A program made the position numbers and the translations under genes. The notes under the pieces were generated by a model that did no database searches, was not told the origin of the DNA, and saw only the letters and a list, made by a program, of their open reading frames with translations. Below, in pieces: positions 1 to 64,000 of a DNA stretch of 64,000 bases (its first letter is position 1; the number at the start of each line of letters is the position of its first letter). The stretch covers positions 310,001-374,000 of the forward strand of contig JACTVG010000001.1 in the NCBI GenBank assembly GCA_015660965.1, read 5' to 3'. Origin of the DNA: Methanoregulaceae archaeon. GTDB lineage: Archaea > Halobacteriota > Methanomicrobia > Methanomicrobiales > Methanospirillaceae.

Positions 1-245
1 ATGCAAAGATCAAAAATATCGGTATCCGCCCCGGGGAAAAATTGCATGAAATTCTCCTTACCGAAGATGAATCCCGCCATACAACAGAATATGAAAAATA
101 TTTTGTCATTGAGCCGGAATATGTCTCGTGGCAGAAAAAATCACTTCCCGGGGGTAAAAAACCGGCTGATGATTTTAGTTATACCAGTGATACGAACTCG
201 TCGTGGCTTACAAGAGATGATCTTATCAGACTGGTGGGACTCTGA
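1..245 (+). CDS. pseB: UDP-N-acetylglucosamine 4,6-dehydratase (inverting), C-terminal fragment
   Basis: Only the last 80 or so codons are inside the window; the frame is open at the left edge (first full codon at position 3) and stops at 243-245. The fragment starts with a GIRPGEKLHE stretch followed by LLTEDESRHT and FVIEPEY, the characteristic tail of PseB/FlaA1-type short-chain dehydratases. PseB carries out the first step of pseudaminic acid synthesis, UDP-GlcNAc to the 4-keto-6-deoxy-L-altro sugar, in the cytoplasm. The assignment is strengthened by pseC, pseF, pseG-pseH and pseI following on the same strand. The catalytic half lies upstream and cannot be checked. Confidence 0.8.
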   Translation, partial: AKIKNIGIRPGEKLHEILLTEDESRHTTEYEKYFVIEPEYVSWQKKSLPGGKKPADDFSYTSDTNSSWLTRDDLIRLVGL

Positions 246-291
246 ACCAGTCCTGCATCAGAGGATTGCTAATACGTAAGGGAGGTCAACC

Positions 292-921
292 ATGAAGTTC
301 CGGACATCACAAGAAGAATTCTGGGCTGGATCCTTTGGTGATTCATACATCGATCGTAACAAAACTATTGATATTATCGCATCAAATACCGCATTTTTTT
401 CAAGAATTCTCACGCATGTTTCAGATATCCATTCAGCGATTGAGTTTGGTTCAAATATTGGACTTAACCTAGTTGCATTACGACAACTTCTACCATCAGC
501 TGATCTTTCAGCTATTGAAATCAATGAAAAAGCTGCTGCGACTCTGAAAGAATTAGGTTATGTAAAAGTCTATCAGGAATCAATTCTCGATTTCGTTGTG
601 GACTTCCAGAGAGATTTTGTTTTTACCAAGGGAGTACTCATTCATATAAATCCTGATATGTTATCTCTGGTTTATGAAAAACTGCATCAGGCAAGTAGAA
701 AATATATCTGTGTGGCAGAATATTATAACCCGGTACATCAGGAAATTAATTACCGGGGGCATACAGACCGGCTTTTCAAACGGGATTTCGCAGGAGACAT
801 GCTGGGACGGTATCCGGATCTGCATTTGCTGGATTATGGGTTTGTGTACCGGCGTGACAACAATTTCCCCCAGGATGATATCACGTGGTTCCTGATGGAA
901 AAAAAATCTCATAAGGAGTAA
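292..921 (+). CDS. pseudaminic acid biosynthesis-associated methyltransferase
   Basis: This 209-residue class I SAM-dependent methyltransferase has an IEFGSNIGLNL stretch near residues 46-56 as its SAM-binding loop and an acidic IEINEKA segment after the second strand. The whole sequence, including the N-terminal RTSQEEFWAGSFGDSYI, resembles the methylase family that occurs almost only in pseudaminic acid gene clusters. Its substrate is not known; O- or N-methylation of the nonulosonate or of an intermediate is plausible. A GGGAGGTC ribosome site precedes the ATG. It sits between pseB and the amidotransferase gene with only 4 bp to the next start, so it is probably cotranscribed. Confidence 0.8.
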   Translation: MKFRTSQEEFWAGSFGDSYIDRNKTIDIIASNTAFFSRILTHVSDIHSAIEFGSNIGLNLVALRQLLPSADLSAIEINEKAAATLKELGYVKVYQESILDFVVDFQRDFVFTKGVLIHINPDMLSLVYEKLHQASRKYICVAEYYNPVHQEINYRGHTDRLFKRDFAGDMLGRYPDLHLLDYGFVYRRDNNFPQDDITWFLMEKKSHKE

Positions 922-925
922 TCTT

Positions 926-2116
926 ATGGATACTTCACACCATTCAACGAAAGATACAACAATACACTATTGCAAGCGATGTGTCATGCCTGACACAAAA
1001 CCAGATCTCCATTTTGACGAATCTGGTGTCTGCAATGCCTGCAGAAATTACGATAAGCGGAAAAATATCGATTGGGTACAACGAAAAAAAGAATTTGATG
1101 CAATCCTTGATCGCTATCGATCGAAAGATGGAAAAAACTGGGATTGTATTATCCCAGTAAGCGGTGGGAAAGATAGTACATATCAGGTCGTCCGAATGCT
1201 TGAATTCGGGATGAATCCTTTATGTGTAACTGCAACAACCTGCGATCTCTCCAATATCGGCAGAAAAAATATTGAAAACATCAAAAGCCTCGGCGTGGAT
1301 TATATAGAATTCTCCCCTAATAAAAAAGTCCGGCGAAAACTGAACCGCATCGGACTTAAGGAAGTGGGTGATATTTCATGGCCAGAACACGTCAGCATCT
1401 TCACTATCCCGATAAAAGTCGCTGTCGAATATAATGTCCCCCTTATTATCTGGGGAGAAAATGCACAAAATGAATATGGTGGACCTGCATCAGCGACAGA
1501 AAATAATGTCCTGAACCGGAGATGGCTCGAAGAATTCGGGGGACTTCTTGGAATGAGAGTATCTGATCTTATCGGTATAGACGGCCTTCGTGAGCGGGAC
1601 CTGATACCTTATACCTATCCTACCGATGAGGAATTGAAAAATGTTGGTGCTACAGGATTATATCTGGGACATTATACGCCATGGGATGGCTATACGAATG
1701 CACTTGTCTCCCAGGCGTACGGATTCACCACGTACCCATCTACTGTTGAGGGATCCTGCGTTAATTACGAAAATCTGGATAATTATCAGACCGGTATCCA
1801 TGATTACTTCAAATTCTTAAAATTCGGCTTTTCTAGGACTTCCGATATTGCCTCATTACATGTACGACGAGGGCGACTCTCCCGTCAGGACGCTTGTAAT
1901 CTCGTTCAGATGCATGATGGTAAATTTCCCTGGTCTTATTTAGGCAAACCCGTTGATGAGATTTTGAGTCTCTTGGATATCTCGGTAGATGAATTCATCC
2001 GGATCTGTGACAAATTTACCAATAAAAAGCTGTTTCTGAAAGATCCAAAAGGAAATCTTCTCAAGGACAAAAAAGGAAACCTGACCAAAATCAAGTACGC
2101 CGAAGGTGAAGTTTGA
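926..2116 (+). CDS. pseA: N-acetyl sugar amidotransferase (PseA/WbpG family)
   Basis: A 396-residue PP-loop amidotransferase. Two CxxC pairs (C16/C19 and C36/C39) form a probable zinc site near the N terminus. The ATP-pyrophosphatase loop SGGKDS occupies residues 79-84. Proteins of this type (PseA of Campylobacter, WbpG of Pseudomonas) convert an N-acetyl group of a surface sugar to an acetamidino group using ammonia delivered by HisH- and HisF-like partners. Such a pair follows at 2370-3788. In a pseudaminate cluster the inferred product is a 5-acetamido-7-acetamidino type sugar. The acceptor sugar itself is inferred from the neighbourhood, not read from the sequence. Confidence 0.82.
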   Translation: MDTSHHSTKDTTIHYCKRCVMPDTKPDLHFDESGVCNACRNYDKRKNIDWVQRKKEFDAILDRYRSKDGKNWDCIIPVSGGKDSTYQVVRMLEFGMNPLCVTATTCDLSNIGRKNIENIKSLGVDYIEFSPNKKVRRKLNRIGLKEVGDISWPEHVSIFTIPIKVAVEYNVPLIIWGENAQNEYGGPASATENNVLNRRWLEEFGGLLGMRVSDLIGIDGLRERDLIPYTYPTDEELKNVGATGLYLGHYTPWDGYTNALVSQAYGFTTYPSTVEGSCVNYENLDNYQTGIHDYFKFLKFGFSRTSDIASLHVRRGRLSRQDACNLVQMHDGKFPWSYLGKPVDEILSLLDISVDEFIRICDKFTNKKLFLKDPKGNLLKDKKGNLTKIKYAEGEV

Positions 2117-2117
2117 A

Positions 2118-2137
2118 GGATGTGATTACAAACATCC
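2118..2137 (+). terminator. small hairpin after pseA, possible processing or termination element
   Basis: Two bases after the pseA stop there is a 6-bp stem GGATGT / ACATCC with an 8-base loop, followed by about 230 bp without a convincing gene before the hisH-like start. The stem is short and has no long T tract, so it may not stop transcription. The rest of 2138-2369 shows only AT-rich sequence and the leader of the hisH-like gene. Confidence 0.25.
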
Positions 2138-2369
2138 CTTGAAGTCCAGGGATAACCGGACACTTCGCGCTTTATTTAATTCATATCGCCAAAAACGTCT
2201 TTTTCGCCAGGCATTTTATCTTACTATTTTCATAACTCATATTGAGACCGGCAGCCGTTCTCCAGGTGATTTATCCATGTCGGATTGGCTGATTCAGACC
2301 AACAATAATATTTCCTTTCCGACTAATATGATATAGACTATAAAGGAAATAACTACGAGAGTTTTTTTA

Positions 2370-2996
2370 ATGCACGTAGTAATCGTTGATTACGGTATGG
2401 GCAATCTGGGATCTATTTTCCGGGCTGTATCAGAATGTGGGTCACATACGGTCACCATATCAGACAATCCCGGCGAAATCGTATCTTCTGATAAGCTCAT
2501 CCTTCCCGGTGTTGGTGCTTTCGCAGAAGGTATAAAAAATCTCAGGGATACCGGCCTTGATACATTGATTGCGAAACAGGTGTTGGAAGAACATAAACCC
2601 CTTCTGGGAATTTGTCTCGGGATGCAGCTCCTTGCCACATGGGGAAATGAAGGGGGAAAAATACAAGGACTGGACATTATCTCCGGTGAAGTAAAACAAT
2701 TAGTACCGCATTCCCCGGAAGAGCGAATTCCCCATATCGGCTGGAACGAAGTGCATGCTGTCAGAGATACTGTCCTGCTTCAGGATATTGAGCAAAATTC
2801 GGATTTTTATTTTGTTCACAGTTATCATTTCCTGCCCGGGAATAATGCGGATATTATCGCGGTCACACCCTATTGTGGCTCCTTTGTAGCTGCACTGAAC
2901 CACGGCTCAGCGTGGGGTGTCCAGTTCCACCCGGAAAAAAGCAGCATCCTTGGTTTTAAAGTGCTAAGGAATTTTCTGGAAATGCCAGGTGAATGA
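2370..2996 (+). CDS. HisH-like glutamine amidotransferase for amidino-sugar synthesis
   Basis: A 208-residue class I glutaminase. The nucleophile is C82 in GICLGMQ and the catalytic pair is H187/E189 in QFHPEKS, so the triad is complete. It should release ammonia from glutamine and pass it through the HisF-like barrel encoded next. In histidine biosynthesis HisH pairs with HisF, but here both genes lie between pseA and pseC and no other his gene is nearby. By analogy with wbpG-hisH2-hisF2 type loci it is best read as the nitrogen donor for the PseA-type amidotransferase. The gap to the HisF-like gene is 3 bp. Involvement in true histidine synthesis cannot be excluded but seems unlikely. Confidence 0.8.
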   Translation: MHVVIVDYGMGNLGSIFRAVSECGSHTVTISDNPGEIVSSDKLILPGVGAFAEGIKNLRDTGLDTLIAKQVLEEHKPLLGICLGMQLLATWGNEGGKIQGLDIISGEVKQLVPHSPEERIPHIGWNEVHAVRDTVLLQDIEQNSDFYFVHSYHFLPGNNADIIAVTPYCGSFVAALNHGSAWGVQFHPEKSSILGFKVLRNFLEMPGE

Positions 2997-2999
2997 TAC

Positions 3000-3788
3000 G
3001 TGTTGAAATATCGGGTTATTCCTACGTTGTTATGGAAAAACGTGGGGCTGGTCAAAGGGATATCATTTGACAGCTGGCGCCGCGTTGGTCCTGTTCTTCC
3101 TGCGATTAAGGTCTATAATCTCCGGCACGTGGATGAAATAATTCTTGTCGATATTACCGCAACATCCGAAAAGCGCGAACCTGATTATGAAGCGGTTGCC
3201 GAATTTACTGCCGAATGTTTCATCCCGATTACCATCGGCGGGGGGATCGGAAGTATAAAGCATATAACAAACCTCCTGCGGGCTGGCGCGGATAAGGTCG
3301 CCATCAATTCCTGTATATTCGATAATCCGACTATCGTGAGCGAAGCATCCAGCAGGTTCGGCTCTCAATGTATCGTGGCCAGTATCGATGTGCGAAAAAG
3401 ACCGGATGGGACGTACGAGTGTTACAAAAATTCCGGGACCATTCCTACGGGCCAGGAAGTTGTTTCATGGGCGCGGTCCGTCGAGGCATCCGGAGCCGGG
3501 GAGATCCTGCTCACCTCGATTGAAAAGGATGGGACCATGTCAGGTTATGATCTTGACCTGATACGGCTCGTACGGGATGCCATAAAAATTCCGGTCATTG
3601 CGTCCGGTGGTGCCGGCAATTACCAGCATATGTATGAGGCAATCAGTGCCGGAGGGGCATCGGCAGTAGCAGCGGCGAGTATTTTCCATTTTACGGAACA
3701 GACTCCCATCGAAGCAAAAAAATACCTTGCCGGTAAAGGTGTTCCGGTACGTCTAGCACATAGTTTCTTACCTGGCACCAGTGACTGA
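3000..3788 (+). CDS. HisF-like ammonia-channel barrel, catalytic Asp missing
   Basis: A 262-residue (beta-alpha)8 barrel of the HisF family starting with GTG. Phosphate-site features are kept (TIGGGIGS near residues 78-85, ASGGAG near 201-206), as are the DITATSEKR strand and an Asp in [10 protein letters not shown] equivalent to HisF D130. The first-strand catalytic Asp of true HisF (CLDV, residue 11 in Thermotoga) is replaced by Leu (TLLW), and the GDP motif of the first loop reads VGP. This suggests it no longer cyclises the histidine precursor and serves as an ammonia conduit to the PseA-type enzyme. It lies 3 bp after the HisH-like gene. Confidence 0.8.
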
Positions 3789-3853
3789 ACCATGATGCTT
3801 ATGAACAACCAGATCGAATGCCTGAACAATCGCCAATACATCGATGTGATGGG

Positions 3854-5059
3854 ATGATGAAAAGACACGAGAAAAACCTTGCACTTTTCGGTGGCAGACC
3901 GGTTCGTGAAACTATGCTGCCCTATGGACGGCAGAGTATCCAGAAGGAGGATATCGATGCAGTGTCTGACGTACTATCCTCTGACTGGCTGACCACCGGT
4001 CCAAAAGTTACAGAATTTGAACGGATATTCGCCAAAACCGTTCAGGCAAAAGAAGCAGTCGCAGTTTGCAACGGTACCGCCGCACTGCATACTGCAATGT
4101 TTGCTCTTGGAATAAAGCCCGGCGATGAAGTGATCGTTCCGGCAATGACATTTGCGGCATCTGCGAATTGTGTTGTTTATCTGGGTGGAAAACCTGTTTT
4201 TTGTGATGTGGATCCGGAAACCCTGCTCATCGATGCTGAAAAAATACAAGAAAAAATATCCCCCCGGACAAAAGCGATCATCGCGGTCGATTATGCCGGA
4301 CAACCCTGTGATTATGACCGTATCTCGGAAATTGCTGAGAAACATCATCTTCCAATTGTTGATGATGCCTGTCATGCTCTCGGCGGTACCTATAAAAACC
4401 GGCCTGTGGGTTCACTGGGATTATTGAATACGTTCAGTTTCCACCCGGTGAAGACCATTACTACCGGTGAGGGAGGAATGATTACTACCGATGACGCAAC
4501 CCTCGCAGGGAGAATGCGGCTCTTCCGGAACCATGGCATCACATCGGATCACCAGCAGCGTGAGGAGCAGGGTTCTTGGTTTTACGAAATGGTGGACTTG
4601 GGTTTCAATTACCGGCTGACGGACATCCAGTGTGCTCTTGGCATGAGCCAGGTAAAGCGGTTACCCGGCTGGATCTCCCGCCGGCAGGAAATTGCACGAC
4701 AGTATAATGTTGCCTTCACGCGGATCCCCGGTATAAAACCCCTCCATGTCCGGCCGGAAGTTTCCCATGCCTATCACCTGTATGTAATCCGGTTGGATCC
4801 CTCCCTACTGAAGGAACACGACCGGGCCTTTATTTTTAAGGCGCTCCGAGCAGAAGGGCTGGGTATCAATGTTCATTATATCCCTGTCCACCTCCATCCG
4901 TTCTACCGCACTCATTTCGGTACACGCCCGGGACTCTGCCCGGTTGCGGAGTCCGCCTATGAAAATATTATTTCGCTGCCGATGTTCCCCCGCATGACAG
5001 ATAATGATGTCACCGATGTGATCACGGCAGTAGATAAAGTCACCAGGAGCTGCCTGTGA
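3854..5059 (+). CDS. pseC: UDP-4-amino-4,6-dideoxy-N-acetyl-L-altrosamine transaminase
   Basis: A PLP-dependent DegT/DnrJ/EryC1 family aminotransferase of about 400 residues. The Schiff-base lysine is K200 in SFHPVKTITTGEGG. The N-terminal region has the LPYGRQSI...DIDAV...LTTGP pattern of PseC. It transfers an amino group from glutamate to the 4-keto sugar made by PseB. I placed the start at the first of two adjacent ATGs (3854/3857); an in-frame ATG at 3818 would add twelve residues with no family support. The 3' end overlaps the pseF start (GTGA), suggesting translational coupling. Confidence 0.87.
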   Translation: MMKRHEKNLALFGGRPVRETMLPYGRQSIQKEDIDAVSDVLSSDWLTTGPKVTEFERIFAKTVQAKEAVAVCNGTAALHTAMFALGIKPGDEVIVPAMTFAASANCVVYLGGKPVFCDVDPETLLIDAEKIQEKISPRTKAIIAVDYAGQPCDYDRISEIAEKHHLPIVDDACHALGGTYKNRPVGSLGLLNTFSFHPVKTITTGEGGMITTDDATLAGRMRLFRNHGITSDHQQREEQGSWFYEMVDLGFNYRLTDIQCALGMSQVKRLPGWISRRQEIARQYNVAFTRIPGIKPLHVRPEVSHAYHLYVIRLDPSLLKEHDRAFIFKALRAEGLGINVHYIPVHLHPFYRTHFGTRPGLCPVAESAYENIISLPMFPRMTDNDVTDVITAVDKVTRSCL

Positions 5060-5787
5060 AAAAAGTGATTGCAATTGTCCAGGCCCGGATGGGGAGTACC
5101 CGCCTGCCTGGCAAAGTGATGTGCGATCTTATCGGGAAACCCATGATCGTGCACGAAATTGAACGGGTGCTGCGTTCGGAATGCATCGGCTCTGTCGTGA
5201 TCGCGACAACGCAATTACCCGCTGACGACGTTATCGTGCAGCTCTGTAAAGACCGTGCTTGGAATTATTATCGTGGAGATGAGCAGGATGTTCTCGACCG
5301 TTACTATCATGCTGCAAAAAAATTCGGAGCCGATGTTATTGTCAGACTGACAGCAGATTGTCCTTTAATCGAACCATCCGTGATTGACCTCGTTATCAAA
5401 CAGTTCTGCCTGAACTATCCTCACATAGATTATGCCAGCAACGTTTTTCCACAACGCACCTTTCCCCTGGGGCTGGATACCGAAATTATGACAATGGAAG
5501 CCTTGGAAAAATCCTGGAAATACGAAACCAATTCGGCTTTACGGGAACATGTGACACAACACATTGTAAAAAATCCCGAAAATTTCCATATATCCGGTAT
5601 AACAAATAAACAGGATTTCTCAGGCCTGCGGTGGACGGTCGACACAAAAGAAGATTTCTTGTTCGTCCGAGAAGTCTATTCTTTTTTCGGGCACAATCAG
5701 TTTTCCTGGACGGACGTTCTGGACCTGATAAAAGCAAAACCGGAATTATCATTGATTAATAAAAATTCCCGGCAAAAGGAGGTTTAG
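5056..5787 (+). CDS. pseF: pseudaminic acid cytidylyltransferase
   Basis: A 243-residue nucleotidyltransferase with the N-terminal signature AIVQARMGSTRLPGKVM (residues 5-21) and a VRLTADCPLIEPSVID segment near residues 95-110, which carries metal- and substrate-binding acidic residues. Proteins of this shape activate acidic sugars with CTP; in this cluster the product should be CMP-pseudaminic acid. It starts at a GTG overlapping the pseC stop. A spore-coat SpsF-like protein would look similar, but the pse neighbours make PseF the better call. Confidence 0.82.
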   Translation: MKKVIAIVQARMGSTRLPGKVMCDLIGKPMIVHEIERVLRSECIGSVVIATTQLPADDVIVQLCKDRAWNYYRGDEQDVLDRYYHAAKKFGADVIVRLTADCPLIEPSVIDLVIKQFCLNYPHIDYASNVFPQRTFPLGLDTEIMTMEALEKSWKYETNSALREHVTQHIVKNPENFHISGITNKQDFSGLRWTVDTKEDFLFVREVYSFFGHNQFSWTDVLDLIKAKPELSLINKNSRQKEV

Positions 5788-5795
5788 TTTTTCAG

Positions 5796-7286
5796 ATGCC
5801 TCTCGAACCTCTTTTAATTCGTGCTGATGCAAGCCCGGATATCGGAACCGGCCATGTTATGCGGTGCCTTGCTCTTGCAGAAGCTTGGCAGGATGCTGGG
5901 GGGAAGGTGTTCTTTGTTATTTCTTGTGATTCACCGGCAATGGAAGTTCGCTTGAGAAACGAGGGAATCCAGATCCTCCATATCAACCAAAAGGCAGGAA
6001 CACTTGGTGATGCAAATGAAACAGCTCGGATAGCACATGAAGTTAGAGCGGACTGGATCGTAGTTGATGGGTACCAATTCGGAGCAGAATACCAAAAAAC
6101 GATCAAGGATGCTGGTTTATTCCTTCTCTATATCGATGATTTTGGGCATGCTGATCATTATTACGCCGATTTTGTCCTTAACCAGAATAATTACGCCGAT
6201 ATGTCCTTATACAAAAAATACGAGCCAAACACCCGGTTCCTCTTGGGGACAAAATATGTTCTGATCAGGAAAGAGTTCCTTCAATGGGCAGGGTGGAAAC
6301 GGACTATTCCGGGGATGGCCCGCAAAATATTAGTCACTATGGGCGGGAGCGATCGTGAAAATATGACCGGCATGGTAATTAGAGCGCTGAAATGCGTTGA
6401 CCTTGAAGGACTTGAAGCAATTATCGTTGTCGGGGGGCTAAATTGTCATTATACTGAACTCCAAGAGATGGTTAAAGATCTTCCGAATTTATCTCTCAGA
6501 AAAAATGTGGAGAATATGACGGAACTGATGGCATGGGCAGATATTGCGATTTCGGCTGGAGGAAGCACGTGTTGGGAACTTGCATTTATGGGACTACCTT
6601 CAATCCTGTGTCTAATTGCAGAGAATCAAAAATTAATAGTCGAAGATTTGCAATCCAAAGGAATTGTCAGGGTTTTCGGAACGCACGGTCTTCAGAATCC
6701 AGTAATTTCTGCCAGCGTGATAGCAGAAATATTGGGTTCATTTGAAACACGATCTAAATTATCCAAGAAGATTAAAAAACTGGTGGACAGAAAAGGTGCA
6801 GCACGGATTATTAGTGCAATAAATTCAAATAAAATCCGTTTGAGACACGTGAGGGAATCAGATTGTCGTATAATCTGGAAATGGATTAACGATACATATG
6901 TTCGTGCATGTTCATTTTATCCGGATCCGATTCCTCTGGATACTCATAGGAAATGGTTTTCTTCAATTCTTGCTGACTCAAATATTATTTATTACATAGC
7001 TCTTGATAGTCAGGATAATCCTCTTGGTCAGGCAAGGTTTCGTATTAATGGCGGGGAAGCGATTATTTCTGTGCTAGTCGATGCAGAACATCGCGGTTTG
7101 AATATCGGTCCAGAATTGATACGTCGCGCCACAGAACAATTTTTTAATGAAATGGGTATCCAGAAAGTGAGTGCATATATTAAATGCGAGAATGAAGTAT
7201 CCAAAAAAGCATTCACGAAAGCAGGTTATATTGAACATGGATTCATTACAATCAATGGACAAAAAGCATATCACTTAATTAAATGA
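5796..7286 (+). CDS. pseG-pseH: fused UDP-sugar hydrolase and N-acetyltransferase (PseG-PseH)
   Basis: One 496-residue protein joins two steps of the pathway. Residues 1 to about 345 are a PseG-type GT-B hydrolase with IRADASPDIGTGH at the N terminus (catalytic His at residue 20) and an AISAGGSTCWEL nucleotide-binding loop near residue 248; this half removes UDP. Residues from about 347 to the end are a GNAT acetyltransferase of the PseH type, starting KIRLRHVRESDC and including the acetyl-CoA binding region SVLVDAEHRGLNIGPELI; this half N-acetylates the 4-amino group. The biochemical order is PseH then PseG, so channelling is plausible. The PseH half is visibly AT-richer than the pseC/pseF genes before it. 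Confidence 0.87.
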   Translation: MPLEPLLIRADASPDIGTGHVMRCLALAEAWQDAGGKVFFVISCDSPAMEVRLRNEGIQILHINQKAGTLGDANETARIAHEVRADWIVVDGYQFGAEYQKTIKDAGLFLLYIDDFGHADHYYADFVLNQNNYADMSLYKKYEPNTRFLLGTKYVLIRKEFLQWAGWKRTIPGMARKILVTMGGSDRENMTGMVIRALKCVDLEGLEAIIVVGGLNCHYTELQEMVKDLPNLSLRKNVENMTELMAWADIAISAGGSTCWELAFMGLPSILCLIAENQKLIVEDLQSKGIVRVFGTHGLQNPVISASVIAEILGSFETRSKLSKKIKKLVDRKGAARIISAINSNKIRLRHVRESDCRIIWKWINDTYVRACSFYPDPIPLDTHRKWFSSILADSNIIYYIALDSQDNPLGQARFRINGGEAIISVLVDAEHRGLNIGPELIRRATEQFFNEMGIQKVSAYIKCENEVSKKAFTKAGYIEHGFITINGQKAYHLIK

Positions 7287-7293
7287 GGGAAAG

Positions 7294-8346
7294 ATGGGCT
7301 CTTTCATCAGGATAAGGAAAAACAAAATCGGTTCTAATCAGCCGGTATATATAATCGCGGAGCTCTCTGCCAATCACAATCAAGATTATAATCAAGCTGT
7401 TGAATTGATCAAAGCCGCAAAAGATGTAGGAGCAGATGCCGTAAAAATCCAGACCTATACTCCAGATACGATAACGATTGACTGTCAGACTGAGTATTTC
7501 CATATTTGGAAAGGGACGTTATGGGAGGGAAAAAACCTTTACGATCTTTACGGAGAGGCCTTCACACCCTGGGAATGGCAACCGAAATTAAAACAGATTG
7601 CCGAGAGCCTAGGGCTCGATCTCTTCTCAACCCCCTTTGATGAGACTGCGGTGCGGTTTCTTGAAGACATGAATGTCCCTGCTTATAAGATTGCCTCGTT
7701 TGAAATTGTCGATCTTCCCCTGATCCAGGAAGTGGCACGCTGCAACAAACCCGTCATTATGTCAACAGGGATGGCATCATATGATGAAATCTGTGATGCA
7801 GTCTCGGCGGTTCGTGAAGAGGGCAATGATCAAATCGCACTCCTGAAATGTACCAGTGCATATCCTGCACCAGCACGTGAAGCCAATCTGCTCACCATCC
7901 GAGATCTCCACGAAAAATTCGACGTTCCGGTGGGATTATCGGATCATACCTTGGGAACCGGGGTCCCCGTGACAGCCGTTGCGCTCGGTGCGAGTATCAT
8001 CGAGAAACATTTTACCTTGTCACGGGCTATTCCGGGACCAGATAGTGCATTCTCTCTCGAACCCGCGGAATTCAGGCAGATGGTTGATGCCATCAGGGAA
8101 GCTGAATCCGCCGTGGGCACAGTTACGTATGAGGTCACGGATCAGGAAAAAGCGTCGCGGGTTTTCCGTCGTTCCCTCTTTGTTGTCAAGGATATGCAGA
8201 CAGGAGAACAGTTCACCCGGGAGAACATCCGGTCCATTCGGCCAGGGTACGGGTTGCCCCCCAAATATCTGGGAGAAATTATCGGCAGGAAAGCAAAACA
8301 GGTCCTGAAACGAGGGACACCGTTGAGCTGGGATCATATTGAATGA
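7294..8346 (+). CDS. pseI: pseudaminic acid synthase
   Basis: A 350-residue NeuB-family synthase. The TIM-barrel part (residues about 10-280) has IAELSANHNQDYNQA, DAVKIQTYTPDTIT, KIASFEIVDLPLI and GLSDHTLG, and an EKHFTLSRAIPGPDSAFSLEP metal/substrate segment. A SAF (antifreeze-like) domain fills roughly residues 290-350 (RSLFVVKDMQTGE to the end). The enzyme condenses the deacylated altrose derivative with phosphoenolpyruvate to give pseudaminic acid. PseI, LegI and NeuB are close relatives; PseI is chosen because the cluster also holds pseC, pseF, pseG and pseH. A GAGGG ribosome site precedes the ATG, 7 bp after the fused gene. Confidence 0.87.
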   Translation: MGSFIRIRKNKIGSNQPVYIIAELSANHNQDYNQAVELIKAAKDVGADAVKIQTYTPDTITIDCQTEYFHIWKGTLWEGKNLYDLYGEAFTPWEWQPKLKQIAESLGLDLFSTPFDETAVRFLEDMNVPAYKIASFEIVDLPLIQEVARCNKPVIMSTGMASYDEICDAVSAVREEGNDQIALLKCTSAYPAPAREANLLTIRDLHEKFDVPVGLSDHTLGTGVPVTAVALGASIIEKHFTLSRAIPGPDSAFSLEPAEFRQMVDAIREAESAVGTVTYEVTDQEKASRVFRRSLFVVKDMQTGEQFTRENIRSIRPGYGLPPKYLGEIIGRKAKQVLKRGTPLSWDHIE

Positions 8347-8374
8347 CGTGCCTGGGCATGCCGTGATTCTGGGA

Positions 8375-8404
8375 AATTTTTTTCAAAGGTCAGTTAAAAA
8401 AAAT
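8375..8404 (+). terminator. poly-T tract after pseI
   Basis: A run of seven T residues about 30 bp past the pseI stop, followed by an A-rich stretch, is a plausible archaeal intrinsic terminator for the pse operon. The 184-bp gap to the next gene holds no other recognisable gene. Confidence 0.3.
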
Positions 8405-8530
8405 TATGCCTTTTTCAAATATACCAGGTTCTCGTAGTACAGTCCGGCGCTCCATTCCATCGTTCTTCACCCATATTTTAAGGACTTTCGAAGATAATTA
8501 AGAAGATATCGTAAAGAGGGATAGGGAATC

Positions 8531-9958
8531 ATGACTGAAATCAAGAAGCGTGTTTTGTTGATAAACGTACCCTCGCGAAGGGGTAAATCCGGACTGATGG
8601 TTCCGATGGGTCTCCTCTATGTGGGTGGTATACTTGAACGAGCAGGACATAGTACGAAAATATATGATCCCCACCTTAACGACGAGAACCTGACACTGTT
8701 TGACCGTGGCGATTATTCAGTCCTCGATGAAATACTGGAGAAATACAACCCGGATATCGTTGGTTTTGGCGGTATTGCCTCTTCCTATGGTCGTACGAAA
8801 AAGTTATCCGGCCACGTTAAAAAACGTTCTCCTAGCACTCTCCAGATGGCCGGCGGACCGCTTGCGTCCGTTTATACATTACTGTTAACGAATACTAAGG
8901 TCGATGTTATTTTTCATGGAGAAACCGAACGCTCCTTACCCCTGTTTCTCAAAAAATTCTGTGACGGAGTATCCTGGTCGGATGTGCCCGGGATCTCGAC
9001 CCGTTGTGACGGGACAATGATCCGTAATCCGCTGGCCCCGCAAATTGAGAATTTGGATGACATTCCGTTACCGGCATACCATCTTATCGATCTCAAAGCC
9101 TACGACACAAACATGATGTATTTACTAACTTCCCGCGGATGCACGAATAAATGCAGTTTTTGTTACCGGCATATGAAGGGACACAGGCAAAACAGTGTCC
9201 AGTATGTAATCAATCATATGAAATTCGCTATTGATACTCTCAATTTTTCCACCTTTAGTCTTCTCGACGAACTGTTTAACGCAAATAAGCAATGGGTGCT
9301 TGATTTTTGCGATTCTCTTGAAAAGGAGAAGATCACGATTTCGTTCATCACGTCGATGCGTGCAGATAAAGTGGATGAATTCCTGTTAAAACGGTTAAAA
9401 GACGTCGGATGTACTGAAGTCCTCTATGGTCAGGAATCCGGTTCCGATATCATCCTGAACGAGTACCGCAAGGGAGTAGATGCAAAAACGAACACTGCTA
9501 CCACCCTCCTGACAAGAAAACAAGGACTGAAATGCCCGGTCCAGATCGTTATCGGCTCCCCCTCGGAAACACCGCAGACTATTGAGGAAACGACAAAATT
9601 TCTGATAAATCTTGGCAAGGGAGTTCTCTCCATTAATTATCTGATCCCCTACCCAGAAACTCCCATCTGGGAATATGTTGAACAGCATCATCTCGTCCCG
9701 GATGTTGAGCAGTACCTGGACGAAATCGCTCACTGGGGCGGCTCCCCGGTTCTGAATCTGACTCGGGTACCTGATAATATCTGGAGGACCTGGAGTTTCC
9801 AGATAAAAACCAATGTCCGGCTGGCCCTCCTGAAAAAGGAAGGAAAAACAGCAGAATACCTCAGTCTGCTGATTGTTGGAAAAATTGCCCTTTTTGGCTA
9901 TTCAGTACTTCCAAAAAAAATTATTCAGTTCGTTCGGGACAGAAAAGTATACGGATAA
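8531..9958 (+). CDS. B12-binding-domain radical SAM protein
   Basis: A 475-residue protein with an N-terminal cobalamin-binding-like Rossmann domain (residues about 8-150, including MVPMGLLYVGGILERAGH) and a radical SAM domain with the 4Fe-4S motif C204-x3-C208-x2-C211 (RGCTNKCSFCYR). The C-terminal quarter resembles that of BchE-like family members. A GAGGGATAGGG leader gives a strong ribosome site. Substrate unknown: the family includes methylases, cyclases and glycan or lipid modifiers, and its place after the pse operon only weakly suggests a glycan role. It ends 58 bp before the left attachment site of the integrated element. Confidence 0.85.
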   Translation: MTEIKKRVLLINVPSRRGKSGLMVPMGLLYVGGILERAGHSTKIYDPHLNDENLTLFDRGDYSVLDEILEKYNPDIVGFGGIASSYGRTKKLSGHVKKRSPSTLQMAGGPLASVYTLLLTNTKVDVIFHGETERSLPLFLKKFCDGVSWSDVPGISTRCDGTMIRNPLAPQIENLDDIPLPAYHLIDLKAYDTNMMYLLTSRGCTNKCSFCYRHMKGHRQNSVQYVINHMKFAIDTLNFSTFSLLDELFNANKQWVLDFCDSLEKEKITISFITSMRADKVDEFLLKRLKDVGCTEVLYGQESGSDIILNEYRKGVDAKTNTATTLLTRKQGLKCPVQIVIGSPSETPQTIEETTKFLINLGKGVLSINYLIPYPETPIWEYVEQHHLVPDVEQYLDEIAHWGGSPVLNLTRVPDNIWRTWSFQIKTNVRLALLKKEGKTAEYLSLLIVGKIALFGYSVLPKKIIQFVRDRKVYG

Positions 9959-10016
9959 AAAATGGGGAACTTCTGTCAAAAATATATACTATTTTTCGAA
10001 TAAGGAATTTCAATGA

Positions 10017-10030
10017 AAGCCCCAGCCGTG
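10017..10030. repeat. left attachment site (copy of tRNA-Thr 3' end)
   Basis: AAGCCCCAGCCGTG here is identical to 15614-15627, which covers the discriminator base, the acceptor 3' strand and half of the T arm of tRNA-Thr. After the identity the two sites stay similar (GTTGA against ATTTGA). A partial tRNA copy at the far side of an integrase-bearing segment is the classic mark of tRNA-targeted integration. Confidence 0.85.
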
Positions 10031-10151
10031 GTTGACCCTTTTTGTTCAAACCTCTACGACGATAAATTTTCCATATTATTTTAAATATTTATTTATATTA
10101 AAAGTTTAAATCAAACAATCAACTACTAAACGAATTATTGGAATTATTGAA

Positions 10152-10502
10152 ATGAAGCGGCCATTTGACAGTGAGACGAGAGAGATCGATTTCCTCCAAT
10201 GGGCAGGTGTCATTGCCTGGTTCGGTGTTTGGATTGTCCTCTTTACATTCGGTGTTGGAATTTGGTATGCATTCATTATTGGAATTGCATCAGGTCTTGT
10301 TGTTGACGTCCTTGTAGTTCGGCGATATGAGAAGATGACGAAGAAGACCCAAGTCGCCGCATTGGCAGGTGTCATTGCCTGGTTCGGTGTTTGGTCTATC
10401 CTCTTTACATTCGGTGTGGGAATTGGATATGGACTCATTTTCGGAATTGCATCAGGTCTCGTTGTTTCCATCCTAGTATTTCGGTTAAATCACAATTCTT
10501 AG
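10152..10502 (+). CDS. small membrane protein made of two 54-residue repeats
   Basis: The 116-residue protein contains the block AGVIAWFGVW...LFTFGVGI...GIASGLVV twice, 54 residues apart. Each block is strongly hydrophobic and probably spans the membrane twice, with a charged RRYEKMTKKTQ linker between blocks. The two halves are also highly similar at DNA level, so the duplication is recent. I do not recognise a family. It is the first gene inside the left attachment site. An antisense frame is also open here but reads as proline/threonine-rich sequence without hydrophobic structure and is not believed. Confidence 0.6.
   Translation: MKRPFDSETREIDFLQWAGVIAWFGVWIVLFTFGVGIWYAFIIGIASGLVVDVLVVRRYEKMTKKTQVAALAGVIAWFGVWSILFTFGVGIGYGLIFGIASGLVVSILVFRLNHNS
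10202..10491 (+). repeat. in-gene tandem duplication, 162-bp period
   Basis: The segment starting GGCAGGTGTCATTGCCTGG at 10202 recurs at 10364 with mostly scattered substitutions and no frame disruption. The period is exactly 54 codons, so the repeat is also the protein repeat of the small membrane protein. Confidence 0.85.
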
Positions 10503-10604
10503 TCAAATGCTCGATAGCAGCACTCCTATACCGATAGTATAATGCTCTATTTTAGTTGCAAAGACGCCGTGTCCTGCTTTACTAGTCAGGATCTAATACA
10601 ATAC

Positions 10605-10947
10605 TCAGTTGTTTCATCAATTAATGAGGCAATTATCTGTTCGTTTAATTTTGAATTCTCTTATCTGACGACAATAGACGTCATCACTTGATTATGTGCG
10701 CAATAGGTCTATTGAATAATCCAGCACACCACCCTTGATGCTCCTCGGATTATCAGTCTTAAGTCAATTGTTTAACAAACAAATCACACAATTATCTGTT
10801 CGTTTAATTTTGAATTCTCTTATCTGACGACAATAGACGTCATCACTTGATTATGTGCACAATAGGTCTATTGAATAATCCAGCACACCACCCTTGATGC
10901 TCCTCGGATTATCAGTCTTAAGTCAGTTGTTTAACAAACAAATCACA
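10605..10947. repeat. 159-bp tandem direct repeat with a degenerate leading part
   Basis: 10630-10788 and 10789-10947 are nearly identical (I see two substitutions). A 35-bp stretch at 10605-10639 resembles the junction between the two copies, so part of an older third copy precedes them. Each unit holds the inverted repeat CAATAG-GT-CTATTG and a GACGTC palindrome. This array fills most of the 500-bp gap between the small membrane protein and the next gene; I see no coding region in 10503-11003. Possible roles are iterons, operators for an element-encoded regulator, or a recombination relic. Confidence 0.85.
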
Positions 10948-11003
10948 CAATATCACATATCCAGAGGAAGCTTTATTAGCCAGTTTGAATATATGGTATA
11001 ACT

Positions 11004-11807
11004 ATGTCTGAGATCGAATCACAAGACCCACTAGACGGTCAAATAAAGAGAATGAGGGAGAAGAGTGTTCGCTATCCCGCATTTAACCTAGAAGAGTGCC
11101 TGAATTTCCTATCAATGGTTCATACCATCGGAGGAAAAAAAGAGGCACCCGTCGAATCAGTCCTATCAAAAATGAATATTACAACTAAAGATAACCGGCG
11201 TTATAAATATCTGACCAGTAGTGCTGAAATCTTTGGTCTTATTAAAAAATCAGAAATTGGGATAACTCCTACAGAATTTGGAACGCTAATACTATACCCC
11301 CCGGACGGAGAGGCACAAAGAAAACAATTGCTATTGGAAGTCTTTAAAGCTCCTCAGATCTACCAAAAAATCATCGAACGATATAACGATACAATTCTTC
11401 CGAACCCCGACATATTGAAGAACATTTTCTATAGTTATGGTATTGCTCGAAATGCGCTAGATGCTGCGGTAACTGCCTTCTTGGACAGTGCAAAGTTTGC
11501 GGGCGTATTGGATCAAAATAATAGGCTTTTGCAATCTCCCGTAGACAATAAACCAAGCAGTCAACCGAAACCACCAGAGAACGGTCAAGGCGCAGAGAAG
11601 CAAACAGATCAGAATCTATCACCCAATGAGACAAATAACACACAAAAGAGAGAGGAAAAGCCGGATCTTGATGTTTTAAAATATGAGATTCGAACGGCAT
11701 CCGGCAAAAAGGCAAGCATCCTCTTACCTAAAGATTGGGTTAAGGATGATATTGACTTGCTAATTAAGTTGCTTCGAGTTTTCAATCCTGAGGTTCCAAA
11801 CAAATGA
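11004..11807 (+). CDS. unknown element protein, helical N terminus and charged linker
   Basis: A 267-residue protein I cannot assign. Residues 18-180 look mostly helical (YPAFNLEECLNFLSMVHTIGG, KYLTSSAEIFGLIKKSEIGITPTEFGTLI) and are compatible with a winged-helix type fold. Residues about 180-225 are a polar, low-complexity linker rich in Gln, Asn, Lys and Glu, followed by a compact C-terminal piece (LDVLKYEIRTASGKKASILLPKDW). The stop overlaps the RelE start by 4 bp, so translation of the two is probably coupled. This makes it a candidate regulator or cofactor of the toxin, but that is inference from position only. Confidence 0.6.
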   Translation: MSEIESQDPLDGQIKRMREKSVRYPAFNLEECLNFLSMVHTIGGKKEAPVESVLSKMNITTKDNRRYKYLTSSAEIFGLIKKSEIGITPTEFGTLILYPPDGEAQRKQLLLEVFKAPQIYQKIIERYNDTILPNPDILKNIFYSYGIARNALDAAVTAFLDSAKFAGVLDQNNRLLQSPVDNKPSSQPKPPENGQGAEKQTDQNLSPNETNNTQKREEKPDLDVLKYEIRTASGKKASILLPKDWVKDDIDLLIKLLRVFNPEVPNK

Positions 11808-12061
11808 GTACATATAATGTTCGTATCAAAGAACCGGCAGAAGAGTGGTTGAACCGATACAATAAGAACATTCAGCGGCACTTTGCAAAAAAAATTAGAA
11901 AACTAAAAGAGTTCCCAGAATCTCATGGAAAACCTTTGAGAGCACCCCTCCATGGATACTGGGAACTATATTTTGAGAAAAGTTTCAGAATAATTTACTC
12001 AATTGATTTGGAAAATCGGATTGTATATGTCGAAGCAATAAAACATAAAGATGAGTTTTAG
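11804..12061 (+). CDS. RelE/ParE-family toxin
   Basis: The 85-residue product has the compact RelE shape: basic helices (NKNIQRHFAKKIRKLKEF), the GYWELYFEKSFRIIYSID strands and a VYVEAIKHKDEF tail. RelE proteins cleave mRNA on the ribosome, while ParE relatives act on gyrase; the sequence alone does not decide. It overlaps the gene before it by 4 bp and runs tail-to-tail into an antitoxin gene on the other strand, their stop codons overlapping. Cognate antitoxins normally lie on the same strand, so this layout is uncommon. Confidence 0.78.
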   Translation: MSTYNVRIKEPAEEWLNRYNKNIQRHFAKKIRKLKEFPESHGKPLRAPLHGYWELYFEKSFRIIYSIDLENRIVYVEAIKHKDEF

Positions 12062-12249
12062 ATATCTAGTTCTTTTGCGACCTCTTCGAAATCGCGTGAT
12101 TTTGTACTTTTGCTTTTGCCTTTCCTTATTTGGGTCATAAGATCTTTGTCAATAAGAACCTCTATTGTACTTTTCATTGATTCGTATTCGTCTTTCGAAA
12201 TTGTTATCCATTCAGTTACATGTTTACCATGAACTAGCATTTTATTCAT
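12058..12249 (-). CDS. Phd/YefM/RelB-like antitoxin
   Basis: This 63-residue protein contains WITISKDEYESMKSTIEVL and DKDLMTQIRKGK, the helix pattern of archaeal antitoxins that partner RelE. The acidic C-terminal stretch (RDFEEVAKELDI) would wrap the toxin. It is encoded opposite and convergent to the toxin gene, so each would have its own promoter; a TATA-like box lies about 27 bp upstream of its first ATG. The start could also be the second ATG three codons later. Confidence 0.68.
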   Translation of the reverse strand: MNKMLVHGKHVTEWITISKDEYESMKSTIEVLIDKDLMTQIRKGKSKSTKSRDFEEVAKELDI

Positions 12250-12270
12250 TTAGATATCTTTTCAATCAAA

Positions 12271-12280
12271 TAGTATTAAA
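12271..12280 (-). promoter_or_regulatory. TATA box of the antitoxin gene
   Basis: On the minus strand the sequence TTTAATACTA is centred about 27 bp before the ATG at 12249. This predicts a start of transcription at or just before the first codon, that is, a leaderless or near-leaderless mRNA. Confidence 0.45.
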
Positions 12281-12343
12281 GAATTAGGTAGATCAAGTTC
12301 TGAAGGCTAATATTGGTCGCTATTTTGACAAACTTTTAAAATT

Positions 12344-13438
12344 TTAATTAATACCTCTTCTTCTTTCAATCCCCAGATACAAATCTCTCCAAAATTGTTT
12401 TGTCACACTTCCTTCAGGGGCGAGATCGTCCGGATTGGGTTCATCGTTGAGGTTCGGGAATGGCGTTCCATCCTTACGAGACCAGACTGTGTATTGTCCA
12501 CCTGGTATCAGCAATTCAACGGTATTCCATGTTACATCAGATTCTTTTATGGGTCTCCGCATTATTGCCGTTAATTTTTTTGATGCGCCCCACATTCGGG
12601 TTGATGTCACCCATACCATAGCATTGAACAGGAACTCATCATCTGTCCAGGGCTCCTCACCACTACCAAACTGTTTGGTCATGTATTTCATGAGGTAATT
12701 TCGGATGGAGTGAATAGATTCCTCAGACCGTTTTGAAGTTACTTCAATACCCCGATCGTAAGAGCCAGCGCGATATTTCTCACTCCATAACTGTTTGATG
12801 ATATTCTGTTCGGCTTCAGTGAATTCCCGAAATACGATAAGATGGTTATGTGGGAATCCGGTCTCATGAGGTTCAAGCACCCAGACATAATTAATACCAG
12901 GATACCGGTTTCGCAAGACATTGAGAAACTTCGCACGACACACTTTTAGCAGGTTGAAGCAGTCCTGAATAGTTAGGTTCTTACCCACGACCTTACGGCT
13001 ATATGACCCATCATTGTAACGTGATTGTGAACCTTGATAGACGGTCAAAGTGAACATGGATACGATACCTGGATTGTTTCGTATCCAGTCATCCAATTTG
13101 TAGAATTTTGCCAGAATCGACTTTCGGTAGATATCCGTCCAGCGATGAATAAAGGGAATGATAACCGCAACTTCACCGTTTTTATCAGTCCCGCAGATTC
13201 GGAAGTGATATTCTTTAGTCGATGAAAGATAGTTTTTATATCTTTCAATTACTTTGCTGTGACTTATTCTATATGAGCCTAGAGGGGCGCTCCGCGCCCC
13301 GGGCGCCATGCGGGCGCCCCCAGGAGCCCCGCGAGCAGCCCCACCCCTACGGGGTCGCTCGGCCACCTCGTCGGGGCCTCGCTGGGCAGGGAGGTTAAAA
13401 GCCTCCGCTTCGCTATTCACATCTTCATTAATCAGCAC
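12344..13438 (-). CDS. HUH-type rolling-circle replication initiator (Rep)
   Basis: In the 364-residue frame, motif I is FTLTVYQG (about residues 129-136), motif II with the metal-binding histidines is H197-N-H199 in FPHNHLIVF, and motif III is Y248-LM-K-Y252 in IRNYLMKYMTKQ, supplying the nicking tyrosine. Such proteins nick one strand of a plasmid or small viral genome and start rolling-circle replication. The first 55 codons run through a GC-rich hairpin cluster and read as Arg/Gly/Ala/Pro low complexity. The true start may therefore be further in, for example the ATG at 13309. It faces the same way as the integrase. An Asn between the two histidines, instead of a hydrophobic residue, is unusual. 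Confidence 0.8.
   Translation of the reverse strand: MLINEDVNSEAEAFNLPAQRGPDEVAERPRRGGAARGAPGGARMAPGARSAPLGSYRISHSKVIERYKNYLSSTKEYHFRICGTDKNGEVAVIIPFIHRWTDIYRKSILAKFYKLDDWIRNNPGIVSMFTLTVYQGSQSRYNDGSYSRKVVGKNLTIQDCFNLLKVCRAKFLNVLRNRYPGINYVWVLEPHETGFPHNHLIVFREFTEAEQNIIKQLWSEKYRAGSYDRGIEVTSKRSEESIHSIRNYLMKYMTKQFGSGEEPWTDDEFLFNAMVWVTSTRMWGASKKLTAIMRRPIKESDVTWNTVELLIPGGQYTVWSRKDGTPFPNLNDEPNPDDLAPEGSVTKQFWRDLYLGIERRRGIN
13284..13361. other. GC-rich cluster of three stem-loops, candidate replication origin
   Basis: Two perfect adjacent hairpins, GGGGCGC-TCC-GCGCCCC (13284-13300) and GGGCGCC-ATGCG-GGCGCCC (13301-13319), are followed by a nested one: ACCCC-TAC-GGGGT at 13343-13355 inside CGAGC/GCTCG arms at 13332-13361. 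The island stands out in an otherwise AT-rich element and lies at the 5' end of the Rep frame. Rep proteins of the HUH class nick at hairpins near their own gene, so this is the best candidate for the double-strand origin. Confidence 0.5.
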
Positions 13439-13673
13439 AATAATCGCCCGGCGACGGTTTAGTCGTCGTCTATTATCCGAACTTTTCCAACTTTCAGAAG
13501 AGATTGGGCTATAAGCTGGTCGAGCGGATGAAGGGCTTTATACACCTTTTTTGAGATCGTGAAAATCTGATCAGTATCTGAATTTGACCGATCTGACCAG
13601 ATTTCCGCCGATTTTTGCATAGGTTTCAATACCCGTTAACATTTCAGAAAGTCCAGACTCTTAAAATCCGTAA

Positions 13674-13883
13674 TCAATCTTCTGCCATTATGGCGTGAAC
13701 GGCCTCCTGATGTTTTGTAAGAAAGTCGAGCAGAGCACGAACCTGGTCCCCGCGAAGATAGACCTCTCGATGCGGACCGGAAGTCTCAATCTTCAACGAG
13801 GGTTTCAGGTTTCTTTGAGGGTTGCCAGGTGAGATAGTAATGCAACCCCTCGTCATTCCCTCGGAGATCCAGCCCTCGGTCAT
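13674..13883 (-). CDS. small element protein of unknown function
   Basis: A 69-residue protein with a helical C-terminal half (DQVRALLDFLTKHQEAVHAIMAED) that I do not recognise. Its start overlaps the stop of the preceding gene by 4 bp (ATGA), which supports it being translated. Together they sit between integrase and rep on the same strand, a usual place for copy-number or transcription regulators. The 235 bp between it and the rep start hold no gene. Confidence 0.5.
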   Translation of the reverse strand: MTEGWISEGMTRGCITISPGNPQRNLKPSLKIETSGPHREVYLRGDQVRALLDFLTKHQEAVHAIMAED

Positions 13884-14251
13884 GAGGATTCCTCCTTTTT
13901 CTCGACAACCATGCAGGTGCCATCAGCAACCTCTTTATCTATCCGACGGCAGAACTCGTCATAATCGCGAATTCCATCCAGTTCAGGAGGGCAGATCCCC
14001 AGATCCGAGAGTTCAAGACCATGCTCGTCCGCAAGGGCAACATCCTGCATGAACCGCAGCCGCCGGATTTGATACTTCGCAATTGCGAGTTTAAGGTTTT
14101 CCAGGCTCATATTCTGCCAATCATCAACTGGGCAGAGTTTGTAAAGAGCCATCTGGACGGCACGATCCTGGGTGTAGTCCATCACGTCAGCGACGGCATC
14201 CAAGAATTTTTTAGTCTCTTCCGAGACGTTCACTGTTTTCATTTGAGGCAT
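13880..14251 (-). CDS. small protein with ribbon-helix-helix-like N terminus
   Basis: A 123-residue protein starting MPQMKTVNVSEETKKFLDAVAD, which resembles the strand-helix start of ribbon-helix-helix DNA-binding proteins. The rest is helical and charged (LENLKLAIAKYQIRRLRFMQD, GIRDYDEFCRRIDKEVADG) without a known motif. I chose the ATG at 14251 because a TATA box lies at the right distance; an in-frame ATG at 14242 is possible. Position between integrase and rep and coupling to the next gene fit an element regulator. Confidence 0.55.
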   Translation of the reverse strand: MPQMKTVNVSEETKKFLDAVADVMDYTQDRAVQMALYKLCPVDDWQNMSLENLKLAIAKYQIRRLRFMQDVALADEHGLELSDLGICPPELDGIRDYDEFCRRIDKEVADGTCMVVEKKEESS

Positions 14252-14280
14252 AATTATCAATTTAACTTATTTGTTGTCAC

Positions 14281-14291
14281 ATTATTTATAT
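14281..14291 (-). promoter_or_regulatory. TATA box upstream of the RHH-like gene
   Basis: Reading the minus strand, GATATAAATAAT lies about 33 bp before the ATG at 14251. It probably drives the RHH-like gene and the 69-codon gene overlapping it, with a very short leader. Confidence 0.45.
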
Positions 14292-14341
14292 CTTTTCAAA
14301 AATAGTGAATTAAAGGGAGAAAATAGTGATAAAGTTCATCT

Positions 14342-15553
14342 TTAAGTTATTTTAGTCTTCAAACCATTTAATAGCTCAAGGAGGACGATTTGAGCGGTCG
14401 GGTTCTCAGCAAGAAGGTTCCTCAGAGTATCGGTAGAATATTCCAATTCCTGAACAGCCACTTCAGTAAGAGGTTTTCCGCAAACATGACAGAAATTGCT
14501 TTGAGGCCCGTTCATCGCAAAACATGATTTACATTGCCGGGGAGCCATCTTTTTGTCTTTTTTGATCTCTTTTTGCTTGATTCCCATTTTTTCGCGGAAC
14601 TCAGCATCAATATCCTGCTCGCTCAAGACAACATAGGTTTTGAACATATCCGTATCGAGGTTTCCCCACATTGCTTGTTTTATGACACTTTCCTGATAAT
14701 TTTGTTTTATCAGACTGGTGATTCTACTCTTTCGGAATAAATGAGGTGTCACTCGCTTCTCTAATCCTGCTTTTTTTGCAGTTCTACTAATAATTTGTGA
14801 CATCGCGCGATATTCCATAGGTTCACCGTTTACCGATACAAAAACAAAATTGTCGTTGTCTGGAGTGCCAGGGTAATTATTCCGCCATCCCGCGAGATAT
14901 TCAACCGATGCACCCAAAAGAGCGTGACGGATCTTTCGGGTTTTTGTATCAAAAAGCGTTAAGCCAACGGTGCTATCATCATTAAAAACAACATCTTTCC
15001 ACTTGATACGAGCAAGTTCACCAATACGGCAGCCCGATTCATACAGGACAAAAAGTAATGCTTTATCCCTAAATGTTCGTGCTTGTGTTACCATCGCTAA
15101 AATATCGTCTTCTTGCAGAATGCCATCGGGAGTGGTTGTGCAGGAATCCACAGAAGGAACTTTAATTTTATCGACTTTTTCTTTCAATAATTTTGAGTGA
15201 CCTTCACATATCATCCAGTGTAAAAACCATTTCAATCCCTTAACGTAGTCGTGTTTTGTATTGTCCTTGAATGGTTTTCCCCGCAGACTATTCTCGGTGT
15301 TCAAGTCATTAAGAGCCTTATGTATTTGAGTGATGGTGACTTCTCGATATGGTGATTGTATAAACCTTCGCCAATTCACCAGTTCAAAAATACTTTTCAA
15401 AACGCGTAGATTTGATACATGTCGTGTTGCTTGATACTCTGTTGCATACTCACGAATCAGGTTCGCATCATCCTTGGTAATTTGTCCCGATGCGAGCGCC
15501 TTATTTATCGACGCTTCACCATATTTCAGGTTGTCCTGACTGTGAAATCCCAT
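14342..15553 (-). CDS. tyrosine recombinase / integrase
   Basis: A 403-residue XerC/D-like integrase. The N-terminal part (about 20-130) is a SAM-like DNA-binding domain. Catalytic residues in order are R176 (GCRIGELAR), H271 and R274 (TPHLFRKSR), W296 and nucleophile Y307 (FKTYV). A zinc ribbon with C341/C344 and C355/C358 closes the protein, a feature often seen in archaeal integrases. The gene begins 62 bp from the tRNA-Thr 3' end, so it almost certainly catalysed insertion there. The frame is intact, so the element may still be able to excise. Confidence 0.9.
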   Translation of the reverse strand: MGFHSQDNLKYGEASINKALASGQITKDDANLIREYATEYQATRHVSNLRVLKSIFELVNWRRFIQSPYREVTITQIHKALNDLNTENSLRGKPFKDNTKHDYVKGLKWFLHWMICEGHSKLLKEKVDKIKVPSVDSCTTTPDGILQEDDILAMVTQARTFRDKALLFVLYESGCRIGELARIKWKDVVFNDDSTVGLTLFDTKTRKIRHALLGASVEYLAGWRNNYPGTPDNDNFVFVSVNGEPMEYRAMSQIISRTAKKAGLEKRVTPHLFRKSRITSLIKQNYQESVIKQAMWGNLDTDMFKTYVVLSEQDIDAEFREKMGIKQKEIKKDKKMAPRQCKSCFAMNGPQSNFCHVCGKPLTEVAVQELEYSTDTLRNLLAENPTAQIVLLELLNGLKTKIT

Positions 15554-15613
15554 GCTTTAGGATTGTAAAATAGTGTTCAAATACTTTTCGTTATGATTTG
15601 AACTTAAAATAGC

Positions 15614-15627
15614 AAGCCCCAGCCGTG
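15614..15627. repeat. right attachment site in the tRNA-Thr 3' end
   Basis: Identical 14-bp partner of 10017-10030. It includes one base beyond the tRNA, the discriminator, the 3' acceptor strand and part of the T stem. The tRNA is regenerated by the insertion and remains complete. Confidence 0.85.
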
Positions 15628-15687
15628 ATTTGAACACGGGACCTGCTGATTACAAGTCAGCCGCTCTGCCAGCTAAGCCACTGGGGC
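15615..15687 (-). tRNA. tRNA-Thr (anticodon UGU)
   Basis: A 73-nt cloverleaf on the minus strand: acceptor GCCCCAG/CTGGGGC, D stem GCTT/GAGC, anticodon stem GCTGA/TCAGC with loop CTTGTAA (anticodon TGT), T stem CCGTG/CACGG with TTCAAAT loop, discriminator T. CCA is not encoded. No intron. It reads threonine ACA codons and hosts the integrated element at its 3' end. Confidence 0.95.
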
Positions 15688-15839
15688 GCCATATGAAATT
15701 GATGTTAGTTGGTAAAAAAGGTGGTGCTATCCATTAGCTGACATCAATAAACCCCGGAGTGTCAGCAAATGGAATTTAAGTTGCTCTCCTTGTTCCTTTG
15801 CAAACACATTAAACCCCAAAAAACGGAATCTAGGTATAG

Positions 15840-17066
15840 ATGGCACAATTAACCGTGGATATTGGTGGAAGTCCAGGCGTTAACTGTCGTGGTTTTTGCG
15901 AATATTGTTATTTTAAGAAAGTTCGCAATGTTCAGGCATTTGGTTGCCGTTACTGTCTGCCGTTTAAAAAAGGGTGTGATTATTGTACACGGGGAGTGAA
16001 AGAACAATATAGTGGATTTAAAGACCTAAAAATGATTGCAGATGAAACTCTTGCCAAACTCAACACAATTAGCGACAATGTTTCACGGGTAACAATTAGT
16101 GGTGGTGGAGACCCCAGCTGCTATCCTCATTTTATCGACCTTATTGAGCTCCTTGGGCGTATGGAAACATCACTTCATATTGGGTACACGAGTGGGAAAG
16201 GTTTTGATGATGTAAAAATTGCCAAACTGTTAATTGATAATGGACTTTCTGAATTATCGTTCACGGTATTCGCGACCAATCCGAAACTACGAAAACGCTA
16301 CATGCATGACCCTACACCAGACGTTTCTTTAAATATTCTCGAGCAGTTGTGCGATGCAGTTGATGTATATGCTGCAGCAGTAGTGTTACCGGGCGTCAAT
16401 GATGGAAAGGTTCTTCAAAGTACCTGTGAATGGTTGGAGGAACGGGGAGCAAAAGGATTGATTTTGATGCGATTTGCCAATAAACTAAACCAGGGTTTGA
16501 TTCTCGGAAATGCTCCAATCCTTAAAGGTCAAGGTACACATACGGTTGACGAGTTCCGGACTCTGGTCTCAGAATTAAATAAACAATTTAAAATGAAGAT
16601 TTCCGGCACACCCCTTTGGGATCCAAATATTGGATCTCCATTTACCATCATTTCGGAGCTCGATTTATTAGCCAAACTACCTCGTATTCAACACCGTGCA
16701 ACGGTTGTTAGCGGAGTTATTGCGGCGCCTTTCATCCAAAAAGTGCTTTCATTGTGTGGTCTAGATTCACCGGTCGTTGCTGTCGATAAGGAAATAGCCT
16801 GTCTTATAACTATTGATGACATAAAACAAATCGACCTTGCACGTTTAGAAAAAGTAGTCATTCTACCAGGGAGGGCATTTGTTCATTTGAAGGAAGCACA
16901 GGAGATCCTTAGCGAGGACGGTATTGAACGAACCGTTATCTGGGGCCCTGAAATGCTCACCGCTGATGCAGAAACCAGCATGGGTATGACCAGAAATCAA
17001 GTACTTGCCATGGAGATGAACGGATTTGCAGATCTTATCCGCACTATCAATATGTATGGTGTATAG
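15840..17066 (+). CDS. mmp10: McrA arginine C-methyltransferase, methanogenesis marker 10
   Basis: This 408-residue radical SAM enzyme has its 4Fe-4S motif at C16-x3-C20-x2-C23 (CRGFCEYCYF), directly followed by the extra cysteines C36, C39, C46 and C49 typical of Mmp10. A GGGDPSCYPH segment near residue 88 is a SAM-binding element. Mmp10 methylates a conserved arginine in the alpha subunit of methyl-coenzyme M reductase, next to the active site of methanogenesis, using cobalamin. Its presence marks the host as a methanogen (or a relative with MCR). It stands alone between tRNA-Thr and a convergent membrane protein gene. Confidence 0.9.
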   Translation: MAQLTVDIGGSPGVNCRGFCEYCYFKKVRNVQAFGCRYCLPFKKGCDYCTRGVKEQYSGFKDLKMIADETLAKLNTISDNVSRVTISGGGDPSCYPHFIDLIELLGRMETSLHIGYTSGKGFDDVKIAKLLIDNGLSELSFTVFATNPKLRKRYMHDPTPDVSLNILEQLCDAVDVYAAAVVLPGVNDGKVLQSTCEWLEERGAKGLILMRFANKLNQGLILGNAPILKGQGTHTVDEFRTLVSELNKQFKMKISGTPLWDPNIGSPFTIISELDLLAKLPRIQHRATVVSGVIAAPFIQKVLSLCGLDSPVVAVDKEIACLITIDDIKQIDLARLEKVVILPGRAFVHLKEAQEILSEDGIERTVIWGPEMLTADAETSMGMTRNQVLAMEMNGFADLIRTINMYGV

Positions 17067-17104
17067 TTCAATCGAAATAAGAACGAATAGTAAAAATTGA
17101 TTGG

Positions 17105-17608
17105 TTAAGTGAGTGCAGCTGTGATACCGAGAATTCCAGATTGAATGATGTAAGCAACAGTAATAATCACACCGGCCATCATAAGTGCGACAGCAATGTT
17201 TCCTTTTTTGATTTCTTCAAATTCCTTGAGATCTTTGGTAAGTTTATCCAAAATATACAAGGCAAGATAAATTCCTACAATTGAAAGAATAATACCAAGA
17301 ATCAATTGGACAAATGCTGCACCAATAGCAAGAATGCCATCTAAAGATAACAATCCGACAGATGCAGCCTTCCCGATACCGAAAGATAGTCCAGAAACCC
17401 CCGATTGGACAACGAGTCCAATAGCGACAAATACAGCTGCAACAATGATTCCAACGGCCGGATTTCCTTTTAAAAGTTCTTTTTCCGCATCGATCTCTTT
17501 AGTAATTTTTGAAAGTGTAAAAAAGCCAATATACAGTGCTATAACAGAGAAGATTATGGCAATAATAAGCTGAACCAATCCAACAATTACATTTATTAAA
17601 AACATCAT
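17105..17608 (-). CDS. DUF350-like tandem membrane protein
   Basis: A 167-residue protein with four predicted membrane helices in two similar halves: (IVGLVQLIIAIIFSVIALYIGFF, GIIVAAVFVAIGLVVQSG) and (FVQLILGIILSIVGIYLALYIL, VALMMAGVIITVAYIIQSG). Each half carries an amphipathic L-x-K-x-T-K segment. The pattern matches what I know as DUF350 proteins, whose function is unknown. It converges with mmp10, leaving 38 bp between stops. The 190 bp upstream of it show no gene before tRNA-Met. Confidence 0.7.
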   Translation of the reverse strand: MMFLINVIVGLVQLIIAIIFSVIALYIGFFTLSKITKEIDAEKELLKGNPAVGIIVAAVFVAIGLVVQSGVSGLSFGIGKAASVGLLSLDGILAIGAAFVQLILGIILSIVGIYLALYILDKLTKDLKEFEEIKKGNIAVALMMAGVIITVAYIIQSGILGITAALT

Positions 17609-17800
17609 CTCGCCTCTAAAGTCTGAATTGTAATATCATTAAGGGAATAAATAATGATATCGCCGTTTCAGAGACGAATTAGAGAGAAAAGGCAGTTTAT
17701 TCTAGCTTTTCTCCAGACATTTGAAAATAAAATTAGTGAATAGAAAAAATTACACTTTTTAAGGGCCTGATCACCATAAAAAGTGTCGATTAAAGTTGAA

Positions 17801-17910
17801 TGCTGCGGGTGGGTTACGATCCCACGATCTCCAGATATCTCAGGCTGAACGCAATTTTACGTTCCATCACATTATGAGTCTGGCGCCCTAACCAACTAGG
17901 CCACCGCAGC
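17801..17910 (-). tRNA. tRNA-Met (anticodon CAU) with a 36-nt intron
   Basis: Acceptor GCTGCGG/CCGCAGC with discriminator A, D arm GCCT...AGGGC, anticodon stem CCAGA/TCTGG, T stem GTGGG/CCCAC. The mature anticodon loop is CTCATAA. The intron occupies 17837-17872. The splice site shows the canonical bulge-helix-bulge: central helix CTCA/TGAG flanked by three-base bulges TAA and ATA. Elongator Met is the likely identity because introns here are common in euryarchaeal elongator tRNA-Met; an AUA-reading tRNA-Ile2 with CAU cannot be fully excluded. Confidence 0.9.
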
Positions 17911-17933
17911 ACAGACGTGCATTATTACAAGAC

Positions 17934-17941
17934 TTTAAAAA
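17934..17941 (-). promoter_or_regulatory. TATA box of tRNA-Met
   Basis: TTTTTAAA on the minus strand lies 24-31 bp upstream of the first tRNA base at 17910, the expected archaeal spacing. Confidence 0.45.
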
Positions 17942-17975
17942 TTATTAAAGATTCTGGTACAGGATTCCTTCGACA

Positions 17976-19451
17976 CTATTGTTTTTTTCCTCGAAGGTAA
18001 ACATTAACTGCAGCAGATATAGCAGCAATCTTTTTACCCTGTTCGAATGAACCTGCAAGGGTCTGCATCCGAGCTTCCTCGTCAAGCTGATATCGCTCAA
18101 GAGTTTTTGTGAGTTGTTCTTCTTGAAGGAAATGCGTGTGAGTATTCCCTTCAATAAACTGAGGGTTGTTCATAATTGCATAGTGTAGGGGAAGTATTGT
18201 TTTGATACCAAGGATGATATACTCAGAAATAGCGCGCTGCATTCGTTTGATCGCAGCAAAACGGGTGCTATCCCAAGCGACGAGTTTTGCTATCATGGAA
18301 TCGTAATTGGGTGGGATGGTATATCCCATATGTATACCACTATCAACGCGAATTCCCGGCCCTCCGGGGGAACGATATCTGGTTATTTTCCCAGGATCAG
18401 CAGCAAAGTTGTTAAGAGGATCTTCTGCATTGATCCGGCACTCAATTGCATGCCCACGGATTGAGAGGTCGTCTTGACCGAATGATAGAGATTCTCCGGC
18501 AGCGATGGCAATCTGTTGCTTAACAAGATCAACACCAGTAATAGACTCCGTAACAGTATGTTCAACTTGAAGACGTGTATTCATTTCCATGAAATAGTAG
18601 TTTCCATCATAGTACAGAAATTCCACTGACCCGGCGTTGGTGTAATGAGAGACTTCTGCAACTTTGAGTGCCGATGCTGACATACGCTCGCGTAGTTCAG
18701 GTGTCATGATCGGTGAAGGAGCTTCTTCTACAAGTTTCTGGTGACGACGTTGGATTGAACACTCGCGATCATAGAGGTGTACTGCATGGCCATGCTCATC
18801 AACAAGAACCTGGAACTCTATGTGGCGAGGTTTTTGAAGATACTTCTCGATAAAAACTGTCGCATCTCCGAAAGCAGACTGGGCAATTCGCATACCCGCA
18901 GTAATTGCTTCTTCGAGGGCTTTTTCATCATTCACAATCTGCATACCGATGCCTCCACCACCAGCACTTGCTTTCACGATTACTGGATACCCAATCTCAA
19001 ACGCGACCTTTTTTGCAACATCAATATCCTTTATACCGCCATCTGTGCCAGGAAGGACCGGAACACCAGCATTGCACATCATCTGTTTACTTCCAATCTT
19101 TGAACCCATTGCTTGGATTGATTTCCAGTTAGGTCCAACAAACGTAACTCCTTCATCTAGACAGAGCTTTGCAAATCGGTAATTTTCCGCAAGAAATCCG
19201 TAACCTGGATGAATGGCTTCAGCACTTGACTTCTTTGCAATATCGATAATCCGGTCCATGTTGAGATAGCTTTTTGAAGGATGTGCTTCTCCGACATGAA
19301 AAGCCTCGTCAGCGTATTTTACATGGAGAGCGTTTTTATCGGCATCAGAGTAAATTGCTACTGTTTCAATATCGAGCTCACGACATGCTCGCATTACTCG
19401 GATTGCAATCTCACCGCGGTTAGCGATCAGTAGCTTTTCGAAATAGTTCAT
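17976..19451 (-). CDS. pycA: pyruvate carboxylase subunit A (biotin carboxylase)
   Basis: A 491-residue biotin carboxylase: N-terminal LLIANRGEIAIRVMRACRELDI, ATP-grasp glycine-rich loop KASAGGGGIGM (near residue 160), and the EMNTRLQVEHTVTE active-site stretch near residue 290. With PycB it forms the two-subunit archaeal pyruvate carboxylase, making oxaloacetate for the incomplete TCA branch in methanogens. An acetyl-CoA carboxylase subunit would look alike, but the overlapping pycB settles it. The start overlaps the pycB stop by 4 bp. It is the last gene of the leftward biotin operon. Confidence 0.93.
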   Translation of the reverse strand: MNYFEKLLIANRGEIAIRVMRACRELDIETVAIYSDADKNALHVKYADEAFHVGEAHPSKSYLNMDRIIDIAKKSSAEAIHPGYGFLAENYRFAKLCLDEGVTFVGPNWKSIQAMGSKIGSKQMMCNAGVPVLPGTDGGIKDIDVAKKVAFEIGYPVIVKASAGGGGIGMQIVNDEKALEEAITAGMRIAQSAFGDATVFIEKYLQKPRHIEFQVLVDEHGHAVHLYDRECSIQRRHQKLVEEAPSPIMTPELRERMSASALKVAEVSHYTNAGSVEFLYYDGNYYFMEMNTRLQVEHTVTESITGVDLVKQQIAIAAGESLSFGQDDLSIRGHAIECRINAEDPLNNFAADPGKITRYRSPGGPGIRVDSGIHMGYTIPPNYDSMIAKLVAWDSTRFAAIKRMQRAISEYIILGIKTILPLHYAIMNNPQFIEGNTHTHFLQEEQLTKTLERYQLDEEARMQTLAGSFEQGKKIAAISAAVNVYLRGKKQ

Positions 19452-21187
19452 TGCACCACCAGCAAGACGTCACCGTTCTGGACAACGTCACCGGTATCAA
19501 CGAAGATGTGCTCCACTCGACCATCTATTGGACTATGGATTGGATTTTCCATTTTCATTGCTTCAAGTACGAGGAGCACATCACCTTTTTTGACAATCGC
19601 ACCATGGCTAACCATTATTTTAAGCACCATACCTTGCATGTTGCTCTTGATTCCCCCAGGAACCTCGCCCCGCGGAATTTTCTGTGGTTTTACACTTGTG
19701 ACTTCAACTTTGCTGTTACCAACTGAGACTATTCGAACCGAGAAGATCTCACCGTCTACTTCTACTTCCATTTGGTTTGGAATTTCTTTTGTTATTTCAG
19801 ATGTTGCTTGTTTCTTGGGGAGTTCCTCAATTTTTCGTTCCCCTTTTAAAAACGTCGGCGCAATAGCTGGATAGAGGATATATGTGAGAACGTCCTCCTC
19901 TTTTTTCACAAGACCCGCTTTTTCAGCTTCTTCCTTCATCTTTTGATATGCAGGTTCAAGGAGGTCAGCAGGTCTGACTGTAATAACCTTTTCATCACCA
20001 ATAATGAGATTTCGAATCTGATCGCTTATTGGTGCAGGGGATCTTCCATATAATCCACGAACATAATCTTTGACTTCCTTTGTTACATTCTTATATCGTG
20101 GTCCATTTACAAGCACGTTAAACACTGCTTGTGAACCGACGATTTGACTTGTCGGAGTTACAAGTGGAGGATACCCAAGGTCTTGTCTTACTTTTGGTAT
20201 CTCAGCAAGCACTGCATCCATTTTGTTGAGAGCATCCTGTTCTTTCAACTGCGAGACGAGGTTCGAAATCATTCCACCCGGAAGTTGGTAGATTAGTACA
20301 TCACTGTCTACACGTTCTGATATCGGGTCGAGTAACCCTCCATATTTTTCCCGGATCTGTAGGCAGATGTTGCGGACGGCCCGGAGTTTAATGAGATCGA
20401 TACCTGTGTCACGCGGAGTTCCCATCACTGACGCGACAATACTCTCAGTTGGCGGTTGTGAGGTCCCCATCGAAAAAGGAGACATGGCGGTGTCGAGTAT
20501 ATCAACGCCTGCTTCAATCGCGGCCTGGTAACTTATAGGAGCAATTCCGCTGGTACAATGGCTGTGGAGACAAACCTTAATATCCGCCTTCTTTTTTATA
20601 CCGGCAATTAGTTCTCGGGCGGCTTCTGGCATGATTAAACCCGCCATGTCCTTAATGCAAATCGAATCGCAGTCGAGGGAATACAGTTCCAATGCCATTT
20701 CAATAAAGGATTGAGTACTATGCACTGGGCTTGTTGTGTAAGATATAGCTCCCTGTAGGTGCGCGCCGGCTTTTTTCACTTGCAGCATTGAGCGCTTCAT
20801 GTTGCGAATATCGTTCAACGCATCAAATACGCGGAAAATATCGACGCCTGTTTTGTATGCCGCAGCTATGAACTGGTCTACAACATCATCGGGATAATGA
20901 CGGTAGCCAACGAGGTTTTGCCCTCGAAGGAGCATTTGTATCGGCGTGTGTTTTAGCTCATCTTTGAGTAAACGTAACCTATCCCAGGGATCGTCATTTA
21001 AAAAACGGATACATGTGTCAAAAGTTGCGCCACCCCACGCTTCGACAGAAAAGAAACCACATTCATCGATAGCCTTGGCAAGAGGAATCATATCTTCTGT
21101 CCGAAGCCGCGTTGCGATGAGAGACTGATGGGCGTCTCGTAATGTGGTATCAGTAATATGAACTGGGTTCTGAGCGGCTGCGCACAT
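19448..21187 (-). CDS. pycB: pyruvate carboxylase subunit B (carboxyltransferase plus biotin carrier)
   Basis: 579 residues. The TIM-barrel carboxyltransferase begins HITDTTLRDAHQSL and includes the metal/substrate segments EAWGGATFD and CLHSHCTSGIAP. A linker leads to a C-terminal biotinyl domain with EAMKMENP, where K545 is the biotinylated lysine. The biotin would be attached by the BirA encoded upstream in the same run of genes. The overlap with pycA (ATGA) argues for coupled synthesis of both subunits. Confidence 0.93.
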   Translation of the reverse strand: MCAAAQNPVHITDTTLRDAHQSLIATRLRTEDMIPLAKAIDECGFFSVEAWGGATFDTCIRFLNDDPWDRLRLLKDELKHTPIQMLLRGQNLVGYRHYPDDVVDQFIAAAYKTGVDIFRVFDALNDIRNMKRSMLQVKKAGAHLQGAISYTTSPVHSTQSFIEMALELYSLDCDSICIKDMAGLIMPEAARELIAGIKKKADIKVCLHSHCTSGIAPISYQAAIEAGVDILDTAMSPFSMGTSQPPTESIVASVMGTPRDTGIDLIKLRAVRNICLQIREKYGGLLDPISERVDSDVLIYQLPGGMISNLVSQLKEQDALNKMDAVLAEIPKVRQDLGYPPLVTPTSQIVGSQAVFNVLVNGPRYKNVTKEVKDYVRGLYGRSPAPISDQIRNLIIGDEKVITVRPADLLEPAYQKMKEEAEKAGLVKKEEDVLTYILYPAIAPTFLKGERKIEELPKKQATSEITKEIPNQMEVEVDGEIFSVRIVSVGNSKVEVTSVKPQKIPRGEVPGGIKSNMQGMVLKIMVSHGAIVKKGDVLLVLEAMKMENPIHSPIDGRVEHIFVDTGDVVQNGDVLLVVQ

Positions 21188-21259
21188 GTTATATCCTTGG
21201 GGCTTCTGTTTTCATGAAAACTAGCCTCTCAAAAGGTCATTGTTGAAGTATAAAAAATT

Positions 21260-21889
21260 TCATGAAGAGAGAATAGGGATCAGAACAATTGGTATCGTAC
21301 ATAATCCAGCGATGATATCTAATCTGTTTAACAAGAAAGATGGTTTTAGTGTTCCGCCATGTCGATATCCTCTAATAGCGAGTAATTCTGCATTCTCTTT
21401 CGCACGTGATAATTCTATATGAGTTACGAGAATCCCAGCAGGAATAATGGTTTTGAAACTGAGTGGTTTTTTTTTCAATCTAAATGCAAGCTGGATGCGG
21501 TCAAGAGTATTAACCAACGATATCAATGATTGCATGCTCATCTCAGCGAGAAGTCCTAGTTCAAAGCCTACCCTTTCACCAAATAACCACACTCCAAAAT
21601 TTAAAAACTCACCTGATTGATATTCCAGTGCCAACCAAGAACTAACTAAAATAATGGCCATCATTCTGACAAAGTAAGAAACACCCGATTCATTTGTAAT
21701 CTGCAATATAATTGATATTAAACCAATTATTGCCATCAGAGCAATAAAAGGACGGATACGCTTGATTGACTGAAATCTGGGAGTAAATACTAACCACCAG
21801 ATTAACGCGGCAATAGCTCCATACATACTGAAAAAAGCCGCACAAACGAGTAAAATAACCGAACCGATGCGGATCCTTATATCCTGCAT
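21260..21889 (-). CDS. ECF transporter T component (BioN/EcfT-like)
   Basis: A 209-residue integral membrane protein with hydrophobic segments at the N terminus (IRIGSVILLVCAAFFSMYGAIAALIWW), middle (FIALMAIIGLISIIL, MMAIILVSSWLAL) and C terminus (IIAGLCTIPIVLIPIL). The ELSRAKENAELLAIRGYRHG stretch is the cytoplasmic coupling helix with the Ala-Arg-Gly type motif of EcfT proteins. It connects the two ATPases to BioY. It overlaps the ATPase gene before it by 13 bp. Confidence 0.8.
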   Translation of the reverse strand: MQDIRIRIGSVILLVCAAFFSMYGAIAALIWWLVFTPRFQSIKRIRPFIALMAIIGLISIILQITNESGVSYFVRMMAIILVSSWLALEYQSGEFLNFGVWLFGERVGFELGLLAEMSMQSLISLVNTLDRIQLAFRLKKKPLSFKTIIPAGILVTHIELSRAKENAELLAIRGYRHGGTLKPSFLLNRLDIIAGLCTIPIVLIPILSS

Positions 21890-22569
21890 ACGGCCTCCTT
21901 GATCTCATCATATGAAACATTACGTGGCGTCATTCCAGACTTTACGAGTTTTTTAATCAGAGATGGTGCTCCTTGCCATTGTTCAATTGCGGAAGGAGGT
22001 GCTCCACGGAAATACAACATACCATCGAGGAGTTCCCAAATATAGTCAACTTTCGGTAAAATCGTCTGTTCATGAGTGAAGATTATCGTAATTCCCTTTT
22101 TGTGCCCGTACAACTGTGTGCACAATTCTATTTTTTCTTGGCAGTCAAGTGCACTGAAAGGTTCATCTAAAAGTAACAGATCGTATTGTTTTTGTAAAAT
22201 ACAAGTCAAGTGGATTTTTTTCAGTTCTCCTCGACTCAATGAAAACGGGGATACATTTTCTTTTCCCATTAAATTACATAACCCGAGAATACTTTTTGGA
22301 TTGCACCCCCAAGAAATACATTCATCCGAAACCGTCAAACCAGTAAGATGGTATTCTGGAAATTGGAGAGATAGTTGCATTGATTGAATACCATTTCGAC
22401 GTACGTTACCACTTTCTGGCTGAAGATAACCCGCAATTAAAAGAGCGAGTGTAGACTTCCCACTTCCCACTGCACCCGTGATTAGGTGGATCCCTTCGGA
22501 AAATTCCCCAATAGCCTTAAATGAAAAATTCAAACGTTTATATTGTATTTTGTCGAGGATTACTTTCAT
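21877..22569 (-). CDS. ECF transporter ATPase (second)
   Basis: A 230-residue ABC ATPase with Walker A GAVGSGKST (near residue 33), signature SLSRGELKK, Walker B LLLLDEP and D-loop SALD. The switch histidine lies in IIFTHEQ. The signature has Arg instead of Gly at its third position. The start is set at the ATG overlapping the previous stop (ATGA at 22566-22569); an in-frame upstream ATG would add five residues. It pairs with the other ATPase as a heterodimer energising biotin uptake. Confidence 0.82.
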   Translation of the reverse strand: MKVILDKIQYKRLNFSFKAIGEFSEGIHLITGAVGSGKSTLALLIAGYLQPESGNVRRNGIQSMQLSLQFPEYHLTGLTVSDECISWGCNPKSILGLCNLMGKENVSPFSLSRGELKKIHLTCILQKQYDLLLLDEPFSALDCQEKIELCTQLYGHKKGITIIFTHEQTILPKVDYIWELLDGMLYFRGAPPSAIEQWQGAPSLIKKLVKSGMTPRNVSYDEIKEAVCRI

Positions 22570-23237
22570 GCTTTCACCCTCCATGAGAGCGGATAATACG
22601 GAGAGTCAATTAACTGGGGAAATACCTGATTTGGGTGTCCAGTATGTTTGATAATTCCATTATCTAGTACGATTAGGAAATCACTGTTTGCTGCGACCTC
22701 CATGTGTTGTGTGCATCGTAAAACATATTTGTATCCGAAATTCATAATCGCGTACTCGATCTGTCTATTCCGTTTATAGTCAAGATGTGAATCATATTCA
22801 TCAAGAACAAGCATCTCTGGTGAATTTACAAGTGCAGCGGCAAAAGAGATAAGCATTTTTTCACCACCTGAGAGTTCGTAGGTATTACGAGTAAGGAGAT
22901 GGCTGATCCCGAGAAATTGCGCAATGTTATTGACTCGAGAATCTATCTCATCAGATCCAAAGTATTGGAAACGCAATGGTGATGCTATTTCATCAAAAAC
23001 TCTTGAAAATAAGATATTACGATCGGGAAATTCATTCACCCAACAACATTCCGTTTCTCGTGGTAATTTTCCATCGATAAAGATCGATCCTTCATTGGGA
23101 AGCTCGATACCCGCACAAATTCGAAGAAATGAAGTTTTTCCGCACCCGTTTTTACCTATCACAGTTGTTATTCCGGCTGGAATTTCAAGATAGTTAATGA
23201 ATAAATTTCTGTACCGGATTTGTGCGATTTCAATCAT
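22566..23237 (-). CDS. ECF transporter ATPase (first)
   Basis: A 223-residue ABC ATPase: Walker A GKNGCGKTSF (near residue 28), signature ELSGGEKM, Walker B MLVLDEYD, D-loop SHLD and switch histidine in RCTQHME. The Walker B Glu is present (DEY). The start is taken at the ATG overlapping the bioY stop (ATGA, 23234-23237); a longer open frame running back over bioY gives an unrelated N terminus and is not used. Its substrate, biotin, is inferred from the adjacent bioY. Confidence 0.82.
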   Translation of the reverse strand: MIEIAQIRYRNLFINYLEIPAGITTVIGKNGCGKTSFLRICAGIELPNEGSIFIDGKLPRETECCWVNEFPDRNILFSRVFDEIASPLRFQYFGSDEIDSRVNNIAQFLGISHLLTRNTYELSGGEKMLISFAAALVNSPEMLVLDEYDSHLDYKRNRQIEYAIMNFGYKYVLRCTQHMEVAANSDFLIVLDNGIIKHTGHPNQVFPQLIDSPYYPLSWRVKA

Positions 23238-23743
23238 AACAACCGCTCTGCGATCATATAAACCGCAAATATTTTGATGGAATCTCCAAGGAGGAATGGT
23301 AGCATTCCCACAAGTATTGCTGCAACCAGACCCATGCCGGTAGATACGGTTAGCCATATGAGTCCACAGGCATAGATGAGTCCAATTGAAACTACCAATC
23401 CCGTAAGGCGGATAAAACGTGCAGAATATTCATACGAGAAACCTGTTACAAGAGCAGCGGGAATGAAACCTAAAAGGTAACCCCCTGTTGGCCCTAAAAT
23501 CACCCCAATTCCAGAAAGGCCGTTGTGGTAGAGCGGGAGTCCTAAAAGCCCAAGAACGAGATAGAGGATCACAGGGATAACTGCAGATCGTTTCATGTTC
23601 GCTCCTGCCAGCAGGACGAATAATGTCTGGAGTGTAAAAGGTACTGGGATAAAAGGAATAGAGATCCAACTACCTAACGAAATCAGTCCAATAAAAGCAG
23701 CAGAATTCGCAATTACTGTGGAGCGATTAAGGTCTCCAAACAT
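23234..23743 (-). CDS. bioY: biotin transporter substrate-binding component
   Basis: A 169-residue membrane protein of the BioY family, with SWISIPFIPVPFTLQTLFVLLAGA near residues 27-50 and GLPLYHNGLSGIGVILGPTGGYLLGFIPAA in the middle, both hallmarks of the family. It binds biotin and works with the downstream ECF genes. I use the ATG at 23743; a TTG two codons earlier overlaps the operator-like palindrome. Preceding it is a BirA-type operator, so uptake is probably repressed when biotin is plentiful. Confidence 0.9.
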   Translation of the reverse strand: MFGDLNRSTVIANSAAFIGLISLGSWISIPFIPVPFTLQTLFVLLAGANMKRSAVIPVILYLVLGLLGLPLYHNGLSGIGVILGPTGGYLLGFIPAALVTGFSYEYSARFIRLTGLVVSIGLIYACGLIWLTVSTGMGLVAAILVGMLPFLLGDSIKIFAVYMIAERLL

Positions 23744-23773
23744 CGTCAACCATAGAAAATAATGCGGTTAACG
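23744..23773 (-). promoter_or_regulatory. BirA-type biotin operator before bioY
   Basis: On the minus strand: CGTTAACC, 14 bases, GGTTGACG, ending at the bioY ATG. The arms are a 7-of-8 inverted repeat with the spacing and sequence type known for biotin operators (GTTAACC...GGTTAAC). A TATA-like TACTTTTTAT (23774-23783) abuts its upstream side, so a bound repressor would cover the start of transcription of a leaderless bioY mRNA. The neighbouring birA encodes a helix-turn-helix form of the ligase able to act as the repressor. Confidence 0.7.
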
Positions 23774-23790
23774 ATAAAAAGTAGCCGATC

Positions 23791-24771
23791 TTATTGGTGG
23801 GAGCAATCCCCAGCGATGACGCGTTCAATCTTTCCGTTATCCTTGCGAATGATGAGAGCGCCGAATTCATCAATATCGATTGCCTCGCCATCAAAGCTAT
23901 TTTTCATGGTTGTTATATGGACCCGATGTTCTAAGGTGTATGATAGGCTTTTCCATTCTCTGATAATGGCATCATACTCACCACTCTCAATAAGGAGATA
24001 ACGGTTTTCGAATTCTTTTAAAATACGGGCAAGAAATGCGGCACGATCGACTTCATGGCCGACCTCGGTACTAATCGATGTGATATCTTTCTGTAAAGCG
24101 GGAGAGAACTGGTTGATAGGTACATTAACATCGATTCCAATACCGAGCAGACAGTGATGGATGGAATCTGCTTCTGCCGATAGTTCGAGTAAAAGTCCTG
24201 CAACTTTTCTGTTACCAATAAAAATGTCATTAGGCCATTTGATCAGTGCCCCAAGATCGAATTCCTTACGGATTGCACGGGCTACGGCCACTGATCCAGC
24301 CATCGTTACCATAAAGATGTGATCTATTGGAATTCGAGGTTTGAGGACAATCGTGATCCAGATACCACCTGATGGAGAAACCCAAGCTCTACCCATCCTT
24401 CCAATTCCACCAGTTTGTTCTTCAGCGATGATGACCAGACCATGCAACTTTTCCACATCACCTTCTGAACAAACCTGTTTGCCCACCCATATTGTAGAAG
24501 GTGTGTTTTCGAGGTATCGCATCTTCTTTCCAATAAATTGAGTTTTGAGTTTTTTCTGGACCTCATAAGGAAGAAGTTTGCCACTCGTTTTGTTGAGACA
24601 ATATCCCTCTTTTTGCGATGATGAGATATCATACCCCATCGAACGCAGTTCGTTAATATGTTTCCAGACTGCTGATCTTGTAACCTTTAGCTCGTTGCTG
24701 ATTGTTTCCCCAGATATTGGTTTATCAGCTCTTTCTAAAATCTCCAAAACTTTAAATGCAGAATCTTGCAT
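23791..24771 (-). CDS. birA: bifunctional biotin-[protein] ligase and biotin operon repressor
   Basis: A 326-residue protein: winged HTH at residues about 1-60 (GETISNELKVTRSAVWKHINELRSMGY), catalytic biotin-ligase core with GGIGRMGRAWVSPSGGIW near residue 120 and IKWPNDIFIGNRKVAG near 180, and a C-terminal SH3-like domain. It makes biotinyl-AMP, biotinylates PycB and, through the HTH, should regulate biotin genes. The start is the ATG at 24771; the longer open frame gives an N terminus not seen in the family. The 41 bp after its stop contain the bioY operator and promoter. Confidence 0.93.
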   Translation of the reverse strand: MQDSAFKVLEILERADKPISGETISNELKVTRSAVWKHINELRSMGYDISSSQKEGYCLNKTSGKLLPYEVQKKLKTQFIGKKMRYLENTPSTIWVGKQVCSEGDVEKLHGLVIIAEEQTGGIGRMGRAWVSPSGGIWITIVLKPRIPIDHIFMVTMAGSVAVARAIRKEFDLGALIKWPNDIFIGNRKVAGLLLELSAEADSIHHCLLGIGIDVNVPINQFSPALQKDITSISTEVGHEVDRAAFLARILKEFENRYLLIESGEYDAIIREWKSLSYTLEHRVHITTMKNSFDGEAIDIDEFGALIIRKDNGKIERVIAGDCSHQ

Positions 24772-24776
24772 TATAC

Positions 24777-25199
24777 TCACCGCTTTGCATCGATCTGTTC
24801 TGATGGTAGTGGGCAGGGATCTTTCCCACACACTTGTTTAAGGATTGCAGATTGGTGTTCCATCAATGTCGCAAGATCAAATATACCAGTAATATCAACC
24901 ACACCGATTGCACCGATTGCTTGGCCGTTACCGTCTCGTATTGGTGCAACGGTAACAGGTACTCCTTTATATGCGCCAGAAGAGGGGGTGGTCTTTAAAA
25001 GTTGGTTCTTACGAATTGCCTCTTCAAGTACTGGACCAGAATAGTGGCGATCAATTACTCTACCATCTTCAACGCGAATACCAAATCGATCCTTTGATTT
25101 CGCAGTAACAGGCAATCTGTGAAGCACCTCATGGATTGCGAGGACTATAGGTTCGAGATCTTCCGCCTCCGCATTGGAAGAAAGAGTATAACGGTGCAT
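24777..25199 (-). CDS. methanogen protein of the DUF2111 type
   Basis: A 140-residue protein with a GAYKGVPVTVAPIRDGNGQAIGAIGVVDITG segment like a PAS or GAF core, preceded by RFGIRVEDGRVIDRHYSGPVLEEAIR. I know this as a methanogen family of unknown function (DUF2111). The C-terminal tail has a CGKDPCPLP pair of cysteines. It ends 5 bp before birA starts, so the two are probably cotranscribed. A sensory role is suggested by the fold resemblance only. Confidence 0.7.
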   Translation of the reverse strand: MHRYTLSSNAEAEDLEPIVLAIHEVLHRLPVTAKSKDRFGIRVEDGRVIDRHYSGPVLEEAIRKNQLLKTTPSSGAYKGVPVTVAPIRDGNGQAIGAIGVVDITGIFDLATLMEHQSAILKQVCGKDPCPLPSEQIDAKR

Positions 25200-25231
25200 C
25201 GGTAAACCTCATATTTGTGGTCAATGTCTAT

Positions 25232-25807
25232 CTAAAATAAGGTTTGTGTTCCCGAGTGGCAAAAATTTTTGATGAATGCGCGGGAGGGGAACTCGTGAAT
25301 GCTGGTCACAACAACCCTCCCTTTACCAACTTGCTTTTCAAGGATTACTGCACAATCATCTGCAACTCCGGCAATATCGCATTCGTGTGAGGGAAAAATG
25401 CCATCACACTCAATTTTATCAGCGTCATAATCCTCAATAATGTTAGATGCGATGCTTATTGGAGAGCAGATAATTTTTCTTGGGAAATATTCATGTTGGT
25501 ATTTCAAAGAAAAAGGCAGCCAATCGTATGCTAAAGGATTCTCTATCGCTGCACCGAACACTAGAAGATTTCCACCATTTTCAACAAATTTTTTAATTCT
25601 TGATCCTGATGCTCGGAGAGCTGGGAGGAGTTTAGAATATTTAGGATTACCAAAACCTGTGGGGATTATAAGACAATTTAATGTACTCCGATAGAATGGG
25701 GTGGCAAGCATATGGGGAGTAATTAACTCACAATTGATTCCACAATCCTCAATAAATCTGATAAAATGTTGCTTGGTTTCCCACACAAACCCAGCTCGGC
25801 AACTCAC
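25232..25807 (-). CDS. glutamine-amidotransferase-like protein, resembles biotin-ligase N-terminal domain
   Basis: 191 residues with a flavodoxin/GATase-1-like layout: CGINCELITPHML, LNCLIIPTGFGNPKYSKLLP, IKKFVENGGNLLVFGAA and VGKGRVVVTSIHEFPS. No catalytic Cys-His-Glu triad is evident. The organisation recalls the N-terminal domain found on some eukaryotic biotin ligases (BPL_N), which fits the nearby birA, but the resemblance is from memory and weak. Its start overlaps the rtcB stop by 4 bp. Confidence 0.5.
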   Translation of the reverse strand: MSCRAGFVWETKQHFIRFIEDCGINCELITPHMLATPFYRSTLNCLIIPTGFGNPKYSKLLPALRASGSRIKKFVENGGNLLVFGAAIENPLAYDWLPFSLKYQHEYFPRKIICSPISIASNIIEDYDADKIECDGIFPSHECDIAGVADDCAVILEKQVGKGRVVVTSIHEFPSRAFIKNFCHSGTQTLF

Positions 25808-27237
25808 CCCTTAATCACCCCAAGGGGTTCCAACCGGGCAACTAGATGCGACAACCCAACTTCGTGAACTACTCTCACTACCTCCTCGCTCGGTTTGTAT
25901 ACCTCAGGGGCTTCATCTGCGATGGCTGATTCATTTGGTGCCCGAACAATAATCCCCTCTTTAGCAAGATTTGAGGCAATTTCTCTCCCAGAAAATCTTT
26001 TTTTAGCCTGCGTCCGACTCATCACCCTACCTGCTCCATGACAAGTACTCCCAAATGTTCGCTCCATAGCTGTTTTTGTCCCAACAAGGACAAAAGAAGG
26101 GGTTCCCATACTTCCGGGGATAATGACAGGCTGTCCAATTGCAGTAAGTTCCTGTGGAATATCGTGAGAATATGGACCGAATGCCCTTGTCGCTCCCTTC
26201 CGGTGGACACACACTTTGACTCGTTTTCCGTCAACGTCATGCTCTTCAAATTTAGCTACATTATGCGCCACGTCATAGACAAGGGGCATATCTTCATAGT
26301 TAATGTTATACATCTTCGTGAGCACTTTACGTGTAGTATCAGTAATCAGCTGACGATTTGCCCAAGCGTAGTTAGCTGCAGCTGCCATAGCGCCGAAATA
26401 ACTTCTTCCTTCTGGAGAGCTAATCGGAGCGCAAGCGAGTTGTCGATCGGAAATTTTGATCTGATACTTTTTTGTAGCTGTTTCCAATACTTTGAGATGA
26501 TCAGTACATACTTGGTGACCGAGACCCCGCGAACCACAGTGTATCATACAGCATATCTGATCCTTTGTAAGACCGAATGCTCGTGCTGCACCCTCGTCAT
26601 ATATTTCACGAACAACCTGTAACTCGAGGAAATGATTGCCCGATCCAAGAGTACCTCCTTGGGGGGTACCTCTTTGTTTTGCTTTTGAGGATACTGCTTG
26701 AACGTTCGCATCCTTCATTGTACCTTTTTCCTCACACCGTTCCAAGTCTTTGGAAACACCAAAACCTGCATCCACTGCCCAACGAGCACCCTTTATCATC
26801 ATTCCGTCCAGCGCTTGTGCATTCACACGTAGAGTGCTTTTTGATCCGACCCCAGTAGGTACAGCATTGAACAACTGGTCAATCAGATCCTTTCTACCCG
26901 CAATATCCTTTTTTAAAAGTGGAGTAGTGAGTAAACGGACGCCGCAGTTAATATCAAATCCCACTCCTCCTGGTGAGATAACACCCTCTGTAAGGTCAAA
27001 GGCAGCAACTCCCCCAATTGGAAACCCATACCCCCAGTGGATGTCTGGCATTGCGAGGGAATTTTTTATTATGCCTGGCATCGCGGCAACATTTGCAAGC
27101 TGCTGAACGGCACCAGGTTCGAGAATTTTTTCGAGAGATTCTGAAAGGAAGAACCTTCCGGGAACCCTCATACCGGGAATGGTTCCGATAGGAACTTCCC
27201 ACTCATATGTGCCGACACGTATTACACCCTGCAACAT
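25804..27237 (-). CDS. rtcB: RNA-splicing ligase RtcB
   Basis: The 477-residue intein-free protein contains MPDIHWGYGFPIGGVAAFD, then PGGVGFDINCGVRLL with metal ligands D95 and C98, GSGNHFLELQ, HCGSRGLGHQ and AHNVAKFEEH. RtcB joins 2',3'-cyclic phosphate ends to 5'-OH ends with GTP and is the tRNA exon ligase in archaea. The intron-containing tRNA-Met at 17801 is one likely substrate. Its partner archease is encoded 21 bp upstream in the same direction. Confidence 0.95.
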   Translation of the reverse strand: MLQGVIRVGTYEWEVPIGTIPGMRVPGRFFLSESLEKILEPGAVQQLANVAAMPGIIKNSLAMPDIHWGYGFPIGGVAAFDLTEGVISPGGVGFDINCGVRLLTTPLLKKDIAGRKDLIDQLFNAVPTGVGSKSTLRVNAQALDGMMIKGARWAVDAGFGVSKDLERCEEKGTMKDANVQAVSSKAKQRGTPQGGTLGSGNHFLELQVVREIYDEGAARAFGLTKDQICCMIHCGSRGLGHQVCTDHLKVLETATKKYQIKISDRQLACAPISSPEGRSYFGAMAAAANYAWANRQLITDTTRKVLTKMYNINYEDMPLVYDVAHNVAKFEEHDVDGKRVKVCVHRKGATRAFGPYSHDIPQELTAIGQPVIIPGSMGTPSFVLVGTKTAMERTFGSTCHGAGRVMSRTQAKKRFSGREIASNLAKEGIIVRAPNESAIADEAPEVYKPSEEVVRVVHEVGLSHLVARLEPLGVIKG

Positions 27238-27258
27238 TTTGCAGAATCACCTTCGTAT

Positions 27259-27666
27259 CTATACATCAAATAAGATATCTACGATATAGCCATTTGCATT
27301 GTGACTGATTGAAAGTCCCGAATATGATATACCTTTGACCTCAGTTCCTCCCGAATGCTTCTTTTGGGAAAATTTCTCTCCCAGCAGGACTGCGTGCAAA
27401 TGCAATCCGTTAATTTTTACTTTTACGTTAGAGAATACAAATCCCTCAACTTCTGACACAAAGAGCACTTCAGAAAGAAAATCCAAAAGTAGATCTTCCA
27501 GATTTTCTGCATCGAGATCAACTACTTTTCGAATTGATCCTTCTCGCGATTTACCGTACATTACCTGCATTAACGCATCACAGGTTTCAGAAAAAAGGGC
27601 GTTAAGAGTCAAGGTATGCACCCTGATTTTCACATCTGCAGTATGAGAGATCTCTTCAAAACTCAT
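27259..27666 (-). CDS. archease
   Basis: A 135-residue protein beginning MSFEEISHTADVKIRVH, with LEDLLLDFLSEVLFVSEVEGF in the middle and the usual end GYIVDILFDV. Archease speeds RtcB guanylylation and turnover. I start at the ATG at 27666; six extra in-frame codons upstream do not match the family. It overlaps the preceding small gene by 11 bp and precedes rtcB. Confidence 0.9.
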   Translation of the reverse strand: MSFEEISHTADVKIRVHTLTLNALFSETCDALMQVMYGKSREGSIRKVVDLDAENLEDLLLDFLSEVLFVSEVEGFVFSNVKVKINGLHLHAVLLGEKFSQKKHSGGTEVKGISYSGLSISHNANGYIVDILFDV

Positions 27667-27961
27667 TATCTTCTTGCTCTCCAAGGTCAGAATCTTCGAA
27701 GAACGGGATCATATCCCTCCGAATGGCATGAAGGTATCGAGCCTGATGAATAGACACATAAATAGCATGGTTACCTGCTTTGAGTAAAAAATCAGATTTT
27801 TTTGGTGGTTTTACCTTTGTGGGGAGAAGTATCGGTCCACCACATGAAGTACATACCCGAAAATCACATTCGCGTTTAGCAATATAATCAAGTACGTCGG
27901 GAGCAATAGACACGTCGTGTAGTATGGGGGTCTCTTTAGTATGAACTTGCATGATGCTCAC
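27656..27961 (-). CDS. small conserved-looking protein with a single CxxC
   Basis: A 101-residue protein with FRVCTSCGGPILLPTKVKPPKKSDFLLKAG in its middle. The single CxxCGG could be half of a zinc site formed by a dimer. The C-terminal end is very acidic (PFFEDSDLGEQEDNEF). I do not recognise a family. It overlaps archease, suggesting a shared mRNA with the RNA-ligase genes. The start may instead be the ATG three codons in. Confidence 0.6.
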   Translation of the reverse strand: MSIMQVHTKETPILHDVSIAPDVLDYIAKRECDFRVCTSCGGPILLPTKVKPPKKSDFLLKAGNHAIYVSIHQARYLHAIRRDMIPFFEDSDLGEQEDNEF

Positions 27962-28008
27962 TAAATATGCGATAAATGGTAAAAATCGTTATGGTTGGAG
28001 TCCCAGAA

Positions 28009-28320
28009 TTAACCCGTTCTGACAAGTCTCACAACGAGGTCGACATACTTTTCCTTGAGTTGATAAAAGCTTGCGCCTTCTGTATTCTTTGTTACATGGA
28101 GAATACCGATACGCGAAGCGATAATCCCTACCATCGAAGCGATTGTATGGAAAGTAACCGTAAATTGTTTCTGCAATTTTGCGACCAATTCTGCAATTGA
28201 TATCGAATCAGCTCGAATAAAAAGTCTAAGGAGTTCTCGTCTGATTCCTGTCCTGTCTCGAGCAAGATAAGAACGTAGACGTGCTTCGATGATTCTCTTG
28301 ATCTCTTGTGGAGATCTCAT
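28009..28320 (-). CDS. methanogen HTH-like protein of the DUF2551 type
   Basis: 103 residues, mostly helical: IKRIIEARLRSYLARDRTGIRRELLRLF followed by a likely winged helix (SISIAELVAKLQKQFTVTFHTIASMVGIIASRIGILHVTK). I know a methanogen family, DUF2551, with this look; function unknown, DNA binding plausible. It is the first gene of the long leftward run and has its own TATA box. Confidence 0.65.
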   Translation of the reverse strand: MRSPQEIKRIIEARLRSYLARDRTGIRRELLRLFIRADSISIAELVAKLQKQFTVTFHTIASMVGIIASRIGILHVTKNTEGASFYQLKEKYVDLVVRLVRTG

Positions 28321-28343
28321 AAGTTGAGTTTCGAAAGGTTCTG

Positions 28344-28352
28344 TATATATAT
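28344..28352 (-). promoter_or_regulatory. TATA box for the leftward run starting at 28320
   Basis: TATATATAT centred 28 bp before the ATG at 28320 predicts transcription starting essentially at the start codon, that is, a leaderless mRNA. The 195-bp divergent region to secF is otherwise AT-rich with no gene. Confidence 0.45.
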
Positions 28353-28515
28353 TTTTTGATTTTTTGCGTTTTAAAATCCCTGTTTACTGAGTGCGCCATT
28401 TTACAATGAGTCTCTAATATTTTGCGCAATTATTTAAACAATAAAATTCAGGTTTTTAATTCTAAATTTCCTTGCGTGTTACTATTATAACCATTTATGA
28501 ACAGATGATTACGAT

Positions 28516-29367
28516 ATGGGATTGATCAATTATAATATCGAAAAATATTCACCCAAGCAGCTTGTTATCATCCCGTTTGCTCTGCTTGCTATATCCCTGG
28601 TGCTACTTATACTCAATATGACAGCCACAGGAATGCCGGTCACTCCGGGCATTGATTTTTCTGGAGGTACTGCTGTCACAGTTTTCACAACTGACAGTAA
28701 AGAGCAGATACAAGCAACTTTTTCTGGTTATCCCCTCATGGATATCGGAGAGGGTGTTAACAACGGGAAATTCCTCAAGTTTGGGTTAATGGATGATGCA
28801 AAATACCGGGCATTGACAGCCTTGATTAATCAAAAATATCCCGACGCAAAAGTTGATCAAATAGGGGAGTCTTTTGGAAAGACTCTTCAGTCCCAGGCCG
28901 TTATCGCTTTGATTTTGTCATTTATCGGGATGTCGATTGTCGTTTTTATCTCGTTCCGAACTTTTGTACCATCATGCGCTGTTGTTCTCTCTGCTTTTGC
29001 TGATATGGTGATGACAGCTGCAGTTATGAATATAATCGGTATACCCCTATCGCTCGGCACGACTGCAGCACTCCTCATGCTTATTGGTTACTCTGTAGAT
29101 AGCGATATCCTGTTAACAAATCGCGTATTAAAAAGGCAGGGTAAACTTAATGAAAAACTCCAGGGAGCATTTCACACCGGTATTATAATGACATCAACCA
29201 CAATTGCTGCGGCAACAGCAATGTTGATTGTGTCATGGTTTGGACAAGTGCAGATGATAATGGAAATTTCGACGGTACTCCTTTTAGGACTTTTCTTTGA
29301 TATCCTGAACACTTGGCTCACCAATGTCGGAATCCTGAAATGGTATGTCCAGAAGGGTGGGAAATGA
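28516..29367 (+). CDS. secF: protein-export membrane protein SecF
   Basis: A 283-residue RND-type protein with one N-terminal helix (LVIIPFALLAISLVLLILNM), an extracytoplasmic domain containing PGIDFSGGTAVTVF, and a C-terminal bundle of five helices with LIGYSVDSDILLTNRVLK. SecF works with SecD and SecYEG in protein export. As usual in archaea, secF precedes secD; the two overlap by 4 bp (ATGA). Confidence 0.9.
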   Translation: MGLINYNIEKYSPKQLVIIPFALLAISLVLLILNMTATGMPVTPGIDFSGGTAVTVFTTDSKEQIQATFSGYPLMDIGEGVNNGKFLKFGLMDDAKYRALTALINQKYPDAKVDQIGESFGKTLQSQAVIALILSFIGMSIVVFISFRTFVPSCAVVLSAFADMVMTAAVMNIIGIPLSLGTTAALLMLIGYSVDSDILLTNRVLKRQGKLNEKLQGAFHTGIIMTSTTIAAATAMLIVSWFGQVQMIMEISTVLLLGLFFDILNTWLTNVGILKWYVQKGGK

Positions 29368-30830
29368 ACGCAAAGGAATTAAAAACGCTTCTCACCGACT
29401 GGCGTGTCGCGATGCTTCTTATCCTTGTTGTTGGATCTTTGGTTACAATCTACATCTACCCAAGCCTCACCCCTCAAAACGGTGTCCAAGGAAACCTTCA
29501 GTTTGGGCTCGATCTTCAGCAGGGTGCTTGGTTGCAACTTGAATTCCGTGCCGAAGTCATCGGGTTCACAACCGACCGGCCACTGAATGATTTTGTATCT
29601 GATCTCTCTAAAAAATTGGACACCGAAGTCCAAACAATTGATGCAACCCATCTTGAGATAAGGAAATACTATACGCAAGAAGATTTGACTCGGTTGGTTG
29701 AATCAACAGGTGGAAATGTCACTTCTTTCCAACCAGGTGTTTCAAAAGCAACTGCAGATGATGTAAAGCAGATCCTTGAGAATAAGATTAACACTCTTGG
29801 AACAAAGGATGCGAAAGTAAACACACTCACTGGTTTAAATAATGTCGCACGCTATGTTCGCGTCGAACTTGCCGGTGTTGACATGAATCAGGCACAGGCG
29901 ATAGTTGGCAAACAGGGCAAGTTTGAGATCCGTATCCAAACCATTGGCAATGAGACTGAACATGTTTTATACGGAGATTCAATTACCAGTGTCCAAACCC
30001 CAGCTCAGGAACCTGTTGGAAGTAATACATGGGGTGTTGGTTTTACTTTGAGCAATGCTGGCGCAACTGCGTTCCGAGATTCTGCAATTAAGTATGGAGC
30101 AACCGTTGACCCAACAAACCATCACTTGATAATGCTCCTTGATAACGTTACAGTATATTCCGCCCCGCTTTCAGAAGATTTAGCTGCTAAGGTTCAAACA
30201 GAAGAAGTCCGTCAGCTTTTCGCGTCAACTGGACAAGGAACATACGGAACACAACAGGCTACAAACCTTGAAATTCATCTTCGAGCTGGTGCTCTACCGG
30301 TTGATGTGAGCGTTGCGGGTTCTGGTTCACAGTCAGCACCCTTGGGCGAACATTTCAAAATGATGTCTTTACTTGCCGGTATCCTTGCATTGGTTACTGT
30401 CGGTTTTGTTATCTATTATCGGTACCGCGAACCTAGCATAGTCCTTCCGATGGTGCTTATCAATGCATCTGAGATCATTATTCTTCTTGGTTTCATTAAT
30501 CTCATCAGGTTCCAGATGGATTTACCCACAATCGCTGGTCTTATTGCGGTGTTGGGAACTGGTATCGATCAATTGGTGGTAATCACTGATGAGATTCTAC
30601 ACGAAGGAAAAGTACCGTCTCCAAATTTGTATCTTAAAAGACTTGCTCGAGCGCTCAGCATCATCGTTGTCGCTGCGGCAACGGTTATTATAGCGATGGT
30701 TCCACTTGCCTTGATGGATCTTTCCACGTTAAAAGGATTTGCGCTCATCACAATAATGGGAGTACTTGTTGGCGTACTAGTTACACGTCCTGCATATGGA
30801 AGAATCATCATGGTGATTCTTTCAAAATAA
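29364..30830 (+). CDS. secD: protein-export membrane protein SecD
   Basis: A 488-residue protein with an N-terminal helix (VAMLLILVVGSLVTIYIYPS), the QFGLDLQQGAWLQLE motif (residues about 47-61), a large extracytoplasmic domain to about residue 320, and a C-terminal membrane bundle (MMSLLAGILALVTVGFVIYYRY, GLIAVLGTGIDQLVVITDEIL). The start is placed at the ATG overlapping the secF stop; seventeen more codons are open upstream but duplicate secF sequence in another frame. Confidence 0.9.
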   Translation: MNAKELKTLLTDWRVAMLLILVVGSLVTIYIYPSLTPQNGVQGNLQFGLDLQQGAWLQLEFRAEVIGFTTDRPLNDFVSDLSKKLDTEVQTIDATHLEIRKYYTQEDLTRLVESTGGNVTSFQPGVSKATADDVKQILENKINTLGTKDAKVNTLTGLNNVARYVRVELAGVDMNQAQAIVGKQGKFEIRIQTIGNETEHVLYGDSITSVQTPAQEPVGSNTWGVGFTLSNAGATAFRDSAIKYGATVDPTNHHLIMLLDNVTVYSAPLSEDLAAKVQTEEVRQLFASTGQGTYGTQQATNLEIHLRAGALPVDVSVAGSGSQSAPLGEHFKMMSLLAGILALVTVGFVIYYRYREPSIVLPMVLINASEIIILLGFINLIRFQMDLPTIAGLIAVLGTGIDQLVVITDEILHEGKVPSPNLYLKRLARALSIIVVAAATVIIAMVPLALMDLSTLKGFALITIMGVLVGVLVTRPAYGRIIMVILSK

Positions 30831-30882
30831 CAAGTGCATACCTTTATCACTTTTTTTACTGACAATTGTTCTGGGAAAATTG

Positions 30883-31155
30883 ATGGCAAAACCAATACTG
30901 TATGACTTTTTTGCTACGTGGTGTGGACCATGTCGGATTCAGGGACCAATTCTTGAAGAAGTGGGTAAAAAGTTTGGAGATTCTGTTGAAATTAAAAAGG
31001 TTGATGTTGACCAACACATGGATCTTGCTGAAAAATACAGCATTCGCGTCGTTCCAACTTTAATCATTGAAAAGGACGGAAGTGTTGTTCAGATGCTGGA
31101 AGGGGTAACCGATGGAAGAACCCTTGAAAATCTACTACGTCCGCTGGTGGGATAA
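30883..31155 (+). CDS. small thioredoxin
   Basis: A 90-residue thioredoxin with the redox motif FFATWCGPCR (C14, C17) and the cis-proline turn VVPTLIIEKDG. It reduces disulfides in target proteins; in methanogens such small proteins may be fed by F420- or NADPH-linked reductases. It abuts npdG with no gap, so the two share an mRNA. The gene may begin one codon earlier at TTG. Confidence 0.9.
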   Translation: MAKPILYDFFATWCGPCRIQGPILEEVGKKFGDSVEIKKVDVDQHMDLAEKYSIRVVPTLIIEKDGSVVQMLEGVTDGRTLENLLRPLVG

Positions 31156-31806
31156 ATGATAATTGGTATTGTAGGAGGCACTGGCGATATCGGAGAGGGT
31201 ATGGCGATGCGTCTTGCACCTCTTTTCGATATCATTGTGGGTTCCCGAGAACAAGAAAAAGCACAAACAAGTTGTGAGTGTAGCATTGAAGCATTGAAAA
31301 AGATAGGAAAAGAGTGTACACTAAAAGGAGTTAGTAATCAAACCGCGGTTGATGATTCTGACATTGTGATCCTTGCAATACCATTTAAACATCTTTCAGG
31401 AACGCTTGAAACTCTTCATGGCTTCGAAGACAAAATTGTAGTAAGTCCAATTAATCCGATGGAAAAACGTGATTTTTTTGTATTCGTACCTCCTCCGGAG
31501 GGATCTGCAGCGTTAATGGTGAGGAAGATGTTGCCAGAAAGCGCACGTGTCTGTTTAGCCTTCAATACGATTGCAGCGAACAAATGGCGTGCACTTACCG
31601 AAGAACTTGTATACTCAGTACCTGTCTGCGGGGATGATACAGCAGCGAAACAGAAAGTAATGGATGTAGTTAATAAAGTTTCGAAACTTCAAGCCTTTGA
31701 TGCCGGTCCACTTGCGGTATCCCCTTTGATCGAATCACTCACTCCTCTCCTACTTAATATTGCACGGTACAATAGGATGAAAGATGTCGGTATCCACTTC
31801 CGTTAG
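31156..31806 (+). CDS. npdG: F420H2:NADP oxidoreductase
   Basis: A 216-residue Rossmann protein starting MIIGIVGGTGDIGEGMA (NADP-binding glycine loop), with FDIIVGSRE as the second strand that recognises the phosphate and a long F420-contacting middle (VVSPINPMEK, LAFNTIAANKWRAL). It moves hydride between F420H2 and NADP+. The C terminus (PLIESLTPLLLNIARYN) fits the family. It overlaps the glycosylase gene by 23 bp. Confidence 0.88.
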   Translation: MIIGIVGGTGDIGEGMAMRLAPLFDIIVGSREQEKAQTSCECSIEALKKIGKECTLKGVSNQTAVDDSDIVILAIPFKHLSGTLETLHGFEDKIVVSPINPMEKRDFFVFVPPPEGSAALMVRKMLPESARVCLAFNTIAANKWRALTEELVYSVPVCGDDTAAKQKVMDVVNKVSKLQAFDAGPLAVSPLIESLTPLLLNIARYNRMKDVGIHFR

Positions 31807-32419
31807 GATCGCAAGAATTATTCAATACCTTGACGCAAAATACGGGAAAATCGATTGGTGGCAAGGTGATATTGACGAAGTATTGATTGGTGCGATTCTC
31901 ACTCAACAAACACGTTGGGAGAATGTTGAAAGGGCTCTTAAAGAGCTTAAACGTCAGGGACTCTGTTCTATTGAAGCGATTTCATTAACAAATAAGAAGA
32001 GCGTCCAAATGGCAATCCGATCCAATGGTTTTTATCGAATCAAAACTGAACGTCTCAAATCTTTAGCCTCTTTTGTTATGGGTAGATATGGGGGCATTGA
32101 AGGAATGGCAAGAGAGTCAACAAGAGGGCTCCGTAAAAATCTTCTTGAAATATCTGGAATTGGGGAAGAGACGGCTGATAGCATTCTATGTTATGGTTTT
32201 CAACGCACAAGTTTTGTAATAGATGCATATACAGAGAGGATATGTAAGTGTCTAGGCCTCAATGAAAAACGGTCTGAATACAAAAAATTGTTTGAAAAAG
32301 TTCTCCCCCTTAGTGCTCTGTCGTATCAGCTAACACATGCGCATATAGTGGAATATGCAAAGGAATATTGTGGAAAAAAGAGGTGTGGTGAATGTTCACT
32401 CAAGATTTTAAACGAATAG
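31784..32419 (+). CDS. HhH-GPD DNA glycosylase, probably monofunctional
   Basis: A 211-residue EndoIII-like protein with AILTQQTRWENVERALKEL and helix-hairpin-helix LLEISGIGEETADSILCYGF. The Asp is kept (FVIDAYTERI), but the Lys that makes EndoIII a lyase (GxGxKTA) is Glu here, as in MagIII-type glycosylases acting on alkylated bases. The iron-sulfur loop is incomplete: EYCGKKRCGECSL supplies three cysteines and the fourth is missing before the stop. The 3' end overlaps the aldolase gene by 28 bp. Confidence 0.8.
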   Translation: MSVSTSVRIARIIQYLDAKYGKIDWWQGDIDEVLIGAILTQQTRWENVERALKELKRQGLCSIEAISLTNKKSVQMAIRSNGFYRIKTERLKSLASFVMGRYGGIEGMARESTRGLRKNLLEISGIGEETADSILCYGFQRTSFVIDAYTERICKCLGLNEKRSEYKKLFEKVLPLSALSYQLTHAHIVEYAKEYCGKKRCGECSLKILNE

Positions 32420-32928
32420 GAAAACGGTTGTTTGACGAACATTTAGTTGGGGGGAATTTTGGGAATATCAGCATAAAGGTAAAGAACGGAATGTACATCA
32501 CCAGTACTGGTTCTTTTCTAGATGACCCCGGTGATCTTGTCCTTGTTAATTTTGAAGGAGAAGTGCCCCCCCAAACCTCAAGTGAATTTCGCGTTCATCG
32601 ACAAATATATAGGAAAACTCAACATTCTGCAATTGTTCATGCTCATCCTCCATATGCTGTCGCAGCATCACTTGTCTTTGATAATATTATCCCAAAGGAT
32701 AGCGAAGGGCAGCTGCTCTGTCCTTCAATTCCCGTAGTTGTTGAGCGTCCGGGCAGTGACGAACTTGCGCAAAATGTAGCCAATTCTCTCATTGATTCAA
32801 ACCTTGTGATCGCGCGAGGACATGGTACTTTTGCTGCAGGAAAATCTCTCAATGAAGCGTACCTTTTTACATCACTCGCTGAGTACTCTTGTCGTGTAAT
32901 CACTTTTGAGAAAGATCTCAAGAAGTAA
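32392..32928 (+). CDS. class II aldolase (fuculose-1-phosphate aldolase-like)
   Basis: 178 residues with zinc ligands H83 and H85 (VHAHPPYA) and H144 (ARGHGTF), catalytic Glu65 in SSEFRVHRQIY, and the substrate loop GNFGNISIK. Archaeal relatives such as the Methanocaldococcus enzyme make lactaldehyde from fuculose phosphate, a possible route to the lactate part of coenzyme F420. The neighbouring npdG, an F420 enzyme, fits but does not prove this. Confidence 0.8.
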   Translation: MFTQDFKRIGKRLFDEHLVGGNFGNISIKVKNGMYITSTGSFLDDPGDLVLVNFEGEVPPQTSSEFRVHRQIYRKTQHSAIVHAHPPYAVAASLVFDNIIPKDSEGQLLCPSIPVVVERPGSDELAQNVANSLIDSNLVIARGHGTFAAGKSLNEAYLFTSLAEYSCRVITFEKDLKK

Positions 32929-32947
32929 AAAAGAATTAAAAATTATC

Positions 32948-33871
32948 CTATTTTTGCGATTTTGGTGGTTGAAGTAGTTGGATTTCTCTTATTAGCTCGC
33001 GATGGAAGACAAGCAACATATCTGAGATCATTCCAAACATGAAGATTTCAATACCTACGACGATGAGCAACACGGTCAAAATTGTAAGAGGGATGTGGTC
33101 GATATGACGCAACCATTCAAGAACAACATAAACACCCGTCAACATACCAAGAAGTGTGGTGAATACCCCCATCATTCCAAAATAAAACATTGGATTGTTA
33201 ACTCGTGCTAACCGGTAGATGGTCGTGACAATTTTGATTCCATCATGAAATGGTGACAATTTTGTTGCAGTTCCAGGTCGACGCAAGTATTTTATCGGTA
33301 CAACCATAATTCGCTGACCGTTTCTGACGGCTTCAACTGAAATTTCAGTCTCAATCTCGAACCCTCGCTCTTTGAGATTCATTTGTTGGACGGCAAGTTT
33401 TGTAAACGCCCGATAACCAGATAAGATATCATGGAGATCTCTGCTATGTGCGACTTTGAAGAGGAGATTGAGCATGTGGTTTCCAAACAGATTCATCCGA
33501 GAAAACGATCCTTCTTCAGCATTAATTAGACGGTCACCAATAACCTGATCAAATCCCAAAAAGAGCGGGGTTAACATCTTTTCTGCATCTTTTGCCGTAT
33601 AGGTGCCATCCCCATCAAGCATTAGTATATAGGGTTGTTCGATTAACTCGAACGCTTCCATAATTGCATTGCCTTTACCTTTTCCTGATTGAGTACGAAC
33701 GTTGGCGCCGGCTTCGCGGGCACTCTTTACCGTGTTATCCGTACTTTTTCCGTCAATGACGAGGATGTTGTTGTACCCCTGAGCTTTAAACTCCCGTACA
33801 ACATTACCGATTGTAGGCCCCTCATTTAATGTCGGAATCAAGACACAGACTTCATCTTTGTTAAATTTCAT
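32948..33871 (-). CDS. aglJ: AglJ-like dolichol-phosphate glycosyltransferase
   Basis: A 307-residue family 2 glycosyltransferase: VCVLIPTLNEGPTIGNVV at the N terminus, LMLDGDGTY as the metal-binding DxD, and two C-terminal membrane helices (MFYFGMMGVFTTLLGMLTGVYVVLEWL, LTILTVLLIVVGIEIFMFGMI). It closely recalls AglJ, which adds the first hexose to dolichol phosphate for N-glycosylation of S-layer proteins. It could link the pseudaminate made from the left-hand cluster to surface glycans, though the two loci are 24 kb apart. Confidence 0.8.
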   Translation of the reverse strand: MKFNKDEVCVLIPTLNEGPTIGNVVREFKAQGYNNILVIDGKSTDNTVKSAREAGANVRTQSGKGKGNAIMEAFELIEQPYILMLDGDGTYTAKDAEKMLTPLFLGFDQVIGDRLINAEEGSFSRMNLFGNHMLNLLFKVAHSRDLHDILSGYRAFTKLAVQQMNLKERGFEIETEISVEAVRNGQRIMVVPIKYLRRPGTATKLSPFHDGIKIVTTIYRLARVNNPMFYFGMMGVFTTLLGMLTGVYVVLEWLRHIDHIPLTILTVLLIVVGIEIFMFGMISDMLLVFHRELIREIQLLQPPKSQK

Positions 33872-33911
33872 TAGCTATAGTATTTTTTAACTAGTTGTCA
33901 TAAGGTCTTCT

Positions 33912-34472
33912 ATGCATATCCCGAAGAAAGGGTTGCGGGCTCTTGGTATTGCTGAAAGTTTTACTGGGAGGATCCATTCAACTCTTGCAGGTGTGGTTAT
34001 GCGAAAAGATTTGCGCGTTGATGGTGTTGTATTTGGTACCGTAACTGTTGGAGGGATGGATGCAACTGATACCATTATTGAAATGATAAATGCTCTCAAT
34101 AGGCAAGACCTCAACGTTATTATGCTGTCTGGGTGTGTGATTGCGTGGTTTAATGTGATTGATCCTTCCTTCATCCACGATAAAACCGAACTTCCAGTCA
34201 TCGGAATAACTTACGAGGCATCTGAGGGATTGTCTGCAGATATTCTTCACCATTTTCCTGGGGATACGTCTCGGCTTATTGCTTATGAACAATTGGGTGA
34301 ACGAACACCTTTTGAACTTCATACAGGATATACTGTTTTTCTGCGGAGTTGGGGTATCGAAAGATCAGATGCATCAAGGCTTTGCGATGATTTCACACTT
34401 GAAGGAAAGATTCCAGAGCCATTGCGTCTTGCACGGCTTTGCGCCCACAGTTATATGCAAAAAATAGATTAA
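33912..34472 (+). CDS. DUF99-family protein
   Basis: A 186-residue protein with the family start KKGLRALGIAESF, then DGVVFGTVTVGGMDATD and VIMLSGCVIAWFNVID. DUF99 proteins are archaeal and resemble endonuclease V in fold; their role is not established. It stands between two divergent or unlinked genes and has a 40-bp divergent leader shared with aglJ. Confidence 0.82.
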   Translation: MHIPKKGLRALGIAESFTGRIHSTLAGVVMRKDLRVDGVVFGTVTVGGMDATDTIIEMINALNRQDLNVIMLSGCVIAWFNVIDPSFIHDKTELPVIGITYEASEGLSADILHHFPGDTSRLIAYEQLGERTPFELHTGYTVFLRSWGIERSDASRLCDDFTLEGKIPEPLRLARLCAHSYMQKID

Positions 34473-34577
34473 AATATAGTTTTTCAATTGATATTAGATT
34501 TTTCCAAAAGAGTATATTTCATATTTATTGTGGTAAAATTTAGTATATTGAATTGATTTTTGTGGAGTTGATGAGTC

Positions 34578-34769
34578 TTGGCAACAAATATACAGGTTGG
34601 ATGTTGGGTCTGCCTTGAATGTCACTATATTTATGATCCAGCAAAGGGGGATCCTAAAGGAGGTATTCCCCCAGGTGTTCCGTTTGAAGGTCTCCCCGAT
34701 TTGTGGCGTTGTCCAGAATGTAATATCTTGAAGGTTAAAAAAGGCGTTTTTAAACGCTTGAATCATTAA
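34578..34769 (+). CDS. rubredoxin-like protein
   Basis: 63 residues with iron ligands C12/C15 (CLECHY) and C45/C48 (CPECNI) and the rubredoxin core [30 protein letters not shown] split over residues 18-46. Both knuckles lack the usual glycine after the second cysteine (His and Asn instead of Gly), which may shift the redox potential. An extra C9 precedes the site. The only workable start is TTG, preceded by a GGAG ribosome site. It probably serves as an electron carrier in oxygen or peroxide defence. Confidence 0.85.
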
Positions 34770-34905
34770 CTCTTTTCAACCATTTTTTATTCTCATTTTA
34801 TATCATCGATAATTATGATTTAGTGAACTGATAACTGATAGCACTTCAAAATAAATATTCTCAATGTATAAATTCTGTTAACGATACATTGTCCAAAGGT
34901 TGTTG

Positions 34906-35871
34906 ATGGTGCCCGATCCTGAAATTCATACATCTCAAGTTCAAATCAAGAACGCTCGGGATTGTTACCTAAAAGGTATCGGTCTTGGAAGGGCGGGACT
35001 TCACGAAGAGGCACTTGTGGCATTTTCTGAAGCTCTGACGCTTGATCCTAGATTGGCCCTGGCATGGGTCGGTAAAGGTTTTGCACTTGGTAAACTCGGC
35101 AAGTATGAAGAAGAGATTGTATCCTGTGACCAAGCAATTGAGATTGATCCGAAATGTATCGATGCATGGAACACAAAAGCATTTGCACTTGGGGTACTTG
35201 GACGGTTTAAAGAGAAAGTTAAATGCTGTGAACAGGCATTGCGTCTTGATCCGGAGAATGCCGTTGCTTGGAATAATTTAGGTGTCGCACTCGGTAAGTT
35301 GGGACAGTTTGAAGAGGAAATTCGTTGTTGTGATAAGGCATTATCCATTCGGAAAAGATACATTTCGGCTCTGGTAAACAAAGGATACGCACTTGGTAGG
35401 TTGAAGAGATACGATGAAGAAATTGCTTGTTATGACCGCGCATTAAAGATTTATCCGTACTATTTCTCTGCGCATCTCCAAATGGGGGTCGCGCTCGCCA
35501 AAGTAAGGCGGCATAATAAAGCCATCGAAATGTTTGACAGTGCTCTTTTAATAGAGCCAGAACATGCCAAGGTTCTGTTTCATAAAGGTTTCTCGCTTTC
35601 TGTTTTGGGGAGACATAAAGAAGCAATCGCTTGTTTGGAACAATCGCTTGCAATAGACACATCAAATGCCGAAGCATGGGTTGTATTGAGTAATTCTTGT
35701 TTTATGATTGGAAGATTGGATGAATCTGCTCGAGCGTTCGACCAGGCTTATTATATTGATGTCCATGAAGTCAGATCGGGCATTGTAAAAGGGATGAAGT
35801 TACTAAAATCAGGTAAATTTAACGATGCAATTCGCTCGTTCTCTGAGGTTCTCGGAATAATTTTGCGTTAG
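34906..35871 (+). CDS. TPR-repeat protein
   Basis: A 321-residue protein built almost entirely of 34-residue tetratricopeptide repeats, each with a W/N-x-x-G-x-A-L-x-x-L-x-x-x-x-x-A pattern (AWVGKGFALGKLGKYEE, AWNNLGVALGKLGQFEE and so on), about eight repeats. No signal peptide or membrane helix, so cytoplasmic. TPR proteins mediate protein contacts; no partner can be named. ATG at 34906 is preferred over TTGs at 34900 and 34903. Confidence 0.85.
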   Translation: MVPDPEIHTSQVQIKNARDCYLKGIGLGRAGLHEEALVAFSEALTLDPRLALAWVGKGFALGKLGKYEEEIVSCDQAIEIDPKCIDAWNTKAFALGVLGRFKEKVKCCEQALRLDPENAVAWNNLGVALGKLGQFEEEIRCCDKALSIRKRYISALVNKGYALGRLKRYDEEIACYDRALKIYPYYFSAHLQMGVALAKVRRHNKAIEMFDSALLIEPEHAKVLFHKGFSLSVLGRHKEAIACLEQSLAIDTSNAEAWVVLSNSCFMIGRLDESARAFDQAYYIDVHEVRSGIVKGMKLLKSGKFNDAIRSFSEVLGIILR

Positions 35872-35948
35872 TTAGCCTATTTTTTATTTCGATATTAAAA
35901 AAGACAGACTTCGCTGTGTATTTATTGTTCTCATGCAAAAAGAACTGC

Positions 35949-37289
35949 ATGGATGTTGAAGAGTATGTCCGGCGAAGAATTAGTCAAGGACTTTCAGAAA
36001 AAGAAATACAAGAAACTCTTTCAAATCATATCCTTTCAATAAAAAAAGTAGATCCTGCATACGCATCCAAGTTTGCAACTGCTGTAATAAGAGAAGTAAA
36101 AAATTCCCGAAATCTCAAAGGTGATTTTCTCTCATTTAAACCATCAGGAGTCAAGATGGGTGAGTTTGGCGTTGGATCACGTGGAAAAGGTGATTTTTTC
36201 ACTCATCGTCAAATTGCACATATTATCGGGAAAACATCTGCATCAGTTGGTGTTGATGAAATGGATGATGCCGGAGCAGTGTCTACGGATGGTAAATATA
36301 TTATTTGTACCGTCGATGGAATGCACTCACGACTCTCTGATTTTCCATTTCTTGCTGGATTTCATGTGACACGTGCCACTTTACGGGATGTATATGTTAT
36401 GGGGGCCCGTCCAATCATGCTTTTTTCCGATATTCATGTTGCAGATGATGGGGATGTTGCAAAAATTTTTGATTTTACTGCGGGGATTACCACAGTTGGT
36501 GAAGCTCTGAATGTACCACTTGTGACAGGTTCGACGTTGCGAATTGGTGGTGATATGGTGTTAGGAAGTCGAATGACAGGTTGTGTAGGAGCTGTTGGGG
36601 TAACTGAACATTTAACTGCTCGAAAATCGATGCAGCCAGATGATGTTATTTTAATGACTGAAGGCGCGGGAGGCGCAACCATCGCTACTGCGGCAATCTA
36701 TTCTGGTTTTCACAATGTTGTTGATCAAACCATAAATCTTCATTTTCTAGATGCATGCGAGAAACTAATGGGTAGTGATGTACTCCATTCAATTCATGCA
36801 ATGACGGATGTAACAAATGGGGGACTACGTGGTGATGCATATGAAATGGCCCAGACAGCAGGTTGTCGTATCATTATCGATGAAAAAGCCACGAGCGGAC
36901 TAGTTGAACCACATGTTTTGGAAATGTTAGAGAAGCTCAAAATTGACTATCTCGGCGTTTCCATTGATGCACTCCTAATTGTTGCCCCTCGAGAAGCAGT
37001 GAGTAAGATCTGCAACGTTGTTGAGTCTGCGAATGTAAAAATACGTGAGATAGGTTTTGTAAAAAGTGGAAAACCAGAGTCTGTTTTGGTGGTTGATGAT
37101 AAAGAGTGTGATTTTGCCCCAAGATTTAGAGAATCAGCATACACACCATTGAAAAAAGTTGTTGACGCAAAAATAGGTAATTTTGACAAAATGAAAGAGG
37201 ATGTGATTCGTGCATCTGAAGCGGCTATTCTAAAGAAAGAGCGGGTTCTCTTTCGATTACGTTATAATAAGAAAAAGAAAAAAAAGTAA
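35949..37289 (+). CDS. AIR synthase / HypE-like superfamily protein
   Basis: A 446-residue PurM-superfamily protein. After a helical N-terminal extension of about 85 residues comes GSRGKGDFFTHRQI, the ATP-binding DDAGAV with IICTVDGMHS, RATLRDVYVMGARP and MTDVTNGGLRGDAYEMA. These match ATP-dependent dimers such as HypE, SelD and AIR synthase. A lysine-rich tail (RYNKKKKKK) ends it. Substrate unknown; a methanogenesis-linked maturation role is a guess. Confidence 0.7.
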   Translation: MDVEEYVRRRISQGLSEKEIQETLSNHILSIKKVDPAYASKFATAVIREVKNSRNLKGDFLSFKPSGVKMGEFGVGSRGKGDFFTHRQIAHIIGKTSASVGVDEMDDAGAVSTDGKYIICTVDGMHSRLSDFPFLAGFHVTRATLRDVYVMGARPIMLFSDIHVADDGDVAKIFDFTAGITTVGEALNVPLVTGSTLRIGGDMVLGSRMTGCVGAVGVTEHLTARKSMQPDDVILMTEGAGGATIATAAIYSGFHNVVDQTINLHFLDACEKLMGSDVLHSIHAMTDVTNGGLRGDAYEMAQTAGCRIIIDEKATSGLVEPHVLEMLEKLKIDYLGVSIDALLIVAPREAVSKICNVVESANVKIREIGFVKSGKPESVLVVDDKECDFAPRFRESAYTPLKKVVDAKIGNFDKMKEDVIRASEAAILKKERVLFRLRYNKKKKKK

Positions 37290-37349
37290 ATTAATAATTT
37301 ATCGCTTTTTTAGTTCAACCCAATCTGTTGAGAAGAATGCGTAAACTAA

Positions 37350-38078
37350 TTATTTTGGTTTTATTCCATTGACACATATGTTGTAGGCAAGTTGCGGTAG
37401 ATGTCGCTCGACAAAAGGCTCTACCTTTCGTGCTAGGTGAAAGAGTGGATCAATCAGATCGATATGCGCAAAAGAACACCACTTCATTTGTATGCCGGAG
37501 AATCCAGAACTCGTAAACATCGCATTCATCTCATCCTCGTTATAGTAATGTTCACCAAAATTTTTAATAACAACATGACTTACTTTCATAATCTCGCCGA
37601 TTTGGTAGATGGTGGGGATGCTGCAGGTAAGGAGTTTCTTTCCAAGAGTACAAATGGCGATTGTACCTCCGGGCTTCAGAACTCTATAGGCCTCATCAAG
37701 CATTGCCTGTGGATGTTTGATATAACTGAAAGCAAGCAGGCTTGTAATGACGTTAAATGAACAGTCATCAAATGGAAGTGTTTCACCAGTCCCAACAACA
37801 AATTCAGTGTTTTTACACCGTCGCCGTGCCTGTTGGATCATACCCTTACTGATATCTAGACCGACGGCAATACCGCCATTTGATGTACATTTCTCAATAA
37901 AAAGTCCTGTTCCGCAACCAATATCAAGTAAGTCCCCCGTTTGTGGGAGTACCTCTATTAAGTGATGACTTAGATGAGTGTGATAATGACGGCCACGCGA
38001 ACGGTCATAGTGGTGATCATACCTATCAGCAACTTCATCATAGTGTCTTTGAACCTTTGCTTGGTGAACTGTGGTTAT
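37350..38078 (-). CDS. class I SAM methyltransferase lacking a canonical start codon
   Basis: The first in-frame ATG (37841) would make a 163-residue protein lacking the SAM-binding motif. Reading further upstream, the same frame stays open to 38129 and encodes QRHYDEVADRYD, then LLDIGCGTGLF (motif I), which a working enzyme needs. No ATG, GTG or TTG exists in that stretch, so initiation may use a near-cognate codon (ATA at 38078 is an example) or depend on coupling to the overlapping RFC gene. A pseudogene or sequencing error is also possible. The C-terminal part has VLKPGGTIAICTL. Confidence 0.6.
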   Translation of the reverse strand: MTTVHQAKVQRHYDEVADRYDHHYDRSRGRHYHTHLSHHLIEVLPQTGDLLDIGCGTGLFIEKCTSNGGIAVGLDISKGMIQQARRRCKNTEFVVGTGETLPFDDCSFNVITSLLAFSYIKHPQAMLDEAYRVLKPGGTIAICTLGKKLLTCSIPTIYQIGEIMKVSHVVIKNFGEHYYNEDEMNAMFTSSGFSGIQMKWCSFAHIDLIDPLFHLARKVEPFVERHLPQLAYNICVNGIKPK

Positions 38079-39076
38079 ATGAACACACTCCGAATATCCG
38101 TAAGTAAAGAACCGAGTTGGATAAATTCGTTATTACAGTGTTCGAATCGGGCATCTGCTTCGGCAAGTGCAATTGCAATTTCAGGATGATTATATTCCCG
38201 GCGGATCATTGTTCGTATTTCTGAGAGAACTTCTCGACCTGAAAGCCCAGACACAATCATGAGTGATTCAAGATCACGTTTTGCAGTCTGCAAATCCCCC
38301 TTTTTAAGAGATGTGAGAACTCCCGCAGTCACAGTTTCGGTCTCTGATTGTTCCATTACTGTAAGATCTCCTTTTTTTCCTGATTGCATACAAAGTTGGA
38401 GGAGCATAATTGCTCGGCGGAGATCGCCTTTAGAAACTTGTACGATGAGGTCAAGGTAATCATCATCGCAGCGATGAATGCCAGGTTCGCTACCTTCTTT
38501 TTGTCTGATCAAAATTAGGTGCCTTTGCATTAAACTACCATCAATCGGAGTAAAAAAGAGCGGCAGGCAGCGGGAGGATATTGCAGGGATAATAGCACTG
38601 GGGTTCGTCGTTGATAGGATAAAACGACATGTGTTGCTCGTTCGTTCCATGATCCTTCTTAAAGCTTGTTGGGCTTCGTGAGTTAGATTATGCGCGTCTT
38701 CAAAGACCATCAGCTTGAATTTTGCATCCAATGGGCGCATGGCTGCATAGGATTTTGTGATATACTTGAAATTGGTAAGTAGACTCTCCTGTTTCTGGTA
38801 TAGATGCATGTATCTCTCGTCTTGCTCAAGGTAGATCTTACCTTGTAAAAAGAGATCCGCAGTTTGGAAAATAGATGTGTTTAACTGCCAGTTATCACAA
38901 TAGAGTCGTTTTGCGAGACATTGGATAGCTGATGTTTTGCCTGTACCATGCTGCCCGGTCATTAGAAGGTGGGGGACGGACATTTCATTAGAAAAAGCAA
39001 TAAGATGGCTAATCACCGGCTTCTGACCAATGATTTCTTCAAAGGAAGTAGGACGATACTTTTCAGTCCAAAGCAT
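38075..39076 (-). CDS. second RFC small-subunit-like clamp loader protein
   Basis: A 333-residue AAA+ protein of the RFC small-subunit type: WTEKYRPTSFEEIIGQ, Walker A GQHGTGKTS (K47), SRC motif at 168-170. Its Walker B is altered: MVFEDAHNL (126-129 EDAH) instead of LDEAD, so catalytic Glu and Asp positions are swapped and hydrolysis may be weak. Some methanogens have two small RFC subunits and this is probably the non-canonical one; the normal subunit is at 47485. It overlaps the phosphopantothenate synthetase gene by 14 bp. Confidence 0.85.
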   Translation of the reverse strand: MLWTEKYRPTSFEEIIGQKPVISHLIAFSNEMSVPHLLMTGQHGTGKTSAIQCLAKRLYCDNWQLNTSIFQTADLFLQGKIYLEQDERYMHLYQKQESLLTNFKYITKSYAAMRPLDAKFKLMVFEDAHNLTHEAQQALRRIMERTSNTCRFILSTTNPSAIIPAISSRCLPLFFTPIDGSLMQRHLILIRQKEGSEPGIHRCDDDYLDLIVQVSKGDLRRAIMLLQLCMQSGKKGDLTVMEQSETETVTAGVLTSLKKGDLQTAKRDLESLMIVSGLSGREVLSEIRTMIRREYNHPEIAIALAEADARFEHCNNEFIQLGSLLTDIRSVFI

Positions 39077-39794
39077 GGGAGAGCCTCAGTGTCATCTCAC
39101 CTATTGCGTCTGATAAAAGATAATGATTATCGAGAGAGGTAATGAGTTCTTTCATTTCATTCTCTGAGAGTTCAATACAGGCTTTTGTTATTTGTGGCAG
39201 CGCACGGGTTAATTCATCCACTATTGTGAGGGTTGCTGAACGTGCCGTACGTGACAGAGGATTCAGATCGATAGTGATAACCTTTTTACCCATTCCAACA
39301 AGTGCCTCACATCGGTCCCCATCTTCGAGTGGAACAAGCACTACATCTGCGGAGTATATTCCATCATGCCGGCACCATGCTCGATTATGTGGAAGTGGGA
39401 GAAGGCGCTCTATTGGGCCAGATAAAACATTTACACCCACATCTCGAAGTAAATGTTCGATCGCGTTCACCCGATCTTCTGTGCGGTGAAAAAGATTAAC
39501 TTCTACTAAAGCCTTACTTGCCCTCTGAAGTTTTGAAATTTCAGTAGCAGCAAGAGCTGCTGTGTTTCCATTAACAGAAATTACAGGATGGCGTGCCAAT
39601 CGAAGTAGTGCGCCTGCTGTCCGTTCAGCTAAAAGAGCACTATCCGTTGTTCTTTCACCGATTAAGTAATCAAATGCCTCCCCTCTCCCGTGAGCAGTGA
39701 GTCCTTCTAGAGTCACAATTCCAGTCTTTGTAAAGTTGGAAAGGAGATCCCTTGTTTTTAGAGATTTATACCGTGGGTGTGTTGGTGGAATCAT
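39063..39794 (-). CDS. archaeal phosphopantothenate synthetase
   Basis: 243 residues starting IPPTHPRYKSLKTRDLL, with GLTAHGRGEAFDYLIGE, VSVNGNTAAL and a KVITIDLNPLSRTAR segment. It is the archaea-specific enzyme that joins 4-phosphopantoate and beta-alanine using ATP, replacing bacterial PanC/PanK order. Its partner pantoate kinase overlaps it by 4 bp, so the two steps are translationally linked. Confidence 0.9.
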   Translation of the reverse strand: MIPPTHPRYKSLKTRDLLSNFTKTGIVTLEGLTAHGRGEAFDYLIGERTTDSALLAERTAGALLRLARHPVISVNGNTAALAATEISKLQRASKALVEVNLFHRTEDRVNAIEHLLRDVGVNVLSGPIERLLPLPHNRAWCRHDGIYSADVVLVPLEDGDRCEALVGMGKKVITIDLNPLSRTARSATLTIVDELTRALPQITKACIELSENEMKELITSLDNHYLLSDAIGEMTLRLSHALD

Positions 39795-40654
39795 AGGGGT
39801 CTCTCTACAATCTGAACACCTTGCATGGCAACATACATTTCGTAAGTTGATCCGAACTGTGTTAACACACGTTTAGCCCCATTTCCATAAGCAAAGACGC
39901 CGTCTCCAAGAATGGTCATACTCGACGGTATACCAAACTCATCGCATTGACAAAGTACCTTCTTAACTTGGGGGGTCAAAAGGCCGCTGTTTACTGCGAA
40001 TGCGCGTGAACATTCAAAAAATTTCTCTATATTTTTTGGTTCGGCATCTGGAAATGCTGCACCTATGCGATCCATTTGTTTTGGGGAGCTAAGAACGGTT
40101 GGTGTATGGATGGGACCAAAACTTATTGCATATACGGGTTCAGAAAAATTGAAGTACCGTTTGACTGGTGCAGCAATTCCGGCGATCTTTCTGACTACAA
40201 AGCCCCCCCCACAGCATGCTGCAACATCTCCTAGTCCGGTTCGATGCGCAATTTCAGTTTCATGGGCTTTCATTGTGATTTCCAAATCGTTCATACCTAG
40301 ATTAAACAACTGGTTAAGCGCAGTTATAGTGGCAAGTAGTGAAGCTGCTGAAAGCCCGAAACCCGCACCAATAGGAAGTCGACATTCGGTAGTGACTGAA
40401 GCTGTAATCGAAAGATCATCCAAAACCGAAGTTAACAATGTAGATTCTCGTGAAATTTCTGATAATGCTCCAGATGGGGATCGTTTGCATACGCGGATTG
40501 ACGTTCTCTCCGCAGGTTTCACACGAGCAAGAACACCTTCTGTAATGACCAGACCCGCACCAACACTGCCTGTTGTTGCGGCATCACGTCCCATCACACG
40601 TTTAAAGTAGCCCGAAATATGGCCTGGACAAAATGCTGCAATGGCAGAACTCAT
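39791..40654 (-). CDS. pantoate kinase
   Basis: A 287-residue GHMP kinase with the ATP-binding motif LPIGAGFGLSAASLLA near residues 96-111. The N-terminal AAFCPGHISGYFKR and the middle TGLGDVAACCGGGFVVRK are typical of archaeal pantoate kinases. It phosphorylates pantoate for the next enzyme. The 120 bp upstream, before coaBC, contain no gene. Confidence 0.88.
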   Translation of the reverse strand: MSSAIAAFCPGHISGYFKRVMGRDAATTGSVGAGLVITEGVLARVKPAERTSIRVCKRSPSGALSEISRESTLLTSVLDDLSITASVTTECRLPIGAGFGLSAASLLATITALNQLFNLGMNDLEITMKAHETEIAHRTGLGDVAACCGGGFVVRKIAGIAAPVKRYFNFSEPVYAISFGPIHTPTVLSSPKQMDRIGAAFPDAEPKNIEKFFECSRAFAVNSGLLTPQVKKVLCQCDEFGIPSSMTILGDGVFAYGNGAKRVLTQFGSTYEMYVAMQGVQIVERPL

Positions 40655-40776
40655 AATTATATCCTCTCAATAGTTGGATTAAGAAACTGATACAGCATCA
40701 TCTAGTAATAAAATAATCCACATTGAATACTGGATTTTAATAGTTGGATTGCATGATGATTTCAGATCAAACTCTG

Positions 40777-41937
40777 TTATTTATATCCTCCAATCTTTTC
40801 GATAAGAACATTCCAGATTGTTGCTGCCACCACCTCCTTTGAACCTGAAATCGTTGTATTATTATCTGTAGTCAAGAGAACAAATTCACCGCCATCACTT
40901 CCCATTACATCTGGTGTATTGGTTACGACCATTGTTATTCCTTTATTGAAAAATTCTTGTGCTTTAATCGCTGTTTTCCATCCAAGTTTGAATGCAACAG
41001 TGATTGGCTTATACTTTGTAATGACCTCATCAATTAATTTCGGTAGAGGGTCTAGTTCAATTGTGTATGATTTTCCGCTTACTATCTTTCCTTTTACTTG
41101 AATAGGAGCAAAATCTGAGATCGCAGCCGCACTAATGTATATGTCAGTCCCCGCATTTTCAAGAATACTGATAACTTGGTCGTGCATCTCTTGGGCCGAA
41201 TCTGCAAATACATTTTTTACGCAGGAAAACTTGTCGTGGTGAACGACGGTAACATCAGCTCCGAGCCGAAATGCTTGGAGAGCAAGTTCTCGTCCCATTT
41301 TACCGCTGGAACGGGTAGTTAGAATTCTTACATCGTCTACGGGTTCTCTACAGGAACCACTTGTTATTAAAACGCGTCGTCTCTTTAGCGGATTTCCGAG
41401 AACCGCACGTTCGCAATAGAGTGTAATTTCATCGGTTCCTAAGACCTTTGCTTTTCCTTCCTCAATCTTGGGATCAATTACGGTTACGCCCCATTCCTTT
41501 AACTGATTGATATTTTTAATCACTGCAGGATGACGATACATGCTATGGTGCATTGCAGGAACAATAATTACAGGCATTTCACTTCCAAGTGCAGTTGTTG
41601 CAAATGTTGTTACTGGAGTATCGTCAATACCGTTTGCGATCTTTCCTATGGTATTCGCCGTGCACGGTGCGATTACAAGGAGATCTGCAGTCCCTTCGTC
41701 TCCACAGAATGCAACGTGCTCAACATTTCCAGATAACTTTGTAATCGTAGGTCTTCCAGTCGCATAGGTCAATGCATTTTCATGGACGATTTTTGACGCC
41801 GCATCGGACATAACGACCTGAACCGCAGCTCCTTTACGACGAAGGCCGTGAATAAATTTTACTATTTCAACGGCAGCAATACTCCCTGTAACTCCAATAA
41901 CAATCTCCTTGTTATGAAGGGTTTGTGGAATGGTCAT
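40777..41937 (-). CDS. coaBC: bifunctional phosphopantothenoylcysteine decarboxylase / phosphopantothenate-cysteine ligase
   Basis: 386 residues: flavoprotein decarboxylase half (VIGVTGSIAAVEIVKFIHG at the N terminus; VIIVPAMHHSMYRHP near residue 130) and a ligase half (RRVLITSGSCREPVDDVRILTTRSSGKMG, then AAISDF and KLGWKT). It converts phosphopantothenate to phosphopantetheine. With pantoate kinase and phosphopantothenate synthetase it completes this stretch of CoA synthesis in one neighbourhood. It overlaps the methyltransferase gene before it by 4 bp. Confidence 0.93.
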   Translation of the reverse strand: MTIPQTLHNKEIVIGVTGSIAAVEIVKFIHGLRRKGAAVQVVMSDAASKIVHENALTYATGRPTITKLSGNVEHVAFCGDEGTADLLVIAPCTANTIGKIANGIDDTPVTTFATTALGSEMPVIIVPAMHHSMYRHPAVIKNINQLKEWGVTVIDPKIEEGKAKVLGTDEITLYCERAVLGNPLKRRRVLITSGSCREPVDDVRILTTRSSGKMGRELALQAFRLGADVTVVHHDKFSCVKNVFADSAQEMHDQVISILENAGTDIYISAAAISDFAPIQVKGKIVSGKSYTIELDPLPKLIDEVITKYKPITVAFKLGWKTAIKAQEFFNKGITMVVTNTPDVMGSDGGEFVLLTTDNNTTISGSKEVVAATIWNVLIEKIGGYK

Positions 41938-42815
41938 CTGATTACCACGTCTTGAACTACATGCCAGGTATGCGGTCTATATTTCTTCACCTTATGTACA
42001 GAGATCAGTCCAGAAAAACCTGCGCTTGAAAGATGGGATCGGATCTCGTTTTCGACAGGACCGAGACTATGGAGATGAATAACACTTCCTTTTTTTACAT
42101 GACGGAGAGTGAGGGGCAGTATCTGAATAGCATCAAAGTGTCCCATAACAATCCGATCATATATACCACACAGAAGATCGCGGCAGTCTCCGCAGAATGC
42201 GTCTATCCGTTCAGAAAGATGATTTTCAACAATATTTCTCTGAAGATATCCAAATGCAACAGGATTAATCTCCATTGCATGTACCATTGCTCCACTACCT
42301 GCTATCGGAATGGTGAAGTATCCGATACCAGCATACATATCAGCAACTCGTTCAGGTTTTGATGCCGTTTTTACTAGCGCAGAAATCCGGTGTTTTTCTT
42401 CGAGATTGCCCTGTGCGAACATGACTTTTTGGGGATCAAGTATGTAGGTATATCCATATTCATTGTGTTTCACCTCTCCTACTTCACCGTAAACAATCCT
42501 TGTATCTGGCGTTCGTGTAGAGTTTTGAAGAGATCGAATCCAGAGGATCCCTCTTGGGTTTCGGAATGAAACAATTTTATTAATCTCATGTTGAGATGGC
42601 TTTTTTCCGTGAAGGACTGCGATATCTCCAATCATAAAGAACCCCCGCCCTTTGTATTCATCTCGTTCCGAAATTTCGAGATCAAAGGGAAATCCTTCGC
42701 GAACAGGTACATATGCTATATCATGATCAACATAGGACCTACGCTGATGATCGACCCACTCCTCCTCATGTGCTTTTGAAAGGTCAACCTTCGATATCTG
42801 CCGAACTCTCATCAA
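41934..42815 (-). CDS. Trm5/Taw2-like tRNA methyl- or aminocarboxypropyl-transferase
   Basis: A 293-residue protein with a Trm5-type SAM fold: ADMYAGIGYFTIPIAGSGA (motif I), VHAMEINPVAFGYLQRNI, and GHFDAIQILPLTLRHVKKGSVIHLHSLG in place of the NPPR-like active-site loop. The C-terminal VKKYRPHTWHVVQDV matches the Taw2/Trm5b tail. Candidate roles are m1G37 formation or the aminocarboxypropyl step of wyosine synthesis on tRNA-Phe. The NPPR motif appears as a divergent GHFD, which favours Taw2. Confidence 0.72.
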   Translation of the reverse strand: MMRVRQISKVDLSKAHEEEWVDHQRRSYVDHDIAYVPVREGFPFDLEISERDEYKGRGFFMIGDIAVLHGKKPSQHEINKIVSFRNPRGILWIRSLQNSTRTPDTRIVYGEVGEVKHNEYGYTYILDPQKVMFAQGNLEEKHRISALVKTASKPERVADMYAGIGYFTIPIAGSGAMVHAMEINPVAFGYLQRNIVENHLSERIDAFCGDCRDLLCGIYDRIVMGHFDAIQILPLTLRHVKKGSVIHLHSLGPVENEIRSHLSSAGFSGLISVHKVKKYRPHTWHVVQDVVIR

Positions 42816-43856
42816 TCACCCGAGGATAATCAGTTGATCATCATCACGGAGAATGCGCACATAATCACCAGCTTTAAGTTTGAGAGAAGGTCCTACAACA
42901 CTTTCCCTTGTAGCGGAGCTTAAAGGGTCGATAATTCCTACAGTGTTACCATCAGAAAACGCGACCATAGCATCTTCAGCATTTCGCGCATTGCCAATCA
43001 ATTTGTCTATTTTATCCTCACGCACAGATTTTATTTTCCCATCGAAAAAGTCGAAAACACGTATGTTGTCTGATTCAACTTGAATTACTTCAGCATACTT
43101 TTGTTGGAACTTTATAACATCACGTTTTTGGAATCGAGGAAGTCTAACAGAATAGGTAATACGAAAAAGTTGCTTTCCATCTTTTTCACCAATAAGTTTA
43201 GGGTGTGTGGTAAACCTTCCACCAAGTTCTGCAGTAACTTTTTTGGAGATGAGAAGACCGATATGCTGAGAACCAACCACAATATTTAACCCGTCGCGAG
43301 TTTCGGTCATATCGGAAATAAACGAGAGTCTTTCGCCCCCCATCTGGAGCGATTCTTCTATATCGCTAGCAATTGACACCGCCATCTGACTCTCAAAGGG
43401 ACTTGGAAAGCGACCTTGCGCCCTTATCTGGACTACCCCCTCATAGTAACTCCCACTAATCCTGTTACAACGGTCGCATTGCTCCTTTTGCCATAATATT
43501 TCGATATCACACTTGCCTTTTACTGGAAGATGGTAAAGGAGTCCTTGAACTATAATAATCGCATATGATCGGTTCGAACTCATATTATTAAGTCTCACGT
43601 CGATCCGCGGTGATTTTAGATCAGGATGAACGTGTACTGAGTTACGAGCAAGATCGTGTGCGAGATCATCTCGATTACGATCTGTATCAGTCCAAACATT
43701 TCCCTGCTTTATCGCACCACAACTGGGACACTGCACACTCTGAACTTTTGGTTCACAAGAAAACCATCTAGTTTCTGCAACCTTACATTGATTGCATAGT
43801 CCTTCATTATTTGTACGTTCGCCACACCTAGGACAGAACCGGTCAGTTATTGCCAT
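42816..43856 (-). CDS. nmd3: NMD3-family 60S-type ribosome export/biogenesis protein
   Basis: 346 residues with four CxxC zinc pairs near the N terminus (CPRCGE, CNQC, CPSCG, CDRC) and the NMD3 middle domain (IRAQGRFPSPFE, FISDMTETRDGLNIVVGSQHIG). The C terminus is an OB-like piece (LKAGDYVRILRDDDQLIILG). Archaeal NMD3 is thought to act in large-subunit assembly. It starts 4 bp after the DUF424 gene. Confidence 0.85.
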   Translation of the reverse strand: MAITDRFCPRCGERTNNEGLCNQCKVAETRWFSCEPKVQSVQCPSCGAIKQGNVWTDTDRNRDDLAHDLARNSVHVHPDLKSPRIDVRLNNMSSNRSYAIIIVQGLLYHLPVKGKCDIEILWQKEQCDRCNRISGSYYEGVVQIRAQGRFPSPFESQMAVSIASDIEESLQMGGERLSFISDMTETRDGLNIVVGSQHIGLLISKKVTAELGGRFTTHPKLIGEKDGKQLFRITYSVRLPRFQKRDVIKFQQKYAEVIQVESDNIRVFDFFDGKIKSVREDKIDKLIGNARNAEDAMVAFSDGNTVGIIDPLSSATRESVVGPSLKLKAGDYVRILRDDDQLIILG

Positions 43857-43860
43857 TCAC

Positions 43861-44154
43861 TTACAACCTGAACATTTGAGCGTGCGGTACCGTACCTATC
43901 ATAATACAACCCGACCGTGATATTAATCCCATTTCGATAGCTATAGCGACCGTGCGTTCTCCGATAATGTTTGCATTGTTAGCATGGCTTAATGCTTCTC
44001 TCACTTCTTGTTCGCTAGTTTGGCAGTTACCGTAAAATGCTTCTGTGACACGGAATTCGATATCACCATGGGAAATGGTGGTATTGATGAGTTCACGGTC
44101 GCAAACCGCAACAATATCGCCAGTCCCTGGAGACCGATGAATTTTCAAAAACAT
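43861..44154 (-). CDS. DUF424-family protein
   Basis: 97 residues: FLKIHRSPGTGDIVAVCD, then FRVTEAFYGNCQTSEQEVREALSHANNANIIGERTVAIAIEMGLI. This matches the archaeal DUF424 family, often adjacent to nmd3, with an unproven RNA- or ribosome-related role. Confidence 0.85.
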   Translation of the reverse strand: MFLKIHRSPGTGDIVAVCDRELINTTISHGDIEFRVTEAFYGNCQTSEQEVREALSHANNANIIGERTVAIAIEMGLISRSGCIMIGTVPHAQMFRL

Positions 44155-44197
44155 TGATCACTCATTGGAAGGGTGTGATAAAAAAGGTGAGCGGGGA

Positions 44198-45028
44198 TCA
44201 CGGCAGGTTAATAGGTACACCATACACTTTTTCTACTGTCTCGACATGGATACGATGACAATCGTCTTCCCCGATCAAATTATTTGCGAGAAGCTGTTTT
44301 GTGATACGAGGAACTGATTTGGGTCCGATCACAGCACCTGGGCGTGAATTCTCATCCATGAAGTCGCTTTCCATCATAAAAAATCGTCGTTCTTTACAGA
44401 GTTCAGGGATAGCTTCGTGTTTCGCAATAAACGACGGTATCAACGGAGTTTCAGGTGTGGCATAATGCTTTACCACTCGTTGTGGGTTTGCATTAGATCT
44501 CTTTGCTAAATCTATGATATCAGCACATGCACCACTCTCTGCATGAACTTGAAGTGAACAATCGCATTCTTGCGTAAGTTTGAGGGCGTGGGTGAGAACA
44601 TTGTTGGAGGCTACCCACATTTCTGGTCCAACCTCATAGTGGGGGCGACCGCTTTTGAGACCGTACGCTTTTTTTTCCTTAACATAGTGAGCAGCAAGGT
44701 CCAACCCTTCCTTCATTATCTCTGTTGCACGTTCGAGCCCCAATCGTTCTGATATTTGTGAGATCTCAGCAGGATGCACACCAAGTATGGGATAGACAAC
44801 AATTCCAACTTCAGATATTGCTTTTCCGATCCTGATCGTTTCATCAAAGACCGTTGCAAAATCAGCCCCCGATGAAGGAAAAACATCAAGAGACCATGAT
44901 GGTTTTGAAACCAGAAAGAGGTGGGTACCACCAGCACGAAAAAAATCCTTTGCTGCTTCAAGTCCCCGGCCGTTTTTTGGGTCGATATGGATATGATCGT
45001 CAGTGATCGGGAATGGGTGTGATTTCAT
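44198..45028 (-). CDS. TatD-related metal-dependent hydrolase
   Basis: A 277-residue amidohydrolase-fold protein beginning FPITDDHIHIDPKNGRG (metal ligands H-x-H), with YPILGVHPAE, LQVHAESG and a late MESDFMDE acid. This is the archaeal TatD-like branch; nuclease or other hydrolase activity is unknown. The start chosen (ATG 45028) overlaps mptD by 29 bp; a longer frame would run 93 bp further into mptD. Confidence 0.78.
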   Translation of the reverse strand: MKSHPFPITDDHIHIDPKNGRGLEAAKDFFRAGGTHLFLVSKPSWSLDVFPSSGADFATVFDETIRIGKAISEVGIVVYPILGVHPAEISQISERLGLERATEIMKEGLDLAAHYVKEKKAYGLKSGRPHYEVGPEMWVASNNVLTHALKLTQECDCSLQVHAESGACADIIDLAKRSNANPQRVVKHYATPETPLIPSFIAKHEAIPELCKERRFFMMESDFMDENSRPGAVIGPKSVPRITKQLLANNLIGEDDCHRIHVETVEKVYGVPINLP

Positions 45029-45353
45029 TGAATTCCATAATTTGCATGAACGGGTATCCGTTTTGTGGAGAGAGATGCGCTCTGCAATAGGCAAATCCGA
45101 CGCGCGTAATAATCTCCACATTGAACATCATACCAGTAAGTTCACTGTAACCAAATTTGTTGGGGACCATCAAACTAGGGTCAAGGTGGACTGTGATTTC
45201 TTCGACATAGGGTTGAAGTATAACGCTTTTTTCAATCGTACGTTCTACACTTTCTGCACTATCTTGTGATATCGGGGTGCCAACCCATTGATGATAGAGG
45301 GCACCAAGTTTAATTCCCGCTTCAAAACATGCCCGTTCGCGTTCGTTCTGCAT
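45000..45353 (-). CDS. mptD: archaeal dihydroneopterin aldolase
   Basis: A 117-residue protein starting MQNERERACFEAGIKLGALYHQWVGTP, followed by QPYVEEITVHLDPSLM and a MFNVEIITRVGFAYCRAHLS stretch, which matches the archaeal MptD (DUF381) family. MptD cleaves 7,8-dihydroneopterin to 6-hydroxymethyl-7,8-dihydropterin on the way to methanopterin. The ATG at 45353 is used because 28 further codons upstream run into the mcm gene and have no family match. Confidence 0.85.
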   Translation of the reverse strand: MQNERERACFEAGIKLGALYHQWVGTPISQDSAESVERTIEKSVILQPYVEEITVHLDPSLMVPNKFGYSELTGMMFNVEIITRVGFAYCRAHLSPQNGYPFMQIMEFNEITPIPDH

Positions 45354-45363
45354 ACCGATCACT

Positions 45364-47475
45364 TCAGATAAGCTGGATGATTCCGGTCTTGGGCTCATAC
45401 GCTTCCCCATAACGTGTGAGCATGTCAATTCCTTCAAGGACTTTCTCTCTACTAAACCCTTTTTGGGTAACTACATCAATCACTTGTTCGATGGATGCAT
45501 GTTTTCGTTCTCCACCAATATCCCGGATTGCATCCTTAATTACCCGTAAGATGTCTCGTTTCTCCTTAGAGATGCCAGTTGCAATCTTGTCAATATCAAA
45601 TGTTCCAGTTCGCGCGTCATAGGCTATTTGACGTAGACATGCATCGACAATATGGATCACTCTCTCTGCGTCAATTTTATCGATAGTATTAGAGAGCCGG
45701 ATTCGGGCACTTGCTTCACCAAGACGGATAAGAGCCTCAATTTGCCGAGCGGTCACTGGAACCGCCTTATTTGGTTCAGCAATTCCTCTAAGATGAAGGT
45801 AGTATGTCTTGAGTGCCTCATCTGCCTCATCAGAGAGGATCGGGAAACAGGAACGTTTTGCAAAAGCAACGTACTTACGGAACAGGACAGGATCGATTTC
45901 CGGCTTCACGGGTTTAAGCCGCTGTTCAATATATTCCTCTGTAATACCGGGGATAGGTGTCTTTTTGTGTTGTGCGATCAGCTCACCAATTCCATGTGCT
46001 TTGAGGATGTGTTCTGCAATAGCAAGATCACGTTTTGGTTCAGGTTGATCGGTCATGATGAAAATCAGATCAAACCGGGAGAGTAAGGAAGCTGGCATGT
46101 TAATTTGATCCCCGATATCACCAAACATGTCAAATCTCCCGAATTTCGGATTTGCTGCTCCAAGGAGAGCACAGCGTGATTTGAGAGTTGCAGTTATCCC
46201 TGCCTTTGCAATACTAATGGTTTGCTGCTCCATTGCTTCGTGCAAAGCACTTCTGTCTTCCTTTTGCATTTTATCTATTTCATCGACAGCAGCAACACCC
46301 ATATCTGCAAGTACCAACGCACCAGCTTCGAGTGTCCAACGTCCCTCCCCAAATTCATCCTTAATAGCGGTTGCAGTAAGTCCTGCAGATGTGGATGATT
46401 GTCCGCTTGTGTAGATAGCACGGGGGGAGAGCTTAACGACATACCGTAAGAGTTGACTCTTTGCTATACCGGGGTCTCCAACAAGAAGAACGTGGATATC
46501 ACCGCGTAGGTGGGTACCGTCAGGCATCTCTTTGGCAATCCCGCCAAAAAGCTGAAGTGCGATCGCCTCCTTAACATCTTCGGTCCCATAAATCGTGGGG
46601 GCAATTGAGTTTATGATCTTTCTATAGATCATTTCGTCGCACGAGAGCTTTTTAATTTCATCTTCTGCCTTTTCGTCGATTTCAACTTCCTCAAACTCCT
46701 TTTCTTGGATCTCAATTGAGTTGCATTCCAGAAAAATATCAAAAACAGTGCTCTTCTCTCCACGGACCATTCGTTGCATCGAACGAAGTATCCCATTAAT
46801 TACTACACGGTCACCTGGTGCCACGAGTCCTGCGAGGTCATCGGTCACATCAACATCAAGCGTCTGGGGTTGTTCGCCACCGCGCAAACCTTCCGGTGAT
46901 TCCTGAACCCGAAGTTTCTGAGAATCGATAAATTTCGAACGTTTGGGAAGAAGTTCCAATTTTTTAAATGAACACCCGTCATTTGAGCACCCTTCAGGTT
47001 CGATAAACTTTCCATATTTTTGTTTTTTTACCGTAAAATGGCCAGCAGGGCATTTAAATATAGCCTCAACAACTCTCGGTCGAACTTCAGTTGTCTTGCG
47101 TAAAATACCTTCAATCGAAATGAACCGATTAATATCTTCAGACCTGATATTACGGATTCCTAGTTTCTGTGGGAGGTTTCTGAACCTGACATTAATGCCT
47201 TTAGGCTCTTTTCCGTCCTTGGTTCTGATTAGCTGGTTGCTCTTAATGGCATCCCAGGCATCCTCAAGAACTTTTCCAGGATTCTCTAAAAGTTCATCAG
47301 CAAGTGTTATTCCGGGTTTACCAAACTTTTCTATCTCACGGTAATCAATATAGAGTGACCGTTTGTGAGGGTATTCCCGACTCAATTCACCGAGTTCTTT
47401 TTTATACCGGCTTTTGAGAAATTTGCTCCATTCAGACGCCCTATCAGAGATCTTGGCATCAGTACTCTTATCCAA
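45364..47475 (-). CDS. mcm: replicative helicase MCM
   Basis: 703 residues. N-terminal domain with a zinc site (CPAGH ... CSNDGC) near residues 142-168, then AAA+ core with Walker A VGDPGIAKSQLLRY, Walker B VAAVDEIDKM and arginine finger SLLSRFDLIF, and a C-terminal winged helix ending in EPKTGIIQLI. MCM unwinds DNA at the replication fork. No intein is present. It lies 9 bp downstream of rfcS. Confidence 0.96.
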   Translation of the reverse strand: MDKSTDAKISDRASEWSKFLKSRYKKELGELSREYPHKRSLYIDYREIEKFGKPGITLADELLENPGKVLEDAWDAIKSNQLIRTKDGKEPKGINVRFRNLPQKLGIRNIRSEDINRFISIEGILRKTTEVRPRVVEAIFKCPAGHFTVKKQKYGKFIEPEGCSNDGCSFKKLELLPKRSKFIDSQKLRVQESPEGLRGGEQPQTLDVDVTDDLAGLVAPGDRVVINGILRSMQRMVRGEKSTVFDIFLECNSIEIQEKEFEEVEIDEKAEDEIKKLSCDEMIYRKIINSIAPTIYGTEDVKEAIALQLFGGIAKEMPDGTHLRGDIHVLLVGDPGIAKSQLLRYVVKLSPRAIYTSGQSSTSAGLTATAIKDEFGEGRWTLEAGALVLADMGVAAVDEIDKMQKEDRSALHEAMEQQTISIAKAGITATLKSRCALLGAANPKFGRFDMFGDIGDQINMPASLLSRFDLIFIMTDQPEPKRDLAIAEHILKAHGIGELIAQHKKTPIPGITEEYIEQRLKPVKPEIDPVLFRKYVAFAKRSCFPILSDEADEALKTYYLHLRGIAEPNKAVPVTARQIEALIRLGEASARIRLSNTIDKIDAERVIHIVDACLRQIAYDARTGTFDIDKIATGISKEKRDILRVIKDAIRDIGGERKHASIEQVIDVVTQKGFSREKVLEGIDMLTRYGEAYEPKTGIIQLI

Positions 47476-47484
47476 ATCTGCACC

Positions 47485-48456
47485 TCATGATCCTCTTTGT
47501 GCGGAAAGAACAAATTTGGCGATAAGCGCCTCCATCTGGATATCACTATCAGCGCCTTCGGAAAGACGGAAATCTGTTTCACCCAAATGGTCAATCAACC
47601 GAACCTTAAGAGTCCGGTCCATATCTCGTTTTAATAGGGTACGGTAGCACTGATTGATGAGCTCGTTTGGAGCGATTCCTCGATCATGCATTAAATGGTG
47701 AAGTTGCGTTTCGGCACCGTCAAAATCCCCTTTTAGAGAGAGATCTAATAGCTCGTTGATCTCCTCAGGACGAGCCGTTGAGGTAATTGCATAGACCATC
47801 GACGTGTTAATCTTCCTATCAATAATTGCCGCCCCTTGGAGCGCATTAATCGCTTTTCGCATATCTCCCTGTGCAATATATACTATCGCTTCCATTGCAT
47901 CAGGACTAACAGATAGATCTTCATGCTGTTCTATCTTGTGGATTTCCTCCTTAATTGCATCTGGGGAAAGAGGTTTGAACCGATAGATAGCGCACCTACT
48001 CTGTATGGGATCGATAATCTTTGAGGAGTAATTACACGAGAGAATAAACCGACAGGTCTGTGCATAACTCTCCATAGTCCTGCGTAATGCCGCCTGTGCA
48101 TCAGTGGTAAGAGCATCCGCCTCATCCAAAAAGAGAATTTTAAAGGTAGCATCACCCAACGATGACGTTCGGGCAAATTGTTTGATCTGGTTACGAACAA
48201 CATCAATACCTCGTTCATCAGACGCGTTCAATTCCCGAAAGTTCATCTGCCACGATTCTCCGAAAATTTCCCGCGCTAGGGTGACTGCTGCCGTGGTTTT
48301 ACCAACACCTGCATTTCCAGTAAAAAGAAGGTGGGGTATATTTTTGGTCTTTACATACGAGGAGAGGCGCTCAACTATGTCATTTTGTCCTACGATATCG
48401 GCCAGTCTCATTGGGCGGTATTTTTCAATCCATATACTGTGGTTCTCCTCCATCAT
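47485..48456 (-). CDS. rfcS: replication factor C small subunit
   Basis: A 323-residue AAA+ clamp-loader subunit with [17 protein letters not shown], Walker [10 protein letters not shown] (K53), intact Walker [11 protein letters not shown] and SRC motif ([10 protein letters not shown]). It loads PCNA with the large subunit, not seen in this window. No intein. It is the first gene of the leftward replication/cofactor run; a double ATG makes the exact start uncertain by one codon. Confidence 0.94.
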
Positions 48457-48593
48457 GTCTCTCCTATATCATAGAATCGGCATTCTTGAACTTGGCAGAT
48501 ATACATACGCATATTTGGGTTAAGTGTTGTACTGCCGGCTTGTACTACATGAATGTCATAATCTTTATCATAAGAGTTTTGAAATTATTCCTT

Positions 48594-49613
48594 ATGAATT
48601 ACCGGCTAATTTTATCTTTGCTCTTATTGGTTGGACTTATCGTTATTCCGGTATCTGCCGATCTAAAGAAAATTGATATTAGATCAACGGTTTTTGTTGG
48701 CGAGGTTGGGATGGATATCTCAACCCCATTGTATGGCTGTCGTGAGATTGCTTGGTGGCCTGCCGGTAATGATACAAGTACTCCACCTGGAAAAATTATT
48801 GAACTCAATCAAAGTGTATTCAGTTATAATTTCAGTCCAGACATTTATTCTGGGTATGAAGGGGCATGGTATTGCTGGAACCCAAAACCAATCTTTAAAG
48901 TTTTTGACGTTAAAGCACCACAAATGACCTTAAAAATTTGGGATCTTGACCACGATCAAGATGTCAGTGGTCAAAATATCCCTTCAAGCACACGAATCAC
49001 TTACAGAATCGAAACAAATCTGTATGAAGCAATGAATACTTCCCAACGTCGGGAAGCTAATCCGCTCGATATGTTTTTTGATGTTGGGCTTAAAAGTCCC
49101 AGTGGAAAAAACCTTCCGAATATCTTCACAGGTAGTGTAGGAGTACCTAGCACCCAAATTCTTCCATTTGATTCAAAACCAAACGTAATAATGTCTCCCT
49201 ATATGTGGAGGGATGGTGGACTGTGGAATCGATCGGCACGAACCCCCGATGGTTATCTCTTGTATCCTTTGGGTATGTATACCTTCACTGCCTCCCAAAA
49301 TCTCAATAACATGGAATATTTATATGGAGATAAAGTTGGGGTTACTACATCAGGTCCGATAAATATCACCTTTGTTTTTAGCGCAACAACCCCCTCACCG
49401 ACATCAACCACCACAAATGTTGCAACACCCGTCGTGACACAAACGAGCACATCGATACCGACCCCTGTCCCTGTCACCTCAATTCAGACAACACAACCCG
49501 TGACTCCAGGAGCAAAACCAACCTGGACATCAACACCACTTTCTGTTTGGACTATAATTGCTGCACTTGGCGTAGTTTCTGCCCTATTCATTGTCAAACA
49601 TTGGAAAAAATAA
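48594..49613 (+). CDS. exported DUF3821-like surface protein
   Basis: 339 residues. A signal peptide covers residues 1-22 (MNYRLILSLLLLVGLIVIPVSA). The ectodomain includes VFVGEVGMDIS and WWPAGNDTSTPPGKIIEL. A Thr/Pro/Ser-rich linker (about residues 263-313) leads to a C-terminal helix WTIIAALGVVSALFIVKHW with a lysine end, so it is anchored outside the cell. I know the pattern as DUF3821, a methanogen surface family. The linker and NxS/T sites are likely glycosylation targets. Confidence 0.75.
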   Translation: MNYRLILSLLLLVGLIVIPVSADLKKIDIRSTVFVGEVGMDISTPLYGCREIAWWPAGNDTSTPPGKIIELNQSVFSYNFSPDIYSGYEGAWYCWNPKPIFKVFDVKAPQMTLKIWDLDHDQDVSGQNIPSSTRITYRIETNLYEAMNTSQRREANPLDMFFDVGLKSPSGKNLPNIFTGSVGVPSTQILPFDSKPNVIMSPYMWRDGGLWNRSARTPDGYLLYPLGMYTFTASQNLNNMEYLYGDKVGVTTSGPINITFVFSATTPSPTSTTTNVATPVVTQTSTSIPTPVPVTSIQTTQPVTPGAKPTWTSTPLSVWTIIAALGVVSALFIVKHWKK

Positions 49614-49648
49614 GTTAATTTAAATTTTATCTAGCTCAATTTTTAAGA

Positions 49649-50137
49649 ATGAAACCAAGTAAAAAAATCGTTAAATCTAAATTCAATTATTATTATCTCA
49701 TTCCTATTGTAATCATCATCCTAATAGCGATTATTTTTTTATTTACTCTCTCCACAAAAACAGAACAAAATAATGACCCTTGGTATTGGTATAATAAAGG
49801 CGTTGACTTAGCTAACGAAGGTAACTATCAAGAAGCTCTTCAAGCAACTGACAAAGCTTTGGCAATCAATCAAACTTTTCCTCTTGCCAATGCGAATAAA
49901 GCTGGTATCCTTGTCATGTTGGGTAGATATGATGAGGCAATTGTCGCAGCGGATCTTGCTCTCTCAACAAAAGGTAATTTAACTACAACCTATTCAATCG
50001 CGTATTACAACAAGGGGGATGCTTTGCGTCATTTAGGAAGGATCGATGAAGCACGTCTAGCCTTTTCAAAGGCTCAAGAGCTTGACCCTACCCTGATACC
50101 ACCGAACCTGAACATTACCCCCTACTTAAATCTTTAA
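49649..50137 (+). CDS. membrane-anchored TPR protein
   Basis: 162 residues. A basic N terminus (MKPSKKIVKSKFN) precedes one membrane helix (LIPIVIIILIAIIFLFTL), then three tetratricopeptide repeats (YNKGVDLANEGNYQEAL, NANKAGILVMLGRYDEA, YNKGDALRHLGRIDEA). The repeats probably lie outside the membrane. It follows the DUF3821-like gene by 35 bp, so both may act at the cell surface. The 137 bp after it hold only leader sequence. Confidence 0.78.
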   Translation: MKPSKKIVKSKFNYYYLIPIVIIILIAIIFLFTLSTKTEQNNDPWYWYNKGVDLANEGNYQEALQATDKALAINQTFPLANANKAGILVMLGRYDEAIVAADLALSTKGNLTTTYSIAYYNKGDALRHLGRIDEARLAFSKAQELDPTLIPPNLNITPYLNL

Positions 50138-50274
50138 ATCCTAGCCTTGCAGGACGTGCAGGTTTAAGAGTTTGATATGTGATTCAGTCCAACTTGTATA
50201 AGGTGCGACTTCCACTTTTTTGTGTTAAGACTATACTTTGAAGATATCTCTCCTCCAAATACACTACCGGATAA

Positions 50275-51051
50275 ATGGAAGGTTTAGCAAGGATTTTTGC
50301 CGGTGAGTTCAACCGGTCGACATTGTCGATTCAAGCACCAGATTCTAGCGGGAGCTCTTATGTAGTCACTCCAACCTGTGCGCGGTGTCATGATATCTAT
50401 ATTTCCGGTGCCCTTACTGAACTAACAGGAAGTGGCGATATGATCCGCTGCCGGCTTGCGGATCCCACTGGTGTTTTTGACCTTGTGATTGGCGGTGTGC
50501 GATCAGATATTGCTGATAGCTTCCAACGGCTTTCGGTGCCCTCATTTTTGACTGTTATTGGCCAAGCGCAGTTGTATCGAAAGAATGGGCAATGCAAACT
50601 ATCTGTGAGTCCAGATTCCGTGCAAGTTGTTGACCGTACCGTTCGAGATATTTGGGTGCTTCGAACAGCTGATCTCACATTGGATCGTATTGAGTATGTT
50701 GCGGATTTATTACGAGGAAAAATGGTTGATGATAAGATCCGAGCATGTATTGAGCATTATAAAATAACGCAACAATCCTTGCAGGAATATGTCTCAATTG
50801 TCGAATCTGCACTAGCGAGTGTCCAGATACCTTCAAATTTAGTTGAACATACACCTACAATTGATCCCCGCGAACTCATTGTTGGAATTCTCAAAGAAAA
50901 ACAAGGTACGAGTGGAATCGCCATTGACGAAGTGATAGCTCTTACTAATCTGAGATGTGTGCCCGAGGAGACATCGCGTGGTGTAATTAACAATCTTATT
51001 CGTGATGACGAAGTCTACCAACCACAGAAAGGTATCATCAAACTTTTATGA
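50275..51051 (+). CDS. RPA-associated OB-fold protein
   Basis: A 258-residue protein with an ARIFAGEFNRST start, an OB-fold region (IYISGALTELTGSGDMIRCRLADPTGVFDLVIGG) and a C-terminal winged helix ending EVYQPQKGIIKLL, reminiscent of the MCM tail. This arrangement matches the archaeal RPA-associated proteins (RPAP), which bind RPA in DNA repair and replication. As in haloarchaeal rpa operons, a calcineurin-like phosphoesterase follows, here with a 4-bp overlap. Confidence 0.78.
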   Translation: MEGLARIFAGEFNRSTLSIQAPDSSGSSYVVTPTCARCHDIYISGALTELTGSGDMIRCRLADPTGVFDLVIGGVRSDIADSFQRLSVPSFLTVIGQAQLYRKNGQCKLSVSPDSVQVVDRTVRDIWVLRTADLTLDRIEYVADLLRGKMVDDKIRACIEHYKITQQSLQEYVSIVESALASVQIPSNLVEHTPTIDPRELIVGILKEKQGTSGIAIDEVIALTNLRCVPEETSRGVINNLIRDDEVYQPQKGIIKLL

Positions 51052-51803
51052 ACCTCCAGTTTATTAGTGACGGTCCCGCACTCCTTGTGCAGAATCGACA
51101 GAATGTTCTTGTGATTGCCGATCTTCATTTCGGGATAGAAACCGATCTTGCAGTTCATGGCTGGCATTTTGCAAGTCGAAGCAACGAACGTCTTAAAAGA
51201 CTCATTGACTCTATCAAGACCAATTCACCAGATCTATTGATACTACTAGGAGACGTTAAACACAATATCCCCGAGACGACACGTCAAGAATACCGCGAGC
51301 TGCCAGATGTTTTTGAAGCGATTCGAGATCTTGTGCCGTTCAAACTACTTCCTGGTAACCACGATGTTGGGATTGGGAGATTTTTACAAGAGGGGGAACT
51401 TCTACCAAAGAAGGGAGCGATTGTTGATGGTGTTGGATACCTGCACGGTCATACTATCCCATCATCTGAACTTTTGGGCCACTTAATTGTTGCAGGGCAC
51501 CACCATCCGATGGTCTCTCTTCATGATGAAGTGGGGTGTGCTCTACGTGCACCTGCGTATCTTCTTGCGGAATTAATTGAAAACGAACCTCGAATAGAAA
51601 AGCAAAATGGAGTATGGAAGACAACACGGGTGCTGTTCATGCCCGCGTTCAATGAGTATGCAGGTTTCGATATTCTTCAGATAACAAAATATCCATTCAG
51701 CCCGCTTTCACGATCGATTCTTACAGAGGGAGCTGAGGTCTTTCTGACCAATGGAACGTATATCGGACCCGCTAGTTCACTGGAGGACAATGTCACCACT
51801 TGA
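51048..51803 (+). CDS. calcineurin-like metallophosphoesterase (Rpe-like)
   Basis: 251 residues with the full two-metal set: IADLHFGIE, LLGDVKHN, LPGNHDVG and VAGHHHPM. The family includes the phosphoesterases encoded with RPA genes in archaea and bacterial Lhr-linked phosphoesterases; the substrate is probably a nucleic acid or nucleotide. It overlaps the RPAP gene by 4 bp and the helicase gene by 14 bp, which suggests a joint repair function. Confidence 0.85.
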   Translation: MNLQFISDGPALLVQNRQNVLVIADLHFGIETDLAVHGWHFASRSNERLKRLIDSIKTNSPDLLILLGDVKHNIPETTRQEYRELPDVFEAIRDLVPFKLLPGNHDVGIGRFLQEGELLPKKGAIVDGVGYLHGHTIPSSELLGHLIVAGHHHPMVSLHDEVGCALRAPAYLLAELIENEPRIEKQNGVWKTTRVLFMPAFNEYAGFDILQITKYPFSPLSRSILTEGAEVFLTNGTYIGPASSLEDNVTT

Positions 51804-54486
51804 CCGGCTTGATGCACGTGTAAAATCCTGTGTTGTCAAACGGGGTTTCAGTGAACTGTCCGAGGCTCAGGTTCAGGCGCTTCCATATATTTTAGATGGT
51901 CATAACCTTGTTCTCATTGCGCCGACTGGCACGGGAAAAACAGAGAGTGCAATGTTGCCAGTTTTCAATGAATTGGTATCATCCCCATCAGAGAAAGGTA
52001 TTCGAGCACTCTACATTACTCCATTACGATCTCTAAATCGAGATATCCTTTCACGCATGAAATGGTGGTGCCATGAGCTTTCCCTTTCTATTGGCGTGAG
52101 ACACGGGGACACCACAATATCGGAACGTCGGAAACAGGCACTTTCCCCACCCGATTTACTAATAACAACACCTGAAACCTTACAGGCCCTCTTCATGGGT
52201 AAAAGGCTTCGAAAGCACCTTGCAACTGTACGGTATGTTATTGTTGATGAAATTCACGAACTTGCTGGAAGCAAACGTGGTGCTCAGCTTGCAGTAGCGC
52301 TTGAACGGCTCCATTTGTATGCAGGAGATTTCCAAAGGATCGGACTATCGGCAACAATTGGAAATCCAGATGAAATAGGGCGATTCTTATGCGGAGCACG
52401 TCCGTTCACAATTGTTCAGGTTCCCATAGCAAAAGATCTCGATATTTCAGTGAAATTTGGTGGCGAGGCCTTTAAACAACAGGTAAAAGCGCTTTCATCG
52501 ATGCTTGGTAGGAAGGGATCAACTCTTGTCTTTGTTAACACGCGTGTAACTGCTGAGGCGCTTGGCCACGAGCTCTATGAACGAGGAGATGTCGAAGTGC
52601 ATCATGGTTCACTCTCAAAAGAGGTCCGGATTGATGCTGAAGAACGGTTCAAACGCGGAGAGATCAATACTCTCATTTGCACTTCTTCGATGGAGCTCGG
52701 TATCGATATTGGGAGAGTTGATCATGTTATTCAATTCGGCTCCCCGCGTGAAGTTGCACGTCTCGTACAAAGGGTTGGAAGAGCGGGACATCAACTCCAC
52801 AGCACATCAAGAGGAACGATTCTCACCACTGGTTTTTCAGATCTTTTAGAATCATTAGTGATTGCAAAGAGGGCTCGTGCCAACGATATCGAAAAGGTAG
52901 TTGTGCATAAAAATGCAGCCGATGTCCTTGCAAATCAAATCTCTGCCATGGCTGTGGAATATGGTGAAATAGAGTGCGATATGGTGCGTGAGATTGTTGA
53001 GCGATCCTACGTATTCTCTAACTGTGCTGATTTGCTTGATACAGTCTGCCGGCAGATGCAGGAACATCGTTTGATCAGACTTGATGGCACACGCATTATT
53101 ACAACTGCAAGAGCGAGAACGTACCTTTCTGCTAATCTTTCCATGATCCATGATGAACGTAAGGTACCTGTCTTCGATATGGTATCAAGGAGGACTGTAG
53201 GTACTCTCGATGAGTCTTTTGTTGTAGGGTGGGTCCACACAGGAGCTGTGTTCGTTACCAAAGGGCAGCTTTGGCGAGTTATAGAAATTGCTGATGGAAA
53301 GCTTACCGTCGAACCGGCACGGAAAGTGCAAGGCGAGATCCCATCGTGGGAAGGAGAGCAAATTCCAGTACCATTCACAATTGCTCATGAAGTTGGAAGT
53401 ATCCGAAGAGACCGGAATGTGAAGGACTATTCTAACGATTCTGTGGGAATCCAATACGTTGAGAAATTTCTTGATGAGATGGATAAAAACCGGTCAATTA
53501 TTCCTACCGACCTTGTCATTACCTTAGAAAATTCAGATGAGGGAGTTATATGCAATGTCTGCGGAGGACATAAGGCAAATGAAGCACTAGGTCGTGTTAT
53601 TTCCATTCTCCTCTCAGCAAAATTCGGAACCACTGTAGGGATCGAACTAGATGCGTACCGAATATTACTTCGCCTTCCCTCGCACATTCGTGCTTCTGAT
53701 GTTTGCGATGTAATCATCGGATTAGATCCGGCACACATGCCAGGTATCCTCCGACTCGCATTAAAGCGGACGGCTCTTTTCAAATGGAAATTAGTACAGA
53801 TTGCAAAAAAGTTTGGAGCAATCGATCCCGATGCAGATTATGAGAAGATCAGTGTCCAGCGACTTCTGGAGTTTTTTGATGGTACCGTTGTACAACTAGA
53901 AGCATACCGTGAACTTTTGACTGACTATATGGACATTGAAACCGCTGCTGCACTAATTCGTCTTGTCAACCAAGGTAAATTAACTATCACCACTGGACGG
54001 CTAAGTCTAATTGGTGCTGAAGGTCTTCTTACCTCCCGCGATGAAATTCCACCACCCACTGCGGATCAAGCGGTAATCGGTGCGGTCCGGAGACGATTAG
54101 AATCTGAGGATGTTTTACTCGGTTGCATGAATTGCCGAAAGTGGATGAGCCGAACTGTTGTTTCACGTGTTCCAGAAATCCCACAATGTCCAAAGTGCGG
54201 TGCACGATTGATTGCGGCACTCAAACCTTGGGAAGAGCAGCTGTATACCATCGCAAATAAAAAGAAGAAATTAGATGAGGAACGCGCAACTGAATTGCGA
54301 TTGTTAAAAAACGCTAATATTGTGCTATCGAGTGGAAAGAAGGCAATAATTGCACTTGCCGCCAGAGGCGTAGGACCAGAAAACGCATCTCGTATTCTTG
54401 CAACACTCACAGATGGTAATGCATTCTACCGGGAAATTCTCAAAGCTGAACGCAAGTATATTCAGACACATCGGTTCTGGCAGTGA
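51790..54486 (+). CDS. lhr: Lhr-type superfamily 2 helicase
   Basis: 898 residues: Walker A IAPTGTGKTES (K50), DEIH box in VIVDEIHEL, motif III LSATIG, and motif VI LVQRVGRAGHQ. The long C-terminal region includes Lhr winged-helix parts and a zinc site (CMNCRKW ... CPKCGARL) near residues 778-806. Lhr helicases unwind DNA and RNA:DNA hybrids in repair. The phosphoesterase directly upstream parallels bacterial Lhr/phosphoesterase pairs. The start is the ATG at 51790; a longer frame would lie inside the phosphoesterase gene. Confidence 0.9.
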   Translation: MSPLDRLDARVKSCVVKRGFSELSEAQVQALPYILDGHNLVLIAPTGTGKTESAMLPVFNELVSSPSEKGIRALYITPLRSLNRDILSRMKWWCHELSLSIGVRHGDTTISERRKQALSPPDLLITTPETLQALFMGKRLRKHLATVRYVIVDEIHELAGSKRGAQLAVALERLHLYAGDFQRIGLSATIGNPDEIGRFLCGARPFTIVQVPIAKDLDISVKFGGEAFKQQVKALSSMLGRKGSTLVFVNTRVTAEALGHELYERGDVEVHHGSLSKEVRIDAEERFKRGEINTLICTSSMELGIDIGRVDHVIQFGSPREVARLVQRVGRAGHQLHSTSRGTILTTGFSDLLESLVIAKRARANDIEKVVVHKNAADVLANQISAMAVEYGEIECDMVREIVERSYVFSNCADLLDTVCRQMQEHRLIRLDGTRIITTARARTYLSANLSMIHDERKVPVFDMVSRRTVGTLDESFVVGWVHTGAVFVTKGQLWRVIEIADGKLTVEPARKVQGEIPSWEGEQIPVPFTIAHEVGSIRRDRNVKDYSNDSVGIQYVEKFLDEMDKNRSIIPTDLVITLENSDEGVICNVCGGHKANEALGRVISILLSAKFGTTVGIELDAYRILLRLPSHIRASDVCDVIIGLDPAHMPGILRLALKRTALFKWKLVQIAKKFGAIDPDADYEKISVQRLLEFFDGTVVQLEAYRELLTDYMDIETAAALIRLVNQGKLTITTGRLSLIGAEGLLTSRDEIPPPTADQAVIGAVRRRLESEDVLLGCMNCRKWMSRTVVSRVPEIPQCPKCGARLIAALKPWEEQLYTIANKKKKLDEERATELRLLKNANIVLSSGKKAIIALAARGVGPENASRILATLTDGNAFYREILKAERKYIQTHRFWQ

Positions 54487-54510
54487 AAAAAGGAACGAGA
54501 TATTTGTAAT

Positions 54511-55065
54511 TCACATTATACTTTCGATCTTTTGCTCGAGAAAATCTAGTCCCTTCTTTATATCTTCAAGATTTTTTCCACCAGTAAGTATGATTTTGCC
54601 TGAACTGAAAAGAAGAGCAACAATCTTAGGTTCCTTAATCCGGTAGACAAGGCCAGGGAATTGTTCAGGTTCATACTCGATATTTTCGAGATTCAATGTG
54701 ATAACAACCTTGTTGAGATTGATGTATTTTCCGATATCATATGAGCAAACGATATTGGTTATTGCAACTTTCGGTTCTTTATATGTAGCAACACCTGCTT
54801 TTTTGAGTGAATTGATGATAAGTTTGAGTCCTTGATCAAGTGACGCCTTGTCACGTATCCCAGTCAGGACCACTTTTCCTGAAGAAAAGATCAGGGAAGC
54901 AATTTTGGGTTTTTCGATTCTATATACGGCACCCGGAAATCGTTTTGTATTGAGTTCGCAACTGGGTATTTTTTTAGATACATCCACAAGATCAATAGAA
55001 TCAGCAATTACACCAGATGCGACGATATTCTCGATTTTTAATGATTCGTACCGTTTATCAGCCAT
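54511..55065 (-). CDS. tbp: TATA-box binding protein
   Basis: 184 residues made of two direct repeats, each ending in a PG-x-VYRI-x-x-PKIxxLxFSSGKxxLTG motif (FPGAVYRIEKPKIASLIFSSGK and FPGLVYRIKEPKIVALLFSSGK). TBP binds the TATA boxes noted here and recruits TFB. It is convergent with lhr, with a 24-bp gap between the stops. Confidence 0.96.
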   Translation of the reverse strand: MADKRYESLKIENIVASGVIADSIDLVDVSKKIPSCELNTKRFPGAVYRIEKPKIASLIFSSGKVVLTGIRDKASLDQGLKLIINSLKKAGVATYKEPKVAITNIVCSYDIGKYINLNKVVITLNLENIEYEPEQFPGLVYRIKEPKIVALLFSSGKIILTGGKNLEDIKKGLDFLEQKIESIM

Positions 55066-55207
55066 CCACTATACTATGCTGCTCAACAATTCATAATACT
55101 AATGGACAACCTTTATGGTTCATCCTCTGATGATGACAGAAGATCAATTTTTAAAAAGTAACTAGTGTATCAATCAATATTTGAATTAAAAAAAATAAAC
55201 ACCTAAC

Positions 55208-55216
55208 TTTATTTAA
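55208..55216 (+). promoter_or_regulatory. TATA box of tRNA-Leu
   Basis: TTTATTTAA is centred about 28 bp upstream of the first tRNA base, the standard archaeal distance. Confidence 0.5.
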
Positions 55217-55239
55217 TTTTAGAAGTAACAGTTACAGGC

Positions 55240-55324
55240 GCGAGGGTTGCCAAGCCAGGTCAAAGGCGATAGATTCAGGGTCTATTCGCGCAGGCGTTCG
55301 TGGGTTCAAATCCCATCCCTCGCA
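55240..55324 (+). tRNA. tRNA-Leu (anticodon CAG)
   Basis: An 85-nt class II tRNA: acceptor GCGAGGG/CCCTCGC, anticodon stem ATAGA/TCTAT with loop TTCAGGG (anticodon CAG), a long variable arm as required for leucine, T arm GTGGG-TTCAAAT-CCCAT, discriminator A. No intron and no encoded CCA. Confidence 0.95.
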
Positions 55325-55409
55325 CTACAATTTAGGGTTATAGTTATCTTGCAAAATGCCACCCATCATATCTGATATCACTTTTCTCAAATCAGTAAAA
55401 TAGATTAAA

Positions 55410-58061
55410 TCACAAACCGTTTACGATTTCCTCAAGGGTCGCGATAAGCAATTCCACTTCATTTTTTGTGTTATAGAGTGCAAGACTCGCTCGCACGGTC
55501 CCTTCTGAAAGTCCTAGATAATCCATAAGTGGTTGGCAGCAGTGATTACCAGATCTAACCATAATATCGGCACTCTCATCAAGCTGCTTTGCAACCTCGT
55601 GCGGATGAACACCATCGATTGTAAAAGAAACGACACCAATGCGAGACTCCGGTTTTTCTGGTGCATATATTTGCACGCGATCAATCTTTTTCAAACCCTC
55701 AATGAGTAGTGTTGTAAGCAAATCTTCATGGTGCCTGATATTTTGCATCCCGATTGATTGGAGATAATCAACTGCTATACCAAGTCCAATCCCGCCAGAG
55801 ATGTTAGGTGTCCCTCCTTCGTATTTTTGGTAACCTTCAGCAAGGGTGTATCCGTCTTTAGTAACGGATTCGACCATACCTCCACCCAATATTGTGGGTT
55901 TAATTACAGGGTCTTTCATCCAAAGAACTCCCGTCCCGGTTGGTCCTAGCATCTTGTGTCCGGAGAATGCAAGGAAATCGCACCCCAGCAATGAGACATC
56001 TATTGGCATATGGGGGATAGTCTGTGCACCGTCAATAAGTAAAAGAGATCCATTATCATTACATATTTTTGCAATTTCCTTGACTTGTGTAATTACACCG
56101 ACCACATTTGATGCATGGGTGATAGCGACGAGTCGAGTTGATTTAGTGAGTATATTTTCCAGAATAGTAAGATCCAAGGAATAGTCCTTATTTATACTGA
56201 TAATGTCGAGATTAACACCCTGCCGTGAAAGGTCTCTCCATGGTAGCAGGTTTGAGTGATGTTCGAGTATGGTAGTAACAACACGATCTCCGGAATTCCA
56301 GGTAAGTCCCTGAGCGACCATGTTGATTGCTTCGGTAGTGTTCTTCGTAAAGACTGTAATGCCATTCTTTCCGCCAATGAATTGAGATACTTTATCGTGT
56401 GCATGCCAATATCGCTGCGAAGCGATTTGAGTGAGCCTATGCACACCTCGACCTACATTAGCCCGGTAACTGTGTTCGAATTCGACCATCGCTTGAACGA
56501 CAGGTTCGGGAGAAAAGCTTGTTGCGGCGTTATCTAAGTAAATAATCTCACCAAGGATAGGGAAATCCTTCCGGATTTCATTCACCTCAAATTTTCCGCC
56601 GCTCTTTTTTGACATTTCTTCTTCCAATGTTCTCTCTTTCTTCATATCAACAGTTCTATGATGCGTATCATTTATCGGAGTGCTTCGAAGAGTGTAATCT
56701 TCGTTTATCTGGATTCCTTTAAGCTTACAGAGTTCCCGCATTTTGGGTGGTAACGTCCGCCACCGCCAGAGTCCCCATTGACAAAATGCATCCGGTAACC
56801 CTTTTCTTTTAGTCCACGATTCGAGAAATTCGTCCCAACGTCGAGCGTATTCAGGATGCATGACCTTTAATAGCTCATATTCACTCTCGAGCATTGCCGG
56901 ACAGAGGAAGCACCCTATACGTTCTATACCTTTATCATAGAGTGGATTAATCGCAATTTTCTGCCACCAGAGATAAAGAAAAACTTCGAGTGCCCGCCAA
57001 TTTCGTATTGGAGATATATTGAGTTGTAATGGGTTTGCCGGGTTCTGGCTCTCCTCCTCAAGATCAGCCCGATTCCAGGATTCATACCAACGATTACCTT
57101 GGATTGTAACACAGGGACCAATGCTCGCAAGGTAGATCTTAAGAGGTCGTAATTTCAGCAGCTTACAACACCACCGATTATCTTTTCCCGGTGGTCCAGC
57201 TTTCTCAATAGCTTCCCAAAAGTCTCCGGCTTTCTGAACGATTTCCACACCTTGAGATTTTACGAAATCGATAGTTTCTGGGAATTCTATACCAGTATCG
57301 ATAAAAAATGCCTTTGTCACTCCAGCTTTTCGAGCTAGGTGAAGGATAGCAGTGCTGTCCTTTCCTCCAGAGAATGAGACATTGATTGTTGGCCTATCTT
57401 TTACGTGATGGCGAATAGCTCGGATCGCATTGCGTTCAAGATTTTTTAAATGATAACGATTCCTGTCAACAGCAACATCCCATTCGGGGTTTGAAGGTTT
57501 TTGGGGATTGACCAATACAATCTCTTTTACGCGTATCTTCCCTTCTTTTACAACACCCGTTCCAAACTTATTTTTATATTTGACAATGACTGTGCCTTCA
57601 AGTATCGGAGTTTTAAGTGGGAATTTTTTTCCTCCAATTCTGCCTGAATTTTCCGGGATATTGACTTCAGTTTCAAGATCGACAAATCCTTTGGTGATAT
57701 GGGTTATTAGAAACGGCAATGCATCTGGTGAAATATCAAAATTAAATTTTCGTGAAACAGGATCAAACGTCAGCCAACCAAACCGTTCACCGTGTATAAT
57801 CACAAGGTCAGAACGGTCAACACCACCGGTTTTGTTGAGGAGTATAATTTTAGGTAACGGTATATTGCCAAATTGCTCGTGCACGAGCTTTTTTATTAGT
57901 ATCATGTCTGCAACAAGCGCCGGGCGTATGTCGTATGGCTGGAGAAGCTCGATTCTTTTCCCATCAGCTCCACACGCACAACTCTTTCCTATTAAGGGAA
58001 CATTGCAGACCTTGCACCAGTAGAGAATTTTTTTCACCGGCGGTTCGCGAAACACAAACAT
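55410..58061 (-). CDS. fusion of PAPS-reductase-like PP-loop enzyme and cysteine desulfurase
   Basis: An uninterrupted 883-residue frame. Residues 1-472: zinc ribbon (C16, C19, C28, C30), a PUA-like region (about 110-190), then a PP-loop SFSGGKDST (S231-K234-D235) and RWCCKLLK / GCFLCPAM cysteine motifs of the archaeal PAPS-reductase-like family. Residues about 497-883: a SufS-type PLP enzyme with YLDNAATSFSPEPV, FSGHKMLGPTG (PLP lysine K703) and GNHCCQPL (active Cys841). The desulfurase half could pass a persulfide to the PP-loop half, which would thiolate an RNA or another substrate. Internal Met473 may allow separate translation of the second half. A TauE-type gene lies just upstream. Confidence 0.85.
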   Translation of the reverse strand: MFVFREPPVKKILYWCKVCNVPLIGKSCACGADGKRIELLQPYDIRPALVADMILIKKLVHEQFGNIPLPKIILLNKTGGVDRSDLVIIHGERFGWLTFDPVSRKFNFDISPDALPFLITHITKGFVDLETEVNIPENSGRIGGKKFPLKTPILEGTVIVKYKNKFGTGVVKEGKIRVKEIVLVNPQKPSNPEWDVAVDRNRYHLKNLERNAIRAIRHHVKDRPTINVSFSGGKDSTAILHLARKAGVTKAFFIDTGIEFPETIDFVKSQGVEIVQKAGDFWEAIEKAGPPGKDNRWCCKLLKLRPLKIYLASIGPCVTIQGNRWYESWNRADLEEESQNPANPLQLNISPIRNWRALEVFLYLWWQKIAINPLYDKGIERIGCFLCPAMLESEYELLKVMHPEYARRWDEFLESWTKRKGLPDAFCQWGLWRWRTLPPKMRELCKLKGIQINEDYTLRSTPINDTHHRTVDMKKERTLEEEMSKKSGGKFEVNEIRKDFPILGEIIYLDNAATSFSPEPVVQAMVEFEHSYRANVGRGVHRLTQIASQRYWHAHDKVSQFIGGKNGITVFTKNTTEAINMVAQGLTWNSGDRVVTTILEHHSNLLPWRDLSRQGVNLDIISINKDYSLDLTILENILTKSTRLVAITHASNVVGVITQVKEIAKICNDNGSLLLIDGAQTIPHMPIDVSLLGCDFLAFSGHKMLGPTGTGVLWMKDPVIKPTILGGGMVESVTKDGYTLAEGYQKYEGGTPNISGGIGLGIAVDYLQSIGMQNIRHHEDLLTTLLIEGLKKIDRVQIYAPEKPESRIGVVSFTIDGVHPHEVAKQLDESADIMVRSGNHCCQPLMDYLGLSEGTVRASLALYNTKNEVELLIATLEEIVNGL

Positions 58062-58163
58062 TGATTACGCGGTTGAAGACATAAGAGAAGCGATTAGGGA
58101 ATCCAATTTCGATTTTTGGCTTAAAAAAAATTTGGATGAATTTTGGTTAATTTTCCCATTTTT

Positions 58164-58973
58164 TCATAAAACTTTCTCTACAAACATAAGTATTGCGATA
58201 AAGAGGAGCATAACACCAAAAAATTTCTTTATATTGTCTGGACTGATGCGAGATGCTGCAAATGCGCCAAAAGAAGCACCAATTGCAGCACCAGTTCCAT
58301 ACACCGCGACAAATGGAAGAGATATATGACCCAGCATTGCGTGTGTTACAGCCCCAGTCGTTCCTATTGCGATGATCGTAAACAATGAGGTGGCTACAGC
58401 ATAATGCACAGGGATCCCTGCTGTAGCGAGAGCCGGTACGAGGACTGCACCGCCGCTTGTTCCGGTAATACCACTCACTAGTCCTCCAACAGCTCCCCAT
58501 GCAAGAAGGTGAGAGTAGTAGATACGGGTAATTGGCTGGACGCCCTGTGCAGGTACATTTGTAGACAATACAAATGATGGCCCTATTCGAATTTCAGTGA
58601 GAAAACGAAACCTAGGGATTAGCATCTCCACGGAAACGAGGGTGAGAATCAAACAAAAAATTGCAATAAGTATCCGCGAATCAATGAAAAATGTGATGTA
58701 GGAGCCGATTATCGAAAAAAGGATACTGGGTGGGACGAGAATTGCAGCAACTTTGTAGAGGATTTTTCCTTGCCGTCTATACCAAAATGAAGCTGATAAC
58801 GATGTAAAAACCATGACGGCAAGACTTGTGCCAATCGCCATTTTCTGGTCAAAACCGAATATCAGAGAGAGTGTAGGTACATAAAAAAAGCCTCCTCCCA
58901 ACCCAATAACAACGGCAATTACCCCAATACCTAATGAAAGCACAAAAGCTAACGGATAGGGACTTAAAAGCAT
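58164..58973 (-). CDS. TauE/SafE-family anion exporter
   Basis: 269 residues with about eight membrane helices. Two inverted halves carry GLGGGFFYVPTLSLIFG near residue 25 and VSGITGTSGGAVLVPALATAGIP near residue 160, both typical TauE/SafE motifs. Members move sulfite, sulfonates or other sulfur anions, direction often unproven. An A/T-rich TATA-like stretch at 59011-59030 may start a transcript for this gene and the PP-loop/desulfurase fusion, 102 bp on. Confidence 0.85.
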   Translation of the reverse strand: MLLSPYPLAFVLSLGIGVIAVVIGLGGGFFYVPTLSLIFGFDQKMAIGTSLAVMVFTSLSASFWYRRQGKILYKVAAILVPPSILFSIIGSYITFFIDSRILIAIFCLILTLVSVEMLIPRFRFLTEIRIGPSFVLSTNVPAQGVQPITRIYYSHLLAWGAVGGLVSGITGTSGGAVLVPALATAGIPVHYAVATSLFTIIAIGTTGAVTHAMLGHISLPFVAVYGTGAAIGASFGAFAASRISPDNIKKFFGVMLLFIAILMFVEKVL

Positions 58974-59053
58974 AAAAAAAACTACACCGATAGAAACAGC
59001 GTTCGATGTAAAAGTTTTTATTTTTAATTGAATCGTTTTTGGATTTCTAGTAG

Positions 59054-60163
59054 TTAGATAGGAAGTGGTATTTCGCTCGCTCCCAATTTCCTCTCAATTT
59101 CTCTGATCTTTTCAAGATTTGCTTGAGTAGACGGGCCGTACGGTACTGCTTTGCAACTTGATGCTGGACTTATCGATTGCTCGAATGTTCCAATTATGCG
59201 TGCAATACGAGTCGTCTCTTCTTTATCAAAACCAATTAACGGACGATAAACAGGAATGTCTGCGGTTTCGTTAAGTACCATGAGGTTATCAAGAGTTTGG
59301 GATGCAACCTGTCCAATGGACTCCCCAGTTACAATACCCTTAGCCCCAAGTTTGTTCGCAAAAGCCTCTGCAACGCGATACATTCGGCGTTTGCAAAAGA
59401 TACAAGTATATTTTTCCAGCCTGTTTCGGATCAGTTCTTTTTTCGCATGGGCAAGGTAAGAATCGGAGATTACGGTCAGTTCGATATCAGGTTGGAACTT
59501 TGCGAGTACGTTCACGACACGTTTTGCACGGTCGATATTGGTTTCATCAAGGAAGTTTTCAAGTGCCACAAACAGTGGGACTATTCGGCATCCGCGTTTC
59601 ATCATCATCCATGCTGCAACAGGTGAATCGATACCACCGGATATGAGTGCAATGAGTGTACCTTCGACACCTAGTGGGAGACCGCCAACTGCTTTGGTCA
59701 CGGCATCATACAGATAGCACTCATCATTCCGAATTTCTATGTGTAGTTCTTTATCGGGAGAAGCGAGATTTACTTTGAGGTTGGGAAATTCCCTCCTCAA
59801 AAGATTACCGTACTCGATCGCTTTATCATTTGAAGTGAAAGAATGCTTACCCACCCTTTTCATCCTAATCGCAAAGGTTCTTGCTTTATCAAATCCATGC
59901 CTCCGACAGTAACCTGGAAGGACTTCTTCAATTTCTGTGAGTTTGATATGCTCAACCTCAGAGAATGAAACAATGCCAAATATATTTTTTAAAAGGTCCG
60001 GTTTTATGTCACCATCAAGCCAGATCCGACCTCGTTCATTTCTCGCGTGGACATCGGGCATAACCTCCAAAATATTGGAGATCAAGACATTCTCCCACTG
60101 TCTGCGAACGGGATCGGATTTTAAAAAAATTTCAGAGTATCTTATGAGCCATTGTTTTTTCAT
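59054..60163 (-). CDS. thiI: tRNA 4-thiouridine synthase ThiI (no rhodanese domain)
   Basis: 369 residues with an N-terminal ferredoxin-like and THUMP region (RYSEIFLKSDPVRRQWE to about 165) and a PP-loop ALISGGIDSPVAAW near residue 177. CIFCKRRMYR gives the CxxC between loops. There is no C-terminal rhodanese domain, as in other methanogens, so sulfur must come from another donor. The fusion protein encoded two genes downstream is a candidate donor. Confidence 0.9.
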   Translation of the reverse strand: MKKQWLIRYSEIFLKSDPVRRQWENVLISNILEVMPDVHARNERGRIWLDGDIKPDLLKNIFGIVSFSEVEHIKLTEIEEVLPGYCRRHGFDKARTFAIRMKRVGKHSFTSNDKAIEYGNLLRREFPNLKVNLASPDKELHIEIRNDECYLYDAVTKAVGGLPLGVEGTLIALISGGIDSPVAAWMMMKRGCRIVPLFVALENFLDETNIDRAKRVVNVLAKFQPDIELTVISDSYLAHAKKELIRNRLEKYTCIFCKRRMYRVAEAFANKLGAKGIVTGESIGQVASQTLDNLMVLNETADIPVYRPLIGFDKEETTRIARIIGTFEQSISPASSCKAVPYGPSTQANLEKIREIERKLGASEIPLPI

Positions 60164-60184
60164 GAAACCTTCCCACTGAATTAA

Positions 60185-60475
60185 TTATTTTTTCTTTTTC
60201 GCAGTTTTGCGGACCCGAGCAACTTCGTCTAGCCCCTCGATTCGGAGCAGGTATGTTCCATGGCAAGGTTTTGTATAAGGAAAAATGATCTTTTTTCCAT
60301 CCTCGATTCCCAATGCGATTGGAGGTAATCCAATAATGTACTCATCAAAGATCTTGTAGCCGGGATCCACATAATATATCTCTTTGAAATTTCTCTCAAC
60401 GTATTCGCGGCACTCTTTAAATGATGCCCCCAGCGGGAGGATCATTTCGTACTTCAAGTTTTCGATGCACCCCAT
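60185..60475 (-). CDS. DUF1894 methanogen protein
   Basis: A 96-residue protein with LPLGASFKECREYVERNFKEIYYVDPGYKIFDEYIIG and a PCHGTYLLRI segment, ending in KTAKKKK. I recognise it as the DUF1894 family, restricted to methanogens and usually paired with DUF1890. Function unknown. It overlaps the DUF1890 gene by 22 bp. Confidence 0.8.
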   Translation of the reverse strand: MGCIENLKYEMILPLGASFKECREYVERNFKEIYYVDPGYKIFDEYIIGLPPIALGIEDGKKIIFPYTKPCHGTYLLRIEGLDEVARVRKTAKKKK

Positions 60476-60939
60476 TCAAACACCTCGTTTATCTTTATCT
60501 TCAACTGAATGGGGTTGTGAACCGCTTTTTCAACAATTTTTTCACACTTGAAATCGATTAACTCCGCAAGTGGTTCTGGATTTTTCCCAAAGATAATAAC
60601 CACTAATCGTTGATTTGGGAGTAGATGGCGCATTGTTGCCGCGTAAGAAATCGCCGCATCATTATGCGCAAAAACAACACAGAGATCCGCACTCCGTTTC
60701 TTTTCAACTACTTCTTCAATACACTTCTCCAGCACGACCATTTTAGAGACATAATGTTTTTCCGGGTCAGACACCTTTAGTAGATTAAGAACCGAAGGAT
60801 TACCGGAAGCGAGCACATCCACACCTCTTTTCTGAAGATTGTGGGCGATGTAAAGAGCAATCGCCATTTGTACTGGAACCTCCGGACAGCCCAATAGGAG
60901 TATCGCATTTTTTGGTGGTGCAATTATCTCATCAGTCAT
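60454..60939 (-). CDS. DUF1890 methanogen protein
   Basis: A 161-residue Rossmann-like protein: NAILLLGCPEVPVQMAIALYIAHNLQKRGVDVLASGNPSVLNLLKVSDP, later CVVFAHNDAAISYAATMRHLLP. It fits the methanogen DUF1890 family, function unknown, likely a nucleotide- or cofactor-binding partner of the DUF1894 product. Start overlaps the editing-domain gene by 4 bp. Confidence 0.8.
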   Translation of the reverse strand: MTDEIIAPPKNAILLLGCPEVPVQMAIALYIAHNLQKRGVDVLASGNPSVLNLLKVSDPEKHYVSKMVVLEKCIEEVVEKKRSADLCVVFAHNDAAISYAATMRHLLPNQRLVVIIFGKNPEPLAELIDFKCEKIVEKAVHNPIQLKIKINEVFEWGASKT

Positions 60940-61481
60940 TGTTTATTTCCTGTTGAGGCTATTTCCCCACTATACTGTGCAACAGAGCGACATCGGTGCT
61001 TTATATCAGCTTCTTTGATTGGGTGATTACAGTATGGACAGGTAAAGTCGCATTCGATCCCTTCATAGGGACAGATTGTCATAGAAAGGTCTGCAAGTGG
61101 ATGACCTTTGCCACGAATCTCAAATTCTTTATACCAACCAAAGGGAGCTCGTTTTACTTCAATAGATGCCCTTTTAAGTGAATCTTCTAAGCCTTTGAGA
61201 ATCGAAATGGCGCACTGAGGTGAGCCGAGTGTGCTTGTGAGGTGTGCATATGGATAAATCAAAACCTTTCTGACTTTGAGTTTTTCTAATCGATCGAGCA
61301 CATTCTTAGTCGCACTTAAAATCACACGCGTTGGATTTTTTTCATCTAATTTCTCAACGCAGCAAAAAAGAACTACACATTCTTTCATATTGTCATCTCT
61401 TTTCTCGATTATTTCCGCCATCTTTGTTTTTTGTGTAGCATGATACCACATGGTGTCTGCGTGAATAGACAGAATTCTCAT
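60936..61481 (-). CDS. free-standing ThrRS-type editing domain with zinc-binding tail
   Basis: A 181-residue protein whose first 135 residues match the N-terminal editing domain of archaeal threonyl-tRNA synthetase: [67 protein letters not shown]. That fold resembles D-aminoacyl-tRNA deacylase and removes Ser from tRNA-Thr. Instead of a synthetase, a cysteine-rich tail follows (C137, C144, C148, C151, C164). It may edit in trans or bind another aminoacyl-tRNA. It overlaps both metX and DUF1890 by 4 bp. Confidence 0.8.
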
Positions 61482-62953
61482 GATCTCTCCCTTCCGATTA
61501 ACGTGCTGATTGCATCGCTAGTAATGAGGCCAATGACGTGTTTTTGGTCATTAACAACCGGTAGAGCGGATATCGAATGCTTTTCCATCTTTTTGATTGC
61601 ATCTTCAATTGGTTCGTCAGGAGTAGATGTGATCACATTCCTTGACATAATTTCATCTAGCCATAGGTAATTCGATGCCACCGCTTTTGCAATGTCCCAT
61701 GACGTAACAATTCCCACAAGTTGTCCTGCGCTGGAAAGTACTGGTAGATGGTTAATACCCAGTGTGATCATCCGTCGTGCTGTTACAGCAATTGTCGTTC
61801 CTTCTTCAATGATCTCAACATCGTGAGACATGACATCACCAACAACAGTATGGGATAGGAACCGACCGATTAGGTAATTGAGCTGACCGGATTCTAGGAG
61901 GAAAGCATCATGTCCATAGTTAGACCGGACCTCACAATAATGAACCTCGCGCTCGTTTGCGGTGAGGGCAGAGACAATTTCCTGCGATTGGTATGACGGA
62001 TAGAGCCAATCTGAAGTAACTGAAATCACAAGATACGATGCCTTAACACTGGACAGTCCTTTGGTTAACGATCCCTCTTGTGTTATATCAAAGTAGTCGA
62101 TCGCTTTTGTAATATAGAGGTATGAATTGGCATCAAATCTTTTTGTGAAAGTATCTCCTTGATGGTGAAGGTAACTTTCGACCGCAAAATCTGTGGAAAA
62201 GTCAAAGCCGATTCGTTCTTTTCCCTGTAAAGATCTACCGAACTTTTCATGCATTGATTCGTCAGACAAGTAAGTGATATGGCCAACCATTCGTGCAAGT
62301 GCAAGCCCATGTGTCGGTGAAGATTTTCCGTAGTAATTTCCATTGTTCCATTTTGGATCTGAAGTTATTGCTTTCCTTCCCACTTCATTAAAAGCAATTT
62401 GTTGGGGTGTAGAATAACCCGTGGTTGCAATAGTGATCGCCTTTTTAACCATATTCGGATAAGAGATAGTCCATTGCAGCACCTGCATGCCGCCCATCGA
62501 TCCGCCGGCAATTGCATAAAGTCTTTTAATTGCTAAGTGATCGTTCAAAAGTTTTTGAGCATTCACCATGTCTTTGATGGTTATGACTGGAAATGTTGTG
62601 GCATAGGGTTTTTTTGTTTCGGGATTGATGGATGAAGGTCCTGTCGAACCTTTGCATCCTCCAATTATATTCGAACAAATGACAAAATAAAGGTCAGTAT
62701 TAAACGCTTTTCCGGGACCAATAACTGTATCCCACCAACCGGGTTTTTCATCACCTTCATGGAACCCAGCAACATGTGCATCCCCGGAAAGTGCATGACA
62801 GATTAAAATAGCGTTATTCTTCTCCCGATTTAATTTTCCGTAGGTTTCGTAAGCGATAGTAAGAGAAGAAAGTTTTTCCCCGCTTTCAAGTAATAGCGGG
62901 GATGGATGGTGGTAATACTTCGTTTTTACAATGCCAATTGACCCTTTAATCAT
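61478..62953 (-). CDS. metX: homoserine O-acetyltransferase with C-terminal CBS pair
   Basis: 491 residues. An alpha/beta-hydrolase acyltransferase occupies residues 1 to about 370: [11 protein letters not shown], nucleophile S152 in AGGSMGGMQ and the late YGHDAFLLE with the Asp/His of the triad. Residues from about 375 hold two CBS motifs ([18 protein letters not shown] and [18 protein letters not shown]), which could sense an adenosyl ligand such as SAM. The product O-acetyl- (or succinyl-) homoserine feeds MetY, encoded just upstream. Confidence 0.9.
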
Positions 62954-63045
62954 CTACAAACGCCTTCTCTAATCCGGCTGAGTTCTGCGATAATATCCCG
63001 GATATCCTTTATCTTTTTCGGAACTCTTCGGTGGGTGGTCGTCAT
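62950..63045 (-). CDS. 31-codon ORF between metY and metX
   Basis: It begins with ATG one base after the metY stop and its stop overlaps the metX ATG by 4 bp. The predicted peptide is basic and helical ([21 protein letters not shown]). The tight fit on both sides suggests translation, perhaps to couple metX to metY, but such a short peptide could also be chance. No family recognised. Confidence 0.4.
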
Positions 63046-63046
63046 G

Positions 63047-64000
63047 TTACACTGCCGCGAGCGCCTGTTCGAGGTCATCAATGATATCCTCGATATCCTC
63101 AGTCCCGATAGAGAGCCGCACGAAGTCCGGCGTAACACCGGTCTTCTTCTGCTCTTCTGCGGTCAACTGCTGGTGGGTCGTGCTTGCCGGGTGGATCACG
63201 AGGCTCTTTGAATCGCCGATATTGGCAAGGTTGCTGAAGAGCCTGAGGTTGTCGATGAACTTCCTGCTCGCCGCTTCGCCCCCCCTCACACCAACTCCGA
63301 CAAGAGGCCCGTACCCTCCGGTTAAGTATTTCTTCGTGAGGGTGTGACTCGGGTGCTCAGGGAGGCCTGGGTAATTGACCCACGCGACTTTCGGATGTTT
63401 TTTTAGGAACTGCGCAACGGCCAGTGCGTTCTCAGAGTGGCGTGGAACCCTCAGGTGGAGGGTTTCAAGGCCGAGGAGGAAGAGCCATGCGTTGAACGGG
63501 CTTACGACAGCGCCGGTATCTCTCATGAGCGAGAGGCGGATCTTGAAAACAAAGGCAACATTCCCGAGTCCGGGGAGGTTCCCGAAGGCATCCCAGTATT
63601 TCAGACCGTGATAACTTGGGTCAGGTTCTGTGAACTCAGGGAATTTCCCGTTGTTCCAGGAAAACTTACCGGAATCAACGATGACACCGCCAATCGAGTT
63701 CCCATGCCCGCCAATATACTTCGTTGCCGAGTGGACGACAATATCCACGTCATGCTCGATCGGGCGTACAAGACCGACTCCGGTCGTGTTGTCAACGATA
63801 AAGGGGATACCTGCTTCATGCGCGATCTTTGCGATGGCCTCAAAGTCCGGGGTGTCCAGCTTCGGGTTGCCAATTGTTTCCGCGTAAATGGCACGGGTTT
63901 TATTGGTTATTGCCTTTCTGAACGCCTCGGGCTTACCGGAGTCAACAAAGATGACCTTTCTACCGAATTTGGGAAACGTGTAGTTGAAGAGCTCGTACGT
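63047..64000 (-). CDS. metY: O-acetylhomoserine sulfhydrylase, partial
   Basis: The frame is open to the right edge; about 317 C-terminal codons are present. It is a Cys/Met-metabolism PLP enzyme: [52 protein letters not shown] with the PLP lysine, and the C-terminal [18 protein letters not shown]. It makes homocysteine from O-acetylhomoserine and sulfide. Codon third positions are much GC-richer than in metX and the other genes of this half of the window. Confidence 0.93.

Follow-up and report, generated by a model that had tools for sequence, protein, structure and literature searches.

A gene of 883 codons on the minus strand of the window (the whole stretch of 64,000 nucleotides that was analysed) joins a PP-loop protein of the PAPS-reductase type to a SufS-type cysteine desulfurase. 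The fusion is real and ancient and is found in methanogens of one archaeal order. We tentatively read its product, with a confidence somewhat short of even, as a sulfur-transfer enzyme of two parts, with a single origin in the order, that would feed the sulfurtransferase FdhD in trans and carry out ATP-dependent thiolation in cis. Translation of the window gave a single open frame at 55410-58061, and a GTG at 58055, two codons downstream, is a second possible start. The preliminary description of this DNA, which named no strand, had already taken the 883-residue frame for a genuine fusion with a zinc ribbon, a PP-loop and an intact Lys703 and Cys841. All of this was borne out: both catalytic residues occupy these positions, the four cysteines of the ribbon are present and the PP-loop has the strict ATP-type motif SGGKDS. 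The idea of a built-in sulfur donor is plausible as well. Among 40 aligned fused copies, Cys16, Cys19 and Cys28 of the ribbon were invariant and Cys30 was 95% conserved. The Pfam domain Aminotran_5 spanned residues 507-872 (1.6e-125). AlphaFold2 models were of low confidence, both for the whole protein (pLDDT 40, three sequences) and for residues 1-190 (pLDDT 41, two sequences). The features of the gene are listed in Table 1.

Table 1. Features of the fused gene and of the two sulfur-related genes upstream of it (positions in the window).
Feature	Residues	Position	Strand	Remarks
Fused gene	883 aa	55410..58061	(-)	Zinc ribbon, conserved N-terminal domain, PP-loop/[4Fe-4S] domain, linker, SufS-type desulfurase
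Zinc ribbon, Cys16/19/28/30	12-34	57960..58028	(-)	Shared by fused copies and the majority of unfused relatives
Conserved N-terminal domain	35-132	57666..57959	(-)	Homologous to the same region in the PUA-bearing paralogue family
Position of PUA in paralogues	133-187	57501..57665	(-)	PUA not recognisable
PAPS-reductase-type PP-loop domain, PF01507	226-389	56895..57386	(-)	Pfam PAPS_reduct 7.7e-37
SGGKDS PP-loop motif	231-236	57354..57371	(-)	81/81 aligned PP sequences
First half of APS-reductase-type [4Fe-4S] signature	Cys298-Cys299	57165..57170	(-)	PP alignment
Second half of [4Fe-4S] signature	Cys384-x-x-Cys387	56901..56912	(-)	PP alignment
Fusion-clade marker, candidate persulfide relay	Cys445	56727..56729	(-)	PP alignment
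Inter-domain linker	449-494	56580..56717	(-)	Fast evolving; 29-143 residues in relatives
SufS-type cysteine desulfurase half	495-883	55413..56579	(-)	Profile and PDB matches
PLP Schiff-base lysine, within SGHKMLGPTG	Lys703	55953..55955	(-)	K in 48/49 fused copies
Catalytic persulfide cysteine, within RSGNHCCQP	Cys841	55539..55541	(-)	C in 46/49 fused copies
TauE/SafE permease, PF01925		58164..58973	(-)	Upstream of the fusion, 102-bp gap, same strand
ThiI, tRNA 4-thiouridine synthase		59054..60163	(-)	TIGR00342 above cut-off; upstream, separated from the fusion by TauE

The fusion, or pieces of it in fragmented assemblies, was present in 39 of 61 related genomes. Full-length relatives, 55-73% identical, are spread across the methanogen order, single-contig genomes included, and the frame stays open at 61-69% identity in eight closed genomes (G004, G010, G011, G029, G032, G040, G042 and G057). 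A domain-fusion survey, which the preliminary description had called for, showed that the fusion recurs across the order: when 295 genomes were sampled evenly across the phylum, all full-length matches fell within this order and none was found outside. A search with the single protein in 84,980 species genomes returned two further relatives only. Two relatives bear the names Methanomicrobiales and Methanoregula. G027 and G048 encode the halves as neighbouring separate genes (tandem loci L048 and L064), with 31-51 bp between them and in the same order as in the fusion.

Quick maximum-likelihood trees of the two halves (LG+G4, SH-aLRT support) agreed with each other. The fused desulfurase halves, together with the two tandem ones, formed one clade (support 99), sister to stand-alone SufS genes that include those lying between LarE and FdhD in operons. 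The fused PP halves fell within one clade (support 97), which also contains eight unfused members; PP genes stand alone inside it at L051, L052, L053, L059 and L103. A clade of fused PP halves only was rejected by the AU test (p 1.3e-13), indicating that separations or losses occurred inside the clade. The fused desulfurase had a single origin, followed by a few separations or losses, and the tandem cases may represent either fission or late fusion. In genus g18, the PP gene has a lysine-rich C-terminal tail and a separate SufS-FdhD pair is present. The sister clade of the fused PP clade consists of 16 unfused genes and includes every member neighbouring purH and grpE-dnaK-dnaJ; at L054, L055, L057, L058, L065 and L067, the unfused PP gene belongs to a conserved block, in which it is divergent from purH and lies directly upstream of grpE-dnaK-dnaJ.

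The desulfurase half was matched best by the SufS model (TIGR01979; 431.5 bits, under the curated cut-off of 475.1) and, among known structures, by PDB entry 5b7s (2.2e-108). It shares Lys703, His602, Cys841 and Arg857 with SufS-type (group II) cysteine desulfurases, each of these residues being kept in 46-49 of 49 fused copies, but differs from them in carrying a PP-loop protein at its N-terminal end and in belonging to a genome without SufE. Since SufE (PF02657) was found in none of the 61 genomes, another persulfide acceptor would be needed. Some SufS enzymes work without SufE. The lack of obvious desulfurases, to which the preliminary description had appealed, does not apply to the host genome, which encodes NifS next to IscU as well as another class-V enzyme.

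Three genomes contain fusions with a degenerate desulfurase half. In G038 (L031 / L080), the half has K703R and C841D among other changes; in G031 (L049) and G022 (L050), it has C841G, with Cys842 retained. Each of these genomes also holds an intact-looking stand-alone SufS adjoining FdhD, suggesting that the separate SufS can relieve the fused one and supporting a shared role. The PP half is intact where the desulfurase half is degenerate, so that it does not need an active cis partner there.

FdhD, the sulfurtransferase for Mo/W cofactors, was the dominant neighbour. It lay within 1 kb of 20 of the 39 fused genes and of 12 of the 29 stand-alone desulfurases, as against none of the 21 unfused PP genes; for the fused set, we estimate a chance expectation of about 0.1 (99 FdhD genes in 61 genomes). 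FdhD occurs next to the fusion in three arrangements (convergent, upstream and downstream), and this variation of order and strand between genomes indicates that the linkage has outlasted rearrangement. As the two genes are often convergent, they are not always co-transcribed, and as evidence of function such a neighbourhood is indirect. The active-site cysteine of FdhD (SGCGGS) was retained in all aligned FdhD sequences. The FdhD adjacent to the fusion (e.g. L074, L075, L077 and L079) is often a lower-scoring, divergent paralogue in comparison to that of SufS-FdhD operons, and several genomes carry two or three FdhD genes.

Stand-alone SufS genes occur in LarE-SufS-FdhD operons. At L112 and L113, the genes of such an operon overlap by 1-4 bp; at L084, the fused gene stands where SufS would be. 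The desulfurases of the archaeal SufS-FdhD and LarE-SufS-FdhD operons form sister clades to the fused one and have FdhD as a partner in common with it, but they stand alone, without the PP-loop half. In the host genome, LarE adjoins FdhD without an intervening SufS, 12.7 kb from the fusion and outside the window; neighbours of the pair are an NcsA/TtuA-like gene and a NifS-IscU-MoeB-MoaD-MoaE run.

The adjacent TauE-type gene and thiI had been taken as strengthening a sulfur theme. Both are present here, but TauE adjoins the fusion elsewhere only in L050, and divergently, so that a functional link to TauE was dropped. ThiI is adjacent in L047, and in L064 it directly precedes the tandem pair; in the ThiI of the window, no rhodanese domain was found. 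ThiM-ThiE follow the fusion in L046, L069 and L070. Adjoining ThiI in the window are genes for DUF1894 and DUF1890 (60185-60939, minus strand, overlapping by 22 bp), a block that recurs beside the fusion in L047. A free-standing archaeal threonyl-tRNA synthetase editing domain of 181 aa (60936-61481, minus strand) is encoded between the DUF1890 gene and that of a homoserine O-acetyltransferase (MetX) with two fused C-terminal CBS domains (61478-62953, minus strand); such an editing domain also adjoins ThiI in L080. Just past the window end, in the same sulfur-rich stretch, SepCysS, the enzyme of tRNA-dependent cysteine synthesis, adjoins MetY (L132 854-2227, minus strand).

In the two-part reading that we favour, Cys841 would take up the sulfur of cysteine in persulfide form. 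In trans, FdhD would accept this sulfur and pass it to the Mo/W cofactor of formate dehydrogenase, and perhaps likewise to that of formylmethanofuran dehydrogenase. In cis, the PP half with its predicted [4Fe-4S] cluster would activate a target with ATP at the SGGKDS site and receive sulfur from the desulfurase half, probably through Cys445. In the PP alignment, this cysteine is a marker of the fusion clade: it occurs in 46 of the 48 fused PP halves, in both tandem ones and in five of the six other unfused members, as against 1 of the 16 sister-clade members and 0 of the six scorable more distant ones. The two fused exceptions are the fusions of a single genus (g29), where Cys445 is replaced by Val. 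Together with its presence in five unfused clade members, this indicates that the residue is not strictly tied to fusion; its conservation pattern suggests that it could act as a persulfide relay between the halves. A cysteine-powered thiolation completed within one chain, in which the persulfide would pass from Cys841 to a relay at Cys445 on the [4Fe-4S] PP-loop domain and on to a new target, with the desulfurase also supplying FdhD, seems to us possible but rather doubtful.

Physical linkage could also serve co-expression only, with the SufS half as a general desulfurase or FdhD donor, an unrelated PP half and no transfer in cis. The lone PP halves within the fusion clade, the lineages that keep the PP half with a lost or degenerate desulfurase half, and the long and variable linker would all fit this explanation. 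We nevertheless consider it unlikely, as the fusion is retained in most sampled genomes, both tandem cases keep the short spacing and the order of the fusion, Cys445 marks the fusion clade, and a dN/dS of about 0.16 for the G031-G022 pair shows the C841G desulfurase half to be under constraint.

The target of the PP half would, as a first guess by analogy, be an RNA nucleobase, since ATP-using PP-loop sulfurtransferases most commonly act on one. An enzyme that is a self-contained RNA thiolase, with tRNA or another RNA base as its only important acceptor and with N-terminal domains that bind it, is a different matter. The best model for the PP side was PRK13795.1-1 (397 bits, with a curated cut-off of 745). 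With archaeal PAPS-reductase-like proteins of the PRK13795 type (NF010366 and relatives), the fused family has the zinc ribbon, the N-terminal domain and the PP-loop domain in common, but it differs in its C-terminal desulfurase, in its score below the curated cut-off and in having no recognisable PUA. The paralogous family carries a PUA at about 1e-19. An hhalign comparison of the two families gave 99.6% over residues 3-132, ribbon included, and the match ended where the PUA starts. In the fused protein, neither Pfam nor hhalign of residues 1-190 or 112-190 against PUA (0.2% probability) detected the PUA-like region of the preliminary description, although residues 133-187 may be a degenerate PUA. 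Besides this undetectable PUA, it speaks against RNA as the only important acceptor that the usual archaeal tRNA thiolations are already covered by ThiI and an NcsA/TtuA-like enzyme and that the dominant neighbour is FdhD and no RNA enzyme. The SGGKDS PP-loop and the zinc ribbon in all close relatives, the true PUA of the paralogues, ThiI adjoining the fusion here, in L047 and in L064, and the NcsA-like gene beside FdhD in the host genome point the other way. On balance, we would not expect RNA thiolation to be the whole function, and give this explanation a low probability.

The PP-loop domain matches PF01507 and contains the CC...CxxC ligands (C298, C299, C384 and C387), a signature known from [4Fe-4S]-binding APS reductases. 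The fold family and these ligands are also what it has in common with assimilatory APS/PAPS reductases (CysH and the M. jannaschii homologues). However, the C-terminal catalytic cysteine motif ECGLH of the CysH family is absent from the translated fusion, Cys445 lying in the dissimilar setting PPKMRELC; the fusion has the ATP-type SGGKDS in place of the degenerate loop of the reductases; and its genome has no source of APS or PAPS. ATP sulfurylase (Sat) was found in none of the 61 genomes, and strong APS kinase matches were limited to G032, G046 and G051. The host genome, with an estimated assembly completeness of 99.88%, has neither a real APS kinase nor a CysD-like gene, and PF01507 matched there only the fusion and, weakly, the NcsA-like gene. 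This absence of sulfate-activating genes argues against an APS/PAPS reductase role here. The architecture was noted in 2018 by Yu et al. as a 'putative APS/PAPS reductase', without functional work (PMC6286981), and homologues of M. jannaschii were reported to reduce APS and PAPS (PMC6286981, PMC10322725). Despite this report and the cluster signature, a role as an APS or PAPS reductase that carries its own desulfurase, which the label of that survey implies, seems to us highly improbable.

The pairing of the two halves has a likeness among DNA phosphorothioation and BREX proteins. In DndA-DndC and SspA-SspD, a PAPS-reductase-like protein works with a desulfurase. In PADLOC, the PP half of the fusion was matched best by BrxP of BREX (6.5e-38) and weakly by SspD (1.6e-11) and DndC (3e-6). 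Unlike these systems, the fusion is one polypeptide with order-wide conservation, and no dnd, ssp or BREX partners were recognised in the neighbourhoods examined.

The joining of two genes by a lost stop or another sequencing or assembly error was rejected, with next to no probability left to it: the separate genes with a stop that the preliminary description regarded as indicating such an error do exist in G027 and G048, but are minor states amid a clade of open fusions and no sign of an error, the frame is open across most of the order, closed and single-contig genomes included, and the in-frame linkers vary, that of L060 (G256) consisting of tandem TPESRAT/TPESRTT repeats.

Sulfur traffic in methanogens is unsettled, and some of them use sulfide directly, without desulfurases. 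Here, throughout a whole order, the partner fused to a desulfurase is an ATP-using iron-sulfur enzyme annotated as a sulfate reductase, and the host genome cannot make the substrate of such a reductase. The single origin, the order-wide reach, the linkage to FdhD and LarE, the absence of sulfate-activating genes, the Cys445 marker, the undetected PUA and the fusions with a degenerate desulfurase half appear to be new: a literature search that did not extend to most subscription journals turned up no paper on them, and nothing useful on archaeal PUA-PAPS enzymes or on desulfurases in Methanospirillum. The natural fusions with a degenerate desulfurase half are ready-made controls. If the two-part sulfur-transfer reading is true, it would correct a misleading reductase annotation, identify where the Mo/W cofactor of formate dehydrogenase gets its sulfur in formate-using methanogens, and provide a compact model of persulfide transfer within a single chain.
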